Assembly (NCBI GenBank): GCA_947589305.1
Contig: CANQAP010000002.1
Span: 62,001 to 126,000 of the forward strand
Length of the DNA: 64,000 bases
Direction of reading: 5' to 3'
Source: an uncultured Lachnospiraceae bacterium
Lineage (GTDB): Bacteria; Bacillota; Clostridia; Lachnospirales; Lachnospiraceae
In this document: piece by piece, positions 1-64,000 of the stretch
How the letters are laid out: each line of letters begins with the position of its first letter
Position numbering within the stretch: the first letter of the stretch is position 1
Made by a program: the position numbers and the translations under genes
The notes under the pieces: model-generated
The model's input: only the letters and a program-made list of their open reading frames with translations
Database searches by the model: none
What the model was told of the DNA's origin: nothing

Positions 1-1539
1 ATCGAGTTTCTGGCAAATCGGGCAGGGATCGCTCTGCCGCAGAAAGAGATGACTTTACAGGAACGAAGGGATGCAGATTATAGCAGTGCATTAAAGGAAA
101 TCAATAAAGCGGCGGCAAGTTATTTTTATTATGCCCTGCGGCAGGAGGATGGAAAGGCGGCATGGTCTTATCTGACGGACCGCGGACTCTCCGAAGAGAC
201 CATCCATCGGTTTGGATTGGGATATGCGAAGATCTATTCGGATGATCTATATAAGTATCTGAAGCAAAAGGGTTATGACGACCGGTTGCTGGTGGATTCC
301 GGTTTGATCCGCTTTGACGAGAAGCAGGGGGCGACAGACGTGTTTTGGAACCGGGTCATGTTTCCGATCATGGATCAAAACGGAAAGGTGATCGGCTTTG
401 GTGGCAGAGTGATGGGGGACGGGCATCCGAAATACGTCAATTCCAAGGAAACAAAGATTTATGAGAAGCGAAGGCATCTGTACGGTTTTCATCTTGCCAA
501 ACGCTCCCGACGGGAAGGCATCATCCTATGTGAGGGGTATATGGATGTGATTGCCATGTATCAGGCGGGCTTTGATAATGCAGCCGCCTCTTTGGGAACA
601 GCCTTTACGATTCAGCAGGCAATGCTCCTGAAACGGTATACGGATCATGTATATCTTGCATATGACAGTGACGGAGCGGGCGTAGCGGCGGCACAGAAAG
701 CGATCCCCTTGCTGCGGGAAGTAGGAATTTCCGCCCGCGTGATCAATATGCAGCCGCATAAGGATCCGGATGAATTTATCAAGACATTGGGAGCCGAAGC
801 GTTTGAGGAACGTATCCGGCAGGCGGAAAGCAGTATGATGTTTCAGGTGCGGATTGCCTCGGAACAGTATGACCAGCAGGATCCGGAAGAACGGACGAAG
901 TTCCAGCAGGAAGTGGTAAAGCTGGTATCGGTGATACAGGATCCGTTGGAGCGGGATAATTATCTAGAGGCGATCGCGAACCGGTATTTTATCGATAAGA
1001 AGAATCTGACCGAATCCGTCAACCGCTATGGCGCCTATCGGACAGAACAGAATCGTTATCAGGAGCTATTAGAACGTGAAACGCCGCAGGATGTCAGACG
1101 GCAGGAACGTAGAGAGGAACGAAAGCAGCAACCGCAGAGACTGCTTTTAGGATGGTTGGTCGCTTATCCGGATCAGTTATTTCCGCAGATGAAGGGGAGA
1201 ATCGGACCGGAAGATTTCACGGACGCCTTTTATCGGGAACTGGCGCAGCGGTTGTTTGAGCAGTATGAGGCGACCGGCTCGCTGAATCCGGCGGCAATCA
1301 TCCAGCAGTATGAAGATCTGGAAGCAGAGACAAAAGCAGCGGCGGCGTTACAATCGGATCTGCCGATGGAGCCGTCCCCGGAGGACCGTGCGACGGTCAT
1401 CACGGAAGTGGTACGGAAGGTAAAAGAGGAAAGTCTTCAATATCAGTTGGCACATTTGCAGGATATTTCAAAACTACAGGATATTATCCGGCAAAAAGGT
1501 CAGATTCCGACATGGAATATTTCTCTGACCTGTGGTTAA
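1..1539 (+). CDS. dnaG: DNA primase DnaG (5' end outside window)
   Basis: Frame open from base 1 (IEFLANRAGIALPQKEM...); TOPRIM motifs EGYMDVIAMYQAGF and AYDSDGAG; directly upstream of rpoD. Confidence 0.95.
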   Translation: MEFLANRAGIALPQKEMTLQERRDADYSSALKEINKAAASYFYYALRQEDGKAAWSYLTDRGLSEETIHRFGLGYAKIYSDDLYKYLKQKGYDDRLLVDSGLIRFDEKQGATDVFWNRVMFPIMDQNGKVIGFGGRVMGDGHPKYVNSKETKIYEKRRHLYGFHLAKRSRREGIILCEGYMDVIAMYQAGFDNAAASLGTAFTIQQAMLLKRYTDHVYLAYDSDGAGVAAAQKAIPLLREVGISARVINMQPHKDPDEFIKTLGAEAFEERIRQAESSMMFQVRIASEQYDQQDPEERTKFQQEVVKLVSVIQDPLERDNYLEAIANRYFIDKKNLTESVNRYGAYRTEQNRYQELLERETPQDVRRQERREERKQQPQRLLLGWLVAYPDQLFPQMKGRIGPEDFTDAFYRELAQRLFEQYEATGSLNPAAIIQQYEDLEAETKAAAALQSDLPMEPSPEDRATVITEVVRKVKEESLQYQLAHLQDISKLQDIIRQKGQIPTWNISLTCG

Positions 1540-1570
1540 AATATGATTATAAATGGAAGGATGGAAAACC

Positions 1571-2698
1571 ATGGAAGGAAAAGATGAAAAAAAGGATATG
1601 GACTTGAAATTTGAAGAACAGTTAAAATCCTTAATTGAACTGGCAAAGAAAAAGAAAAACGTCTTGGAAGACAAAGAAGTGATCGGACATTTTGCGGGAA
1701 TCGACCTGAACGAACAGCGAATGGAAGTCGTATATGAACTCTTGGAGACGAATAATATTGATGTGTTGTCAATGACAGACGAGGAACCGGATGATATACC
1801 GTTTGATGTCGAGGAGGAAGAAGTAGAGCAGATCGACATCAGTGTTCCGGAAGGGGTCAGCATTGAAGATCCGGTCCGCATGTATTTGAAAGAGATCGGC
1901 AAAGTACCGCTGCTGAGTGCCGAGGAAGAGATTGCTTTGGCACAGGTCATGGAAGGCGGCGGCCCGGAAGGAGAAAATGCGAAGAAAAAGCTGGCGGAAG
2001 CCAATCTGCGTTTGGTAGTCAGTATCGCGAAACGTTATGTCGGACGCGGAATGCTGTTTTTGGATTTGATTCAGGAAGGAAATCTGGGACTGATCAAGGC
2101 GGTAGAAAAATTCGATTATCGGAAAGGATACAAGTTTTCAACCTATGCGACGTGGTGGATCCGGCAGGCGATCACACGGGCGATCGCAGATCAGGCAAGA
2201 ACGATCCGGATACCGGTTCATATGGTAGAGACGATTAACAAGCTGGTACGGGTACAGCGGCAGCTTTTGCAGGAATTGGGCAGAGAACCGTCTCCGGAAG
2301 AAATCGCAAAGGAAATGAGTATGCCGGTAGACAGGGTGCGTGAGATTCTGAAGATATCACAGGAACCGGTCTCCTTGGAAACGCCGATCGGTGAGGAAGA
2401 AGACAGCCATTTAGGCGATTTTATTCAGGATGAAAATGTACCGGTGCCTGCCGATGCCGCCGCGTTTACATTATTGAAAGAGCAGTTGGTAGAAGTTTTG
2501 GATACATTGACGGATCGTGAGCAGAAAGTCTTGCGTTTACGGTTCGGTTTGGATGACGGTAGAGCCAGAACGTTAGAAGAGGTCGGTAAAGAATTCAGTG
2601 TCACGCGGGAACGGATCCGGCAGATTGAGGCAAAGGCGCTTAGAAAGCTGAGACATCCGAGCCGAAGTAGAAAGCTGAAGGACTTTTTGGAGGAATAG
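1571..2698 (+). CDS. rpoD: RNA polymerase primary sigma factor (sigma-70/SigA)
   Basis: Region 2 [59 protein letters not shown] and region 4 [23 protein letters not shown]. Confidence 0.98.
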
Positions 2699-2700
2699 CG

Positions 2701-3453
2701 ATGGAATTGTCGGAACGGATGCAGCGGATCATCCGTATGGTAGAGCCGTGTCATACGGTGGCGGATATCGGATGTGATCACGGGTACATTTCGGCGGAAC
2801 TGATCGAACGGGGAATCGCGGACTGTGTGATCGCCGCAGACGTGCGGACAGGACCTTTGGAACGGGCAAGGGAATACATCAGACAAAGACATTTGGAACA
2901 TCGCATTTCATGCAGAATCTCGGATGGGTTGGAGGCGCTAGCAACCGGTGAGGCGGATACGATACTGATGGCGGGTATGGGCGGACCGTTGATGATCCAT
3001 ATCTTAGAGCGTGGAAAACAAAAACGCTCCGGAACGGAGATCCTGATTTTGCAGCCACAGTCGGATATTCCAAAGGTGCGGCAGTACTTACATACGATCG
3101 GTTATGAGATTCAGGAAGAAGATATGCTGTGTGAAGACGGTAAATTCTATACCGTTTTTAAGGCAAAGCCGGCAAAAGATATTGGTTTGAAAAATGTGAA
3201 CAGCGAGGAAGATGAGGAGAAGACTGACGAACAACAGATCATTCAGGATCTGTATGGAGCAAAATTGTTGGAACAGCGGTCTCCGGTTCTTTATCAATAT
3301 TTAGAAAAGGAAGAGACATTCCTCCGTTCTCTGATCAGACAGTTAGAACAGGAAGAGACGGAAAAGGCAAAACAGCGGAAAACAGAATTAAGCGAACGGT
3401 TGAAGCATAATCAGGAGGCGAAGAAACGGTATGAAACTAAAAACGATCATTAG
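2701..3453 (+). CDS. trmK: tRNA (adenine(22)-N(1))-methyltransferase TrmK
   Basis: N-terminal VADIGCDHGYISAELIERGIADCVIAADV SAM motif; position after rpoD and before a Nif3-like gene is typical. Confidence 0.9.
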   Translation: MELSERMQRIIRMVEPCHTVADIGCDHGYISAELIERGIADCVIAADVRTGPLERAREYIRQRHLEHRISCRISDGLEALATGEADTILMAGMGGPLMIHILERGKQKRSGTEILILQPQSDIPKVRQYLHTIGYEIQEEDMLCEDGKFYTVFKAKPAKDIGLKNVNSEEDEEKTDEQQIIQDLYGAKLLEQRSPVLYQYLEKEETFLRSLIRQLEQEETEKAKQRKTELSERLKHNQEAKKRYETKNDH

Positions 3454-4237
3454 GTCACTGGAAGAGTTATCCCCGCTGCATTATGCAGAAGATTGGGACA
3501 ACGTCGGTTTATTACTGGGTGATGAAGAGCAGGAGATCACGCATATCATGGTCGCTCTTGATGCTTCGGATTATGTGATCGAACAGGCGATCAAGAGTGA
3601 TGTGGATCTGCTTTTGACACATCATCCTATGATCTTTCGCGCGGTTAAGCAGGTGAATACCGGCACATTGACGGGAAGGAAAATTTGGAATCTGGCGACG
3701 CACCGGATCGCAAGTTATGCGATGCACACCAATTTTGATGTGAAAGGCGGAATGGCGGAACTGGCTGAACGGAAATTGGATCTTCAGGATGCGCGTCCTT
3801 TGATAGTGACGACATCCGATTCGGAGGAGACGGAAGGACTGGGACGCATTGGGAGATTACCCAAACCGATGACTGTCAAGGAAATTGCCCAATTTGTGAA
3901 AAAAACATTTGATTTGGAAAATGTGATGTCATATGGAGACATCAATCGAGAAGTTTCTTGCGTAGCGGTGTTGCCGGGATCCGGCAAAAGTATGATTGAG
4001 GATGCGCGGCAGGCAGGAGCGGAACTGTTTATCACGGGAGATATCGGACATCATGAAGGTATGGATGCACTGGACATGGGATTATCCGTTTTGGATGTTA
4101 CACATTACGGACTGGAACATATCTTTATTTCGTTTTTAACGGAATACTTAGAACATACAATAAGAGCATGTACGGACGAAGGCGAGAATATACAGATCAC
4201 AGGTCTGGATACGGGAGGTCCGATGACGGTCCTTTAA
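3431..4237 (+). CDS. Nif3-like dinuclear metal center protein (YqfO family)
   Basis: LHYAEDWDNVGLLLGD, LLLTHHPMIFRAVKQV and GDIGHHEGMDALDMGLSVLDVTHYGLE motifs; overlaps trmK. Confidence 0.92.
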   Translation: MKLKTIIRSLEELSPLHYAEDWDNVGLLLGDEEQEITHIMVALDASDYVIEQAIKSDVDLLLTHHPMIFRAVKQVNTGTLTGRKIWNLATHRIASYAMHTNFDVKGGMAELAERKLDLQDARPLIVTTSDSEETEGLGRIGRLPKPMTVKEIAQFVKKTFDLENVMSYGDINREVSCVAVLPGSGKSMIEDARQAGAELFITGDIGHHEGMDALDMGLSVLDVTHYGLEHIFISFLTEYLEHTIRACTDEGENIQITGLDTGGPMTVL

Positions 4238-4341
4238 GGTGCGGCTGCATTGCCGTGACAGGGTAATGCAGATCGTTCATGATATTTACAGTGAGAATAC
4301 AATATAGAGAAAACAGAAGTATCAGTCAGGAGGTAACGGAT

Positions 4342-6003
4342 ATGGGGAATCTAACAGTAAAGGCGTATGGTGAAACGGTGACAATGGAGGAAGGCAGCAC
4401 ACTGCTGGATTTGGCGAAACAGTACCAGAAACGGGAAAAACATGATATCGTCATGGCATATTTAAATGGGAAGCTGTGTGAGCTTTTCAAACCGCTTCAG
4501 GATCAGTGTGAGGTTCAGTTTTTAACAACGGCGGATGAGATTGGATTTCAATCTTATAAGAGAAGCGCAACGTTATTGATGTTAAAAGCGATCGATGATG
4601 TGATGGGGCATTCCAAAGATTTTCAGGTGCGTGTCATGTATTCGTTAGGGAATGGATATTATTGTGAGATGGAGGGGCTGCCGGAAGGCGTCAGTCAGGA
4701 TTTATTATATGCCTTCAAGCGTAGAATGAAGGAATTGATCTGGGCGGATCTGCCGATCCGGAAAGAAAGCGTCAGTACGGATATCGCGATGAAGCGGTTC
4801 GCGGCGCAGGGGATGCAGGATAAGGTACGTCTGTTCCAATATCGGCGGGTGTCGGCTGCAAATCTTTATCATATCGAAGGATATGAGGATTATCACTATG
4901 GGTATATGGTTCCCAGCACCGGATACATCAAATGCTTTGACCTGATTTTATACAGTGCCGGTTTCGTTTTACAGTTGCCGACGATGGAGGAGCCGGAAAC
5001 GCTCGCGCCGTTTGAAGCGCAAAAGAAGCTGTTCAAGGTATTAAAGGAATCGGAAGATTGGAGTACCATGCTGGGTGTGGATACCGTCGGCGCGCTCAAT
5101 GACGTGATCGCCGACGGTGGAATCGGCGACTTGATGCTGGTTCAGGAGGCTTTGCAGGAAAAAAAGATCGCGGAGATTGCGGAACGGATCGAACGGGAGG
5201 GAAAACAGATCGTGTTGATAGCCGGACCAAGTTCGTCCGGTAAAACGACGTTTTCCCATCGGCTGAGCATTCAGTTACGGGCGCATGGCATGTATCCGCA
5301 TCCGATCGCATTGGATAATTATTTCGTGAATCGAAGGGATACTCCGTTGGATGCGGACGGAAAATATGATTTTGAATGTATTGAGGCGATCGACCGAAAG
5401 CAATTTCATGAAGATATGTCCCGTCTGCTGGCTGGAGAGGTGGTGGAGATCCCGAGGTTCAATTTCCATACCGGAGTCCGCGAGTATAAAGGGGATTTCA
5501 CACAGTTGCGTGCCGGTGATGTGTTGGTGATCGAAGGGATACACGGCTTAAATCCGCTGATGTCGGAAGATCTGCCGGATGAGAGTAAGTTCAAGATCTA
5601 TATCAGTGCATTGACAAGTTTAAATATTGACCAGCATAACCGGATTTCCACGACGGATGGCAGATTGATCCGCCGGATCGTGCGGGATGCCAGAACAAGA
5701 GGGAATTCGGCGCAGGATACGATCGCTATGTGGAATTCGGTACGGCGCGGGGAAGAAAAAAATATCTTCCCGCATCAGGAAGAAGCGGACGTTATGTTTA
5801 ACTCTGCATTGATCTATGAATTAAGCGTGATCAAACAGTATGCGGAGCCGCTGTTATTTGCGATTTCTCACGACTCACCGGAATATCAGGAAGCAAAACG
5901 GCTGTTGAAGTTTTTGGATTATTTTCTTGGCGTAAGCGGAGAAGCGGTTCCGAATAATTCCATTTTGCGGGAATTTATCGGCGGAAGCTGCTTTCGGGTG
6001 TGA
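4342..6003 (+). CDS. Nucleoside (uridine) kinase with N-terminal TGS/ThrRS-like region
   Basis: Shine-Dalgarno AGGAGGTAACGGATATG; N-terminal TGS-like segment; P-loop VLIAGPSSSGKTTFSHRLSIQL and PHPIALDNYFVNR of the PRK/uridine kinase family. Confidence 0.85.
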   Translation: MGNLTVKAYGETVTMEEGSTLLDLAKQYQKREKHDIVMAYLNGKLCELFKPLQDQCEVQFLTTADEIGFQSYKRSATLLMLKAIDDVMGHSKDFQVRVMYSLGNGYYCEMEGLPEGVSQDLLYAFKRRMKELIWADLPIRKESVSTDIAMKRFAAQGMQDKVRLFQYRRVSAANLYHIEGYEDYHYGYMVPSTGYIKCFDLILYSAGFVLQLPTMEEPETLAPFEAQKKLFKVLKESEDWSTMLGVDTVGALNDVIADGGIGDLMLVQEALQEKKIAEIAERIEREGKQIVLIAGPSSSGKTTFSHRLSIQLRAHGMYPHPIALDNYFVNRRDTPLDADGKYDFECIEAIDRKQFHEDMSRLLAGEVVEIPRFNFHTGVREYKGDFTQLRAGDVLVIEGIHGLNPLMSEDLPDESKFKIYISALTSLNIDQHNRISTTDGRLIRRIVRDARTRGNSAQDTIAMWNSVRRGEEKNIFPHQEEADVMFNSALIYELSVIKQYAEPLLFAISHDSPEYQEAKRLLKFLDYFLGVSGEAVPNNSILREFIGGSCFRV

Positions 6004-6039
6004 TCAGTCTGTGGAAAGACGGATTTTTTTACGGGAATC

Positions 6040-6077
6040 GTAAGAACTTTGTAAGATAAGCAGGCTGAGAATATGAT
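6040..6077 (+). promoter_or_regulatory. Putative promoter (TTGTAA-17-TATGAT) overlapping a direct repeat GTAAGA-N5-GTAAGA (11-bp period)
   Basis: GTAAGA at 6040-6045 and 6051-6056; TTGTAA 6049-6054, TATGAT 6072-6077; upstream of an OmpR-family regulator. Confidence 0.45.
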
Positions 6078-6221
6078 AATATGAACCCATACTTAGAGGG
6101 TTTTTCGTGGTATTGATGCGTAAAAGCGACATGCTGCATGATATCGGAAACGCCGGATTTACCTGAGACGGCAGGATAGGGGTAGCCGAGGCAAAATCAA
6201 GAGATGATGGAGGAATGAAAG

Positions 6222-6911
6222 ATGCCTACGATCTTAGTCGCAGATGATGAGAAGGAAATTGCTGATTTAGTGGAAATATATTTGACCAATGACGGATTTG
6301 ATGTGATAAAGGCTTATGACGGAGAGGAATGTCTCAGACTGTTAGACGAACATCCGGAGATCATGGTGATCGTACTGGACGTGATGATGCCGAAAATAGA
6401 CGGTTTGGAGGTATGCCGCCGTATCCGGAAGAACAGTAATATTCCGATCATCATGTTAAGCGCCAAGACTGCGGATATGGATAAGATCTTGGGGTTTGGG
6501 ACCGGCGTAGACGATTATGTGACAAAGCCGTTTAATCCTTTGGAACTGACCGCGCGTGTAAAATCACAGTTGAAGCGGTACCAGAATATCAATACGGTAT
6601 CGTTGCAGAAAAATGTGATCACGATCGGAAATCTGACGATTGAAAAGGCGGCGCATCGCGTGGTACGGGATCAGGAAGAGATTGCATTGACTCCGATCGA
6701 ATTCGAGATCTTTTGGTTATTGGCAAGTCATCCGGGCAAGGTATACAGTACGGATGAAATCTTTGAACAGGTATGGAAAGAACAGGTCTATGAGGTGAAT
6801 AATACGGTCATGGTACATATTCGCCGCTTACGGGAAAAGATCGAGTTGGATCCGAAAAATCCGGCATTGATTAAAACAGTATGGGGAGTGGGATACAAAG
6901 TTGAAACGTAA
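6222..6911 (+). CDS. OmpR/VanR-like response regulator
   Basis: Receiver ILVADDEKEIADLV...VIVLDVMMPKIDGLEVCR...KPF and winged-helix C-terminus EIFEQVWKEQVYEVNNTVMVHIRRLREKIE. Confidence 0.92.
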   Translation: MPTILVADDEKEIADLVEIYLTNDGFDVIKAYDGEECLRLLDEHPEIMVIVLDVMMPKIDGLEVCRRIRKNSNIPIIMLSAKTADMDKILGFGTGVDDYVTKPFNPLELTARVKSQLKRYQNINTVSLQKNVITIGNLTIEKAAHRVVRDQEEIALTPIEFEIFWLLASHPGKVYSTDEIFEQVWKEQVYEVNNTVMVHIRRLREKIELDPKNPALIKTVWGVGYKVET

Positions 6912-8025
6912 TATCTTTTACAGTTTTCGTATGAAACTTGCACTCTATGTTTTCTTGAGCTGCGGGTTGACAATATGTTCGGATTTCGGCGTCATGGCGG
7001 TGATCCGGACCTTACAGTGGAGCATGCTGCATCAGACATTGAATGTAGAGTTTTCTGCCAAGTTAGAGGAGGGATTCCGGTTTTTGCATGAGTCAGAAAC
7101 TGGAATCTGGTTTTTGCTTGCCGTGCTGTCCGTCTTGTTTTTCCTCATATATTATCTGATCCTTTCGGCACCGATGGTGTCTTATTTACGTGAGATCCTG
7201 CGGGGCGTGGAACGGATAAAAAACGGCGATCTGAATACGGAGATCGCGGTTCGTCAGTGTGGAGAATTATCGGAATTGGCGCTGGCTATGAATACCATGC
7301 AGTCAAAACTGAAGGAAACGCTTGCAAAAGAACGGGAAACCGAACGCTTGAAAGATGAATTGATCACCAATGTCGCCCATGATCTTCGCACGCCGCTGAC
7401 TTCGGTGATCGGTTATTTAGACCTTTTACGACAGCCGGAGCATTTGACAGAAGAGACAAAACAGAAGTATATTGATATTGCATATGATAAATCCGAACGC
7501 ATGGAAGGATTGGTATCGGATTTGTTTGATTTTACTCGGTATGAAAAGAACAAGATCGCGCTTACCAAAAATACGTTGGAGATGAAGCAGTTTATGGAGC
7601 AGATCATTGATGAATTCTACCCGAGTATGATCCAGCATCAACTGGAATGTTACACGGTTTTTACGCCAGAGAAAGTATATATGGAAGGCGACGGGGAACT
7701 GTTGGCAAGGGCATTTGGCAATTTGATGGCGAATGCCATTAAGTATGGCGCGGAGGGTAAACAGATCCGCGTGGAAGTTCACTCGTTCCCGGAACTGCAT
7801 AAAATTAGGATCGCGATCACGAATTACGGGAAGATCATCCCAAAAAAGGATCTGGATAAAATATTTGACCGCTTTTATCGCGGGGACGCCTCTCGTTCGA
7901 CGCAGGGAGGAACCGGTCTGGGGCTGGCGATCGCGAAAAATATCTTAGAAATGCACAACGGTACGATACAGGTGCGTTCGGACGAACATGGTACGGTATT
8001 TGAGGTGCTGTTTCAATTACAATAA
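6901..8025 (+). CDS. VanS-like sensor histidine kinase (probable TTG start)
   Basis: Two TM segments, HAMP, H-box VAHDLRTPLTSVIGYLDLL, N box and G box GGTGLGLAIAKNILEMHNG. Confidence 0.92.
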   Translation: MKRNIFYSFRMKLALYVFLSCGLTICSDFGVMAVIRTLQWSMLHQTLNVEFSAKLEEGFRFLHESETGIWFLLAVLSVLFFLIYYLILSAPMVSYLREILRGVERIKNGDLNTEIAVRQCGELSELALAMNTMQSKLKETLAKERETERLKDELITNVAHDLRTPLTSVIGYLDLLRQPEHLTEETKQKYIDIAYDKSERMEGLVSDLFDFTRYEKNKIALTKNTLEMKQFMEQIIDEFYPSMIQHQLECYTVFTPEKVYMEGDGELLARAFGNLMANAIKYGAEGKQIRVEVHSFPELHKIRIAITNYGKIIPKKDLDKIFDRFYRGDASRSTQGGTGLGLAIAKNILEMHNGTIQVRSDEHGTVFEVLFQLQ

Positions 8026-8039
8026 GAAAGGAAAGGGCA

Positions 8040-10514
8040 ATGAAGAAAAAGAAAGTACTTCTGGGATTATTGGCAGGCTGCTTCCTGCTCATCTGCATGT
8101 CGGTGCCGGTATACGCGGACGAGGATGATAAAGATGTGGAAAATAACGATTTTTCCGTGACGGTGGATGCCGGCTTGGACGGCATTGCCGTAGAGGGAAA
8201 GGCGGTGCCGGTGTCGGTCACGGTTGCAAACTCCGGTAAAGATTTTGTCGGAACCCTGCGGTTGATCATTCCGGCAACGTATGATGTCAAAAGTTTGGCG
8301 TTTGAAAAGGGAATCGCGATTCCAAGCGGATCGGAAAAGACGATCTCCATGTTACTGCCGTATCTGTCAAGTTCGACCGGTATGATACGGATAGAATTGG
8401 AAAATGAAAAGGGAAAAGTGATATATTCCAATCGGGAAAGCATAAAGCCGATTTCCGTCGGGCAAATGGCGGTCGTAGGGGTGTTAAGCGATGATTATAC
8501 CGCCTTGAATTATTTTGACGCTGAGCCGGTGGAGACGGGCTATACCATGGTTTCGTCTAAGATCATTCAGTTGACTGCGGCGAATATCCCGCAAACGGCA
8601 AAAGGGCTGGAAACCTGCGACTATATATTGATTGATAATTATAATACGTCTCAGCTTACGCAGGAGCAGTGCAATGCGATCATGAACTGGGTGGCAGACG
8701 GAGGGATGCTGATCTTCGGAACCGGTTCGAAAGCCTCTGTAACTTTGGAGGGATTTCAGGACGTTATCGGACCGATTTCCATTGGAAATCTGAACAAGAA
8801 ATCCATATTGCTGACCGGCGGTATCGCGGAGGAGGCGCAGTCGGTAGATGCGGCTTCGTTGTCGATGGAAGGCTGGGAAAATGTGGAATCGGATATTGCG
8901 GCAGGCGCGGAGGCATGGAAGTGCGGATACGGAAACGGCACGATGCTGATCCTAAGCTATGATCTGACGATGGAGCCGATTTCCAGTTGGAAGGAACAGG
9001 ATACACTGGCTTCCAATATTTTGCAAAGCGCGGGTAATGATCTAACGTTTACGAAGCTATGCTACGGAGGCGATAGCCAATACAATTCATGGACGATGGA
9101 ACGTCTTGTTAACAGTGTGGACGAAAACAAACTGCCAAATGCGCTTTTGTATGCAGGCATCTTTCTGATCTATGTGATCGGGATCGGACCGGTCTCGTAT
9201 CTGATCTTGAAGGCAAAGGATAAACGGGAAAAAATATGGATTGTGATGCCTGCCATTGCGCTGGGATGTACCATTTTGGTCTATCTGACCAGTATGATAT
9301 ACCACATCTACAAACCGTTTATTGATGCCGTTCATATTGTGAAATATAACAATCATTCGGTTGTTACGGATACCTATATGTCCATTCAGAGTCCGAAAGG
9401 CAGGGAATATGCGATTGATTTTGCGGAAGGGTATCAGGATATCGAAGGCTGGCAGCAGGATGTTGATTATGAGGAGTTTGACACAACGGATTTTACCTGC
9501 GCGGTGGTTCAGGAAGGGAATACGGCACGTCTGCGGGTCAATCAGACAAAAGCATTTGAACCGCAGTCCTTTAATATAAAAAAGGAGGAAATTCAGGAGG
9601 GAATCGGATTTGATATCAATCTCACCTGTCATTTAACGGATTTTGAGGGTACGATTACCAACAACACCGGGCATGACCTTGAAAATGTAGTTGTGGTTTA
9701 TCGTGATATGTATGCCGCCGTCGGAGATATGAAAAATGGTGATACTGTGGAGATTGGCGGTTTGAATGGTGGAGTATCGGTGTCAGGTATTAATACATCA
9801 TATTACTATTATGACATCATCCCACAGGAATGGATGGATGATTCGGCGGAGGATCATTGGTTTGATGTAGACAGAACAACATACCGGCGGCTGCTGATCA
9901 ATGAAAGAATGTATTCAGTCGCGGCAGAAATGTGTGATTCCCTTGCTCCCGATCAAGGCATAGTGTTTGGCATGATAGACGGATATGAGGAGGATCTGCT
10001 TCAGAACAATAATGCAAAAGTGTATTCGGCTGCAATGGCGGTTTCGTATTTTTATGAGATGGCGGAGGAATACAAAGGAACGTCACTCTATGTGGAAGAT
10101 ATTAATGATTATATGGTAGGCGGTCCTCTCATGCCATATGATTCCATGTATCCGGAGGGATATGACATCTTCTATGATACGGATACGAGACAGGTTTATA
10201 CGGGTAGCGGTGGCATGAGCGTTGTGGATATGACCGTTCTATATGATTTTTATTCATTGGATTTATCAGACGCCGTTTTGTTGGAATGGCCCGCTTATGA
10301 TGAGACATCCCTATGTGATGTTCAACTGTATAATTATACAACGCAGCAGTATGACGATGTATTTCAGGAGAAAGATGTTTATACGGTGGTGGATGATCTG
10401 ACGCCATATTTAGATGAAAATAATTGGATGATCATAAAATATGTCATACCGGATGGCAAGGATACTTATGAGTGGTATGCGCCGCAGATCAGTATTGGAG
10501 GTGAATTGGAATAA
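8040..10514 (+). CDS. Large exported/membrane protein with Ig-like N-terminus, glutamine-amidotransferase-like segment, TM helices and C-terminal acidic/Tyr-rich domain
   Basis: Signal peptide MKKKKVLLGLLAGCFLLICMSVPVYA; CDYILIDNYNTSQLTQEQCNAIMNWVADGGMLIFGTG; TM segments around aa 365-420. Confidence 0.8.
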   Translation: MKKKKVLLGLLAGCFLLICMSVPVYADEDDKDVENNDFSVTVDAGLDGIAVEGKAVPVSVTVANSGKDFVGTLRLIIPATYDVKSLAFEKGIAIPSGSEKTISMLLPYLSSSTGMIRIELENEKGKVIYSNRESIKPISVGQMAVVGVLSDDYTALNYFDAEPVETGYTMVSSKIIQLTAANIPQTAKGLETCDYILIDNYNTSQLTQEQCNAIMNWVADGGMLIFGTGSKASVTLEGFQDVIGPISIGNLNKKSILLTGGIAEEAQSVDAASLSMEGWENVESDIAAGAEAWKCGYGNGTMLILSYDLTMEPISSWKEQDTLASNILQSAGNDLTFTKLCYGGDSQYNSWTMERLVNSVDENKLPNALLYAGIFLIYVIGIGPVSYLILKAKDKREKIWIVMPAIALGCTILVYLTSMIYHIYKPFIDAVHIVKYNNHSVVTDTYMSIQSPKGREYAIDFAEGYQDIEGWQQDVDYEEFDTTDFTCAVVQEGNTARLRVNQTKAFEPQSFNIKKEEIQEGIGFDINLTCHLTDFEGTITNNTGHDLENVVVVYRDMYAAVGDMKNGDTVEIGGLNGGVSVSGINTSYYYYDIIPQEWMDDSAEDHWFDVDRTTYRRLLINERMYSVAAEMCDSLAPDQGIVFGMIDGYEEDLLQNNNAKVYSAAMAVSYFYEMAEEYKGTSLYVEDINDYMVGGPLMPYDSMYPEGYDIFYDTDTRQVYTGSGGMSVVDMTVLYDFYSLDLSDAVLLEWPAYDETSLCDVQLYNYTTQQYDDVFQEKDVYTVVDDLTPYLDENNWMIIKYVIPDGKDTYEWYAPQISIGGELE

Positions 10515-11446
10515 TGGTTACGATTCATAATCTGACTAAAAGCTACGGACGTTTTCGGGCATTGAACAATCTGAATCTGCATATTGACCAAGGGGATATC
10601 TTTGGCTTTGTCGGACCTAACGGAGCCGGTAAAACTACCACCATGCGGATTATCTGCGGATTGCTGCAGGCGGATTGGGGCGAAGTGTATATCGACGGTG
10701 TCGATGCGCTGATGCACAACGATATGATCAAACGTAAAGTGGGCTATGTACCGGACTTTTTTGGAGTCTATGATAATTTTAAGGTGATGGAATATATGGA
10801 ATTCTATGGTTCCATGTACGACCTGAATGGGGAGACCCTTCATAAAACGATTCTTGGACTGCTTGACTTGGTCAATCTATCAGATAAACAGGACGCGTAT
10901 GTAGATGGTTTATCAAGAGGTATGAAGCAGCGGTTATGTGTGGCAAGGGCGTTGATCCATAATCCGAAATTACTGATCTTGGACGAACCGGCTTCCGGCT
11001 TGGATCCGAGAGCCAGATTTGAAATGAAAGAGGTACTGAAGAATCTCGGGGCTATGGGTAAAACGATCATTATCAGTTCGCATATTTTGCCGGAGCTGGG
11101 TGAAATGTGCAATAGCATCGGCGTGATGGAAAAGGGAAATTTGGTGGCAAGCGGCAAGGTAGAGGAGATCACCAGACGTTCCCGCCATTCCAACCCTCTG
11201 ACGATACGGGTGCTGGACAACAAGGATACCGCCATTCAGATCTTGAAACAGACGCCTTGGGTAGAAAAGATCTCGATCCGGGACGATTCGATTATCATTG
11301 CCTTTTCCGGAGATGACGAAGAAATGTCGCAGCTCCTTTCGGCTTTAGTCACTGGCGGTGTAAAAGTGTCGAATTTCCATCGGGAACCGGGTAACTTGGA
11401 GACTCTCTTCCTTGAAATAACAGGAGGTGCAAAAGATGCTAGATAA
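10514..11446 (+). CDS. ABC transporter ATP-binding protein
   Basis: Walker A GPNGAGKTTT, signature LSRGMKQRL, Walker B LLILDEPASGLDP. Confidence 0.95.
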   Translation: MVTIHNLTKSYGRFRALNNLNLHIDQGDIFGFVGPNGAGKTTTMRIICGLLQADWGEVYIDGVDALMHNDMIKRKVGYVPDFFGVYDNFKVMEYMEFYGSMYDLNGETLHKTILGLLDLVNLSDKQDAYVDGLSRGMKQRLCVARALIHNPKLLILDEPASGLDPRARFEMKEVLKNLGAMGKTIIISSHILPELGEMCNSIGVMEKGNLVASGKVEEITRRSRHSNPLTIRVLDNKDTAIQILKQTPWVEKISIRDDSIIIAFSGDDEEMSQLLSALVTGGVKVSNFHREPGNLETLFLEITGGAKDAR

Positions 11447-12587
11447 AATCAAACACATTCGCAAGATGAACATGAATCCGATCTTAAAGAAAGAATTACG
11501 GTTAGGTTCAAGAAGTATCCGGATTCCTCTCGCCGTCATGTTTTATGACATTGTGCTGGCGGCGATCGCAGTGATCAATATTGCCGTGGTATCGATGGGC
11601 AACCGCATGGCTGAAGATATCAATTTTTCCGGCTATCTGTCTGTGTTTCAAGTGATCGGATGGACACAATTAGGTATCACAATGTTGATCGTACCGATTT
11701 TGACGGCGGGTTCGATTGCCGGAGAACGGGAAAAACAGACCTTGGAAATTATGTTGACAACACCGAAAAAGCCGATAACGATCATATGCGGGAAATTGCT
11801 GGCATCTTTATCAAATTATCTGATCTTTGTGATCTCCAGTATTCCGATCATGGCAATCGCCTTTGTATTGGGCGGAATGAATTGGTTCGCATTATTGGGG
11901 TATATTGTCATGGTGATCGTGCTGGCTGTTTATTTGGGAAGCATCGGAGTATTTTGCTCGAGCGTATTTAAAAAAACCATTATCTCCATTGTTATGAGCT
12001 TCTTACTGGAAGGATTGATCTTGTCAATCCCGTTTTGTATTTTCTTTGGTGTGATTATTGTGGTAGAATTGGTCGCAGAGATTTATAATGACGCCATGTT
12101 AAACACAGCGGCTGCGTGGTGGGATCCGAATTTTGGGATATTGCCGCTGATCCTTACCGTGCATCCGTTAACCGGATTTTTTGACTATATGATGCGGGTT
12201 ATGAATCTGACATCCATCTCAGAGATTTTAAAAAGTGCCAACTGTTTCGGGAAAATTATGCCGATCTTGGCAAACGCTTGGATACCGTTGAATATCATCT
12301 GTTCCGGAGGAATCAGTTATTTCTTTCTTCGTATGGCGGCAAAGAGTCTGAATCCGCTGAAAAAGGGAAAGAAGAAAAAAATTGCGGCTCAGAACCGCTA
12401 TATGCAGGCGCAGCAAAAGAAACCGGCGGGCGTTCCTCCGCAGGAACAGGCACAGTTGTATCAACCTCAACAGCCGCCGGCAAACGGACAGGCGACGCAG
12501 CCACCCGTTCCGGATATGAACGGGATCACGGAGCGGCTGACACAGCCGGATCTTCCCGCACGGCAGGAGCAGAAGGAATCACAATAA
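11436..12587 (+). CDS. ABC-2 type transporter permease with Gln/Pro-rich cytoplasmic tail
   Basis: Multiple TM helices; GSIAGEREKQTLEIMLTTPKKPITIICGKL motif of ABC-2 permeases; Q/P-rich C-terminus. Confidence 0.85.
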   Translation: MLDKIKHIRKMNMNPILKKELRLGSRSIRIPLAVMFYDIVLAAIAVINIAVVSMGNRMAEDINFSGYLSVFQVIGWTQLGITMLIVPILTAGSIAGEREKQTLEIMLTTPKKPITIICGKLLASLSNYLIFVISSIPIMAIAFVLGGMNWFALLGYIVMVIVLAVYLGSIGVFCSSVFKKTIISIVMSFLLEGLILSIPFCIFFGVIIVVELVAEIYNDAMLNTAAAWWDPNFGILPLILTVHPLTGFFDYMMRVMNLTSISEILKSANCFGKIMPILANAWIPLNIICSGGISYFFLRMAAKSLNPLKKGKKKKIAAQNRYMQAQQKKPAGVPPQEQAQLYQPQQPPANGQATQPPVPDMNGITERLTQPDLPARQEQKESQ

Positions 12588-12635
12588 GGCGTTGCGGGAT
12601 CAGAAGGACGCAGGGTGAGAAAAAGGAGGCTGTTT

Positions 12636-14213
12636 ATGAGTCAAATGGATTCTCAGATATTGAAGTTTATAAAGCGGGTTCGCAAACGGATGACGGAACA
12701 GAACATCCTTCGTTTTGGAAGTTACGGAATTATCGGTGGATTTGGGATCGCTGTGATCTGTTCCCTGATCGCGTTATTTGTTCCGTGGTATTATGCGGTG
12801 CTGGTCTCTCTCTTGGCGGTGGCGGCAGGCGTAGCGGCAGGCATTGTATTCGGCATCCTGAGACGACCGGATCTCAAAAAAGCCGCGCTGGCTTTGGACG
12901 CCCACGGCTTTCATGAGCGGCTGATCACGTCGTATGAATTGGCGGGAAAAGAAGATCCGCTTAGCTTGATGCAGAAACAGGATACGGTTCGCCGGATCGG
13001 AAACTTTCAGATACGAAAAGTGTTTCCGTTAAACATACGTTGGCAGATCCTGACGGCTATGTTGGGACTGGCGTTGATCTTTACGTTGGTTAGTCTGATT
13101 CCGTCTGCCGCAAAAGACACGGCACAGGAACGACATGAGATTGAAATTCAGGCAGAGGAAGAAACGGAAAAGATAGAAGAAGCGATCGAGCATATTAAGA
13201 AAATCGAGGACTTTTCCGAACAGGAGCGGGAAGCGATGATCGCCGCCTTGGAAGAGTCCATTAAGGAATTACAGGAGGCAGAGACGGCGGAGGATCTGGA
13301 GCATGCCAAAGAACGGATATCGGTTAAAATGGCTCAGGAAGCCGATCAGACGCAGAATCGTTCGATGCGGGAGGAATTGCAGTATTTATCGGATGCACTC
13401 TCAGAGGAAACGAAAAGCGAAGAACAGCAGCTTGCTGAAGACTTGAACGATCTGCAAAAGGACTTACAGAATCTGAATGAAAATACCAGTGATGTCGACC
13501 GGCAAGCCATTGCGGACGAGTTGCAGCGCTTAGGGCAGCAGACCGGAAATCAGGCAATGCAGGATGCGGCGCAGGACGTGGCAGATAATCAGATGACGTC
13601 GCAGCAGATGCAGTCCCTGCAGCAGACGGTTGCATCGGAACAGGCGAATCTCCAAAATCAGACGCAGACTGCCAATAATAATCAAAATAATCAGACACAG
13701 ACGAACAACAGTCAGAATACTCCGGGCGAACCGAATCAGTCGAATGCCCAGAACTCACAGAACGGGCAGGTTTCTTCCGTCAATAATCAGATGCAGAACG
13801 GACAAAATACACAGAACACACAAAATCCGCAGAATGCACAGAATGGTCAGAACGGACAGGACGGACAAAACGGCTCGGGACAGGACGGGTCGAATTCCGG
13901 TGGACAGGGGAACAGCGGTTATGATACCGGAAGTCAGGAAGGAACGCAGCAAACAACCGGACAGAACGGGCAAATGATCACCATTCCGAACCGGGAAGAG
14001 CAGAATAACGAAGCGTTGAATAATTTGGTGAATCCGAACGGTACATCGGCTACCCAAAAGGGAGGAGAAGCTTGGGCAGGCACTTCGGTTGATTACCAGC
14101 AGGTACTGGGCGAATATTCACAGAACGCTTACAGTAAGGTCGAAGGTTCCAACTATCCGACCGGGGTTCAGGATATCGTTAAATCTTATTTCGATGAATT
14201 AAATAAGCAATAA
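12636..14213 (+). CDS. Membrane-anchored coiled-coil protein with Q/N/G-rich low-complexity C-terminal half
   Basis: Shine-Dalgarno AAAAAGGAGG then ATG at 12636; TM helices near the N-terminus and aa ~140-160; E/K-rich heptad region; NNQNNQTQTNNSQN...QNGQNGQDGQNGSGQ tract. Confidence 0.75.
   Translation: MSQMDSQILKFIKRVRKRMTEQNILRFGSYGIIGGFGIAVICSLIALFVPWYYAVLVSLLAVAAGVAAGIVFGILRRPDLKKAALALDAHGFHERLITSYELAGKEDPLSLMQKQDTVRRIGNFQIRKVFPLNIRWQILTAMLGLALIFTLVSLIPSAAKDTAQERHEIEIQAEEETEKIEEAIEHIKKIEDFSEQEREAMIAALEESIKELQEAETAEDLEHAKERISVKMAQEADQTQNRSMREELQYLSDALSEETKSEEQQLAEDLNDLQKDLQNLNENTSDVDRQAIADELQRLGQQTGNQAMQDAAQDVADNQMTSQQMQSLQQTVASEQANLQNQTQTANNNQNNQTQTNNSQNTPGEPNQSNAQNSQNGQVSSVNNQMQNGQNTQNTQNPQNAQNGQNGQDGQNGSGQDGSNSGGQGNSGYDTGSQEGTQQTTGQNGQMITIPNREEQNNEALNNLVNPNGTSATQKGGEAWAGTSVDYQQVLGEYSQNAYSKVEGSNYPTGVQDIVKSYFDELNKQ
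13645..13935 (+). repeat. Low-complexity coding repeat (degenerate CARAAY/GGNCAR units encoding Q/N/G)
   Basis: Visible iteration: cagaacggacaaaatacacagaacacacaaaatccgcagaatgcacagaatggtcagaacggacaggacggacaaaacgg. Confidence 0.7.
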
Positions 14214-14224
14214 GGAGAAGGATT

Positions 14225-15199
14225 ATGATTCAGAATGAACAGGAAATGACACAGATTGTGGAACAGGTATTGCAGTGTGAAGCGGAAATCGGAAAATGGA
14301 TCATCGGACAGACATCGATTATCCGGCAAATGCTGATCGCGATTTTAACGGATGGAAACGTGTTGCTCGAAGGTGTGCCGGGTGTCGGAAAGACACAGAT
14401 GGTAAAGGCGATCGCCAAGAGTATGAATCTGGCGTTTTCCCGGATTCAGTTTACGCCGGATCTGATGCCGGCGGACGTTACGGGTACGAATTTGATCATA
14501 AAGGAAGACGGACAGAATAAATTCCAATTTGAAGCCGGACCGATTTTTGCCAATATCGTACTGGCGGATGAGATCAACCGTGCCACACCGAAAACGCAGT
14601 CTGCCCTGTTGGAAGCCATGCAGGAAAAGACGGTAACGGTAGGAAAACAGACCTATCTGATGCCAAAGCCGTTTATGGTGCTGGCAACACAGAATCCGAT
14701 CGAGAATGAAGGCACTTATCCGTTGCCGGAAGCACAGCTTGACCGGTTTTTATTTAAGTTAAATGTACGCTTCCCTTCCAAAGAAGAACTGAAGGAGATT
14801 GTGAATCTGACGGTCAATCAGAAAGAAACCGCTGTCAGACCGGTAATGACCGGTGAAGATATCTTAAGGATCCGTCAGGTCATCTATGACATGCCGATCG
14901 CAGATGCGGTGATGGATTATGCCATGAATCTGGTGTATAATACGCATCCGGAGATGAAAGACGTACCGGATATCACGAAGAAATATATAGCGAACGGTGC
15001 CAGTCCGCGTGCGGCGCAGGCAATTGTGAAAACCGCCAAGGCCCGCGCATTGATGGATCATCGCTTCAACGTATCGTTTGAGGATATTCAATATGTGGCA
15101 TTTCCGGTGCTGCGGCATCGTATCATCTGTAATTTTGAAGCATTGTCCGATAATATGACACCGGATAAGATCATTGCGCAACTCATTCAGATACAGTAA
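14225..15199 (+). CDS. MoxR-family AAA+ ATPase
   Basis: GNVLLEGVPGVGKTQMVKAIAKSM, IVLADEINRATPKTQSALLEAMQEKTVT and ATQNPIENEGTYPLPEAQLDRFLFKL. Confidence 0.95.
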   Translation: MIQNEQEMTQIVEQVLQCEAEIGKWIIGQTSIIRQMLIAILTDGNVLLEGVPGVGKTQMVKAIAKSMNLAFSRIQFTPDLMPADVTGTNLIIKEDGQNKFQFEAGPIFANIVLADEINRATPKTQSALLEAMQEKTVTVGKQTYLMPKPFMVLATQNPIENEGTYPLPEAQLDRFLFKLNVRFPSKEELKEIVNLTVNQKETAVRPVMTGEDILRIRQVIYDMPIADAVMDYAMNLVYNTHPEMKDVPDITKKYIANGASPRAAQAIVKTAKARALMDHRFNVSFEDIQYVAFPVLRHRIICNFEALSDNMTPDKIIAQLIQIQ

Positions 15200-15213
15200 C
15201 GGGCGGGTAAGAT

Positions 15214-16095
15214 ATGGCAGAAACGTTATTTGACCAAGATTTTTTTGATAAATTGAATCATCTTGCGATCGCGATGAATGCTTACATGACGCACGGAACA
15301 GGCGGCGGAAGAAAATCCAATGCCAAAGGCAGTTCCGTAGAGTTTTCGGATTATCGGGAGTATATACCGGGAGATGATATCCGCAGGATCGACTGGGGCG
15401 CTTATGGACGCTTGGATAAGTTATATATTAAGCGGTTTATGGAAGAAAAAGAAGGAATCTTCCACATCTTTATCGATACTTCCAAATCCATGTCGTTCGG
15501 AGAACCGCCGAAATCGAAAATCGCCCTTCAGTTGGCAGGCGCTTTGGCATATTTGATCCTGAATAATCTGGATCGCGTCTACGTCAGTAAAATGCAGGAG
15601 AATACATTGACCGTCGGAAAAGGAAGAGCCGGTAAGCAGGCGTTTCGTTCCGTCGTGCAGGAATTGGAGACGATCGCATTTGACGGAAAAACAAATCTGA
15701 ATCAGGCAATTACGGCACGCCGCTTTCAGGGAAGCGGTGTTTCGATCATCATCAGCGATTTTTTGGATGAACAGGGTATTGAAGAAGCGGTCAAGTATCT
15801 GCGTTATAAAAAACAGAAAGTGATCCTGATTCAGATTTTGGCGAGACAGGAAATCGAGATCGAGGGCGACGGCACCGTGAATCTGCTGGATATGGAAACC
15901 GGCGAAGAAGTGCGGCTGACGTTGAATCGCATGAGCATTGAGCAATATCAACAAGCCTTACACAATCTCAGGGAGCGTTTGAAGGCTTTGGCGCGGAAAT
16001 ATGAGATGACTTATATTCAGATGATTGCGGATGAACCGCTGGATAAGTTTTTGTTTGATCATGTATGTAATCAGGGAATGATTGTTCGGAAATAG
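15214..16095 (+). CDS. DUF58 domain-containing protein
   Basis: GSSVEFSDYREYIPGDDIRRIDWGAYGRLDKLYIKRFMEEKE is the DUF58 hallmark; directly follows moxR-like gene. Confidence 0.92.
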   Translation: MAETLFDQDFFDKLNHLAIAMNAYMTHGTGGGRKSNAKGSSVEFSDYREYIPGDDIRRIDWGAYGRLDKLYIKRFMEEKEGIFHIFIDTSKSMSFGEPPKSKIALQLAGALAYLILNNLDRVYVSKMQENTLTVGKGRAGKQAFRSVVQELETIAFDGKTNLNQAITARRFQGSGVSIIISDFLDEQGIEEAVKYLRYKKQKVILIQILARQEIEIEGDGTVNLLDMETGEEVRLTLNRMSIEQYQQALHNLRERLKALARKYEMTYIQMIADEPLDKFLFDHVCNQGMIVRK

Positions 16096-16147
16096 ACAGG
16101 CGGCTCAAATGATTCGGAAAACAAAACGTGGGATATGGTGACGGGAT

Positions 16148-17971
16148 ATGACAATGAGTAATTGGTGGCCTCTTGCTTTGCTGGTCTGCATACCGCTTAT
16201 CATTTTGCTCTATATGTTAAAGCAAAAAGCAAGAGAGTATCCGTTTTCCTCCGGCATGTTATGGAGAGAAATCTACAACAATATAGAAGCAACAAAACCA
16301 TGGGATAAGCTCAAGAAAAACCTGCTGATGATCCTACAGATCCTGACGGTTCTTTTGTTGATCTTGGCGTTAATGGCTCCATATTTAAAGCACGGCGGAA
16401 GAAGATATGATAATGTTGTGATCGTCATAGACACCAGTGCCAGTATGGGCATTCGTTACAACGAAAACAGGACCCGTATGGAAGAAGCGATCGATCGGGC
16501 ATGTGATTATGTGGATTCACTGAATGAAACAGCGCAAGTGACCATTCTGACGTCCAATCAGGAAGCGGGTATCATCCGAGCCGGAGTGACAGAGAAAGCG
16601 GAATTGCGCAATGCGCTGCGGGAACTCACAGTGACGGATCTGAGCGGCGATACTACGCCTGCAGTCAGTGTGGTGCAATCCATGGCAAATCAGTGGGAAC
16701 AGTACGATGCCGTCTTTCTGACGGATACGCCGGTGGAACTGGGGAATCTTCAGGCACAGGTGATTAATTTATATTCGGATTATAAAAATCTTTCCATGGA
16801 TTATATCAGCTACGGAACGGAATATGACGAGGATGGCAATGCCTCGTTGACCGTCATCGGTAAGATCACAAACGGAACGCAGGAAGATGTGACAACGGAT
16901 GTCAATCTCTATGGAGATGACGTCCTTTTAATGGTGCAGAGTGTTCAGGTGCCGGCGAACGGTTCACAGATTGTTTATTTTCAGGGCGTCGCGTTTGACG
17001 GCAGGGTTCTGATGGCGGAAATCAATAATAAAGATGATTTGGATGCGGATAATCGGGCATACGCGACACAAAATTTTGAAACGCGCAAGAAGGCGTTATT
17101 GGTTACAAATGACAACATGTTTTTGGAAAAAGCCATTGTCAATATGGCTTGGGTCGATTTGTACAAGACGAATCAATTATCTGCGGTCGGACAGGAGGAC
17201 GCCTATGACCTGTACATTTTTGACGGAATGGTACCGGATACGCTGCCGGAGCAGGGCAATCTGATCTATATCAATCCTCCGGCTGGAGGTGACATTCAGG
17301 TAACGGCGCCGATCCAAAATGTGAGTTTGGTATTTACGGATACAGAGATCACAAAATATGTAGCGGATTTTTCCTTTGGCGCTTCGGAAGCGAAAGAATA
17401 TGAGCGACCGATCTGGGCGGATAGTTTTATCAGCAGCGGCAGTGGCTGTGTCGGATATTACGGAGAAAATGCGGGCAGACGGCTGGCTGTCATTGGATTT
17501 GATCTGCATCAGTCAGATCTGGCACTGCAGGCGGAGTTCCCGATCCTGATTTCCAATCTGATGGAATATATGATGGTCAGTGGAATGGTATCGGAAGATG
17601 ATTATGAAACCGGGGATAAGATTGTCTTTAACGGCGTGCTAAACGGTTCCGATCTGACGGTGTGCAATCCATCAGGGGAGGAGACAACGCTGGCGGCTGC
17701 CGTGACGACGACTGCTTATACCGATACCGGTCAGGCGGGTATTTATTCTGTTACGCAGACAGTGGATAATGAGGAAAAACAGGAATGGTTTGCCGTACGC
17801 TTTCCGGTCGATGCAGAATCCCATCAGGACGGGGAAGCGATAACCGAAACGGAAACCGTAGGGGAAGATGAAAAGAATCTGACAGGCGGAAGGGAATTAC
17901 GCAATCTGATCGTCTTGCTGATATTGCTGGCATTGGCTGTAGAATGGTTTGTCTATGTGCGCCAGCATTGA
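16148..17971 (+). CDS. BatA-like membrane protein with VWA domain
   Basis: N-terminal TM region; MIDAS-like VVIVIDTSASMGIRYNENRTRMEEAI; C-terminal TM. Confidence 0.85.
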   Translation: MTMSNWWPLALLVCIPLIILLYMLKQKAREYPFSSGMLWREIYNNIEATKPWDKLKKNLLMILQILTVLLLILALMAPYLKHGGRRYDNVVIVIDTSASMGIRYNENRTRMEEAIDRACDYVDSLNETAQVTILTSNQEAGIIRAGVTEKAELRNALRELTVTDLSGDTTPAVSVVQSMANQWEQYDAVFLTDTPVELGNLQAQVINLYSDYKNLSMDYISYGTEYDEDGNASLTVIGKITNGTQEDVTTDVNLYGDDVLLMVQSVQVPANGSQIVYFQGVAFDGRVLMAEINNKDDLDADNRAYATQNFETRKKALLVTNDNMFLEKAIVNMAWVDLYKTNQLSAVGQEDAYDLYIFDGMVPDTLPEQGNLIYINPPAGGDIQVTAPIQNVSLVFTDTEITKYVADFSFGASEAKEYERPIWADSFISSGSGCVGYYGENAGRRLAVIGFDLHQSDLALQAEFPILISNLMEYMMVSGMVSEDDYETGDKIVFNGVLNGSDLTVCNPSGEETTLAAAVTTTAYTDTGQAGIYSVTQTVDNEEKQEWFAVRFPVDAESHQDGEAITETETVGEDEKNLTGGRELRNLIVLLILLALAVEWFVYVRQH

Positions 17972-17985
17972 GTTTGGAGGAAGAC

Positions 17986-20889
17986 ATGGGTATGGAGATG
18001 ACAAATCCTTGGTGGCTGTGTTTGATACCGGTTGTGATCGCCGCATTGGTAGTATCACAGCGTTGGTTCCGTATGCAGAACAAAAGGAAGAAAACAGAAT
18101 ACTTAGTGATCCGTGGAGTGATCGCCGTGTTACTGATCCTGACGCTTTGCGGTTTGAGCCTGAAATGGACGACGAAAAAAGTCACAACGATTTTTCTGGT
18201 AGATATGTCGGACAGCAATGAAAAGAATTTGACGGACATTGAGACTTTTATCCGTGACAGTATTGCAGATATGCCAAAACGGAATCAGGCGGGTGTCGTA
18301 GTGTTCGGCGATGATGTCTTAGTCGATCAGTTTGTAACGGATAAAAAGATTTTTTCGGAACTGACATCGGCTCCGGTATCGTCCGCGACGAATTTGGAAA
18401 AGGCGGTATCGACCGCTTTGGGCGTTTTTCCGGATGATACTGCGAAGCGTTTGGTCCTTGTGACGGACGGATTGGAAAATGCCGGAAACATAGAAAAGAT
18501 GGCGGGTGTCGTTCGTTCGAAAGATGTGGACGTACAGGTGATCAAGCTGGAGCAGAATGTGGGCGAGGAAGTGTACGTCAGCAATCTGGAATTGCCTGAT
18601 GTAGTGCATGTGGGTGATAGTTTTCAGGTCAAGGTAACGATTGAAAGTAATATTTCGACACAGGCGCTGGTCAGTCTGTATTCCGGCAGAACGTTGAAAG
18701 GTCAGTCTAGGGTAAATTTGACGGCAGGGCAGAACCAGTTTATTTTTCAGGACGTCGGGGAAAGTAACGGAACACAGGATTATCATGTGATGGTGGAACC
18801 GGTGGACGACACGATGAGCATGAATAATGAATATTGTGCGTTTACGCAGGTGGAATCGGAGCCGAAAGTCCTCTTAGTGGAGGGAACGCCGGGGGAAGGC
18901 GATGTACTCGCAGGTATTTTGGATGCGTGCGGGGTACGTTACGATCAGATCACACCGACGGGCGTTCCGCAGGAACTGTCAGACCTTGTGGCGTATAAAG
19001 CGGTTGTAATGGTAAATGTACACGCAAGGGATCTGCGGCAGGGATTTTTGGACATTTTGGAAAGCTATGTGCGTGATTATGCCGGCGGTTTGATATGCAC
19101 GGGCGGCGACAACAGTTTTGCGATGGGCGGATATCAGGAGACTGCTTTGGAAACAGTCCTGCCGGTGAATATGTTTTTGGAAGGAGAACGGGAACTGCCT
19201 ACGATGGCGATCGCGATGGTGATCGATCATTCCGGCAGTATGACTACGCCCGCAGCGGGCAATACCGGAGCGACCAGTCTGGATTTGGCAAAAGAAGCGG
19301 CGATCGACGGCGTAGCCAGTCTGCGGGATATAGATGAAGTCGGGGTGCTGGCGTTCGATGATACCTATGACTGGGTGGTACCGATGCAGGCGGCGTCGGA
19401 CCGGTCGGCGATCAACAGCCGGATCGAAACGATTGAATATGGCGGCGGCACCAGTATTTTTCCTGCATTAGATGAAGCGGCAACGCAGTTGCAAGATTCC
19501 GATGCACAGATCAAGCATATCATTCTTTTGACAGACGGACAGGATTATTATGACCAGTATGATGAAGTGATCAATAAGATCAATGGCAGTGGGATCACAT
19601 TGTCTACCGTGGCGGTCGGACCGGAGTCCGACCAGCAGCTATTAAGTAATCTGGCGAATATGTGCGGCGGGCGTTTCTATTATACGGATGTCAACAGTGG
19701 AATCCCGAAAATTTTCGCACAGGAAATTATTTTATCCGGAAAAAGTTATCTGATCAATGAGGAATTTACCCCGATCATTACCAGCCGCTCAGAGATCATT
19801 GAAGGTCTGATGAATGACGGAGTGCCGACATTGCTCGGATATATCGGTTCATCTGCAAAACCGCAGGCGACGGTGATTTTACAGTCGGAAAAAGGCGATC
19901 CTATCCTGTCAACATGGCAATACGGATTGGGACGGACGATCGCATGGAATACGGATGCGACCAATGAATGGACCAGCAACTGGGCAAAGTGGGAAAATTA
20001 TGTACAACTGTGGGATAATATGATAAATTATGTTACATCGGAAACCGCTATTGACGGCGACTCCTTAGAGGTGGTACAGGAAGGAAGTTCGGCAGTCATC
20101 TCGTATAAAACGGAGAATTACGACCAGAATACTGTGGTAAAGGCAATATGTACGGATTCGGAAGGCAATCAGCAGGAAATCACATTGGATCCGATCCGCC
20201 CGGGCGTATACGAAGCGGATATGGAAATGGATGATATCGGAATCTATACCATTAGCCTGCAAAATCGGAACGGTGAAGAACTTCAGGGGAGTATGGTCAC
20301 TGCGGCGGCGATGCAGTATTCCCCGGAATATCGGTTTGATCTGGTGACGGATGGGTTAGATAGTTTCGTCTCACAAGTCGAAGGAGAATATATCACCTTG
20401 GATACGGATGTGTTCGCAGGAGACTTAGAGACTGTGAGGGCAAGGACCAATCTGACGATCCCGCTTTTGCTTTTGGCGCTTCTGCTGTTTTTACTGGATA
20501 TTCTGACAAGACGTATGAATCTGGAGTATGCAGATATCGTTCGATTCGTTCCGTGGGCATTCCGTCGGATCAGACGTAAAGCGCCGGCAGACGGGCAACC
20601 GCCGGATGACGGAGAAACGAAACCGGAGAGGAAACAGACACGCATCCGGAAGGATAAAAAGAGTGCAGATGCCGGGAAAGAACCCGTGGACCATCCAAAG
20701 ACAGGGCAGGAGGTACAACAGACGGATCCGGAACCGAAAGAGACAGCGCCTGTGAAACAGAAAAGGTCAAAATCAGGGAAACCGGCGAAGTCGGAGAAAA
20801 AAAACAAAAGAAAAAAGCAGGTGGAAGAGCCGGAACAGGCATTGGACACAGAAGCTTTGCTGCGAAAAAAAGAAGACCGTCAATGGTGA
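17986..20889 (+). CDS. Membrane protein with VWA domain(s) and GATase-like region, Lys/Glu-rich cytoplasmic tail
   Basis: Two N-terminal TMs; VWA-like segments TIFLVDMSDSNEKN and MAIAMVIDHSGSMTTPAAG (MIDAS DxSGS); YAGGLICTGGDNSFAMGGYQ; C-terminal TM then a charged tail. Confidence 0.85.
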   Translation: MGMEMTNPWWLCLIPVVIAALVVSQRWFRMQNKRKKTEYLVIRGVIAVLLILTLCGLSLKWTTKKVTTIFLVDMSDSNEKNLTDIETFIRDSIADMPKRNQAGVVVFGDDVLVDQFVTDKKIFSELTSAPVSSATNLEKAVSTALGVFPDDTAKRLVLVTDGLENAGNIEKMAGVVRSKDVDVQVIKLEQNVGEEVYVSNLELPDVVHVGDSFQVKVTIESNISTQALVSLYSGRTLKGQSRVNLTAGQNQFIFQDVGESNGTQDYHVMVEPVDDTMSMNNEYCAFTQVESEPKVLLVEGTPGEGDVLAGILDACGVRYDQITPTGVPQELSDLVAYKAVVMVNVHARDLRQGFLDILESYVRDYAGGLICTGGDNSFAMGGYQETALETVLPVNMFLEGERELPTMAIAMVIDHSGSMTTPAAGNTGATSLDLAKEAAIDGVASLRDIDEVGVLAFDDTYDWVVPMQAASDRSAINSRIETIEYGGGTSIFPALDEAATQLQDSDAQIKHIILLTDGQDYYDQYDEVINKINGSGITLSTVAVGPESDQQLLSNLANMCGGRFYYTDVNSGIPKIFAQEIILSGKSYLINEEFTPIITSRSEIIEGLMNDGVPTLLGYIGSSAKPQATVILQSEKGDPILSTWQYGLGRTIAWNTDATNEWTSNWAKWENYVQLWDNMINYVTSETAIDGDSLEVVQEGSSAVISYKTENYDQNTVVKAICTDSEGNQQEITLDPIRPGVYEADMEMDDIGIYTISLQNRNGEELQGSMVTAAAMQYSPEYRFDLVTDGLDSFVSQVEGEYITLDTDVFAGDLETVRARTNLTIPLLLLALLLFLLDILTRRMNLEYADIVRFVPWAFRRIRRKAPADGQPPDDGETKPERKQTRIRKDKKSADAGKEPVDHPKTGQEVQQTDPEPKETAPVKQKRSKSGKPAKSEKKNKRKKQVEEPEQALDTEALLRKKEDRQW

Positions 20890-20949
20890 GAGCGGATGTG
20901 ATCAAGAAAGCGATAACAGGTTGGTATGACATGAGGAAAGGAAAGAAGA

Positions 20950-21969
20950 ATGGAAGCGATACTCAATATATGGAATACAATTATGACTTTACCGGAACGG
21001 ATCCCGTTTTTGGTATATATCTATCTGATCGTCGGATTTGTTCTCCTGATCAAAGGAGCTGACTGGTTTGTGGATGGGGCTTCGGCAGTTGCAAAGCTCT
21101 TAAAAGTACCGTCTGTTGTCATTGGACTGACGATTGTGGCGATGGGTACGAGTGCGCCGGAAGCGGCAGTCAGTATTACGGCGGGACTCAAGGGAAGTAA
21201 CGAGATTGCGATTAGTAATGTCATAGGTTCCAATCTGTTTAATCTATTGATGGTAATCGGTATTTGTGCGGCTATCAAGGCATTTTCTACGGATATGGAA
21301 ATCCTAAAACGGGATATGCCGGTCAATATCGGTGCGACTTTGCTCATGTTCCTCTTTTTACTGAATGGGACATTAAGCCGTTTGGAAGGGGCTATCCTGC
21401 TTGCGGCATTACTGATTTATCTGACCGTGGTGGTACGTTCCGCATTGAAAAACCGTAAGGGGAATATGGAAACACAGGAAGAGCCGAAAGAAAAGCAACT
21501 GACAATACCGATGATCATTTTGTGTATTCTCGTTGGCTTGGCAGCGATCGTCTGGGGCGGCGACTTGGTCGTTGATAATGCACAGCGGATCGCATTGTCG
21601 TTTGGTATGAGTCCGATGCTGGTCGGACTGACCATTGTGGCGATGGGAACCTCCCTGCCGGAATTGGTCACGTCCATTGTGGCATCCCGAAAAGGAGAAA
21701 GCGGTTTGGCGTTGGGCAATGCGGTAGGTTCCTGTCTGTTTAATATTTTATTTATCTTGGGACTTTCTTCTGTTTTGTCGCCGATCACGCCGACTGGTTC
21801 CGGTATCGTGGAAAGTATTACCGATACGGGAATTCTATTAGGTATTTCGATTCTTATGCTGATCTTAAGCGCTACCGGTAAAAAAGTAAGCCGTGTGGAA
21901 GGCGTGATTTGTGTTCTGCTGTATGCTGCTTATATGGCATTTGCAATCCTTCGCTGCTATGTATTTTAA
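20950..21969 (+). CDS. Calcium/sodium antiporter (CaCA family)
   Basis: Duplicated alpha repeats: VVIGLTIVAMGTSAPEAAVSITAGLKGSNEIAISNVIGSNLFN and MLVGLTIVAMGTSLPELVTSIVASRKGESGLALGNAVGSCLFN. Confidence 0.93.
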   Translation: MEAILNIWNTIMTLPERIPFLVYIYLIVGFVLLIKGADWFVDGASAVAKLLKVPSVVIGLTIVAMGTSAPEAAVSITAGLKGSNEIAISNVIGSNLFNLLMVIGICAAIKAFSTDMEILKRDMPVNIGATLLMFLFLLNGTLSRLEGAILLAALLIYLTVVVRSALKNRKGNMETQEEPKEKQLTIPMIILCILVGLAAIVWGGDLVVDNAQRIALSFGMSPMLVGLTIVAMGTSLPELVTSIVASRKGESGLALGNAVGSCLFNILFILGLSSVLSPITPTGSGIVESITDTGILLGISILMLILSATGKKVSRVEGVICVLLYAAYMAFAILRCYVF

Positions 21970-21984
21970 TGAGAATGGATATGA

Positions 21985-22030
21985 AGGCATTCCTTGGATC
22001 TGCCGGTGGGCGGGAAGGAATGCCTGTTTA
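21985..22030 (+). terminator. Hairpin/terminator after the CaCA gene
   Basis: AGGCATTCCTT ... AAGGAATGCCT inverted repeat followed by a short T-rich tract. Confidence 0.6.
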
Positions 22031-22136
22031 TATCTAGTCTCATATCTGGCACTATAAAAATAATCAAAACTGGATATTTCAAATGAGCCAAATACATAGT
22101 AGACTGTCACACAGAATATGGTAAGGGGATGATCAC

Positions 22137-22673
22137 ATGCGAGAACGAGTAAAAATGATTTGCGTCACCGGTTTGTTTATTGCATTGACATTGCTGTTTA
22201 CAGCCTGTGTGAATGTAAAACTGCCGTTCGGGTATGGCGGGCTGATCCATTTGGGAAATATCCCGCTGCTCTTAGCTTCCATGCTCTACGGCAAGAAAAC
22301 AGGATGTATCGCGGGAGCAATCGGTATGGCGTTGTTTGATTTCATGTCCAGTTGGACCATCTATGTGCCATGCACGCTGTTGACCTGCGGCTGTATGGGA
22401 TTTGCAGCAGGATGGATCGTGGAAAAAAAGAAAGGGTTTGTTTGGAAGATCGTTGCGGTGGCAGCGGCATTACTGATAAAATTGCTGGGATATTATATCT
22501 TTGAAGCGATTTTCTATCATAATTGGCTGGAACCGTTGGCGTCTGTCTTTGGAAACACATTACAGGTAGTGTTGGCGGCGATTCCGGTGCTGATCGTAGT
22601 CACGCCATTGGAAAAGGTCTTAGGAAAAGCAGGATTGTTGATGGTGAAAACGGAAAGGAAGGCATCATGTTAA
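22137..22673 (+). CDS. ECF transporter S component
   Basis: Small hydrophobic protein; GGLIHLGNIPLLLASMLYGKKTGCIAGAIGMALFDFMSSW pattern typical of ECF S components. Confidence 0.75.
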   Translation: MRERVKMICVTGLFIALTLLFTACVNVKLPFGYGGLIHLGNIPLLLASMLYGKKTGCIAGAIGMALFDFMSSWTIYVPCTLLTCGCMGFAAGWIVEKKKGFVWKIVAVAAALLIKLLGYYIFEAIFYHNWLEPLASVFGNTLQVVLAAIPVLIVVTPLEKVLGKAGLLMVKTERKASC

Positions 22674-23743
22674 AATTAATGACACCCGGTCCGACACAGG
22701 TACGGGAAAATGTGCGGCTGGCAAGAAGTCGGGAAACGACTAATCCGGATCTGGATTTGGAATTCTATGATTTTTACAAAGAAACATGCGAGGAGATCAG
22801 TGACCTTCTAAACACCGAAAATCCCGCATATATTTTAAGCGGCGAGGGGATTTTAGGCTTGGAAGCAGCCTGTGCTTCCCTGACGGAAGCCGGCGACCGC
22901 GTGCTGGTGATCGACAACGGCGTATTCGGACATGGATTCGCAGATTTTGTAAGGATCTATGGTGGAGAACCGGTCCTTTATACGACGGATTATAAGGAAG
23001 AAGTGTCCGTCCGTGAACTTCGCGCATATTTGGAACAGGATCATGCGTTTAAGTATGCGACGGTGGTACACTGCGATACGCCAAGCGGCAGATTAAATCC
23101 GATACAGGACATCTGTCCGCTCTTAAAATCATATGGGATCCTGACGGTAGTGGATGCGGTTGCCTCCATGTTTGGTGAAAAGATATGTGTCGATGACTGG
23201 AAGATGGATATCGTATGCGGCGGTTCGCAAAAAGCTCTGTCAGCTCCCATCGGGTTAACCTTTTTAACGGTCAGTCCGGCGGCGGCGGAAGCCATGCGGA
23301 CACGAAAGACGCCGATCGCCTCATTTTATGCCAATCTGACAGTCTATCAAGACTACTATGAGAAGAAATGGTTTCCGTATACAATGCCAATCAGCGATAT
23401 CTATGGACTGAGAGTTGCTTTGGATAACGTGAAAAACGATACCCGGATCTTGGAACGCCATCGGGAGATTGCCGAATATGTGCGGAATACCTTGCGGGAA
23501 GCGGGATATAAAGTTTACGGGAACAGTGGATTTGCAAATACCGTGACGGCATTGGAGGTTCCGGAACACCGCAAGGCGGACGATATCCTTCGGGAAGTGG
23601 CGGACGAGTCGGGCATTATGCTGGCAGGTTCCTTCGATATATTTGCCGGTAAACTGATCCGGATCGGTCACATGGGCGAACAGGCAAATTGGAAAGATGT
23701 CAGACAGACATTACAAGCCTTATTAAAGGTATTGTCGAAATGA
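22667..23743 (+). CDS. Class V aminotransferase (PLP-dependent)
   Basis: MLKLMTPGPTQVRENVRLARSRETTNPD; VVDAVASMFGEKICVDDWKMDIVCGGSQKALSAPIG. Start ATG overlaps the upstream stop (ATGTTAA). Confidence 0.88.
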   Translation: MLKLMTPGPTQVRENVRLARSRETTNPDLDLEFYDFYKETCEEISDLLNTENPAYILSGEGILGLEAACASLTEAGDRVLVIDNGVFGHGFADFVRIYGGEPVLYTTDYKEEVSVRELRAYLEQDHAFKYATVVHCDTPSGRLNPIQDICPLLKSYGILTVVDAVASMFGEKICVDDWKMDIVCGGSQKALSAPIGLTFLTVSPAAAEAMRTRKTPIASFYANLTVYQDYYEKKWFPYTMPISDIYGLRVALDNVKNDTRILERHREIAEYVRNTLREAGYKVYGNSGFANTVTALEVPEHRKADDILREVADESGIMLAGSFDIFAGKLIRIGHMGEQANWKDVRQTLQALLKVLSK

Positions 23744-23798
23744 AAATAATGGAGTATAATAAGGCTGTGAAAATACATAATGGAAAGGAGTTAGTGAT

Positions 23799-24032
23799 AT
23801 GACAAAGGTAAAAGTGTTATTGGATTCCATAGACAAGGTAAAGAACTTTGTAAATACGTTGATCAAGTTTGATTGCGATTTCGATATCAGTTCCAGTCGA
23901 TATACCATTGATGCAAAATCGATCATGGGCATCTTTAGTTTAGATTTGTCTCAGCCGTTGGATATGATTATTCATAAGGACGGAGATGTTTCTGATATTT
24001 TGGAAGCAATCGCACCATATACGGTTGAATAA
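23799..24032 (+). CDS. HPr-like protein lacking the catalytic His15 region
   Basis: AKSIMGIFSLDLSQPLDMIIHKDGD aligns by eye with the HPr Ser46 region; N-terminal segment SIDKVKNFVNT has no His. Confidence 0.75.
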   Translation: MTKVKVLLDSIDKVKNFVNTLIKFDCDFDISSSRYTIDAKSIMGIFSLDLSQPLDMIIHKDGDVSDILEAIAPYTVE

Positions 24033-24087
24033 ATACAGGATTCTTTGTGAGGATCACACAATCGCGGTAGGCGGTCGGAATAGAGAA

Positions 24088-24125
24088 GAAAGAAGCAGGC
24101 TTGCAGGTTTGCTTCTTTTTCTTGT
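24088..24125 (+). terminator. Intrinsic terminator after the HPr-like gene
   Basis: AAGAAGCAGGC-ttgcag-GTTTGCTTCTTTTTCTT. Confidence 0.65.
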
Positions 24126-24219
24126 TATGACGACGACATATGCGTATAAGAAAAAACGGATGGTTTATACTAATGGTAACATATAGCATAAGCAAAAACG
24201 GAGGCAGGAGGTAAGAAAA

Positions 24220-25203
24220 ATGAAGATTATGTTTTATGATACAAAGCCATATGATAAGATCTGGTTTCAACCAATGGGACAGGATATGGGCTTTCAGATG
24301 AAATTTCAGGAGGTAAAACTGAATGAAGATACCGCTGTATTGGCAAAGAATTATGATGCAGTCTGCATCTTTGTCAATGACGATGCCGGAAAAAATACGA
24401 TCCGGATCCTGAAAGAACTGAATATTCATACGATTCTGCTGCGGTGTGCAGGTTTTAATAATGTCGATCTAAAAGCAGCGCAGGAAGCAGGGATACAGGT
24501 ATTACGAGTGCCGAGTTATTCACCGGAAGCGGTTGCGGAATATGCGATGGGTCTGATCTTGGCAGCAAACCGGAAAATCCATCGGGCGTATGTCAGGACC
24601 AGAGATTTCAACTATAATATCAACGGCTTAATGGGGATCGATCTGGTCGGAAAAACAGCGGGCGTGATCGGAACAGGAAAGATCGGCCAGATGATGATTG
24701 ATATTCTCAAAGGATTCAAAATGAAGATCTTGGCGTATGATCCGTATCCGATCGAGAGCTTAGAGGTGGAGTATGTCGATCTGGATACCTTGTTTGAACG
24801 TGCAGACGTCATTTCGCTACACTGTCCGCTGACGAAGGATACCCGGCATATCATCAATAAAAGAAGCATCAGTAAGATGAAAGACGGCGTGATTTTAGTG
24901 AATACATCCAGAGGAGCCTTGATCAATACCTCGGATCTGATCGACGCGCTGATCCGGCAAAAATTTACCGGTGTCGGGCTGGATGTGTATGAGGAAGAAG
25001 ACGAGTATTTTTTTGAAGATAAATCGGATGATATCATTCGCGATGAAGATCTGGTCCGGCTGACCAGCTTTCGGAATGTGATCTTAACATCCCATCAGGC
25101 GTTTTTTACGAAAGACGCAATGGAGGCGATCGCACGTGTGACCTTGGAAAATGCCAAAGCCGTGGAAGAAGGCAGGGAACTGAAAAATATCGTTCTGCCA
25201 TAG
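24220..25203 (+). CDS. D-2-hydroxyacid dehydrogenase (D-lactate dehydrogenase-like)
   Basis: GKTAGVIGTGKIGQMMIDILKGF Rossmann motif; HCPLTKDTRHIINKRSISKMKDGVILVNTSRGALINT; VILTSHQAFFTKDAM. Confidence 0.92.
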   Translation: MKIMFYDTKPYDKIWFQPMGQDMGFQMKFQEVKLNEDTAVLAKNYDAVCIFVNDDAGKNTIRILKELNIHTILLRCAGFNNVDLKAAQEAGIQVLRVPSYSPEAVAEYAMGLILAANRKIHRAYVRTRDFNYNINGLMGIDLVGKTAGVIGTGKIGQMMIDILKGFKMKILAYDPYPIESLEVEYVDLDTLFERADVISLHCPLTKDTRHIINKRSISKMKDGVILVNTSRGALINTSDLIDALIRQKFTGVGLDVYEEEDEYFFEDKSDDIIRDEDLVRLTSFRNVILTSHQAFFTKDAMEAIARVTLENAKAVEEGRELKNIVLP

Positions 25204-25292
25204 ACGGCAGGAGCTGGATCATGGAAATGGGAATTGCATTTTGGCGGATAATCGGTAATAATGATTTTAGTAAATACAAAGGACAGAAACGT

Positions 25293-25964
25293 ATGTATAA
25301 GATTATGATAGTGGAAGATGATATGCGAATTGCACAGGCAATCCAAAAACAGGCAGCCGTTTGGAATTGGGAAGCGTTGATTGTCGATAATTTCCGGACC
25401 GTCTTGGAGACCTATGCCGAATTTCAGCCGCATATCGTGTTATTGGATATTTCACTGCCGTTTTTTAACGGATACCATTGGTGCAGTGAAATACGAAAGA
25501 TTTCCAATGTGCCGATTCTCTTTCTTTCTTCCGCTTCCGATAACATGAGTATGATCATGGCGATGAATATGGGAGCGGACGATTTTGTCATGAAACCGTT
25601 TGACCTGAGCGTGTTGACGGCAAAGATACAGGCATTGCTCCGTCGGACGTATGATTTTGCGGCAACCGCTCCGGTTCTCGAACATCGGGGAGCGTTCCTG
25701 AATACGGGAGACGACACCCTGATGTACGGGGAACGGAAAATCCCGTTGACAAAGAACGAATACCGGATTTTACTTTGTCTGTTGGAAAATAAGGGGAATG
25801 TGGTCAGCCGGGAAAAATTGATGGAGCGGCTCTGGAAGACTGAATCGTTCATTGACGACAATACGCTCACAGTGAATATCAACCGATTACGTAAGAAATT
25901 GGATACAGCCGGTCTGGAGGAGTTTATTACTACGAAAGTCGGTGTCGGCTATCTGATCTCATAA
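25293..25964 (+). CDS. BceR-like OmpR-family response regulator
   Basis: MYKIMIVEDDMRIAQAIQKQAAVWNWEA; FMTKPF-like VMKPFDLSVL; winged helix; adjacent to a Bce-like HK and ABC pair. Confidence 0.88.
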   Translation: MYKIMIVEDDMRIAQAIQKQAAVWNWEALIVDNFRTVLETYAEFQPHIVLLDISLPFFNGYHWCSEIRKISNVPILFLSSASDNMSMIMAMNMGADDFVMKPFDLSVLTAKIQALLRRTYDFAATAPVLEHRGAFLNTGDDTLMYGERKIPLTKNEYRILLCLLENKGNVVSREKLMERLWKTESFIDDNTLTVNINRLRKKLDTAGLEEFITTKVGVGYLIS

Positions 25965-25996
25965 GGATAAAGGAAAACAAAACGGAGAAACAGGTT

Positions 25997-26980
25997 ATGA
26001 AATTGTTTATTACATATCTGAAAGGGCAGTATAAGTGGATACTGATTTTCACTTTATGCTTTGGGTTGTTGCTGGCGTCTTTTTTATTGTATCACCTTCC
26101 GCTTTTGGCAGTTGTATATCCGTCTATTTTATGTCTGGTTCTGATCGCCGTCTTTCTGGTAACAGATTTTCTCCATGTCAGAAACGTACATAAATGCTTA
26201 TCTGAAATGACAGCCATGACGGCATCCCTGATCACATCGCTGCCACGTGCGGAGAGTATCGAAGCGGCGGATTATCAGGATATCATAAGGAGCCTTCAGG
26301 AAGAAGTGATGGAATGGAATACCTCTGCCACGCTGCGTGATCAGGAAATGACAGAATATTACACAGTCTGGGTACATCAGATCAAAACACCGATTTCCGC
26401 TATGCGGTTGATGTTAGAGAATGAAGACACAGAGTTTTCCCGAAAGTTGATGCTGGATCTGTTGCGGATCGAGCAATATGTGGAAATGGTGCTTGCCTTT
26501 TTAAGATTAGATGCTCCGACAAGCGATTATGTGTTTGAGAACTATTGTCTGGATTCGATTGTCAGCCGGGCAGTTGCCAAATTTGCTACGGAATTTATAG
26601 AACGAAAATTACGGCTGGAGTACGAACCGTTGAATCTGTCCTTGATCACAGATGAAAAATGGTTTGCCTTTGTCATAGAACAGATATTATCCAATGCCCT
26701 GAAGTATACAAAGGAGGGCAGCATTAAGATTTATGCCGCCGATACAGTAACGCTTTGTATCGAAGATACGGGGATCGGCATCGCGCCGGAAGATTTGCCG
26801 CGGATTTTTGATAAAGGTTATACCGGATACAACGGGAGACTGGATACAAGAGCCAGTGGGATCGGTCTCTACCTCTGCCGGCGCATCTGTAACAATCTGG
26901 GTATACAGATAGCGGTCCAATCACAACTGGATCGGGGTAGTCTGGTGACACTGCGTTGGAAACGGCAGAAGAAGCTGTAG
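25997..26980 (+). CDS. BceS-like intramembrane-sensing histidine kinase
   Basis: Short N-terminal two-TM region with minimal loop; YYTVWVHQIKTPISAMRLML H-box; GIGLYLCRRICNNLG G-box. Confidence 0.9.
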   Translation: MKLFITYLKGQYKWILIFTLCFGLLLASFLLYHLPLLAVVYPSILCLVLIAVFLVTDFLHVRNVHKCLSEMTAMTASLITSLPRAESIEAADYQDIIRSLQEEVMEWNTSATLRDQEMTEYYTVWVHQIKTPISAMRLMLENEDTEFSRKLMLDLLRIEQYVEMVLAFLRLDAPTSDYVFENYCLDSIVSRAVAKFATEFIERKLRLEYEPLNLSLITDEKWFAFVIEQILSNALKYTKEGSIKIYAADTVTLCIEDTGIGIAPEDLPRIFDKGYTGYNGRLDTRASGIGLYLCRRICNNLGIQIAVQSQLDRGSLVTLRWKRQKKL

Positions 26981-26995
26981 CATCCATATGGCGAC

Positions 26996-27011
26996 CTTAC
27001 AAAAATGTAAG
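26996..27011. promoter_or_regulatory. Putative BceR-type operator CTTACA-AAAA-TGTAAG
   Basis: Perfect 6-bp inverted repeat with 4-nt spacer upstream of the BceA-like gene; fits the TNACA-N4-TGTAA core recalled for BceR-like regulators. Confidence 0.7.
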
Positions 27012-27017
27012 TTCTTC

Positions 27018-27060
27018 AATAGGAAATGTAAGCCGATTCGATGGTGATACATTTCCTTTT
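27018..27060 (+). other. Inverted repeat (AGGAAATGTA...TACATTTCCT + T tract), possible intercistronic terminator
   Basis: Direct sequence reading between the histidine kinase and ABC genes; TATAAT follows at 27065-27070. Confidence 0.55.
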
Positions 27061-27100
27061 TGCTTATAATCATAGCAGAAAATGAAGGAGGAACGATTGG

Positions 27101-27865
27101 ATGAGTATGTTAGAAGTCAATGGTTTGAAAAAAACGTATGTCACGCATTTGGGTAGTAATAAAGTAGAAGCATTGAAAAATGTGAACTTTAGTGTAGAAG
27201 AAGGGGAATATGTTGCCATCATGGGCGAGAGCGGTTCGGGGAAAACGACCTTATTGAATCTGTTGGCTGCATTGGATAAACCGACCGGTGGCAATGTGAT
27301 TCTAAATGGAAAGAATCTGTTTAAGATCCGGGAATCTGCGATCGCCCAGTTCCGCAGGGAAAATCTGGGATTTGTCTTTCAGGAGTTTAACCTGCTGGAT
27401 ACCTTTACGTTGGAAGACAATATTTATCTGCCGCTTGTGCTGGCAGGAAAATCATATAAAGAAATGAGTGAACGCTTGAAACCGATCGCGGAAGAACTAG
27501 CCATTACAGACATTTTGAAAAAGTATCCGTATGAAGTGTCCGGCGGACAGAAACAACGGGCAGCAGTCGCGAGGGCGATGATCATTTTTCCAAAGATCAT
27601 TTTGGCGGATGAGCCGACCGGCAGTTTAGATTCCAAAGCGACCGATGAATTGCTGCGGTTGTTTAAAGAAGTCAATGCGATGGGACAGACGATCCTGATG
27701 GTCACGCATTCGGTGAAAGCGGCAAGTGTCGCAAACCGTGTCTTATTTATCAAAGACGGGGAGGTATTTCATCAGATCTATCGCGGTACGGACAGCAATC
27801 AGCAGTTATATCAAAAAATCTCGGATACGCTGACCCTCTTGGTGACGGGAGGTGAAAGGGAATGA
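27101..27865 (+). CDS. BceA-like ABC transporter ATP-binding protein
   Basis: GESGSGKTTLLNLLAALDKPTGG, VSGGQKQRAAVARAM, ILADEPTGSLDSKATDELL. Confidence 0.95.
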   Translation: MSMLEVNGLKKTYVTHLGSNKVEALKNVNFSVEEGEYVAIMGESGSGKTTLLNLLAALDKPTGGNVILNGKNLFKIRESAIAQFRRENLGFVFQEFNLLDTFTLEDNIYLPLVLAGKSYKEMSERLKPIAEELAITDILKKYPYEVSGGQKQRAAVARAMIIFPKIILADEPTGSLDSKATDELLRLFKEVNAMGQTILMVTHSVKAASVANRVLFIKDGEVFHQIYRGTDSNQQLYQKISDTLTLLVTGGERE

Positions 27866-29907
27866 AAAGGATGTTTTATCCCCAGCTTGCGTGGGACAGT
27901 ATCCGAAAAAACAAGCAGTTATACGTTCCGTATATTCTGACCTGTATCGGTATGGTGATGATGTACAATATCATTACCGGTCTGGCGCTTGCGAATACGC
28001 CGGAGGCATATGTGGGCGGAGGGTATATCGGAGCGTTATTAGGTATGGGCGGATGGGTCATTGCCCTGTTTTCGTGTATCTTCCTTTTTTATACAAATTC
28101 GTTCCTGATGCGGCGTAGAAAAAAAGAATTCGGTCTTTATAACATATTAGGCATGAGTAAATGGAGTATCGTAAAGATCCTGTTTTGGGAAACACTGATC
28201 ATATCAGTCATTTCGTTGACGGTTGGTCTGATCCTTGGCATCCTGTTGTCAAAGCTTGCGGAACTTGGGTTGATGAATATTATCCATGAGGAAATCAATT
28301 ACCGATTTACCATCTTTGGAAAATCAATCGTGATGACCTTGAAAATCTTTGGAACGATCTTCGGACTTCTGTTTTTCAATTCGGTGATACGACTGGCATC
28401 TTCTAATGCGATCACACTGGTGCGGAGTGAAAACAGGGGTGAAAAACCACCGAAAGGAAATTGGCTGCTCGGCATGCTCGGGATCTTGCTTCTGGCATAC
28501 GGTTACTATCTGTCGGTGACGATCAAGAATCCGACGGAAGCATTTAACACCGGGTTTACTGCCGTTCTTATGGTGATCGTCGGAACGTATCTGATCATGA
28601 TATGCTGTTCCGTTTTATTTTGCAGGATCTTAAAACGACGGCAGGGATATTATTACAAGGCGAACCATTTTGTATCCGTTTCTTCTATGGCATATCGGAT
28701 GAAACGTAACGGTGCCGGTCTTGCTTCCATCTGTATCTTGGCGACGATGACATTGGTGATCATGTCAACGACTACCTGCCTGTATGCCGGACTGGAAGAT
28801 TCTTTGAATCAGCGATGTCCGAGGGATATCAGCATAGAGTTTGGAATGCAGGATCCGGAAGGGATGCAGGAAGAGAATATCCGTGATCTGCAAAGCGGTA
28901 TTTTGGATACGATACAGATGTATGGACTATCACCGAAGCGGATCTGCAGTTATCGCTATGCCGTTTTATACGGGGTTTTAGAAGAAGATGTGGCTGTCAC
29001 GAATCCGAATGGCTTGATGGGAATGATGACGGACTCCTTGGGGACAGAGATGTATTGTTATTGTTTTGTGCCGCTGTCAGATTATAATGAGTTAATGGGA
29101 ACGGAGGAAACCTTGGAAGCTGGTGAAGTGTTGATCAGCACGAATCGGACCGCCTATCCATATGATACGCTTTCGTTTGAAGACGGAAGGGAAGTATCGG
29201 TGAAAAAGAAAGTGGATTTTATCTTTTCCGGGGAGTCCATGATGTCGATCTTCAGCAGCATGGCAGTCATTGTGCCGGATCTGGACGCAGCGCTTCAAGG
29301 CGATCAGGCGATCGTAAGCGTTATGGATGACTCCTTTTTTGACAGGGGATGGTTTTATGCGTTTGACCTGCCGGCGGATGCCAAGACAACGCAACAGGTT
29401 TATCAGGAACTGGACCGTGTCTTTGGGAGTGACGACTTGAAAAGCCGGTATGGGTATGATGTCGTATCCTGTGAGGAGCGTGAAGACTTACGGCAGAGCT
29501 TCTATCAAATCACAGGCGGACTCTTTTATCTGGGAATCCTGCTGAGCATCGTCTTTTTGTTTGCAACGATCTTGATCATATATTATAAGCAGATTTCAGA
29601 AGGATATGAAGATGAAGCACGGTTTGAGATCATGCAGAAGATCGGGATGACCAAGAAAGAGATCAGGAAAAGTATTAATTCCCAGATCCTGACGGTATTC
29701 TTCCTGCCATTGATCTTGGCAGTGGTCCACTTGGCGTTTGCCTTTCCGATGTTCCATAAAATGCTGATGTTGTTTAATCTGTTTAACATCCGGTTATTTA
29801 TCGTGACAACCGGCATCAGCGTACTGATTTTTGCTGTGTTCTATGCACTGGTATACCGCATCACGTCGGATGTATATTATAAGATCGTGAGTGAGGCAAA
29901 ACAATAA
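27862..29907 (+). CDS. BceB-like ABC transporter permease (FtsX-type)
   Basis: About 10 TM layout with a large extracellular domain; RRRKKEFGLYNILGMSKWSIVKILFWET; ATGA overlap with the ATPase gene. Confidence 0.9.
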   Translation: MKRMFYPQLAWDSIRKNKQLYVPYILTCIGMVMMYNIITGLALANTPEAYVGGGYIGALLGMGGWVIALFSCIFLFYTNSFLMRRRKKEFGLYNILGMSKWSIVKILFWETLIISVISLTVGLILGILLSKLAELGLMNIIHEEINYRFTIFGKSIVMTLKIFGTIFGLLFFNSVIRLASSNAITLVRSENRGEKPPKGNWLLGMLGILLLAYGYYLSVTIKNPTEAFNTGFTAVLMVIVGTYLIMICCSVLFCRILKRRQGYYYKANHFVSVSSMAYRMKRNGAGLASICILATMTLVIMSTTTCLYAGLEDSLNQRCPRDISIEFGMQDPEGMQEENIRDLQSGILDTIQMYGLSPKRICSYRYAVLYGVLEEDVAVTNPNGLMGMMTDSLGTEMYCYCFVPLSDYNELMGTEETLEAGEVLISTNRTAYPYDTLSFEDGREVSVKKKVDFIFSGESMMSIFSSMAVIVPDLDAALQGDQAIVSVMDDSFFDRGWFYAFDLPADAKTTQQVYQELDRVFGSDDLKSRYGYDVVSCEEREDLRQSFYQITGGLFYLGILLSIVFLFATILIIYYKQISEGYEDEARFEIMQKIGMTKKEIRKSINSQILTVFFLPLILAVVHLAFAFPMFHKMLMLFNLFNIRLFIVTTGISVLIFAVFYALVYRITSDVYYKIVSEAKQ

Positions 29908-30040
29908 CCGTATATCTGACAAAGTGTTTATGAAAAAAACCGACTTCTTCCATCCGCTTGGTTTTTTTTCAAAAAAATACTTGCATTTTGAAAAGAGATG
30001 GTTTATTTTATTGGTATCGGCATACGGAATGTGTATGGAA

Positions 30041-30077
30041 CAAAGGTGTTCTCTTAATTGAGGACACCTTTTTTTAT
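30041..30077 (+). terminator. Terminator-like hairpin in the glutamine synthetase leader
   Basis: AAGGTGTTCTC-ttaatt-GAGGACACCTTTTTTT, about 80 nt upstream of the start codon. Confidence 0.65.
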
Positions 30078-30153
30078 GTATGTAAAAGAGAGATTTGGCA
30101 TACGATTCTGCATATATCCGTTGTAAAAAGGATCAGGAAAGGAAGTAACGATT

Positions 30154-32256
30154 ATGCAAAAAGTAACAGAAGTATTTGGTTCTTATGTGTTTGATGACGC
30201 TACGATGAAAGAGCGTCTTCCGAAATCTACATACCGTGAGTTACGGAAAACGATTGACTTCGGGGAACCGTTAAATAACGAAGTGGCAGATGATGTGGCG
30301 CTTGCCATGAAAGATTGGGCGATCGAGCTGGGAGCCACACATTATACGCATGTGTTTATTCCTCTGACGGAAACGACGGCGGAAAAGCATGATTCTTTTA
30401 TCCATCCGATCGGTGGCGGTCGTGTTATGATGGAATTTACGGGGAAGGATCTTTTGCGTGCGGAACCGGACGCCTCTTCATTCCCGTCCGGCGGTATTCG
30501 TGCGACCTGTGCAGCCAGAGGATATACGGCATGGGATTGTACGTCGCCGGCATATGTCAAGACAAGTTTGGATGGTTGTTCCGTATTATGTATCCCGACA
30601 GCTTTTACATCATATACCGGTGAGTCTTTGGACTATAAGACGCCGCTGCTGCGTTCTATGGATGCGTTGAACAGAGAAGCGAAAAGAGTATTGGCGTATT
30701 TCGGAAAGGAACCGGCAAAGGTAACGGCAAATGTCGGACCGGAGCAGGAATACTTTTTGGTAGATAAAGAAAAATACATGCAGCGGGAGGATCTGAAACT
30801 GACCGGACGGACATTATTCGGGGCGCCGGCTCCGAAAGGACAGGAACTGGATGATCAGTATTTCGGTACGATCAAGGAAAAAGTTTCTTCCTTCATGAGT
30901 GACCTGAACGCAGAACTTTGGAAGTATGGGATTATGGCAAAAACGCAGCATAACGAGGTAGCGCCGGCGCAGCATGAGATCGCGCCGATTTTCGGTACGA
31001 CTAATGTAGCGACCGATAACAACCACCTGCTGATGGAGACATTGCAGAAAGTGGCACTGCGGGATGATCTGGCATGTCTGCTGTATGAAAAGCCGTTTGC
31101 CGGCGTCAACGGTTCCGGAAAGCATAACAACTGGTCATTCAGTACGAGCGACGGAGAGAATCTGATGGATCCGGGTCCGACGCCGGAGAATAATATCCAG
31201 TTCCAGTTGTTCTTGGCAGCGGTTTTGGCAGCGGTAGATAATAATGCGGAGATTCTGCGTTTATCGGCATCCTCTGCCGGCAATGATCACCGCTTGGGAG
31301 CAAACGAAGCGCCTCCGGCTATCATTTCCGCTTATTTGGGCGAACAGTTGGAAGCGGTAGTGGATCAGATCATTGCGAGCGGGCATGCGAACAGCAGTCC
31401 GGAAGCTAAGATGTATGAATCCGGAGTATCCACTCTTCCGACCTTCCGTATGGATGCGACCGACCGGAACCGTACATCACCGTTTGCGTTTACCGGTAAC
31501 AAGTTTGAATTCCGTATGGTAGGTTCTACGCAGAGTATTTCCATGCCGACTATGATGTTGAATACGATCGTAGCCAACGAATTGTCGTTGATCGCGGATA
31601 AATTAGATGCGGCAGAAGATAAAGACGCCTGCATTAAAGAAACCATTCGTGAGATGCTGACAAAGCATCAGAGGATCATCTTTAACGGGAACGGTTATTC
31701 ACAGGAATGGGTAGAGGAAGCCGCAAAACGGGGCTTGCCGAATATCCCGTGTTTAGTGGAAGCGGTGCCGTACTTAACGTCAGAAAAGTCCATCGAAGTC
31801 TTTGAGCGGATGGGCGTTATGAATAAAACGGAACTTGAGGCGAGAGCAGAGGTCATGCTGGAAAATTATGCAAAGAAGATTAAGATCGAAGCCCGTACCA
31901 TGATTGAAATGGCAAACAAGCAGATCATACCGGCTGTTATGGACTATGAAGGAAAGCTGGCGATCGAAGCGAAGAATATTTCCCTGATCGGCATTGAACC
32001 GGAAGCACAGAAGGAACTTCTGAAGCAGATCAACGAGAAGCTGATCGAGTTAAAGGCGGCAACTGCTAAATTTACGGAAATCGTGGATAAAGCGGATGCG
32101 TATGAAGAAGATATACCTGCTTGGGCGAAGTATTTCCATGATGTGGTATTCCTGTCCATGGGTACCGTGCGAGAGCCGGCGGATGCACTGGAATTGTTGG
32201 TGGCAAAAGAAGCATGGCCGTTCCCGACATATGGAGATCTGTTGTTCGAGCAGTAA
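30154..32256 (+). CDS. glnN: Type III glutamine synthetase
   Basis: 700 aa; [47 protein letters not shown] are GSIII signatures. Confidence 0.95.
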
Positions 32257-32293
32257 TCCCGACATACTACGACATGTTGTTTATAATAAAATC

Positions 32294-32332
32294 AGGCGTA
32301 ATCCTTTATACGAGGGTTACGCCTCTTTCTGT
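32294..32332 (+). terminator. Intrinsic terminator after the glutamine synthetase gene
   Basis: AGGCGTAATCC-tttatacga-GGGTTACGCCTCTTTCT. Confidence 0.7.
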
Positions 32333-32494
32333 TATGCGGATAACCTTGCTATGATTTTTCTGGACAAACCTTAATAACCTATATTGCATTGATTTTAGTG
32401 ATAAGAATGATATAATATATTGTATGATATGCCCTTTCGTGGATCGGAAGGTATGTTTAAGGAAAGCAATATAACGAATCTTGGGGAGGAATTC

Positions 32495-33142
32495 ATGAAA
32501 AGAGGAATAACGTTAATACTGGTATTATGGATGGTATTTTGTATAACGGCTTGTGGGAAACAGACTGAAAGCAGTACAGGAAATGAGCAAGAACCTGTTT
32601 CAATGGTTGAAGAGGAGAATTCACAAACAAATATTTCGGATGGCGAGATAGCAGACAGAATGAGCAATTTTTCCGTAGGCAGTTGTGAACTCAGTCTGCC
32701 CTGTACGGTAGGAGAATTTATGAATCATTTTGAGTTAGAATATGCTTATCCTGTTCCTGAAGTGTACGATGCGATGTGTTGTAGTTACTTAATCGATGAG
32801 GAATCAGCAGGAGTTATTATGGTTTACACGGAGGATGAAGAGGTACATGACACGGATTATGTTTATTCAATACTTCTGGATGGAATTTCTTTCATAAAGG
32901 AAGATTCCTTTGCTTTTGAAGTATCCGGGATAACGGAAGATATGACCAGAGAACAAATTGAGGAAATATGGGGAGAACCAAGTCGTAGTAGTGACATGAC
33001 CATGATTTACAGTGACGGAGAAGCTGACGATTCCAATGAAATAGTCTTTTTTGTTGATGAGACCTCTGGAAAAATAACTGGGATTATATTTTCTGTACGC
33101 TTGGATAGAATAAAAGAACTTAAATCGTCTGAAGAAAGTTAG
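32495..33142 (+). CDS. Putative lipoprotein of unknown function
   Basis: GGGGAGGAATTC ATG; signal MKRGITLILVLWMVFCITACGKQ with lipobox ITAC. Confidence 0.75.
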   Translation: MKRGITLILVLWMVFCITACGKQTESSTGNEQEPVSMVEEENSQTNISDGEIADRMSNFSVGSCELSLPCTVGEFMNHFELEYAYPVPEVYDAMCCSYLIDEESAGVIMVYTEDEEVHDTDYVYSILLDGISFIKEDSFAFEVSGITEDMTREQIEEIWGEPSRSSDMTMIYSDGEADDSNEIVFFVDETSGKITGIIFSVRLDRIKELKSSEES

Positions 33143-33210
33143 GACTGTATAGATAAACGGTTTTGCGTTATACTAAGATAGAAAATGAAATTAGAAAGCA
33201 GTGTAAACAG

Positions 33211-34194
33211 ATGGACACATCATTGACAAACAACGAGCGGATACAGCAGGAACGAAAAAGAAGAAAGCGGATCGATCGATATAAGGCGATGCTGATATGG
33301 GGGTTCGTGCTGGCAACCGTCCTGCCGATCACGATGAGCATCCTGTTGCTGGGACGCGTACAAAAGTTAGAAAATCAGGTGACGGCAATATCCGTTGCGG
33401 AAAATGAAGAATTAAATACCTTAATCTCAAGCGGAGAAGCTCTGATGTCAAATCCGAACGTGGATGTAGACGCTTTGGAAGGCACGGGAGAATCGCTGGT
33501 GATACCGGATAATCTGGAACCGAATGACCCGGCTGCGGCTCAGGAAGCCAAACGGGTCTATCTGACGTTTGATGACGGTCCAAGTATCTACACCGGTCAG
33601 ATTTTAGACATTTTGGATGCAAACGACGTCAAGGCGACCTTTTTTGTGATCGCAAGGGAAGATGAAACATACTGGCAATACTACACACGGATTTTAGAGG
33701 AAGGGCATACGCTGGGAATGCACTCATATACACATGATTATACAAAGGTATATGCTTCGTTAGAATCGTTTGAAGAGGATGTGAGCAATCTTTCGCAGTT
33801 TTTGTATGACCGTACCGGCGTCTATCCCACAACTTACCGTTTCCCGGGCGGCAGCAGCAATACGGTCAGCAATGTGCCGATCGAAGAGTGTATCGCCTAT
33901 CTGAATGAACAGGGAATCACTTATTATGATTGGAATGCTTTGAACGGAGATGCCGTGACAAATGAGTTATCAGAAGAAAAATTGATCGATAATATCATGA
34001 CGAGTGTCCGGCAAAACAATACGTCCATTGTGTTGATGCACGATATGCAGTCGCGGCACAATACGGTGGAAAGCCTGCAGGGGCTGATTGACGTTCTCAA
34101 GGAAGAAGGATATGAAATCCTCCCGATTGATGAGAACACGCCTTTGATTCAGCATGTTCCTTATGATATAGGTTTTCAGGATGTGACAGATTGA
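33211..34194 (+). CDS. Polysaccharide deacetylase (NodB/CE4 family), membrane anchored
   Basis: N-terminal TM; VYLTFDDGPSIYTGQILDILDANDVKATFFVI; HTLGMHSYTHDY; TYRFPGGSSN. Start choice uncertain (TTG at 33163 possible). Confidence 0.92.
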   Translation: MDTSLTNNERIQQERKRRKRIDRYKAMLIWGFVLATVLPITMSILLLGRVQKLENQVTAISVAENEELNTLISSGEALMSNPNVDVDALEGTGESLVIPDNLEPNDPAAAQEAKRVYLTFDDGPSIYTGQILDILDANDVKATFFVIAREDETYWQYYTRILEEGHTLGMHSYTHDYTKVYASLESFEEDVSNLSQFLYDRTGVYPTTYRFPGGSSNTVSNVPIEECIAYLNEQGITYYDWNALNGDAVTNELSEEKLIDNIMTSVRQNNTSIVLMHDMQSRHNTVESLQGLIDVLKEEGYEILPIDENTPLIQHVPYDIGFQDVTD

Positions 34195-34245
34195 TAAGAA
34201 AATGGTGCGAAAATGACCGGTTCAGGGGAGCGAAGGAGAAACACC

Positions 34246-35547
34246 ATGAATTACAAAGAAGCTAGAAACAGGATCGCAGAAAAAAATCGCTTGGGAAGCG
34301 TCTTGGGATTGGAAAGAATCCGGAAACTTCTACATCAGTTAGGTGAACCTCAGAATCATTTACAGGTGGTTCATGTGGCAGGGACGAACGGAAAGGGTTC
34401 TACTTTGGCATTCATACATGCTGTTTTACGGCATGCCGGTTATCGGGTAGGAAGATATATTTCTCCTACCGTATTTTGTTATTTGGAGCGGTTCCAGATC
34501 GATGAACGTATGATGACGGAAGGGGAATTCGCCGATTATATGAACCGGATACAGCCGCATGTGGAGAAAGTGGAGGCGGAGACGGAAAAACCGCTGACTG
34601 CGTTTGAGATAGAGACTGCGATTGCCTTTTGGTTCCTGTATGAAAAAAAGGCGGATGTGATGCTGTTGGAGACCGGCATGGGTGGCAGACAGGATGCGAC
34701 CAATGTTGTGGACGCTCCGCTTTGTACCATATTGACCTCCATCGGACTGGATCATGTTGGCATACTGGGTACTACGATATCGGAAATCGCATATGAAAAA
34801 ACAGGCATTCTGCGTGACAAGGTACCATGTGTGGTCTATCCGTTCAATGAAGAAGCAATGCCGGTCATAAAAGAACAATGTAGTTTACATAATACCAGTA
34901 TGATCGTGCCGGATCTGAACCAGTTAACGATAAAAAGTGAAACCTTAGAAGAAGAAATATTTGATTATAAAAACGTGGAATATCATATTGGAATTTTAGG
35001 AAAACATCAGATATATAATGCAATAACAGCCATAGAAGCATTGCTTGCTATAAAGGGGAAACTAAAAAACGGATTAAAAAAAGTGAATATCCAAGAAGGG
35101 TTACATAATGCCGATTGGAAAGGAAGATTTGAGATCCTAGAACGTCATCCGTATGTCATTCGGGACGGTGCGCATAATCCGGATGCCGCTCAATGCCTTT
35201 ATGAACAGTTGATAAAGCATTTTACAAACCGGCGGATTATTTATATAATAGGGGTATTAGAGGATAAAGATCATCATGCGATGCTTTCTTTGCTTTTGCC
35301 CTTAGCGGATCGGGTATATGTCCTGACGGTTCCGGACAATACCCGGGCGATGCAGGCACAGGCATTAGCCGAGGAAGTGCGGGCGTTCGGAAAACAAGCA
35401 TTGATTGCGGACACGCCGGAAACGGCATATCGTTTGGCAAAAGAGGAAGCACGGCAGGAAGATGTGATTTTGGCATTTGGTTCTTTATATTACATAGGAA
35501 GAATTGGGGACAGAGATGGAACGGATAGACAAAATCATGACGCATAA
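34246..35547 (+). CDS. folC: Bifunctional folylpolyglutamate/dihydrofolate synthase
   Basis: VVHVAGTNGKGSTLAFIHAVLRHAGYRVGRYISPTV; LLETGMGGRQDATNVV; RDGAHNPDAAQCL. Confidence 0.95.
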   Translation: MNYKEARNRIAEKNRLGSVLGLERIRKLLHQLGEPQNHLQVVHVAGTNGKGSTLAFIHAVLRHAGYRVGRYISPTVFCYLERFQIDERMMTEGEFADYMNRIQPHVEKVEAETEKPLTAFEIETAIAFWFLYEKKADVMLLETGMGGRQDATNVVDAPLCTILTSIGLDHVGILGTTISEIAYEKTGILRDKVPCVVYPFNEEAMPVIKEQCSLHNTSMIVPDLNQLTIKSETLEEEIFDYKNVEYHIGILGKHQIYNAITAIEALLAIKGKLKNGLKKVNIQEGLHNADWKGRFEILERHPYVIRDGAHNPDAAQCLYEQLIKHFTNRRIIYIIGVLEDKDHHAMLSLLLPLADRVYVLTVPDNTRAMQAQALAEEVRAFGKQALIADTPETAYRLAKEEARQEDVILAFGSLYYIGRIGDRDGTDRQNHDA

Positions 35548-36055
35548 GCTATTTGGACAGTGTATGGCAAAGATTGAGGAAGCGGAACGGGAGCGAGTGT
35601 ATTGCAGACATCATCTTGCCCATGCGTTGGATGTGGCGAGGATCGCATACATCTTAAATTTAGAAGAACACGGTCCGCTTGCACAGGATGTGATCTACGC
35701 CATGGCATTGTTGCACGATTTGGGGAGAAGCGTCGAATATGAGACCGGTACGTCCCATCATGAAGCGGGAGCGGAACTGGCAATGCGGATTTTGCCGGAA
35801 TGCGGATTTACCCGTCAGGAAGTCTCCGAGATTTCAAAGGCGATTTCCGGACATCAATATGCCGGGCAGCCTGTATCGTTTGTGTCGGCAGGCAATGTGA
35901 GAGCAAACGATGCAGATCAGACGGAAGATACGGCAGATTATGCTAAAAGTTTGTTGTTTCGGGCAGATAAACTCTCTCGAAACTGCTATGATTGTTTGGC
36001 TTCAAAAACGTGTTATTGGGATGAGGATCAAAAAAACAATCGGATTATTTATTGA
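35516..36055 (+). CDS. HD-domain phosphohydrolase
   Basis: RHHLAHALDVARIAYIL ... YAMALLHDLGRSVEYETGTSHHEAGAELA (H...HD) within the folate genes. Confidence 0.85.
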   Translation: MERIDKIMTHKLFGQCMAKIEEAERERVYCRHHLAHALDVARIAYILNLEEHGPLAQDVIYAMALLHDLGRSVEYETGTSHHEAGAELAMRILPECGFTRQEVSEISKAISGHQYAGQPVSFVSAGNVRANDADQTEDTADYAKSLLFRADKLSRNCYDCLASKTCYWDEDQKNNRIIY

Positions 36056-36086
36056 TTTTTCTATACTTTCGGAGGATTTGAAAAAC

Positions 36087-36902
36087 GTGATTATTGGAAA
36101 TAGGACGTTAGATACGAATCAAGGGGTATATATCATGGGTATTTTAAATGTCACCCCGGATTCTTTTTCGGATGGAGGTCGGTATAACCGTCTGGATCAG
36201 GCATTGTATCATGCGGAAGCCTTAATGCGGGACGGCGCGGATATTCTGGATATCGGCGGTGAATCAACCAGACCGGGTCATACGAAGATCACGGCAGCGG
36301 AAGAGATAGAGCGGGTATGCCCGGTGATCGAAGCAATCAAAAAACGATTGGATCTCCCGCTTTCCTTAGATACATATAAAGCGGATGTGGCAGAAGCGGG
36401 TTTGACGGCAGGTGCCGATATGATCAACGATATCTGGGGACTGAAATGGAATGACAAAATGGCAGGGCTGATCGCCCATAGACAGGCGTCGGTCTGCATT
36501 ATGCACAATCGGACGGAAGCGAAATATGATCATTTCATGGATGATGTGATTACCGATCTAAAGGATAGTCTCCGCTTGGCAGAACAGGCAGGAATCGATC
36601 CGCAACGGATATGTATCGATGCAGGAATCGGTTTTGCCAAAAGTCCGGAACAGAATCTTTTGATGCTGAATCATATGGAGGCGTTGCAGGCGCTGGGATA
36701 TCCTATGGTATTGGGAGCATCCCGTAAATCGGTTATCGGAATGGCACTGGATCTGCCGACTGATCAGCGGGAAGAAGGCACGTTGGTTACGACGGTCTTT
36801 GGGATTTTAAAAGGTTGTTCGATCATACGGGTGCATAATGTCAAACAAAATGTGCGGGCTGCAAAAATGACACTCGCGATTTTACGGGAACATGCGGTAT
36901 AA
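36087..36902 (+). CDS. folP: Dihydropteroate synthase
   Basis: GVYIMGILNVTPDSFSDGGRY; ADILDIGGESTRPG; probable GTG start. Confidence 0.93.
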   Translation: MIIGNRTLDTNQGVYIMGILNVTPDSFSDGGRYNRLDQALYHAEALMRDGADILDIGGESTRPGHTKITAAEEIERVCPVIEAIKKRLDLPLSLDTYKADVAEAGLTAGADMINDIWGLKWNDKMAGLIAHRQASVCIMHNRTEAKYDHFMDDVITDLKDSLRLAEQAGIDPQRICIDAGIGFAKSPEQNLLMLNHMEALQALGYPMVLGASRKSVIGMALDLPTDQREEGTLVTTVFGILKGCSIIRVHNVKQNVRAAKMTLAILREHAV

Positions 36903-36933
36903 TGCGATATACAGATATACAGGAGAAATAATC

Positions 36934-37755
36934 GTGGATGAGATTCGGATATCTAATTTAGAGGTATTTTGCCATCATGGCGTATATGCGGAAGAGAATA
37001 CATTAGGGCAAAAATTTTTAGTGTCTGCCATTTTATATACGGACACCAGAAAGGCAGGGAAAACCGATGCGTTGTCGGATTCTATCCATTATGGCGATGT
37101 CTGTCATGAGATCAAAGATATGATGGAAGAACGTACGTACAAGTTATTGGAAACGCTGGCTGAGACCATGGCGGAACGCCTGCTTTTGAAATACGATGCC
37201 TTGCAGCGTATCCGTTTAGAGATCAAAAAGCCTTGGGCGCCGATTCTGCTTTCTTTGGATACCGTCTCGGTTGTGATCGAGAGGGGATGGCATGCGGTTG
37301 CTTTCAGTATCGGTTCGAATATCGGTGACAGAAAGGCGCATTTGGATTATGCGGTCGAAGAGTTTCGCCGACATCCGCAATACAAACAGGTCACGGTGTC
37401 TTCATATTTGGAAACACAGCCCTACGGATATACGGATCAGGCGCCGTTTTTGAATGCCTGTATAACGGCAAAGACGCTTCTGACACCGGAAGAAGTGTTG
37501 GAGCAGATTCACGGATTGGAGCAGGCGCGAGGACGTACGCGGGATATCCATTGGGGACCGCGGACCTTGGATGTCGATATTTTGTTCTACGATAAGGAAC
37601 AGATCGAGACAGCGGATTTATGTATACCCCATCCGGAAATACCGCTTCGTACTTTCGTCTTGGAACCGTTGGCAGAATTGATACCGAATTTCAGACATCC
37701 CATATCGGGGAAAACGGTTAGGCAGATGCTTCAGGAGCAGAAAGCGAAAGAGTAA
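36934..37755 (+). CDS. Fused dihydroneopterin aldolase / HPPK (FolB-FolK)
   Basis: FolB part: IRISNLEVFCHHGVYAEENTLGQKFLV; FolK part: AFSIGSNIGDRKAHLDYAVEEF and RTRDIHWGPRTLDVDILFYD. Probable GTG start. Confidence 0.9.
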   Translation: MDEIRISNLEVFCHHGVYAEENTLGQKFLVSAILYTDTRKAGKTDALSDSIHYGDVCHEIKDMMEERTYKLLETLAETMAERLLLKYDALQRIRLEIKKPWAPILLSLDTVSVVIERGWHAVAFSIGSNIGDRKAHLDYAVEEFRRHPQYKQVTVSSYLETQPYGYTDQAPFLNACITAKTLLTPEEVLEQIHGLEQARGRTRDIHWGPRTLDVDILFYDKEQIETADLCIPHPEIPLRTFVLEPLAELIPNFRHPISGKTVRQMLQEQKAKE

Positions 37756-37810
37756 ACGAGACGATATGGGAGGATATAGGTGGAAATAGAAATAGAAAAG
37801 AGGAAATACT

Positions 37811-38962
37811 GTGGATTTAGATCAAATACGTAACCAGATCGATCAGGTAGACCGTCAGATCGTGGAATTGTTTCAAAAGAGGATGGAGCTGGCGGGTGAA
37901 GTGGCGGCAAACAAACGGGAAACCGGAAAAGCCATCTATGATCATCAAAGAGAAGTGGAGAAGCTGGAACGGTTAGGCACGTTGGCAAACAGTGAATTTA
38001 ACCGTAGGAGTATCGAAGAATTATTTTTACAGATCATGTCGATCAGCAGACGATATCAATATCACATTTTAGGAGATCGGGACAACTGTCTGGATGCGGA
38101 ATATACGAAAATTGATGAATTGGAGATCACGCCCGAGACGCGAGTGGTATATCAGGGAGTCGAGGGTGCATTTAGCGAACAGGCAATGCTGGATTTTTTC
38201 GGACCGAACGTGATACATTCCCATGTGGGACAGTTTGAAGACGTTTTGGACGCGTTGGAGAGCGGAAAGGCAGAGTATGGCGTTCTGCCGATTGAAAATT
38301 CTTCCGCCGGCTTTGTATCCGGTGTCTTTCATCTGCTTCAGGAACATGATGCTACGATCGTAGGCGGTATCAGTTTGGAAGTGTCGCAGGCGCTGCTGGG
38401 GGTCAGGGGTGCGTCCATATCGGACATCCGGACGGTTTATTCACATCCGCAGGCACTGATGCAGACCAAAACCTTTTTGGAACAGCATGGCTGGAAACAG
38501 ATCAGTATGGCAAATACTGCGGTCAGCGCAAAGAAGATTCAGGAAGATCATGATAAGACACAGGCTGCCGTTGCCAGTGTGCGGGCGGCGCAGCTGTATG
38601 ATCTGGAAGTGCTGCAGCCTTCGATCAATACCCAAAAGAATAACCGGACAAAGTTTGTGGTCATTTCCAATAAAAAGGTTTATACGAAAGATGCGGATAT
38701 GATCAGCATCAGTTTTTCGCTGCCTCATGAAAGCGGGAGTCTGTATAATATTCTCGGACATTTTATTTTTAACGGTCTGAACATGACCAGTATCGAATCG
38801 GAACCGCTGCGGGACAGACAGTGGGAGTATCGGTTTTTCATTACGTTTGAAGGAAATTTGAGCGCTTCTTCTGTGCGGAATGCCATCACGGGTATCCGGA
38901 GCGAATCTTCGGATTTTAAGTTGTTGGGTAATTATCGGGCAAAAAGAGCAGAAAACGAATAG
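37811..38962 (+). CDS. pheA: Bifunctional chorismate mutase / prephenate dehydratase
   Basis: N-terminal chorismate mutase (IRNQIDQVDRQIVELFQKRMELAGEVAANK); YQGVEGAFSEQAMLDFFG; ACT region SGSLYNILGHFIFNGLNMTSIESEPL. Confidence 0.93.
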   Translation: MDLDQIRNQIDQVDRQIVELFQKRMELAGEVAANKRETGKAIYDHQREVEKLERLGTLANSEFNRRSIEELFLQIMSISRRYQYHILGDRDNCLDAEYTKIDELEITPETRVVYQGVEGAFSEQAMLDFFGPNVIHSHVGQFEDVLDALESGKAEYGVLPIENSSAGFVSGVFHLLQEHDATIVGGISLEVSQALLGVRGASISDIRTVYSHPQALMQTKTFLEQHGWKQISMANTAVSAKKIQEDHDKTQAAVASVRAAQLYDLEVLQPSINTQKNNRTKFVVISNKKVYTKDADMISISFSLPHESGSLYNILGHFIFNGLNMTSIESEPLRDRQWEYRFFITFEGNLSASSVRNAITGIRSESSDFKLLGNYRAKRAENE

Positions 38963-38987
38963 ATCAACAGGAAACGGAGGAGTGAAT

Positions 38988-40523
38988 ATGGCATATCAGA
39001 TGTTTGCCGCAATTAATGTAGGTTCCAGTGATATCTCCATGAAGATATTTGAAATCTCAGCAAAGTGGGGATTTCGGGAAATTGACTGCATTAATTACAT
39101 TTTGGAACTGGGAAGCGATACATATCGACTGGGATATGTGAGCAATGAAAAAATAAATGAGTTATGTAGCTGTCTTATGAAATTTAAAGAAAAGATGGCG
39201 GAGTACGGATGCAAAGACTATCGTGCCTATGCCACCAGCGCGATACGGGAAGCAAGCAACAGCTTAATGATGATTGAACTTATAGAACTGCGTACCGGAA
39301 TCAAAGTAGATATTTTAAGTAACTCGGAGCATCGTTTTCTAATGCTCAAAGGTTGTGCATCAACCATGAAAGAGTTTGATGAGATCACCGGAAAAAATAC
39401 GGCGTTGTTGGATATGGGAGCCGGCAGTATCCAAATCACACTGTTTGAAAAGCATCTGTTGACTGCCACGCAGAATATTAAGATCGGCTCCATCCGGGTG
39501 CGTGACCTGATGTCCGGGATCGAAGCAAGAGTGACGAACGGAGAAGAACTCATCGAAGAGTATGTACAAAATGAATTAAACACATTTAACACCATGTATC
39601 TGGGGGATAAAAACATTAAAAATGTCATTGCGATCGGTGATGAAATTCAGGCGCTGAAGAAAATCGCGCCGGAACTGAAAATCAAAAACCTGATGACAAA
39701 GGAACAGATTGATTATATTTATCAGAAGATATGGAATGCTTCTCCACAGGAATTGGCGCTGCATTACGGTCTTTTGTTTGAACGGGCGACTTTGATCCGT
39801 CCGGCGATCGTGATATACCGCATGCTGGTCGAAACGACAAAGGCGGACGAAATCTTTCTGCATGATATCAATCTGTGCGACGGTATTGTGGCAGACTATA
39901 TGGATACGTCACGGCAGTTTACGGTCGGACGAAAGTTTGAAGAAGACATCATAGCCTCGGCAATGTCCATGGCGAAACGCTATAAAAGCAATAAGACGCA
40001 CATTGCCTACGTGTCGAATATGGCATTGGCGATTTTTGATGCCATGAAAAAACATCACGGCATGAACCAAAAACAGAGGCTGCAACTTCAGATCGCCTGC
40101 ATCCTGCATGACTGCGGAAAGTTTATCAATATGCAGAATGTCGCCAATAATTCCTATAATATCATCATGTCTACGGAAATGGTGGGACTGTCTCATAAGG
40201 AACGGGAAGAAGTGGCGAATGCGGTCCGGTATAATACCATGTATCTGCCGGCATATCCGCAGGTAAAAGATTCGCTCGGAGACGCTTCTTATACGACCGT
40301 CGCAAAACTGGCGGCGATACTGAGGGTGGCGAATGCTCTGGATCGTTCGCATAAACAGAAAGTAGAGAAATTTATCATGCAGATCAAAGACAAAAAACTG
40401 GTGATCATGGTAGATACGGTCAATAATATTACGTTAGAGGCAGCCCTCTTTAAGGAAAAAGCGGATTTCTTCGAACAGATATATGGAATCCGTCCCGTAT
40501 TAAAGCAAAGGAGGAACGTATAA
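38988..40523 (+). CDS. ppx: Ppx/GppA-family phosphatase with C-terminal HD domain
   Basis: FAAINVGSSDISMKIFEIS; TALLDMGAGSIQITLFE; HD ACILHDCGKFINMQN; overlaps ppk. Confidence 0.88.
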   Translation: MAYQMFAAINVGSSDISMKIFEISAKWGFREIDCINYILELGSDTYRLGYVSNEKINELCSCLMKFKEKMAEYGCKDYRAYATSAIREASNSLMMIELIELRTGIKVDILSNSEHRFLMLKGCASTMKEFDEITGKNTALLDMGAGSIQITLFEKHLLTATQNIKIGSIRVRDLMSGIEARVTNGEELIEEYVQNELNTFNTMYLGDKNIKNVIAIGDEIQALKKIAPELKIKNLMTKEQIDYIYQKIWNASPQELALHYGLLFERATLIRPAIVIYRMLVETTKADEIFLHDINLCDGIVADYMDTSRQFTVGRKFEEDIIASAMSMAKRYKSNKTHIAYVSNMALAIFDAMKKHHGMNQKQRLQLQIACILHDCGKFINMQNVANNSYNIIMSTEMVGLSHKEREEVANAVRYNTMYLPAYPQVKDSLGDASYTTVAKLAAILRVANALDRSHKQKVEKFIMQIKDKKLVIMVDTVNNITLEAALFKEKADFFEQIYGIRPVLKQRRNV

Positions 40524-42670
40524 TGGCAGATAAAAAAATAAGTAAAGAGCAAAAAAAAGCGGCAAAGTTTGTCAATCGGGAGCTTTCATGGCTGGAATTC
40601 AATTCCCGTATTCTTGGTGAAGCAAAAGACAAGACGATCCGACCGTTTGAACGAATAAAGTTTCTCGGGATCACCGCTTCGAATCTGGATGAATTTTTCA
40701 TGGTTCGGGTGGCATCCCTGATCAATATGGCACACGCCGGATATCAAAAAACGGATATTGCAGGACTGACGCCGGAAAAACAACTGGAAAAAATCATTCC
40801 GCAGACTAAGGCGTTTATGAACAGTCAGTATGTGACATATAACCGTTCCCTGTTGCCGCTGTTGGAAAAGAACGGTCTCCGTGTGATCACGCATCATGAG
40901 GATTTGACCGAGGCGCAAAGCCGGTATGTCGATGACTTTTTTGATAAAGATGTATATCCGGTCCTGACGCCGATGGCAGTGGATGCTTCCAGACCGTTTC
41001 CTTTGATCCGGAATAAGACGCTGAATATCGGTGCGTTGATTCGCAAGAAAGACGGAGACGAGGTGGAAATCGCTACCGTTCAGGTGCCGTCTGTCTTATC
41101 ACGGATCGTTCATGTGCCGAGTAATCAGGAAGGCATGCGGGAGGTCATTCTGTTGGAGCAGGTGATCGAGAAAAATATTTCCAAACTGTTTCTGAATTAT
41201 GAGGTGACCTGCGCCCATCCGTATCGGATCATGCGGAATGCCGATTTGATGCTCGATGAGGAAGAAGCTCCGGATTTACTAAAAGAAATTGAAAAGCAGA
41301 TAAAGAAAAGACAGTGGGGAGAAGTCATTCGGCTGGAAGTGGAAGAATCCATTGACAAGGCGTTGTTGAAAGAATTAAGCAAGCAGTTACATGTGGAAAA
41401 GGCGAGTGTTTTTGCCATCAACGGTCCGTTGGATCTGACGTTTTTAAGTAAGCTGAGCGGTTTGGAAGGATTTGATCATTTAAGAAATCCGAAGTATGTG
41501 CCGCAGCCGGTTCCGGATCTGGATATGGAAGAATCCATTTTTGAACAGATCAAGAAGAAAGACATTTTTCTGCATCATCCGTACCAGACATTTGAGCCGG
41601 TGGTTCAGTTTATCCGGCAGGCGGCTGTAGATCCGGATGTTTTGGCGATCAAGCAGACGCTGTATCGGGTATCCAGCAATTCGCCGATCATTGCGGCACT
41701 GGCTTTGGCGGCAGAAAACGGAAAACAGGTAACGGTATTGGTAGAATTGAAAGCGCGTTTTGACGAAGAAAACAATATCAACTGGGCGAAAAAACTGGAA
41801 AAAACAGGCTGTCATGTCATCTACGGGCTAAGGGGGTTAAAGACGCACTCCAAGATCGCGCTGGTCGTGCGTCGGGAAGAAGACGGGATCAAACGATACG
41901 TTCATTTGGGAACCGGCAATTATAATGATGTGACCGCAAAGCTGTATACGGATACCGGCATTTTGACAGCTTCGGATACAATCGGTGAAGATGCGACGGC
42001 GGTCTTTAACATGTTATCCGGTTATTCGGAACCGGCTAGTTGGAACAAACTGGCGGTTGCGCCGATCTGGCTGAAACAGACGGTATTGGATCTGATTCAC
42101 CGCGAGGCGGAAAATGCAAAAGCCGGCAAGCCTGCGCATATCATCGCAAAAATGAATGCCATCTGTGATGCGAAAGTGATCGAGGCGTTGTACGAGGCGT
42201 CCAATGAAGGCGTGAAGATCGACCTGATCGTCAGAGGCATCTGCTGCCTGCGGGCGGGAGTGGAAGGTCTGAGTGAAAACATTACCGTGCGTTCTATCGT
42301 AGGTGATTTCTTGGAGCATGCAAGAATTTTCTACTGCTATAACGATGGATTTGAAGAAATATATATGGGAAGTGCGGACTGGATGCCAAGAAATCTGGAT
42401 AAGCGGGTAGAGATTATGTTTCCGGTAGAGGATCCGGATGCAAAACGACAGGCAAAACATATATTGGATGTCCAGCTTGCGGATACTTTAAAGGCATATC
42501 TGCTGCAACCGGACGGAACATATGCTAAGGAAGATCTTCGCGGAAAAGCAAAGATCTGCGCTCAGAATACATTCTGCAAAGAGGCAATGGAGATTGCCAA
42601 AAAGGAAAAAGCATCCGGAGCGGATATGCGTATTTTTGAACCGGTGACGGCACCGTCTGTTTCAGAATAG
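40523..42670 (+). CDS. ppk1: Polyphosphate kinase 1
   Basis: VNRELSWLEFNSRILGEAKD; SNLDEFFMVRVA; FDEENNINWAKKLEKTGCHVIYGLRGLKTHSKIALVVRRE; YVHLGTGNYN. Confidence 0.96.
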   Translation: MADKKISKEQKKAAKFVNRELSWLEFNSRILGEAKDKTIRPFERIKFLGITASNLDEFFMVRVASLINMAHAGYQKTDIAGLTPEKQLEKIIPQTKAFMNSQYVTYNRSLLPLLEKNGLRVITHHEDLTEAQSRYVDDFFDKDVYPVLTPMAVDASRPFPLIRNKTLNIGALIRKKDGDEVEIATVQVPSVLSRIVHVPSNQEGMREVILLEQVIEKNISKLFLNYEVTCAHPYRIMRNADLMLDEEEAPDLLKEIEKQIKKRQWGEVIRLEVEESIDKALLKELSKQLHVEKASVFAINGPLDLTFLSKLSGLEGFDHLRNPKYVPQPVPDLDMEESIFEQIKKKDIFLHHPYQTFEPVVQFIRQAAVDPDVLAIKQTLYRVSSNSPIIAALALAAENGKQVTVLVELKARFDEENNINWAKKLEKTGCHVIYGLRGLKTHSKIALVVRREEDGIKRYVHLGTGNYNDVTAKLYTDTGILTASDTIGEDATAVFNMLSGYSEPASWNKLAVAPIWLKQTVLDLIHREAENAKAGKPAHIIAKMNAICDAKVIEALYEASNEGVKIDLIVRGICCLRAGVEGLSENITVRSIVGDFLEHARIFYCYNDGFEEIYMGSADWMPRNLDKRVEIMFPVEDPDAKRQAKHILDVQLADTLKAYLLQPDGTYAKEDLRGKAKICAQNTFCKEAMEIAKKEKASGADMRIFEPVTAPSVSE

Positions 42671-42755
42671 CCGGATCGGAGGAAAAGAATATGATTCGGA
42701 TTTTAGGTCGTGAAAATCCGGACGGTATCTGCTCTCCTCTTAACGCTCTTGATTT

Positions 42756-42790
42756 TGGCAGGCAGTTTTTGCCTGCCACAGTTTTTTTAT
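42756..42790 (+). terminator. Intrinsic terminator after ppk1
   Basis: TGGCAGGCA-gtttt-TGCCTGCCA followed by CAGTTTTTTT. Confidence 0.8.
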
Positions 42791-42856
42791 CCTTGCAGGG
42801 CAAAAACATATATAGTGGGATTTCCCAATATGAGTTAAGAAGTGTGACTTGGGAAA

Positions 42857-43081
42857 AGTGATTATTTACCGCAAAAACTTGTCTTGTTTATAACAAATGC
42901 GATCACGGGCAATACTTCTAACAGTAAGGGCAATATATACACGGTGGATGATCAGGGTTTTTCATCTCCGGATATGACATATTGTTTTCAGTTGATGTTA
43001 GAGTATGAAAATGGCGATACGGTATCTCTGCCTGTTTGTGTGTATGAAGACGGGAGTTACAGCCTGAACATGCAGCCGTAA
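42857..43081 (+). pseudogene. Short coding remnant or small ORF of unknown function (no good start codon)
   Basis: Open frame LGKSDYLPQKLVLFITNAITGNTSNSKGN...SYSLNMQP following an in-frame TGA; only TTG/GTG-type starts and no clear Shine-Dalgarno. Confidence 0.4.
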
Positions 43082-43173
43082 TAATTTCTTATGAAATTAG
43101 ATGCCGTTTGTATGCCGTTTTGTGGCGGTTTGGATTTTTCGAACTGCTATCGTTATGTAATGAGGTGATCGAT

Positions 43174-43956
43174 ATGAGAAAAAAACGAGTCATACAACTG
43201 CTGGGGAGATTGAGTGCAGCCGGAGCTGCGGCTGTCATATGTGGGGGAGCGGTTTGGTTTTTTCGTAAGGTACAGGAAACACAGAGTGTGGAAGTAGAGC
43301 CAACGACAGAAAATGTACAGACGGAATTTGCGGAAGAAACGTCACGGGAACTGCCGGAAAACACAACGTCCGCAGACAGCGAAACCGAGACAGAATGTTT
43401 ATTCTTGATCAACGCGGATCATCCGTTGCCGGAGGATTATACGATCCGTACGGTAGGATTAAAGGACGGACAATCTGTGGATGAGAGATGTTATCCGGAT
43501 CTTCAGGTAATGATGGACGATTGCCGGGCAGCGGGATTGTCACCGTATATCTGTTCTTCTTATCGGGCAAAGGATTTTCAGGAACGCTTATTTGATGAGA
43601 ATGTAGAAAGCCTGCTGGCACAGGGCTTTTCTTATGAGGAGGCATATACGGAAACCACTCGGAATATTGCAATTCCGGGAACGAGCGAACATGAGTCAGG
43701 GCTTGCAGTGGATATTGTCGATATCAGTTATCAGTTACTGGATAATGAGCAGGAAAACACACCGGCACAGCAGTGGTTAATGGAAAATAGCTGGCGGTAT
43801 GGATTTATTCTACGCTATCCAAAAGATAAAACGGACATAACGGATTTTGTATATGAGCCTTGGCACTATCGATATGTAGGAAAAACGGCAGCGGAAGAGA
43901 TCTATCGGGAAAACATTTGTCTGGAAGAATATATAGAAAAATATACCTTGCCCTGA
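43174..43956 (+). CDS. D-alanyl-D-alanine carboxypeptidase, VanY-like
   Basis: TM anchor; SPYICSSYRAKDFQERLFDE; GTSEHESGLAVDIVD; FVYEPWHYRYVG. Confidence 0.93.
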   Translation: MRKKRVIQLLGRLSAAGAAAVICGGAVWFFRKVQETQSVEVEPTTENVQTEFAEETSRELPENTTSADSETETECLFLINADHPLPEDYTIRTVGLKDGQSVDERCYPDLQVMMDDCRAAGLSPYICSSYRAKDFQERLFDENVESLLAQGFSYEEAYTETTRNIAIPGTSEHESGLAVDIVDISYQLLDNEQENTPAQQWLMENSWRYGFILRYPKDKTDITDFVYEPWHYRYVGKTAAEEIYRENICLEEYIEKYTLP

Positions 43957-43989
43957 TGGGGATTCCTTGCTATAATCTTGTTTGTGTAA

Positions 43990-44070
43990 GCGGGCATGGC
44001 GGAATTGGCAGACGCGCTAGATTTAGGTTCTAGTGTCTCCGACGTGCAGGTTCAAGTCCTGTTGCCCGCA
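43990..44070 (+). tRNA. tRNA-Leu (anticodon UAG)
   Basis: Acceptor GCGGGCA/TGCCCGC; anticodon arm CTAGA-TTTAGGT-TCTAG; T arm CAGGTTCAAGTCCTG; long variable arm as in class II tRNAs; CCA not encoded. Confidence 0.95.
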
Positions 44071-44072
44071 GA

Positions 44073-44120
44073 AATGGTGCGAATGTAAACGAATATAATT
44101 CGGATTCGCACCATTCTTTT
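44073..44120 (+). terminator. Terminator hairpin after tRNA-Leu
   Basis: AATGGTGCGAAT ... ATTCGCACCATT followed by CTTTT. Confidence 0.8.
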
Positions 44121-44169
44121 CATAATTTATAAAAACGATTTGGAATGATCAAAGAAAGGCAGAAGCAAC

Positions 44170-45084
44170 ATGACACTGACACAATTAAACTATGCGATCA
44201 CGGTGGCGAATGCGGCTTCGATGAATGAAGCGGCAAAGTTGTTGTTTATCTCACAGCCCAGTCTGTCTGCCGCTATCAAGGCTTTGGAAGAGGAAATCGG
44301 ACTGGAACTGTTTCGCCGTACCAATCGCGGAATCTCACTGACGCCGGAAGGAGAAGAATTTATCGGTTATGCCCGGCAGGTAGTGGAACAATATCAGCTC
44401 ATTGAGACGAAGTATGTGAGTAAGGAACAGGTCAAGAAAAAATTCGGCGTTTCCATGCAGCATTATACGTTTGCGGTCAACGCGTTTATGGAAATGGTAA
44501 AACAGTTCGGGATGGATAAATACGAATTTGCGATCCATGAGACCAGAACGTATGATGTGATCGCAGATGTAAAAAATTATAAAAGTGAAATCGGCATCCT
44601 GTATGTCAATGATTTTAACCGACAGGTATTGTCTAAGCTGTTTCGGGAATATAACTTGGAATTCCATGAATTGATGGACTGCGGGATTTATGTCTACATG
44701 TGGAAAGGGCATCCGCTGGCAAAGCAAAAAGAGATCGCCTTGGAAGAACTGGCGGAATATCCGTGCCTTTCCTTCGAGCAGGGTACTTATAATTCGTTCT
44801 ACTTTGCGGAAGAAGTGCTTAGTACATATGAATATAAACGATCGATCAAGGCAAATGACAGAGCCACGTTATTAAATCTGATGGTCGGGCTGAACGGATA
44901 TACTCTATGTTCCGGCATTATCTGTGAAGAGTTGAACGGCGATGAATATTGTGCGGTCAAGTTAGCGTCCGATGAGGTTATGACGATCGGATATCTGGTC
45001 AGAAAAGGCGTGGCAATCAGCGAACTGGGACAAAAATACTTAGAAGAACTTTCAAAATATAAAGACAGAGTACTGAAAGAATAA
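44170..45084 (+). CDS. LysR-family transcriptional regulator
   Basis: N-terminal HTH MTLTQLNYAITVANAASMNEAAKLLFISQPSLSAAIKALEEEIGLELFRRTNRGISLTPEG. Confidence 0.93.
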   Translation: MTLTQLNYAITVANAASMNEAAKLLFISQPSLSAAIKALEEEIGLELFRRTNRGISLTPEGEEFIGYARQVVEQYQLIETKYVSKEQVKKKFGVSMQHYTFAVNAFMEMVKQFGMDKYEFAIHETRTYDVIADVKNYKSEIGILYVNDFNRQVLSKLFREYNLEFHELMDCGIYVYMWKGHPLAKQKEIALEELAEYPCLSFEQGTYNSFYFAEEVLSTYEYKRSIKANDRATLLNLMVGLNGYTLCSGIICEELNGDEYCAVKLASDEVMTIGYLVRKGVAISELGQKYLEELSKYKDRVLKE

Positions 45085-45119
45085 AAAACTGCATGTGATA
45101 GCTCTTTCCTATAGTACGC

Positions 45120-45148
45120 TTGACATATACCCCATAGGGGTATATAAT
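45120..45148 (+). promoter_or_regulatory. csoR-copA promoter (TTGACA-17-TATAAT) with palindromic operator TATACCCCATAGGGGTATA
   Basis: TTGACA 45120-45125; TATAAT 45143-45148; palindrome 45126-45144 fills the spacer, as in CsoR operators. Confidence 0.9.
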
Positions 45149-45180
45149 CTATGCAAATGACAGGAAAGGGGAATGCAGAT

Positions 45181-45486
45181 ATGGAAGAACAAAATCAAAC
45201 CTGTTGTCACAAGAGTAAAGAACGCCCAGAGCAGGAATATAAAGACCTGATTCATCGTTTGAATCGCATAGAGGGACAGATCAGAGGGATTCGCGGGATG
45301 GTCGAAAAGGATGCGTATTGTACGGATATCTTAATTCAGGTTTCTGCGGTCAATGCAGCATTGAACAGTTTTAATAAAGTTCTGTTAGCAAATCACATAA
45401 AAAGCTGTGTAATCAGAGATATTAAAGAGGGAAAAGAAGAGACGGTCGATGAGTTGGTCGATACTCTGCAAAAACTGATGCGATAG
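45181..45486 (+). CDS. csoR: CsoR-family copper-sensing repressor
   Basis: RLNRIEGQIRGIRGMVEKDAYCTDILIQVSAV and HIKSCV give the C-H-C metal-site pattern; start at 45181 because the 45151 ATG lies on top of the promoter. Confidence 0.92.
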   Translation: MEEQNQTCCHKSKERPEQEYKDLIHRLNRIEGQIRGIRGMVEKDAYCTDILIQVSAVNAALNSFNKVLLANHIKSCVIRDIKEGKEETVDELVDTLQKLMR

Positions 45487-45513
45487 AGATGGAAACAGAA
45501 GGAAGGGAAGACC

Positions 45514-48087
45514 ATGCAGCAATATTTGGTAACAGGCATGAGTTGCGCAGCCTGTAGTACAAGAGTAGAAAAAGCAGTCCAAAAAGTGGAAGGTGTCACA
45601 AGCTGTTGTGTCAGTCTGTTGACAAATTCGATGGGCGTAGAGGGAACCGCATCAACGGAAGCAGTGATCCGTGCGGTAGAGGCTGCCGGATATGGTGCGG
45701 AATTAAAAGGAGCTGCGCCGGAAGCGCATTCTACGCAGAAGGAGTCTGCATCCGGTATCACATGGGCAGCGGAGGGTTTACGGGATACGGCAACACCGGC
45801 GCTTCGTAAACGCTTGATCGCTTCGCTGGTTTTTTTGTCCGTATTAATGTATGTTTCCATGGGACACATGATGTGGGGATGGCCGCTGCCTTCGTTTTTC
45901 AGTGGAAACCATATCGCTATGGGATTACTCCAGATGCTTTTAACGATTATGATCATGGTGATCAACCAGAGATTCTTTATCAACGGATATAAAAGTCTGT
46001 TTCGGTTAGCGCCGAATATGGATGCGTTAGTGGCATTGGGAGCTACCGCAGCCTTTGGATACAGTACCTATGCTCTGTTTGCTATGACGGATGCGCAGGT
46101 AAAAGGCGATATGGACGGTGTGATGGCGTATATGAATGAGTTCTACTTTGAATCGGTAGCCATGATCCTGACATTGATCACGGTCGGAAAAATGCTGGAA
46201 GCAAAATCAAAGGGCAGGACGACCGACGCTTTGAAAAGCCTGATGCAGCTTGCTCCGAAGCATGCCACACTGTTGGTAGACGGTCGTGAAACGGAAGTGC
46301 CGATTGAACAGGTAATGAAGGGGGATGTTTTTATCGTCCGTTCCGGAGAGAATATCCCGGTTGACGGTATCGTGTTGGAAGGGAGCGGAGCGGTTGATGA
46401 AGCTGCGTTGACAGGAGAAAGCATTCCGGTGGATAAGACAGCCGGTGATAAAGTATCAGCGGCTACGATCAATCAATCCGGTTTTTTGAAGTGTGAAGCG
46501 GTACGGGTAGGAGAAGATACGACTTTGGCGCAGATCATTCAAATGGTAAGTGATGCGGCTGCGACCAAGGCACCGATAGCAAAAGTCGCGGATCGTGTGT
46601 CCGGTGTTTTTGTTCCGATCGTCATTGGAATCGCGCTTATCACGATCGCCGTCTGGCTCTTGGCAGGGGAAGGGGTCGGTTTTGCCTTGGCGAGAGGAAT
46701 CTCCGTGTTGGTGATCAGTTGTCCGTGTGCCTTAGGTCTTGCCACGCCGGTTGCCATTATGGTAGGAAACGGCGTCGGTGCGAAGAACGGCATCCTGTTT
46801 AAAACGGCAGCTTCCTTGGAAGAGACAGGAAAAACATCCGTCGTGGTTTTGGATAAGACCGGTACGGTCACCGAAGGAGAACCAAAAGTGACGGATATTC
46901 TGCCTGCGGACGGATGGAATGGGCAGGACTTATTACGGACAGCCTGCGCTTTGGAAGAAAAAAGCGAACATCCGCTTGCAAGAGCCATTTTGGAACGGGG
47001 AAGGTCGGAACGATTAACATGGGATGAAGTCGGAGAGTTTCAGGTTTTCGCCGGTCACGGATTATCGGCATTGGCGGATAATTGCAGGGTTTATGCAGGA
47101 AACGATACCTTTGTACAGCAGTCGGTGGCGATTCCGCAGGAAGCGAGGAGTCAGGCGGAGACTTTGGCGGAAGAAGGAAAGACGCCACTGTTCTTTGCCC
47201 GGATACAGGAAGACGGAACACCGGAATTTTTAGGAGTGATCGCTGTTGCCGACGTTATTAAACAAGACAGCCCGCAAGCGATCAGCGAATTACAGAATAT
47301 GGGGATTCGCGTGGTTATGCTGACCGGTGACAATCAGCATACCGCACGGGAGATCGGACGTCAGGCAGGAGTGGATGAAGTCATCGCGGAAGTGATGCCG
47401 GACGGAAAAGAAGCGGTGATCCGACAATTAAAAGAAACAGGAAAAGTGGTCATGGTGGGTGATGGGATCAATGATGCGCCTGCCCTGACACGGGCGGATA
47501 TCGGAATTGCCATTGGGGCAGGCACGGATATAGCGATCGAAGCGGCGGACGTAGTATTGATGAAAAGCCGGTTGAGCGATGTGCCTGCGGCAATCCGCTT
47601 AAGCCGCCGTACGTTGAAAAATATACATGAAAATCTGTTTTGGGCATTTATTTACAATATCATAGGCATTCCACTGGCAGCGGGTATCTGGATACCGATA
47701 TTTGGCTGGCAGTTGAATCCGATGTTTGGAGCGGCAGCGATGAGTTTATCGAGCGTTTGCGTAGTCACCAATGCTCTACGCTTAAATTTGGCAAAGATCC
47801 ATGATGCGGCTCATGATCGGAATATAAAACATGCAACACAAACCAAAAGGAAAATCATGAAGGAGGATAATCACATGAAAAAGACAATGAAAATTGAAGG
47901 AATGATGTGTGGACATTGCGAGGCAAGAGTCAAAAAATGCTTGGAAGAATTACCGGGAGTATCCGAAGCGCTTGTCAGTCATGAAGCGGGAACCGCAGTC
48001 GTGACGTTGCTTCAGGACGTGGCGGACGAGACTTTAAAACAAGCGGTAGAGGCGCAGGATTATAAAGTGACGGCGATCGAATCGTAA
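45514..48087 (+). CDS. copA: Copper-translocating P1B-type ATPase with C-terminal CopZ-like HMA domain
   Basis: N-terminal HMA GMSCAACS; CPC motif SCPCALGLATPVA; DKTGTVTEG; C-terminal HMA MKIEGMMCGHCEARVKKCLEELPGV in the same frame. Confidence 0.95.
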   Translation: MQQYLVTGMSCAACSTRVEKAVQKVEGVTSCCVSLLTNSMGVEGTASTEAVIRAVEAAGYGAELKGAAPEAHSTQKESASGITWAAEGLRDTATPALRKRLIASLVFLSVLMYVSMGHMMWGWPLPSFFSGNHIAMGLLQMLLTIMIMVINQRFFINGYKSLFRLAPNMDALVALGATAAFGYSTYALFAMTDAQVKGDMDGVMAYMNEFYFESVAMILTLITVGKMLEAKSKGRTTDALKSLMQLAPKHATLLVDGRETEVPIEQVMKGDVFIVRSGENIPVDGIVLEGSGAVDEAALTGESIPVDKTAGDKVSAATINQSGFLKCEAVRVGEDTTLAQIIQMVSDAAATKAPIAKVADRVSGVFVPIVIGIALITIAVWLLAGEGVGFALARGISVLVISCPCALGLATPVAIMVGNGVGAKNGILFKTAASLEETGKTSVVVLDKTGTVTEGEPKVTDILPADGWNGQDLLRTACALEEKSEHPLARAILERGRSERLTWDEVGEFQVFAGHGLSALADNCRVYAGNDTFVQQSVAIPQEARSQAETLAEEGKTPLFFARIQEDGTPEFLGVIAVADVIKQDSPQAISELQNMGIRVVMLTGDNQHTAREIGRQAGVDEVIAEVMPDGKEAVIRQLKETGKVVMVGDGINDAPALTRADIGIAIGAGTDIAIEAADVVLMKSRLSDVPAAIRLSRRTLKNIHENLFWAFIYNIIGIPLAAGIWIPIFGWQLNPMFGAAAMSLSSVCVVTNALRLNLAKIHDAAHDRNIKHATQTKRKIMKEDNHMKKTMKIEGMMCGHCEARVKKCLEELPGVSEALVSHEAGTAVVTLLQDVADETLKQAVEAQDYKVTAIES
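47860..47877 (+). promoter_or_regulatory. Internal Shine-Dalgarno plus ATG within copA, at the CopZ-like domain
   Basis: AAGGAGG (47860-47866), 8-nt spacer, ATG (47875-47877), in frame with copA ((47875-45514)/3 = 787). Confidence 0.8.
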
Positions 48088-48187
48088 TCTGCAAAAGCAG
48101 GATGTGATCGCCGGATCAGGGATCGCTGCCGCGGCAGAGATGATCCATACCGCCGTGATCTAAGGCTGTAAGGAGGAGCAGAGGAAT

Positions 48188-48751
48188 ATGAAAACAGAAC
48201 GTTTCGTCACCAACATGATCGATCAGATATTGGAAGCGCAATGCAAATTAGGATATGTCAAAGAAAGTATCCGTCTGTATTATCCGCTCTCCTCTTTGAA
48301 TGCCTTGTTGAGCGAAAACCAACAGGATCTGATGACGTTGAAGCAGGATCTGGAACGGTGTGAGGCGATGCGGCATACGATCTTGGGTCCGTTGACATGG
48401 GAGGTCGATCGCGGACGGCTGTCCGTCTGTATTTCACCGGCAGGGGTGGAAGCGGTACACTGCACGAGACAACCGTCGGAGTTTTTAAAATCGATCGTTG
48501 CGCTGTTTCAAAAGAATCACCATTGTACCATAGAAGAAATCCGCTCGCTCTTTGCTTCTTTTCATGCAGAGTATATATGTGAAAAGATGCCGGCACAGGC
48601 GGATTTTGATTATTGCTTCCGGTTTAAGGATGCGGAAGTGGATGAGTATTATTACTGTATCAAAATGGAAATGGGACATACGATCTATCATCGGTTTATG
48701 CGGGAAGATTATGAAGAACTCTTTGGATGTCCAAAGACAGAAGAAGCATAG
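48188..48751 (+). CDS. DUF3877-like protein of unknown function
   Basis: Intact ORF; resembles Lachnospiraceae DUF3877 proteins from memory (MIDQILEAQCKLGYVKESIRLYYPLSSLNALL). Confidence 0.65.
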   Translation: MKTERFVTNMIDQILEAQCKLGYVKESIRLYYPLSSLNALLSENQQDLMTLKQDLERCEAMRHTILGPLTWEVDRGRLSVCISPAGVEAVHCTRQPSEFLKSIVALFQKNHHCTIEEIRSLFASFHAEYICEKMPAQADFDYCFRFKDAEVDEYYYCIKMEMGHTIYHRFMREDYEELFGCPKTEEA

Positions 48752-48931
48752 ATTTCGTATTGGAGGAACAGGCTCCGGTTATAGGAAAAAACTAATGTCT
48801 GCTCAAGGTATTGAATATTAACACTTTTCCTGTAGGAATGGTATGATATACGAGGATTCAATCAAATATATGTTTTTCATAAGCATTGAATGGTTGTGAA
48901 AGACAGGGAAAAGGTAATGGAGGAAAAAAAT

Positions 48932-49867
48932 ATGGCAGATATTAAAGAAAGCGCATTGGAATTGATCGGTAACACACCGCTGTTGGACATCAGGCGTTAT
49001 CGGGCGAAAGCAGGAGTAGAAAATGTGACGTTGCTGGCAAAGCTGGAATATTTAAATCCGGCAGGGTCGGTGAAAGACAGGATTGCACTGGCGATGATTG
49101 AGGATGCCGAGCAGAAAGGATTATTAAAACCGGGAGCGACGATCATTGAACCGACTTCCGGCAATACCGGTATCGGTCTGGCAGCCGTTGCGGCAGCGAA
49201 AGGATATCGGGCGATTTTGACCTTGCCGGATACGATGAGCGTCGAGCGAAGAAATCTTCTGAAAGCCTATGGGGCAGAATTGGTTTTGACAGAAGGCAGT
49301 AAAGGAATGAAGGGAGCCATTCAGAAGGCGGAAGAATTAAAGGAATCGATTCCGGGTTCTCTGATCCTCGGTCAGTTTGTCAATCCCGCAAACGCAAAAA
49401 AGCATAGAGAAACAACCGGACCGGAAATTTGGAGACAGACGGACGGCAAGGTGGATATTTTTATTGCCGGTGTTGGAACGGGTGGTACGGTGACGGGTGT
49501 CGGAGAATATTTAAAAGAACAGAATCCAAATGTACAGGTGATCGCTGTGGAACCTGCCGACAGTCCGGTATTGTCCGGAGGAAATGCCGGACCGCATAAG
49601 ATTCAGGGAATCGGAGCGGGATTTGTTCCGGATGTATTGAATACGGACATTTATGACGAGGTGTTGCCGATCGAAAATGAGGATGCCTTTGCGGAAGGTA
49701 AGAAATTTGCGGTCAGTGAAGGTATTTTGGTCGGTATCTCTTCCGGTGCGGCTTTAAAAGCAGCGGCGATCGTGGCATCCCGCCCGGAAAATCAAGGAAA
49801 AACGATAGTTGTCCTACTGCCGGATTCCGGTGACAGATATTTATCCACACCGTTATTTGCAGATTGA
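48932..49867 (+). CDS. cysK: Cysteine synthase A
   Basis: [64 protein letters not shown]. Confidence 0.95.
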
Positions 49868-49907
49868 GTGTTTTATACGAAAACGTGCCGCTCAAAAGGA
49901 CATTGAG

Positions 49908-49944
49908 AAAACGGAGCCGTCGTGATCGGACGGCTCCGTTTTTT
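49908..49944 (+). terminator. Intrinsic terminator after cysK
   Basis: ACGGAGCCGTC ... GACGGCTCCGT followed by TTTTT. Confidence 0.85.
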
Positions 49945-50053
49945 GACGTATCCAAGCGGATGTGCATCTCCCGGAAAAAGAACTTGACTTTTATGGAAAT
50001 GGGAGTATCATATAATTCATAGGAATGTGGTAGGAAATAAAACGGAGGAAAAT

Positions 50054-50488
50054 ATGAAGGTTTCTACAAAAGGAAGATATGCTTTGCAGATGATGTTGGA
50101 TTTAGCGATTTATAATACCGGAGAACCGATCAGTTTGAAGGATATCGCAAAGCGGCAGGACATTTCGGAAAAATATTTGGAGCAGATCATATCCATATTA
50201 AACAAAGCGGGATACGTCAGAAGTATCCGCGGTCCACAGGGAGGCTATTTCTTAAGTAAATCCCCGCAGGAGTATACGGTCGGCATGATCTTACGACAGA
50301 CGGAAGGAGATTTAGCGCCGGTCGCATGTGTCGGTACGGAAAATCCGGGATGCGAAAAGATCGAAGAATGTGTGACCGTTAAAATCTGGCAGAAAATCAA
50401 TGATGCAGTGAATGATGTGATTGATAATATCACGTTAGCGGATTTGGTGGAATGGCAGGAAGAAAAAGCAAATAATTACAGTATCTGA
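50054..50488 (+). CDS. Rrf2-family transcriptional regulator
   Basis: MKVSTKGRYALQMMLDLAIYNTGEPISLKDIAKRQDISEKYLEQIISILNKAGYVRSIRGPQGGY; three Cys in the C-terminal half (CVGTENPGCEKIEEC). Confidence 0.93.
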   Translation: MKVSTKGRYALQMMLDLAIYNTGEPISLKDIAKRQDISEKYLEQIISILNKAGYVRSIRGPQGGYFLSKSPQEYTVGMILRQTEGDLAPVACVGTENPGCEKIEECVTVKIWQKINDAVNDVIDNITLADLVEWQEEKANNYSI

Positions 50489-50565
50489 TCGTTTCAGGGA
50501 ACGATCGGAAGGAATGCTGTATCTTTTATTATCATAGTAAAATGCTAGGAAAAGAGGTAGGAATG

Positions 50566-51753
50566 ATGCGTAAATTGATTTATTTGGATAATGCGGCTAC
50601 TACGCAGGTGTATCCGGAAGTGGTAGAGGCAATGAATCCGTATTTTACGGAGTATTACGGCAATCCTTCTGCCATCTACAGTTTTGCAGCCGAAGCAAAG
50701 AAAGCGACAGAAGACGCACGAGCCGTTTTGGCGGAAGGCATTCATGCGAAGCCGGAAGAGATTTACTTTACGGGCGGCGGCAGCGAGTCGGATAATTGGG
50801 CGTTAAAGGCGACGGCGGAGGCTTATGCTTCCAAAGGAAAGCATATCATCACCACGACGATCGAGCATCATGCGGTGCTGCATACGGCAGCCTATCTGGA
50901 GCAGCAGGGGTTTGAGATCACATATGTTCCGGTTGATGAAAACGGTTGTGTCAGATTGGATGAATTGGAAGCGGCTATCCGTTCGGATACGATCCTGATT
51001 TCCGTGATGGCGGCAAATAATGAAATCGGAACGATCCAGCCGTTAGCGGAGATCGGCAAGATCGCCAAGGCGCATAACGTGTTATTCCATACGGATGCGG
51101 TGCAGGCATTTGGACATATCCCGCTGGATGTGGAAGCGATGAATATTGATACGCTGTCCGCGAGCGGACATAAACTGAACGGACCGAAGGGAATCGGACT
51201 TTTGTATATCCGAAAAGGTGTCAAGATCCGTTCGTTTATTCATGGAGGCGCGCAGGAGCGTAACCGCCGAGCCGGCACGCATAACGTCACGGGAATTGTC
51301 GGGTTTGGAACAGCGGCGAGAATGGCATTTGAAAGCATGGAGGAACGCAGTGCATATGAAAGTAAGCTGCGGGATCATTTGATCGACCGTGTGCTGACGG
51401 AGATTCCGTACACCAGACTCAACGGAGACCGAAGCAACCGGCTTCCGAATAATGCAAGTTTTTGTTTTCGGTTTATCGAAGGAGAATCCATGTTGATCTT
51501 ATTGGATCAAAACGGTATCTGCGGTTCCAGCGGTTCGGCATGCACTTCCGGTTCTTTGGATCCGTCCCATGTGCTGCTGGCTATCGGCTTGCCGCATGAG
51601 ATTGCCCATGGTTCCTTACGGCTTACGTTATCGGAAAAAACGACAATGGAAGATATCGACTTCACGGTTGACCGATTGAAAGAGATCATTGCCCGACTGC
51701 GAAGCATGTCTCCGTTGTATGAAGATTTTGTAAAAAAGCAGGAGCAAAAATAA
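50566..51753 (+). CDS. iscS: Cysteine desulfurase
   Basis: IYLDNAATTQVYPEVVEAM; FHTDAVQAFGHIPLDVEAMNIDTLSASGHKLNGPKGIGLLYI; GSSGSACTSGSLDPSHVL. Confidence 0.95.
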   Translation: MRKLIYLDNAATTQVYPEVVEAMNPYFTEYYGNPSAIYSFAAEAKKATEDARAVLAEGIHAKPEEIYFTGGGSESDNWALKATAEAYASKGKHIITTTIEHHAVLHTAAYLEQQGFEITYVPVDENGCVRLDELEAAIRSDTILISVMAANNEIGTIQPLAEIGKIAKAHNVLFHTDAVQAFGHIPLDVEAMNIDTLSASGHKLNGPKGIGLLYIRKGVKIRSFIHGGAQERNRRAGTHNVTGIVGFGTAARMAFESMEERSAYESKLRDHLIDRVLTEIPYTRLNGDRSNRLPNNASFCFRFIEGESMLILLDQNGICGSSGSACTSGSLDPSHVLLAIGLPHEIAHGSLRLTLSEKTTMEDIDFTVDRLKEIIARLRSMSPLYEDFVKKQEQK

Positions 51754-51788
51754 ACGCGATCGTTTGGGTGAAGAAAGGTGGTACGTAT

Positions 51789-52226
51789 ATGTATAGTGAA
51801 AAAGTAATGGATCATTTCAGTAATCCGAGAAACGTTGGAGAAATCGAAAATCCGAGTGGCGTCGGAACCGTAGGAAATGCAAAATGCGGCGATATTATGA
51901 GAATGTATCTGGATATTGATGAAAATGGGATCATTCAGGAAGCAAAGTTTAAAACCTTTGGCTGCGGAGCTGCGGTAGCCACCAGCAGCATGGCGACAGA
52001 GCTGGTCAAAGGAAAGACCGTACAGGAAGCTCTTCAGGTGACAAACAAAGCGGTTATGGAAGCACTGGACGGATTGCCGCCGGTGAAGGTTCATTGTTCC
52101 CTGTTGGCAGAAGAAGCCATCCATGCTGCGTTATGGGATTATGCGGAGAAGAATGGTATCCGGATTGAAGGCTTAGAAAAGCCGGTCAACGACATCGAAG
52201 AAAAACTGGAAGACGAAGAGTATTGA
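51789..52226 (+). CDS. iscU: Fe-S cluster scaffold protein IscU/NifU-like
   Basis: MYSEKVMDHFSNPRNVGEIENPSGVGTVGNAKCGDIMRMYLDI; KTFGCGAAVATSSMATELVKGKTVQEAL; KVHCSLLAEEAI. Confidence 0.95.
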   Translation: MYSEKVMDHFSNPRNVGEIENPSGVGTVGNAKCGDIMRMYLDIDENGIIQEAKFKTFGCGAAVATSSMATELVKGKTVQEALQVTNKAVMEALDGLPPVKVHCSLLAEEAIHAALWDYAEKNGIRIEGLEKPVNDIEEKLEDEEY

Positions 52227-52272
52227 TCTCCTCTTTTTGATTCAGCGGCTAAAGCCATATATCATCCAATGA

Positions 52273-52305
52273 GAATTAGCTATAGACCATACCTATAGCT
52301 AATTC
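52273..52305. repeat. Perfect 13-bp inverted repeat GAATTAGCTATAG-accatac-CTATAGCTAATTC
   Basis: Read directly between iscU and the O-acetylhomoserine sulfhydrylase gene. Confidence 0.9.
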
Positions 52306-52398
52306 TTCATTTTCTGTATTGGACAGATCGTAACACGGATGATACGATGGGAGTGTCAAAAGAAAGCTAGCTAAAAAAACAAAGAGAGGTATAGAATC

Positions 52399-53706
52399 AT
52401 GAGTAAAAAAACATATGCAGAAAGAAATTTAAAATTTGAAACCTTACAGTTACATGTCGGACAGGAGAAAGCCGATCCGGTGACAGATGCCAGAGCGGTA
52501 CCGATCTATCAGACCTCATCCTATGTGTTCCATAACAGCGAACATGCAGCGGCAAGATTCGGACTGAGTGATGCGGGAAATATTTACGGCAGACTGACTA
52601 ATCCGACAGAGGATGTCTTTGAACAGAGAATTGCATCCTTAGAGGGCGGCGTTGCGGCGCTGGCAGTGGCTTCCGGCGCGGCAGCCATTACATACACCTT
52701 TGAAAATCTGGCACAAAATGGGGACCATATCGTTTCAGCTAAGAATATCTATGGCGGAACCTATAACCTTTTGGCGCATACGCTGCCACAGTATGGCATC
52801 CAAACAACGTTTGTAGATCCGTTCCGCTATGAAGAGATAGAAGCCGCTATTCAGGATAACACGAAGGCAGTCTTTATCGAAACGTTAGGGAATCCTAATT
52901 CAGATGTAGTAGACATCGAGAGAATTGCCGGAATCGCACATGCACATCAGATACCGCTGGTGATCGACAATACATTTGCAACGCCGTATCTGGTTCGACC
53001 GATTGAATATGGCGCGGATATTGTCGTACATTCTGCAACAAAATTTATTGGCGGTCATGGAACGACAATCGGCGGCGTAATTGTTGACAGCGGAAAATTT
53101 GACTGGGAAGCAAGCGGTAAATTCCCGTCGCTGACTGAACCGAATCCAAGCTATCATGGGATCAGCTTTACAAAAGCAGTCGGAGCGGCAGCCTTTGTGA
53201 CTAAAATTCGTGCGATTTTGCTTCGGGATACCGGCGCAACACTTTCCCCGTTCCACGCCTTCTTCTTTTTACAGGGATTAGAGACACTTTCCCTGCGCGT
53301 AGAGCGTCATGTGGAAAATGCGCTACAGGTAGTGGAATATCTGAATAAGCATCCGCAGGTAGAGGCGGTACATCATCCGGCGGTGACAGACGATCCGGAG
53401 CAACAGGCATTGTATAAGAAATACTTCCCGAACGGGGGCGGATCGATCTTTACCTTTGAAATTAAGGGAGATGCAAGGAAAGCAAAAGAATTTATCGACA
53501 ATCTGGAACTGTTTTCACTGCTGGCAAATGTAGCGGATGTCAAGTCCTTAGTGATTCATCCTGCATCAACGACACACTCCCAGTTGAGCGAAGAGGAGTT
53601 ATTGGATCAGGGCATCCGTCCGAATACGATCCGTTTGTCGATCGGTACGGAACATATTGACGATATCATTGAAGATTTAGAGGAAGCCTTTCGGGCAGTG
53701 CAATAA
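52399..53706 (+). CDS. O-acetylhomoserine aminocarboxypropyltransferase/cysteine synthase family
   Basis: [78 protein letters not shown]. Confidence 0.94.
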
Positions 53707-53754
53707 TCTTCCCGATATGTTATAACAAGATATCATGGATATCATGAAAGACGC

Positions 53755-53790
53755 AATTGGACATACATCAAAAGGTGTATGCCCTTTTGC
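53755..53790 (+). terminator. Probable intrinsic terminator
   Basis: GGACATACA-tcaaaagg-TGTATGCCCTTTT. Confidence 0.5.
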
Positions 53791-53839
53791 GTGAGAAGAT
53801 AAAAGTATAAAAAGCCTTTCTATGGATTGAGGAGCGGAC

Positions 53840-54718
53840 ATGTTGATAAATAATGAAGAGGAATTTTGTGACACGGTAACAGGAGACACATTTTGCAAGG
53901 ATGTGGAACGCAGCATCGTCAAAAAGTTCCGAAAAGATATTTGGCGGAAATTCACACAGGCAATCAATGAATATGAAATGATCCGGGATGGCGATAAAAT
54001 AGCGGTCTGCATTTCCGGAGGAAAAGATTCCATGCTGATGGCGAAACTGTTTCAGGAGTTGGAGCGGCATGGAAGAAAAAATTTTGATGTGATCTTTTTA
54101 GTGATGAATCCCGGTTATAATGACAGAAACTTGGAAATGATCAAGTACAACGCCGAACGTCTACATGTGCCGATTACCATGTTTGAATCCGATATTTTTC
54201 ATATCGTGGCGGAAGAAGAGAAGTCTCCGTGCTATCTGTGCGCGCGTATGAGGCGTGGCTATTTGTATAGCAGAGCAAAGGAACTGGGATGCAATAAGAT
54301 AGCGTTGGGACATCATTATGATGATGTAATAGAAACGATATTAATGGGAATGCTATATAGCGGACAGATCCAGACTATGATGCCTAAACTGCACAGTGTC
54401 AATTTTGAAGGAATGGAGTTGATCCGTCCACTGTATCTGATTCGGGAAGAAGCGATTATCCGCTGGAAAGATTATAACCGATTGCAGTTTATTCAATGCG
54501 CCTGTCGTTTCACCGAACATTGCGCTGCATGCGAAGATACGGAGCAGGCTTCCAAACGTGCGGAAATCAAAGAGCTGATCCGTGAATTAAGCAAAAAATG
54601 CCCGGTGATTGAAAAAAATATTTTCCGAAGCGTAGAAAACGTGAACCTGAATACCATTATCGCATACAAACAGGACGGCAGAAAACATCATTTCTTGGAA
54701 GGATATGAGGAACGATGA
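53840..54718 (+). CDS. TtcA-like PP-loop ATPase (tRNA 2-thiocytidine biosynthesis family)
   Basis: IAVCISGGKDSMLMAKLFQEL PP-loop; CYLCARMRRGYLY and CACRFTEHCAAC cysteine motifs; LGHHYDDVIETILM. Confidence 0.85.
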   Translation: MLINNEEEFCDTVTGDTFCKDVERSIVKKFRKDIWRKFTQAINEYEMIRDGDKIAVCISGGKDSMLMAKLFQELERHGRKNFDVIFLVMNPGYNDRNLEMIKYNAERLHVPITMFESDIFHIVAEEEKSPCYLCARMRRGYLYSRAKELGCNKIALGHHYDDVIETILMGMLYSGQIQTMMPKLHSVNFEGMELIRPLYLIREEAIIRWKDYNRLQFIQCACRFTEHCAACEDTEQASKRAEIKELIRELSKKCPVIEKNIFRSVENVNLNTIIAYKQDGRKHHFLEGYEER

Positions 54719-54801
54719 CCTTGGTTTGAAAAGGCTCGTTGCCTGCTGGATCGGGATGTGGGATGCGTCCGTTTAGGAAAAAAGAAAAATTTTTAAAAAA
54801 A

Positions 54802-54828
54802 TTAGCACTCACCTATTGACAGTGCTAA
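54802..54828. promoter_or_regulatory. CIRCE element (HrcA operator) upstream of hsp20
   Basis: TTAGCACTC-acctattga-CAGTGCTAA: 9-nt arms and 9-nt spacer, one mismatch from consensus TTAGCACTC-N9-GAGTGCTAA. Confidence 0.9.
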
Positions 54829-54902
54829 CAACAAGTGTTATATTACATGTAGAACAAAGAAAACAATCCATAGAAAGGGATTTATGAAAAGGAGGCTTTT
54901 TT

Positions 54903-55316
54903 ATGATAGTACCAAGTATTTTCCATGATGATTATTTTGATGAGATGTTTAATGCCTTTCGGGGAAAGGAGGGAATCAAGCCTATGATGCGTACCGATGT
55001 GAAAGAAATCGGAAACGATTATCTGTTGGAGATTGAAATGCCGGGATATGATAAGGATGAAATCCATGCTGAATTAGAAAAAGGCTATCTGACCATTAGC
55101 GGCGTTCATACCGAAAAGATCGATGAGGAAGAAAAATGCGGACAGTATATCCGCAGAGAGCGGTATTACGGAAAATGCTCACGCAGCTTCTATATCGGCG
55201 AGAATCTAACACAGGAAGACGTGAAAGCCAAATATGAAAACGGAATTTTGTCCATTGCTTTTCCGAAGGACAAGAAGCCGGAAGTAGAAGAAAAGAGAAG
55301 AATTTCCATTGAATAA
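54903..55316 (+). CDS. Hsp20/alpha-crystallin small heat shock protein
   Basis: MRTDVKEIGNDYLLEIEMPGYDKDEIHAELEKGYLTISG ... YENGILSIAFPK. Confidence 0.95.
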   Translation: MIVPSIFHDDYFDEMFNAFRGKEGIKPMMRTDVKEIGNDYLLEIEMPGYDKDEIHAELEKGYLTISGVHTEKIDEEEKCGQYIRRERYYGKCSRSFYIGENLTQEDVKAKYENGILSIAFPKDKKPEVEEKRRISIE

Positions 55317-55387
55317 GGGTACTTGCCCGAACGGGTTCGGAAAGATTCGATGGATTTGAAAACGAAGCGTAGGATGCGGTTGCCGGA

Positions 55388-57106
55388 TTATTTGGCAGCC
55401 GCTTTCTTCGCTTCGTTTTCTGTTTGGATGACAGACTGAAAACCCTGCATATCATCAGCGATTTCTTTGCTTAAGATCAGCAGGCAGATCAGATTCGGGA
55501 CTGCCATGAGGGCGTTGGCAATGTCGGAAAGATTCCATACCAGATTCAAAGTCATGGTAGCGCCGAAATAAGCGATCACGGAAAATACAATACGATATAT
55601 GATATTGTATTTATGGGTATGCAACAAATATTCAAAGGCTTTTTCCCCATGGTATTCCCAACCTAAAATAGTTGAAAAGGCAAATAATGCGATTCCGATC
55701 GTCACGAGCCAACTGCCTGCGGTTCCGAGTACGCTCGAAAACGCCTGAATGGTCAAAGCAGAACCAATGTATAATTCTTCATATACATAAGTGCCGTCCT
55801 CGAAAAACTTGAAGATATTGCCGGAAGAATCTTTCCAAGCGCCTAACGGACAGGAATCCTGAAGTACACCGGCAGTCGCAGGATGCTGTTCCATATCGGT
55901 TTTTGTCAAATGAGCGTCTGTACAAGGAGTCAAATGGTAGACGGTTTCACCATCAACGGAACGCAGAATCACTTCATCGTCAGTGAGATCTACCTGATAA
56001 TCGGTGGTAATGGTTTCATTCTTTGGATTGACGGAAGTTAACGTTAAAATCTGGGATTCATATTGATATGTATTATCCTGTGTGACATGCGTATTACCCA
56101 GTACGCCGGAGCTGGCAATACATAAACCGGTGATGGTACATACGACAATGGTATCCCAAAATGTTCCGGTCATGTTGATGTATCCCTGCCGCACCGGATT
56201 GTCGGTGCTGGCAGCCGCAGCGGTAATGGCAGCGGAACCCATGCCCGCTTCATTGGAAAATACCCCGCGCGCAACACCGTAACGCATGGCGTTGGAAAAA
56301 GATGCAACGATCGTTCCCAGTACACCGCCGGTTACTGCCTGAAATCGAAAAGCGGACCGGAAGATCAGTACCAAGCCTTCCGGAAGATTTTCCAGATTCA
56401 AAATAATGACAATGATTCCTGCGATCACATAAAAGACAGCCATTAACGGAACGACTACGGAAGAAACCTTGGAAATCGACTGAATCCCTCCAACGATGAT
56501 CAAAAGAGCCAGCACTGTGATAATGATCCCAATGATCCAAGTCGGCACGCCAAAGGTTGCGTTGATGGAGGAGGAAATGGAATTTGCCTGTGTCATATTA
56601 CCGATTCCGAACGATGCTACGACGGCAAAAAATGCGAACAGCCATCCGAGGACAGTACCGAATTTTTTATGCCGTAACGCTTTTTTCATTGTATACATCG
56701 GCCCGCCGGACATTTCACCCTTTTCATTCATTTCACGATATTTGATCGCAAGCATACATTCGCTGAATTTGGACGTTAATCCGAAGCATGCGGAAACCCA
56801 CATCCATACCAAAGCACCCGGACCGCCGGAAACCATAGCGGTAGCCACGCCGACAATATTTCCGGTTCCGATCGTAGCAGCCAAAGCAGTGGTTAAGGCG
56901 GAGAAAGGAGACACATCGCCGGTTCCCTTTTTGGCTGTACGGGCTTCCTTGCTCAATGTACTTCGTAATGCGTAGCCTAGATTTCGCCATGAAAGAAATC
57001 TGGTACGGATCGTAAGAAAAATACCGGTACCGACCAATAAAACCAGCATGACAGGACCCCATACAAAGCTGTCTATATTGCTGACGATTTTTGAAAACTG
57101 TTCCAT
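55388..57106 (-). CDS. Sodium:alanine symporter (AGCS family) with atypical central insertion
   Basis: SALTTALAATIGTGNIVGVATAMVSGGPGALVWMWVSACFG; ARGVFSNEAGMGSAAITAAAA; TM pattern. Confidence 0.92.
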   Translation of the reverse strand: MEQFSKIVSNIDSFVWGPVMLVLLVGTGIFLTIRTRFLSWRNLGYALRSTLSKEARTAKKGTGDVSPFSALTTALAATIGTGNIVGVATAMVSGGPGALVWMWVSACFGLTSKFSECMLAIKYREMNEKGEMSGGPMYTMKKALRHKKFGTVLGWLFAFFAVVASFGIGNMTQANSISSSINATFGVPTWIIGIIITVLALLIIVGGIQSISKVSSVVVPLMAVFYVIAGIIVIILNLENLPEGLVLIFRSAFRFQAVTGGVLGTIVASFSNAMRYGVARGVFSNEAGMGSAAITAAAASTDNPVRQGYINMTGTFWDTIVVCTITGLCIASSGVLGNTHVTQDNTYQYESQILTLTSVNPKNETITTDYQVDLTDDEVILRSVDGETVYHLTPCTDAHLTKTDMEQHPATAGVLQDSCPLGAWKDSSGNIFKFFEDGTYVYEELYIGSALTIQAFSSVLGTAGSWLVTIGIALFAFSTILGWEYHGEKAFEYLLHTHKYNIIYRIVFSVIAYFGATMTLNLVWNLSDIANALMAVPNLICLLILSKEIADDMQGFQSVIQTENEAKKAAAK

Positions 57107-57137
57107 AATGATTCGTCCTCCCTAGTTTGTTTTACAA

Positions 57138-57182
57138 TCCGGAAAAAAGGGACTACGAATAAATGTGATTCGAAGTCCCTTT
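57138..57182 (-). terminator. Terminator-like hairpin in the AGCS leader
   Basis: - strand: AAAGGGACTTCGAATCACATTTATTCGTAGTCCCTTTTTT. Confidence 0.7.
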
Positions 57183-57206
57183 GCTTCATCTAATAAAATA
57201 TATTCC

Positions 57207-57234
57207 ATTGTATCATAAAAGTATTCGATGTCAA
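57207..57234 (-). promoter_or_regulatory. Putative AGCS promoter TTGACA-16-TACAAT
   Basis: - strand TTGACATCGAATACTTTTATGATACAAT upstream of the leader hairpin. Confidence 0.7.
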
Positions 57235-57332
57235 GAAAATTGTAAAGAAGGTTCAGAGACGACAGACTCTTTCCTTGGCACTGGTTTTAGTGTATAATCA
57301 GAGTGTTGGATATAAGGAAGGTAGGAAAAAGT

Positions 57333-59333
57333 TTGAAAAAGTTATACATTGCGGAAAAACCGAGCGTAGCGAGAGAATTTGCAAAGGCATTACAGGTCAG
57401 AGGCGGAAAACATGACGGATATATGGAAGATGAGAACAGTATTGTGACTTGGTGTATCGGACATCTGGTGACCATGAGTTATCCGGATTCCTATGATCCG
57501 GCTTTGGCAAAATGGAGCATGGAGACGATACCGTTTATCCCGAAAGAATTCCAATATGAAGTGATCCCTTCCGCTTCCAAACAGTTTGGGATCGTGAAAG
57601 GACTTTTGAATCGGGAAGATGTGGATTGTATTTATGTATGCACAGACTCCGGACGGGAAGGAGAATATATTTACCGTTTGGTGGACCGGATGGCACAGGT
57701 GGATGCACATAAAGAAAAACGCAGGGTTTGGATCGATTCGCAAACCGAGGAAGAGATTTTAAGGGGTGTACGGGAAGCAAAAGAATTATCGGAGTACGAT
57801 ATGTTATCTGCCGCAGCGTATTTAAGAGCGAAGGAAGATTATCTCATGGGCATTAATTTTTCCAGAGCGCTGACTTTGAAATATGGTTTTGCGGTACGGA
57901 ATTATCTGAATGAAAACCGTCCGTCTGCCATTTCGGTCGGCAGGGTGATGACCTGTGTGTTGGGCATGGTGGTACAACGGGAGAGAACTATTCGGGAATT
58001 TGTGAAGACGCCGTTTTATCGGGTGGTTGCAGCCGTGACTGCCGGAGAAGAAACCTTTGAGGCGGAGTGGAAGGCGGTAGAAGGCAGCCGGTACTGGAAT
58101 TCCCTTAAGTTATATAAGGAAAACGGATTCCGGGAACAGGAAGACGCACGGGAATTGCTGACAAGTATGGAGACGCCGGCACCATACCGGATGTCGGTGG
58201 AACAGATAGAAAAGAAAGTAGAAAAAAAGAATCCGCCGATGTTGTATAATCTGGCAGATCTCCAGAATGACTGTTCCCGCTTATTTAAGATCAGTCCCGA
58301 TGAAACGTTGCAAATCGTACAGGAATTATATGAAAAAAAGCTGGTGACCTATCCGAGAACGGATGCACGGGTATTGTCAACGGCAGTCAGTAAAGAGATC
58401 CATAAAAACATCGGAGGGCTGAAGGACTATGCTCCGCTTGCCGGTTATGCCCGTCAGGTATTGGAACAGGGTGCTTATCAGGGAATTGCCAAAACGAAAT
58501 ATGTAAACGATAAGCAGATTACGGATCATTATGCCATCATACCGACCGGTCAGGGACTACGTGCTTTGGACGCATTATCGCCGACCGGAAAAGGCGTATA
58601 TGATATCATAGCAAGACGGTTTTTATCGATTTTTTATCCATCCGCGGAATATCAGAAGGCATCCATATGCTTGGAGCGGAACGGAGAACATTTTTTCTCG
58701 ACTTTTAAGGTCCTATATAAACAGGGATTTTTGGAAGTGGCGGGGAATGCTTTTTCCAAGAAAAAGAACGAGGAGGAAGAAGAAAAGTTCAGTCCGGAGC
58801 TGATTCGCTGCATTGCGGCTCTCAAAAAAGGCAGTGAGATGCAGGCAAAGGAATTTCTGATCAGGGAAGGCGAAACGAAGCCGCCGGTCCGGTATACATC
58901 CGGTAGTTTGGTGATCGCCATGGAAAAAGCAGGATCGGATATTGAGGAAGAAGAACTCCGTGATTATATGAAAGGGAGCGGAATCGGAACAAGCGCTACA
59001 CGAGCGGAGATCATCAAAAAGCTGATTCATATTCAATATCTGTCGTTGAATAAAAAGACACAGGTGGTAACGCCGACTCTAAAAGGTGAAATGATATATG
59101 ATATCGTATATTATTCGATGAACGCGCTGTTGCAGCCGAAACTGACGGCAAGCTGGGAAAAAGGTTTGGGGCAGGTGGAACGCGGAGAGATTACCGAAGA
59201 ACATTATATGAGCATACTGGAAGATTTTGTGGTCAAAAAAACGGAAGCAGTAAAACAGTTACATAATCAAAATTCATTTAAGCCCTTGTTTGACAAGGCG
59301 GCGGTGTATTATCAGAAAGGAAAGAAGAAATGA
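57333..59333 (+). CDS. topB: DNA topoisomerase III (type IA), probable TTG start
   Basis: LYIAEKPSVAREFAKAL; YVCTDSGREGEYIYRLV; LVTYPRTDARVLST; GSGIGTSATRAEIIKKL. Confidence 0.93.
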   Translation: MKKLYIAEKPSVAREFAKALQVRGGKHDGYMEDENSIVTWCIGHLVTMSYPDSYDPALAKWSMETIPFIPKEFQYEVIPSASKQFGIVKGLLNREDVDCIYVCTDSGREGEYIYRLVDRMAQVDAHKEKRRVWIDSQTEEEILRGVREAKELSEYDMLSAAAYLRAKEDYLMGINFSRALTLKYGFAVRNYLNENRPSAISVGRVMTCVLGMVVQRERTIREFVKTPFYRVVAAVTAGEETFEAEWKAVEGSRYWNSLKLYKENGFREQEDARELLTSMETPAPYRMSVEQIEKKVEKKNPPMLYNLADLQNDCSRLFKISPDETLQIVQELYEKKLVTYPRTDARVLSTAVSKEIHKNIGGLKDYAPLAGYARQVLEQGAYQGIAKTKYVNDKQITDHYAIIPTGQGLRALDALSPTGKGVYDIIARRFLSIFYPSAEYQKASICLERNGEHFFSTFKVLYKQGFLEVAGNAFSKKKNEEEEEKFSPELIRCIAALKKGSEMQAKEFLIREGETKPPVRYTSGSLVIAMEKAGSDIEEEELRDYMKGSGIGTSATRAEIIKKLIHIQYLSLNKKTQVVTPTLKGEMIYDIVYYSMNALLQPKLTASWEKGLGQVERGEITEEHYMSILEDFVVKKTEAVKQLHNQNSFKPLFDKAAVYYQKGKKK

Positions 59334-60016
59334 AACAGGAAGAATTAAAGGAACTTTGTCAGGTAAAAAAGTTATTCCGGCAGATGGAAGAGACGTTGGC
59401 ACAGCCGCTGTTGGAACAATGCGAATTTCCTTGGGAAGCACTGTCGCAGATCCATGATTTTATTCTGCGGCTGGGTCCGACGCTGTCAAAAGAAGAATAT
59501 CGGGAAACGGAAGAAGGAATCTGGATCGCGAGAACGGCAACCGTATATCCGACGGCAACGATCTTAGGACCGGCGATCATCGGACCGGATACCGAGGTGC
59601 GTCCCGGAGCGTTTATTCGTGGAGATGCTTTAGTCGGTGCAGGATGCGTGATTGGGAATTCGACCGAATTAAAGAATGTGATCATTTTTAATTCCGTACA
59701 GGTTCCGCATTATAACTATGTCGGGGATTCGATCTTAGGGTACCGGTCACATATGGGAGCCGGAAGTATCACGAGTAACGTGAAAGCGGATAAATCATTG
59801 GTCGAGGTGAAGGCGGGAGATGCCGTTATAGCGACGGAACGGAAGAAATTTGGCGCCATATTGGGTGATCATGTGGAGATAGGATGCAATACGGTTTTAA
59901 ATCCCGGTACGGTGGTGGGAAGAAACAGCAATGTGTATCCGGTTTCCATGGTGAGAGGATTTATACCGGAAGGCAGTATTTATAAGAAGCAGGGAGAAGT
60001 TGTAGAAAAGCGGTAA
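59330..60016 (+). CDS. Hexapeptide-repeat (left-handed beta-helix) acyltransferase-like protein, GlmU C-domain-like
   Basis: IARTATVYPTATILGPAIIGPDTEVRPGAFIRGDALVGAGCVIGNSTELKNVIIFN hexapeptide repeats. Confidence 0.85.
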   Translation: MKQEELKELCQVKKLFRQMEETLAQPLLEQCEFPWEALSQIHDFILRLGPTLSKEEYRETEEGIWIARTATVYPTATILGPAIIGPDTEVRPGAFIRGDALVGAGCVIGNSTELKNVIIFNSVQVPHYNYVGDSILGYRSHMGAGSITSNVKADKSLVEVKAGDAVIATERKKFGAILGDHVEIGCNTVLNPGTVVGRNSNVYPVSMVRGFIPEGSIYKKQGEVVEKR

Positions 60017-60027
60017 CAGGCGGCAAA

Positions 60028-60065
60028 AAACAAACTCCTCATGAAAATGAGGAGTTTGTTTTTGA
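60028..60065. terminator. Bidirectional intrinsic terminator between convergent genes
   Basis: AAACAAACTCCTCAT-gaaa-ATGAGGAGTTTGTTTTTG. Confidence 0.9.
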
Positions 60066-60071
60066 ACAGAA

Positions 60072-60518
60072 TTATTCCTGCACGGTGGCTGTTTCCAATG
60101 CGTTTTTGATCGCCTGTGTCAGAATGATCGAGGTGTACTGACTGTCGGCAGAACAAGTCAGATCATCTACAGATGTGATATCCGGTAGTTGGGCATTGAT
60201 TTCATCTAATGCAGGAGTCAGCAACGGATACATAGCGGTAACGGTTTCATTCAGATTGACGATTGCCACATCGCAGATGCGGTCGCTGTCTACGGTGACT
60301 TGAACCTCGAGTGTAGAATCACCTAATTGGGCGGTGGAAGTATACACACCGGGTATGTAAGCGTCTGTTTGTGTGACCTCTGGTATTTCGTTAGAGGAAT
60401 CTCCCGGCAGGAACATGATCAGGAGAAGCAATAGCAAAAGAATCCCAAATACCACAAAAATAATGGTATAAATCAGTTCTTTCGCTTTGAAAATTAAGAT
60501 TTTCGTATTCGAACCCAT
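60072..60518 (-). CDS. Small membrane-anchored protein, FMN_bind-like extracytoplasmic domain
   Basis: N-terminal TM TIIFVVFGILLLLLLLIMF; YIPGVYTSTAQLGDSTLEVQVTVDSDRICDVAIVNLNET...SADSQYTSIILTQAIKNAL. Confidence 0.6.
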   Translation of the reverse strand: MGSNTKILIFKAKELIYTIIFVVFGILLLLLLLIMFLPGDSSNEIPEVTQTDAYIPGVYTSTAQLGDSTLEVQVTVDSDRICDVAIVNLNETVTAMYPLLTPALDEINAQLPDITSVDDLTCSADSQYTSIILTQAIKNALETATVQE

Positions 60519-60602
60519 AACTGTCACCTCTCGTTTTCTATAGTTATATATATTCGAAAGTAAAAAAAATATGACAAAGCGGGAGGAGGAAAGGAAGCAG
60601 AT

Positions 60603-63600
60603 ATGATACAGATTATAGAAGGAGTCAGCGGCTCGGGAAAAAGTCATAAGGTTTATGAAGATATCATTCAGGCGTCCCTAAAGCAACCGGATCATCAGTT
60701 TTTTTTGCTGGTGCCTGAGCAGTTTACCATGCAGGCACAGCGGGATATTGTCATGCTGCATCCTTGTCACGGTACCATGAACATCGATATTTTGAGTTTT
60801 AACCGTCTGGCGTATCGTGTTTTTGAAGAACTTCATGTGCCTTGTGAACATATATTGGAAGATTTCGGAAAAAGCATGCTGTTACAGCGGATTTTGCTAA
60901 AAAACCAAAATCGATTTCAAGTGTTTGGATCTTGTCTTCATAAACCCGGTTTTATTGACGAACTGAAGTCTCTGCTCACGGAATGTTTTCAATATCGGAT
61001 CGGCAGAGACGATATGATAAAAGAGTATGAACGGCTGTCCGAGAAAGACATGCTAAAGAGTAAACTACATGATCTGATTTTGGTTTATGATGCCTTTCAG
61101 GAAAATATACAGGGACACTACATCATAGCCGAACATATCTTGGAAATGCTCGCAAAATACATCCCGGCGTCCGATCTGCTGAGAGACTGTGTGATTTATC
61201 TGGATGGATTTACCGGATTTACTCCCATTCAGTATGAAGTATTAGAGGCATTGGGACAAAGCTGCGCTTCCCTGAATCTTACCGTGACCATTGACCGGCA
61301 GACAGCGGAACAGGAAGCGTGCGAAGAACATGCACTGTTTTATTTAAGTAAAGATACGATCGGAAGGATCCGGCAGTTCGCGGAACGGTTAGACCTGTAT
61401 GTAGAGGAGTGTTTTTTAGAGGGAAACGCACCGCGTTTTTCGGAAGCGGAGGAGTTGCAGCATTTAGAGAAAAATCTATTTCGTTATCCGTATTCGGTTT
61501 GGAAAGACATCCCGAAGCGGATTCATATTCAGGCAATGCGAAATCCACGACAGGAATTACGGAAAGTCGCAAGGCAGATTCATGCGATGGTCCGTGAAGG
61601 CAGGTATCGCTATCAGGATATCGCGGTCATACACGGGAATCTGGAAACGATAGCGCCTTTGGCGGAAGAAGTGTTCCCAAAGATGGGCATTCCGTATTTT
61701 ATTGACACCAATCAAAGCATATATATGAATCCGTGCTTAGAAAGTATTCGGGCTGCATTGGATATTGTGGAAAAAGATTTTTCTTATGAGAGCGTGTTCC
61801 GGTTTTTAAAAACAGATATCACGGGAATTCGTATGGATCTGTTGGAGCAGTTGGAAAATGATGTCCTGCGGACAGGAATCCGGGGATATCGCCGTTGGCA
61901 GCAGGTGTTTGCAGAGGAATCGGTACAGACAGAGAACCCACAGGCATATACAGAGCATGAGGAAAAAAGACAGAAGCGGGACCCTCAGGTGTTACGCTGC
62001 GGGAAACAGGTACTCGGCTACTTAGGTCCGTTTGCCGAAGCGATTCATCGGGCAAATAAGGTCCGTGATTATGTGCATGCGCTACGTGAGTTTATGAATA
62101 CGCTGGACATTCAGAAAAAGCTGGAACGGGCTGCGGATTCCTTTGAATCACAGGGCAATCTTGTACTGGCGCTATCTTATCGTCAGATTTATGATAAATT
62201 GTTGGATATCATGGATAAAATGGAGGAAATTTTAGGCGAGGAAGAACTGAAACGCGAAGATTTCCAAACAATCTTGGAGACCGGATTGGATGAGATCCGC
62301 TTAGGGGTGATCCCGCCGAGTCTGGATCAAGTGGTGATCGGCGATATAGAAAGAACGCGTCTGAATCATGTGAAGGTATTGTTTGTCGTAGGCGTGAATG
62401 ACGGGATTATTCCGCAGATTGTGAAAGGCGGAGGCATCTTTTCGGAAGCGGACAGACGTGTGCTGAGTCAAAATCTGGAACTGGCTCCTGATTCCAGAAT
62501 GCGGGTGTTTACCGAACAGTTTTATTTATATCAGAATCTTACGAAAGCTTCACAGGAACTGTATATGACATATCATGTGCAGGATGCGGAAGGCAGCGAA
62601 ACGCTTCCGGCATATCTGATCGATCGTTTGTGCAAGCTGTTTTCTGCTTTGCGGATAGAGGACATGACCTCGGACCGGTTGGATTGGAGTGCTTTGGAAA
62701 CTGTAAAAGACAGTACGGATTGTCTGTCATATGGTCTCCGGCAGCGACGGGAACTATTACAGGACGAGGCAGATTTGTGGAAAGGGCTGTATCAGTTTTA
62801 TCAGGAACACGATCCCCAGATCGTCACTCAGATACGAGACGGATTATCTTACAACAACCTCGGACATACGCTTAGCAAAGAAGCTGCCGCTCGTCTGTAT
62901 GGCAGTATTCTGCATTCAAGTGTTTCCCGATTGGAGACGTATAGCAGATGCCCTTATCAGTTCTTTGCGGAATATGGATTGAAACTGAAAAAGAGAGAAA
63001 AAAATGAAGTGACACTGGGTGATATGGGGACGCTGCTGCATCATGTGATGGAAGACGTCTTTTCTAAAGTCGAGACAAGGAAAGCGGAAGAGTGTTTCTT
63101 ATCGGATGAAGGGGAAAATGTCTGGGAAGACATCACGGATGAAACACTGATCCGTCTTGTGGAACAAGCGATACAGGAGTCGGTCATGCAGGATGACGGC
63201 GCCTATCGGTATTCATATGCGAATCAACAGTTATTAAAACGTATGCAGCGGACGGCTGAATATGCGATCGTAGATCTGAAAAACCAGTTGCTGCAAGGAA
63301 AAATGATTCCTTATGAATTTGAAATGACGTTTAATCGGACAGATTCCAAGGAAGAGTGCAGAGATTTGGAAAGCGCGGAATTTCTGTTAGATGACGGTAC
63401 GAAAATGCAGGTGAGCGGCGTGATCGACCGCATGGATATCTGTCAGGATGAAGCACATGTATATGTGAAGGTCATGGACTATAAGAGCAGCAGCAAAGAA
63501 TTGGATGCCGCACAGGTGAGCGCAGGCTTGCAGCTTCAATTATTAGTCTACACCGGCATCGCGATAGAAGTTTTAAAAAAGCGGTTCCCGCATAAAACGA

Positions 63601-64000
63601 TCGTGCCGGTGGGGTCTTTCTATTATGGTTTTCGGATCCCGATGGTAGAAAAGACCGGTAAAAATATCACAGATGCCTTAGAGCGTAATATCCGGCGGGC
63701 GACTGCCATGACGGGAATCGTCAATCAAGATGTCTTGGACAGTCCGATCTTAGGAAACCGTGAGATATTGCCGGTAAAGGAAAAGAAAACGGACGGAGAA
63801 GGCACACAGTTCGGAGAGACGGTACTCGACGGCAGACAGTATCAGGCAGCGTTACGGGAAGTCCGGCAAACCGTAGAAACGATCGGAACGGAAATGCTAC
63901 AGGGAAACATTCCGGTTCGTCCGGTGAAAATAGGAAACCGGATTCCTTGTGATTATTGCGATTATAGAGATGTATGTAAATTGGATTGCAGAGACGGAGG
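60603..64000 (+). CDS. addB: ATP-dependent helicase/nuclease subunit AddB (3' end outside window)
   Basis: Frame open from ATG 60603 to the window end; Walker A-like IIEGVSGSGKSHKVYEDI; SRLETYSRCPYQFFAEYGLKL; C-terminal CDYCDYRDVC Fe-S cysteines. Confidence 0.93.
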   Translation, partial: MIQIIEGVSGSGKSHKVYEDIIQASLKQPDHQFFLLVPEQFTMQAQRDIVMLHPCHGTMNIDILSFNRLAYRVFEELHVPCEHILEDFGKSMLLQRILLKNQNRFQVFGSCLHKPGFIDELKSLLTECFQYRIGRDDMIKEYERLSEKDMLKSKLHDLILVYDAFQENIQGHYIIAEHILEMLAKYIPASDLLRDCVIYLDGFTGFTPIQYEVLEALGQSCASLNLTVTIDRQTAEQEACEEHALFYLSKDTIGRIRQFAERLDLYVEECFLEGNAPRFSEAEELQHLEKNLFRYPYSVWKDIPKRIHIQAMRNPRQELRKVARQIHAMVREGRYRYQDIAVIHGNLETIAPLAEEVFPKMGIPYFIDTNQSIYMNPCLESIRAALDIVEKDFSYESVFRFLKTDITGIRMDLLEQLENDVLRTGIRGYRRWQQVFAEESVQTENPQAYTEHEEKRQKRDPQVLRCGKQVLGYLGPFAEAIHRANKVRDYVHALREFMNTLDIQKKLERAADSFESQGNLVLALSYRQIYDKLLDIMDKMEEILGEEELKREDFQTILETGLDEIRLGVIPPSLDQVVIGDIERTRLNHVKVLFVVGVNDGIIPQIVKGGGIFSEADRRVLSQNLELAPDSRMRVFTEQFYLYQNLTKASQELYMTYHVQDAEGSETLPAYLIDRLCKLFSALRIEDMTSDRLDWSALETVKDSTDCLSYGLRQRRELLQDEADLWKGLYQFYQEHDPQIVTQIRDGLSYNNLGHTLSKEAAARLYGSILHSSVSRLETYSRCPYQFFAEYGLKLKKREKNEVTLGDMGTLLHHVMEDVFSKVETRKAEECFLSDEGENVWEDITDETLIRLVEQAIQESVMQDDGAYRYSYANQQLLKRMQRTAEYAIVDLKNQLLQGKMIPYEFEMTFNRTDSKEECRDLESAEFLLDDGTKMQVSGVIDRMDICQDEAHVYVKVMDYKSSSKELDAAQVSAGLQLQLLVYTGIAIEVLKKRFPHKTIVPVGSFYYGFRIPMVEKTGKNITDALERNIRRATAMTGIVNQDVLDSPILGNREILPVKEKKTDGEGTQFGETVLDGRQYQAALREVRQTVETIGTEMLQGNIPVRPVKIGNRIPCDYCDYRDVCKLDCRDG

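Follow-up and report, generated by a model that had tools for sequence, protein, structure and literature searches.

The symporter gene and its interrupted core

The minus strand of the window (the whole 64,000-nucleotide stretch of DNA analysed here) carries an open reading frame whose stop-free translation runs to 572 amino acids and whose ATG is preceded by a good ribosome binding site, GGGAGG (Table 1). The product scores 450 bits against the Pfam profile PF01235 (cut-off 24) and 483 bits against TIGR00835 agcS (cut-off 272.65), and its best and sole sequence relative in the PDB is AgcS of Methanococcus maripaludis (6cse/6csf). From these matches, the gene is a normal LeuT-fold, predicted Na+/alanine (glycine) symporter of the AGCS family. 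It is the only AGCS gene in the source genome, a 2.2-Mb assembly of 27 contigs that is 87% complete. An AlphaFold2 model of the full protein, built from a 66-sequence alignment, has a mean pLDDT of 81. The Foldseek matches of this model are dominated by the transporter, with 6cse_M found at an E-value of 1.3e-26 and a TM-score of 0.91 normalised by target length. The modelled core is thus a LeuT fold like that of the solved AgcS, with which it shares its whole extent and the conserved motifs.

Table 1. Features of the AGCS symporter gene and of its predicted inserted domain (residues are those of the 572-aa product)
Feature	Coordinates	Strand	Basis
AGCS family sodium:alanine symporter, 572 aa, with predicted extracellular domain insertion	55388..57106	-	PF01235, TIGR00835, AgcS 6cse
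Insert in the TM8-TM9 (EL4) loop, residues 337-447: beta domain of DUF5640/lipocalin-like type, apparently circularly permuted	55766..56098	-	Alignment boundaries, AlphaFold2, permutation tests
First part of insert, residues 337-383, corresponding to the canonical C-terminal part (DUF5640 profile ~31-76)	55958..56098	-	Matches of other family members, rotation scan, hhalign
Junction segment, residues 384-418, of varying length and sequence, linking the canonical C-terminus to the canonical N-terminus; one predicted strand, 389-394	55853..55957	-	Rotation-scan plateau, length variation, DSSP
Second part of insert, residues 419-447, CPLGAWKDSSGNIFKFFEDGTYVYEELYI, corresponding to the canonical GxW start (profile ~3-26)	55766..55852	-	Alignment, profile matches, rotation scan, hhalign
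Transporter continuation: EL4 helix, TM9-TM11, C-terminus	55388..55765	-	6cse alignment, AlphaFold2, topology

Unlike AgcS, in which the TM8-TM9 loop is short, the window protein carries about 100 aa of additional domain at this position. The 6cse alignment covers residues 4-336 and 447-568 and leaves the approximately 110 residues between them unmatched. In relatives without the insertion, the stretch corresponding to G337-G448 is only about 8-10 residues long (for example, SVNEAGELIT in L070), and the net insertion is therefore close to 100 aa. A preliminary description of this DNA had reported an insertion of about 110 aa in an AGCS symporter at 55769-56098. Alignment with AGCS homologues and with the AgcS structure confirms that the insertion is real, and the earlier coordinates are correct to within one codon. 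An ordinary long AGCS loop is ruled out, since AGCS loops at this position are about 10 aa.

Fold and strand order of the insert

The insert is predicted to be a confident beta domain seated on the AgcS core. Within the full AlphaFold2 model its pLDDT is mostly 85-92, and modelled alone from 64 sequences it reaches 83, in keeping with the earlier proposal of a folded, non-membrane domain. Both models contain 8-9 strands; in the full model these are residues 339-350, 353-359, 365-374, 379-383, 389-394, 414-416, 419-425, 431-434, and 439-445. When the insert alone is compared with the PDB by Foldseek, the best match is a Bacteroides lipocalin-like protein (4qrl), and the best ranks of the top 30, all with E-values above 0.1, are mostly calycins, among them L-PGDS, bile-acid-binding proteins, a circularly permuted streptavidin, and a pneumococcal lipocalin lipoprotein. 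Weak E-values are expected here, because a sequential aligner scores a permuted domain poorly, and the ranking is suggestive support for a calycin fold. A profile search of the PDB by sequence with the insert gave chance matches only (best E 0.22).

Profile comparisons within the family point to the same fold and to an altered strand order. In single-insert Pfam scans, DUF5640 is matched by 30 of the 64 inserts (E<=0.1) and DUF6287 by 22. In native order, the DUF5640 match falls into two pieces: the start of the insert aligns with profile positions ~31-76 and its end with ~3-26. If the end is moved to the front, the match becomes a single piece covering 2-76. Of four relatives on which the swap was tried, three gained in DUF5640 score (28.5 to 32.9, 27.6 to 31.1, and 16.9 to 20.9 bits) and one, L047, lost the match. 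One native-order insert reaches the DUF5640 cut-off of 28.5 bits. Of 36 swapped inserts, 20 matched at E<=0.01, the best at 2.6e-10. The window insert itself reaches no Pfam cut-off and has no DUF5640 match in either native or swapped order; its sole Pfam match is NlpE (E 0.02 native, 0.005 permuted). An NlpE (PF04170) identity was rejected, given that this match appears only at E 0.008-0.02 in the window sequence and in one of the 64 members.

The strand order was also tested with a profile gathered independently of the inserts. This canonical HMM was built from 29 canonical domains taken from DUF5640 matches in other genomes, and 64 inserts, cut at every third alignment column and rotated, were scored against it. 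The mean best-domain score rises from 10.1 bits in native order to 17.3 bits on a flat plateau and falls on either side. The plateau corresponds to cuts before insert residues ~47-84, that is, the variable linker, and any cut within the linker works. Rotation improves 58 of the 64 sequences, which are not independent of each other (Wilcoxon p 2e-11), while shuffled and reversed inserts average only 0.5 and 1.3 bits. The window insert follows the same course, going from 6.8 to 17.4 bits against the local canonical HMM. In a profile-to-profile comparison of the insert with the canonical domain, hhalign gives an E-value of 7e-6 in native order and of 2e-10, over 71 columns, after rotation. In the reciprocal test the native insert HMM was applied to rotated canonical domains, and the score was highest for cuts in the strand 2-3 loop.

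Together, the profile analyses indicate that both halves of the insert are homologous to the canonical DUF5640/lipocalin-like domain and that the insert is a circularly permuted version of it, with front and back halves swapped. Like DUF5640 (PF18692) and Lipocalin_4 (PF13648), which both halves match, it has the GxW...DG and GxY...LTL motifs; it differs from them in the exchanged halves and in its location within a membrane transporter rather than a secreted lipoprotein. The earlier suggestion of a lipocalin-like domain thus holds as to fold family, by profile similarity to DUF5640/Lipocalin_4 and by the calycin matches in Foldseek (E >0.1), but it missed both the permutation and the extracellular, EL4 side on which the domain is predicted to lie. 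The swapped order also means that profile searches are left with two weak half-matches, and annotation misses such domains.

Most conserved positions of the insert alignment are glycines or aromatics, or belong to the fold's GxW/DG motifs; the GxW tryptophan is present in 78%. The window insert has 5 K+R and 19 D+E residues, and the inserts of the alignment are likewise acidic: on average, acidic residues outnumber basic ones by about 11.

Distribution, history, and probable origin of the insert

A scan of genome contigs yielded 80 loci, of which 68 have an insert at the identical site and 12 have the loop of about 10 residues. With the window, the inserted set comprises 69 sequences. Insert length across the 68 loci is 67-131 aa (median 105), and the frame is open in all of them. 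Judged by record title, nearly all of the inserted forms come from Lachnospiraceae or from loosely named Clostridia/Eubacteriales, including some records that are not marked as MAGs, such as L038 (Roseburia sp. 1XD42-69) and L041 (Eubacterium sp. MSJ-13). The taxonomic range, to which the preliminary description had pointed as a check, is accordingly almost only Lachnospiraceae. Among 150 sampled genomes of the family, the insert profile finds strong AGCS matches in 8, the window's own included, and additionally a weaker match in the shortened L066 insert; across 399 genomes of the phylum there was no strong AGCS match elsewhere. Similarly, in a list of AGCS genes from a phylum-wide sample of 300 genomes, only that of the window has a match span of 1521 nt, the others spanning about 1100-1270 nt. 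By this measure, two genomes of the window's genus (G001 and G006) have an inserted copy beside ordinary paralogues, and five others have ordinary copies only. Both forms also occur together in one MAG (L048, inserted; L070, ordinary).

Two loci stand apart. A record titled Bacteroidales bacterium (L004) carries an inserted AGCS gene of the Lachnospiraceae type that nests among Lachnospiraceae in the tree, and it is probably a mislabelled or contaminated MAG. At L066:6009-6209, the insert is cut down to 67 aa, with much of its first half missing, and may represent the domain on its way to being lost.

The insert and the transporter around it have evolved at very different rates. Among inserted forms, the median pairwise identity is 78.9% for the core and 26.7% for the insert. 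In 15 close pairs, not all of them independent, median dN/dS is 0.061 for the core and 0.308 for the insert, with dN about five-fold higher in the insert. Insert dN/dS is below 1 in all close pairs, at about 0.1-0.4. The insert is maintained under purifying selection, with weaker constraint than the core. Within the core, residues that track the presence of the insert amount only to conservative swaps.

A tree of the core, calculated with the insert columns excluded, requires 8 changes of insert state, and a reduced tree requires 6. A single origin without later change is rejected: constraining the inserted forms to one clade costs 91 units of lnL (AU p 0.0003), a test that leaves the direction, loss or regain, undecided. 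Since the inserts share both site and permutation, a single gain and several later losses or exchanges explain them more economically than multiple gains, and the repeated changes of state are probably losses. This suggests that any functional effect of the domain is dispensable.

As to where a permuted domain might have come from, four Lachnospiraceae loci (L093, L097, L100, and L160) encode proteins with a lipoprotein- or signal-peptide-like start followed by two tandem DUF5640-like repeats. They were found as weaker, non-AGCS matches of the native insert profile and are therefore a biased sample. The canonical HMM matches each repeat, while the native insert HMM matches best across the repeat junction (31.4, 28.3, 20.9, and 16.6 bits in the four proteins). 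These proteins differ from the insert in being soluble and in having two whole repeats, whereas the insert is a single repeat in shifted phase. Their arrangement is the one from which an out-of-phase excision would have to start, and it suggests how the permutation could have originated. A model of permutation by duplication, in which tandem repeats serve as the source, has been proposed (PMC3320104). The same source describes a counterpart in the plant-specific insert (swaposin) of plant aspartic proteases, where a circularly permuted domain, saposin, also sits in a loop of an unrelated protein, although the domain and the host protein are different ones and the setting is eukaryotic (PMC3320104).

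By such a route, a tandem two-repeat, lipocalin-like lipoprotein would likely have been cut out of phase, and the AGCS gene of this Lachnospiraceae lineage would have acquired the resulting small calycin-like beta domain between TM8 and the EL4 helix. The variable linker would connect the natural termini of the domain, and the new ends, made by opening the loop that joins canonical strands 2 and 3, would be spliced onto TM8 and EL4. The two strands that begin and end the insert lie side by side in the canonical barrel, so the attachment to the transporter is probably a short two-strand stalk. Overall, we consider it probable that the locus encodes an AGCS symporter with an EL4-borne, circularly permuted calycin-like domain, likely from a tandem-repeat source.

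This domain architecture is new, though built from known parts, and is undescribed within the literature searched. That search found no paper linking AGCS with a lipocalin or with a domain insertion, in agreement with the earlier statement that no described AGCS member with such a domain was known, and it found no paper mentioning DUF5640. To our knowledge, prokaryotic LeuT-fold symporters seldom carry domains inserted in their loops, and we are aware of no description of a transporter with an inserted lipocalin-like domain that is circularly permuted.

Predicted position on the EL4 lid and candidate roles

In the predicted topology, the K+R-rich loops 35-66 and 122-148 lie on one side of the membrane and the insert on the opposite side. 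From homology with the LeuT fold and from this charge distribution, we infer that the insert is extracellular, between TM8 and the EL4 helix. In LeuT and SERT, EL4 is a lid that moves and gates access during transport, and the binding of antibodies to it hinders the first transition (PMC8253976). Because EL4 moves in this way, a domain tethered to it could plausibly tune the transport cycle: it would alter EL4 movement, and with it transport rate or access, and leave the substrate site unchanged. Such a lid-side accessory is our leading candidate for the role of the domain, held tentatively, and a further reading, in which the permuted domain on the EL4 lid acts as an allosteric or access-controlling cap, is somewhat doubtful.

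Several other roles have been weighed. The domain might instead cover or display the outer face of the transporter with no action on transport, for example by binding the cell wall or surface proteins, or by masking EL4 from phages, antibodies, or inhibitors. Rapid sequence change with retention of the fold, an acidic surface, and repeated gain or loss of the insert over an unchanged core would all suit such a surface function. However, dN/dS below 1 in all close pairs means that there is no sign of diversifying selection at the level of the whole domain, and no conserved partner gene adjoins the symporter; we regard this reading as possible but rather unlikely. Slightly less credence goes to a near-neutral passenger: a domain lodged in a tolerant hairpin tip would persist because its harm is slight, and its losses would reflect dispensability. 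The repeated changes of state, the weaker constraint relative to the core, and the one shortened insert are what such a passenger would leave behind. Against this, the dN/dS values and the open frames indicate that the domain is maintained, although constraint on folding alone could give the same result.

Capture or sensing of a ligand, as the preliminary description had proposed, fares worse. A lipocalin-like cup could bind alanine, glycine, a peptide, or another small molecule and hand it over to the transporter or regulate it; some members of the calycin fold do bind small ligands, and the domain would be suitably placed at the entrance to the transport path. Yet the alignment contains no conserved polar pocket signature, the conserved residues being mainly structural, and the insert is poorly conserved (about 27% identity against about 79% for the transporter) between orthologues whose transport cores are nearly identical. 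In addition, relatives that are about 80% identical lack the insert altogether, the insert has been gained or lost repeatedly, and small DUF5640-type domains may lack an open cup. A dedicated alanine or glycine capture site therefore fits the evidence poorly; the domain might still bind varying ligands, but the proposal as a whole is improbable. Least likely by far is an artefact of assembly or annotation, or an AGCS loop of ordinary length. The genome is an incomplete draft assembly, and nothing more speaks for an artefact; against it are the 68 independent loci, including records not marked as MAGs, and the length of ordinary AGCS loops. We rank tuning of the lid slightly above surface interaction and the passenger, with ligand capture last among the roles.

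Extracellular additions of other kinds are familiar in other families. NKCC/KCC cotransporters have large extracellular loop domains. An extracellular loop is also described for QacA (PMC10425836). These proteins resemble the inserted symporter in having extra extracellular structure able to influence transport, but they belong to other families, and their additions are neither calycin-like nor permuted. The present system is unusually testable: the core is about 79% identical among inserted forms, insert-free relatives are about 80% identical, both forms coexist in some genomes, and EL4 is a known moving lid. If the domain does act as a cap, the nested insert-free relatives would provide natural plus/minus pairs for the effect of a lid-borne domain on the LeuT-fold cycle.

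The surroundings of the gene vary among relatives. No conserved operon or partner gene is shared with the window, and about 20 inserted loci (for example, L061, L045, and L051) share neighbours, recognised by eye and absent at the window gene, that resemble adenosylhomocysteinase, a rhodanese-like protein, and a small membrane protein. A search for riboswitch control found no Rfam element close to the window gene or to its counterpart in 12 relatives; Rfam matches elsewhere, away from the gene, are to tRNA, the S10 leader, and TPP. The leader of the AGCS gene (57143-57234, minus strand) contains a strong sigma-A-like promoter, TTGACA-16-TACAAT, and downstream of it, a short way before the ribosome binding site, a terminator-like hairpin, AAAGGGACTTCG...CGTAGTCCCTTTTTT. 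Leader hairpins of this kind are present in 14 of the 68 inserted relatives and in 8 of the 12 without the insert, many with similar GGA(GA)CAA stems, which suggests an undescribed attenuator.
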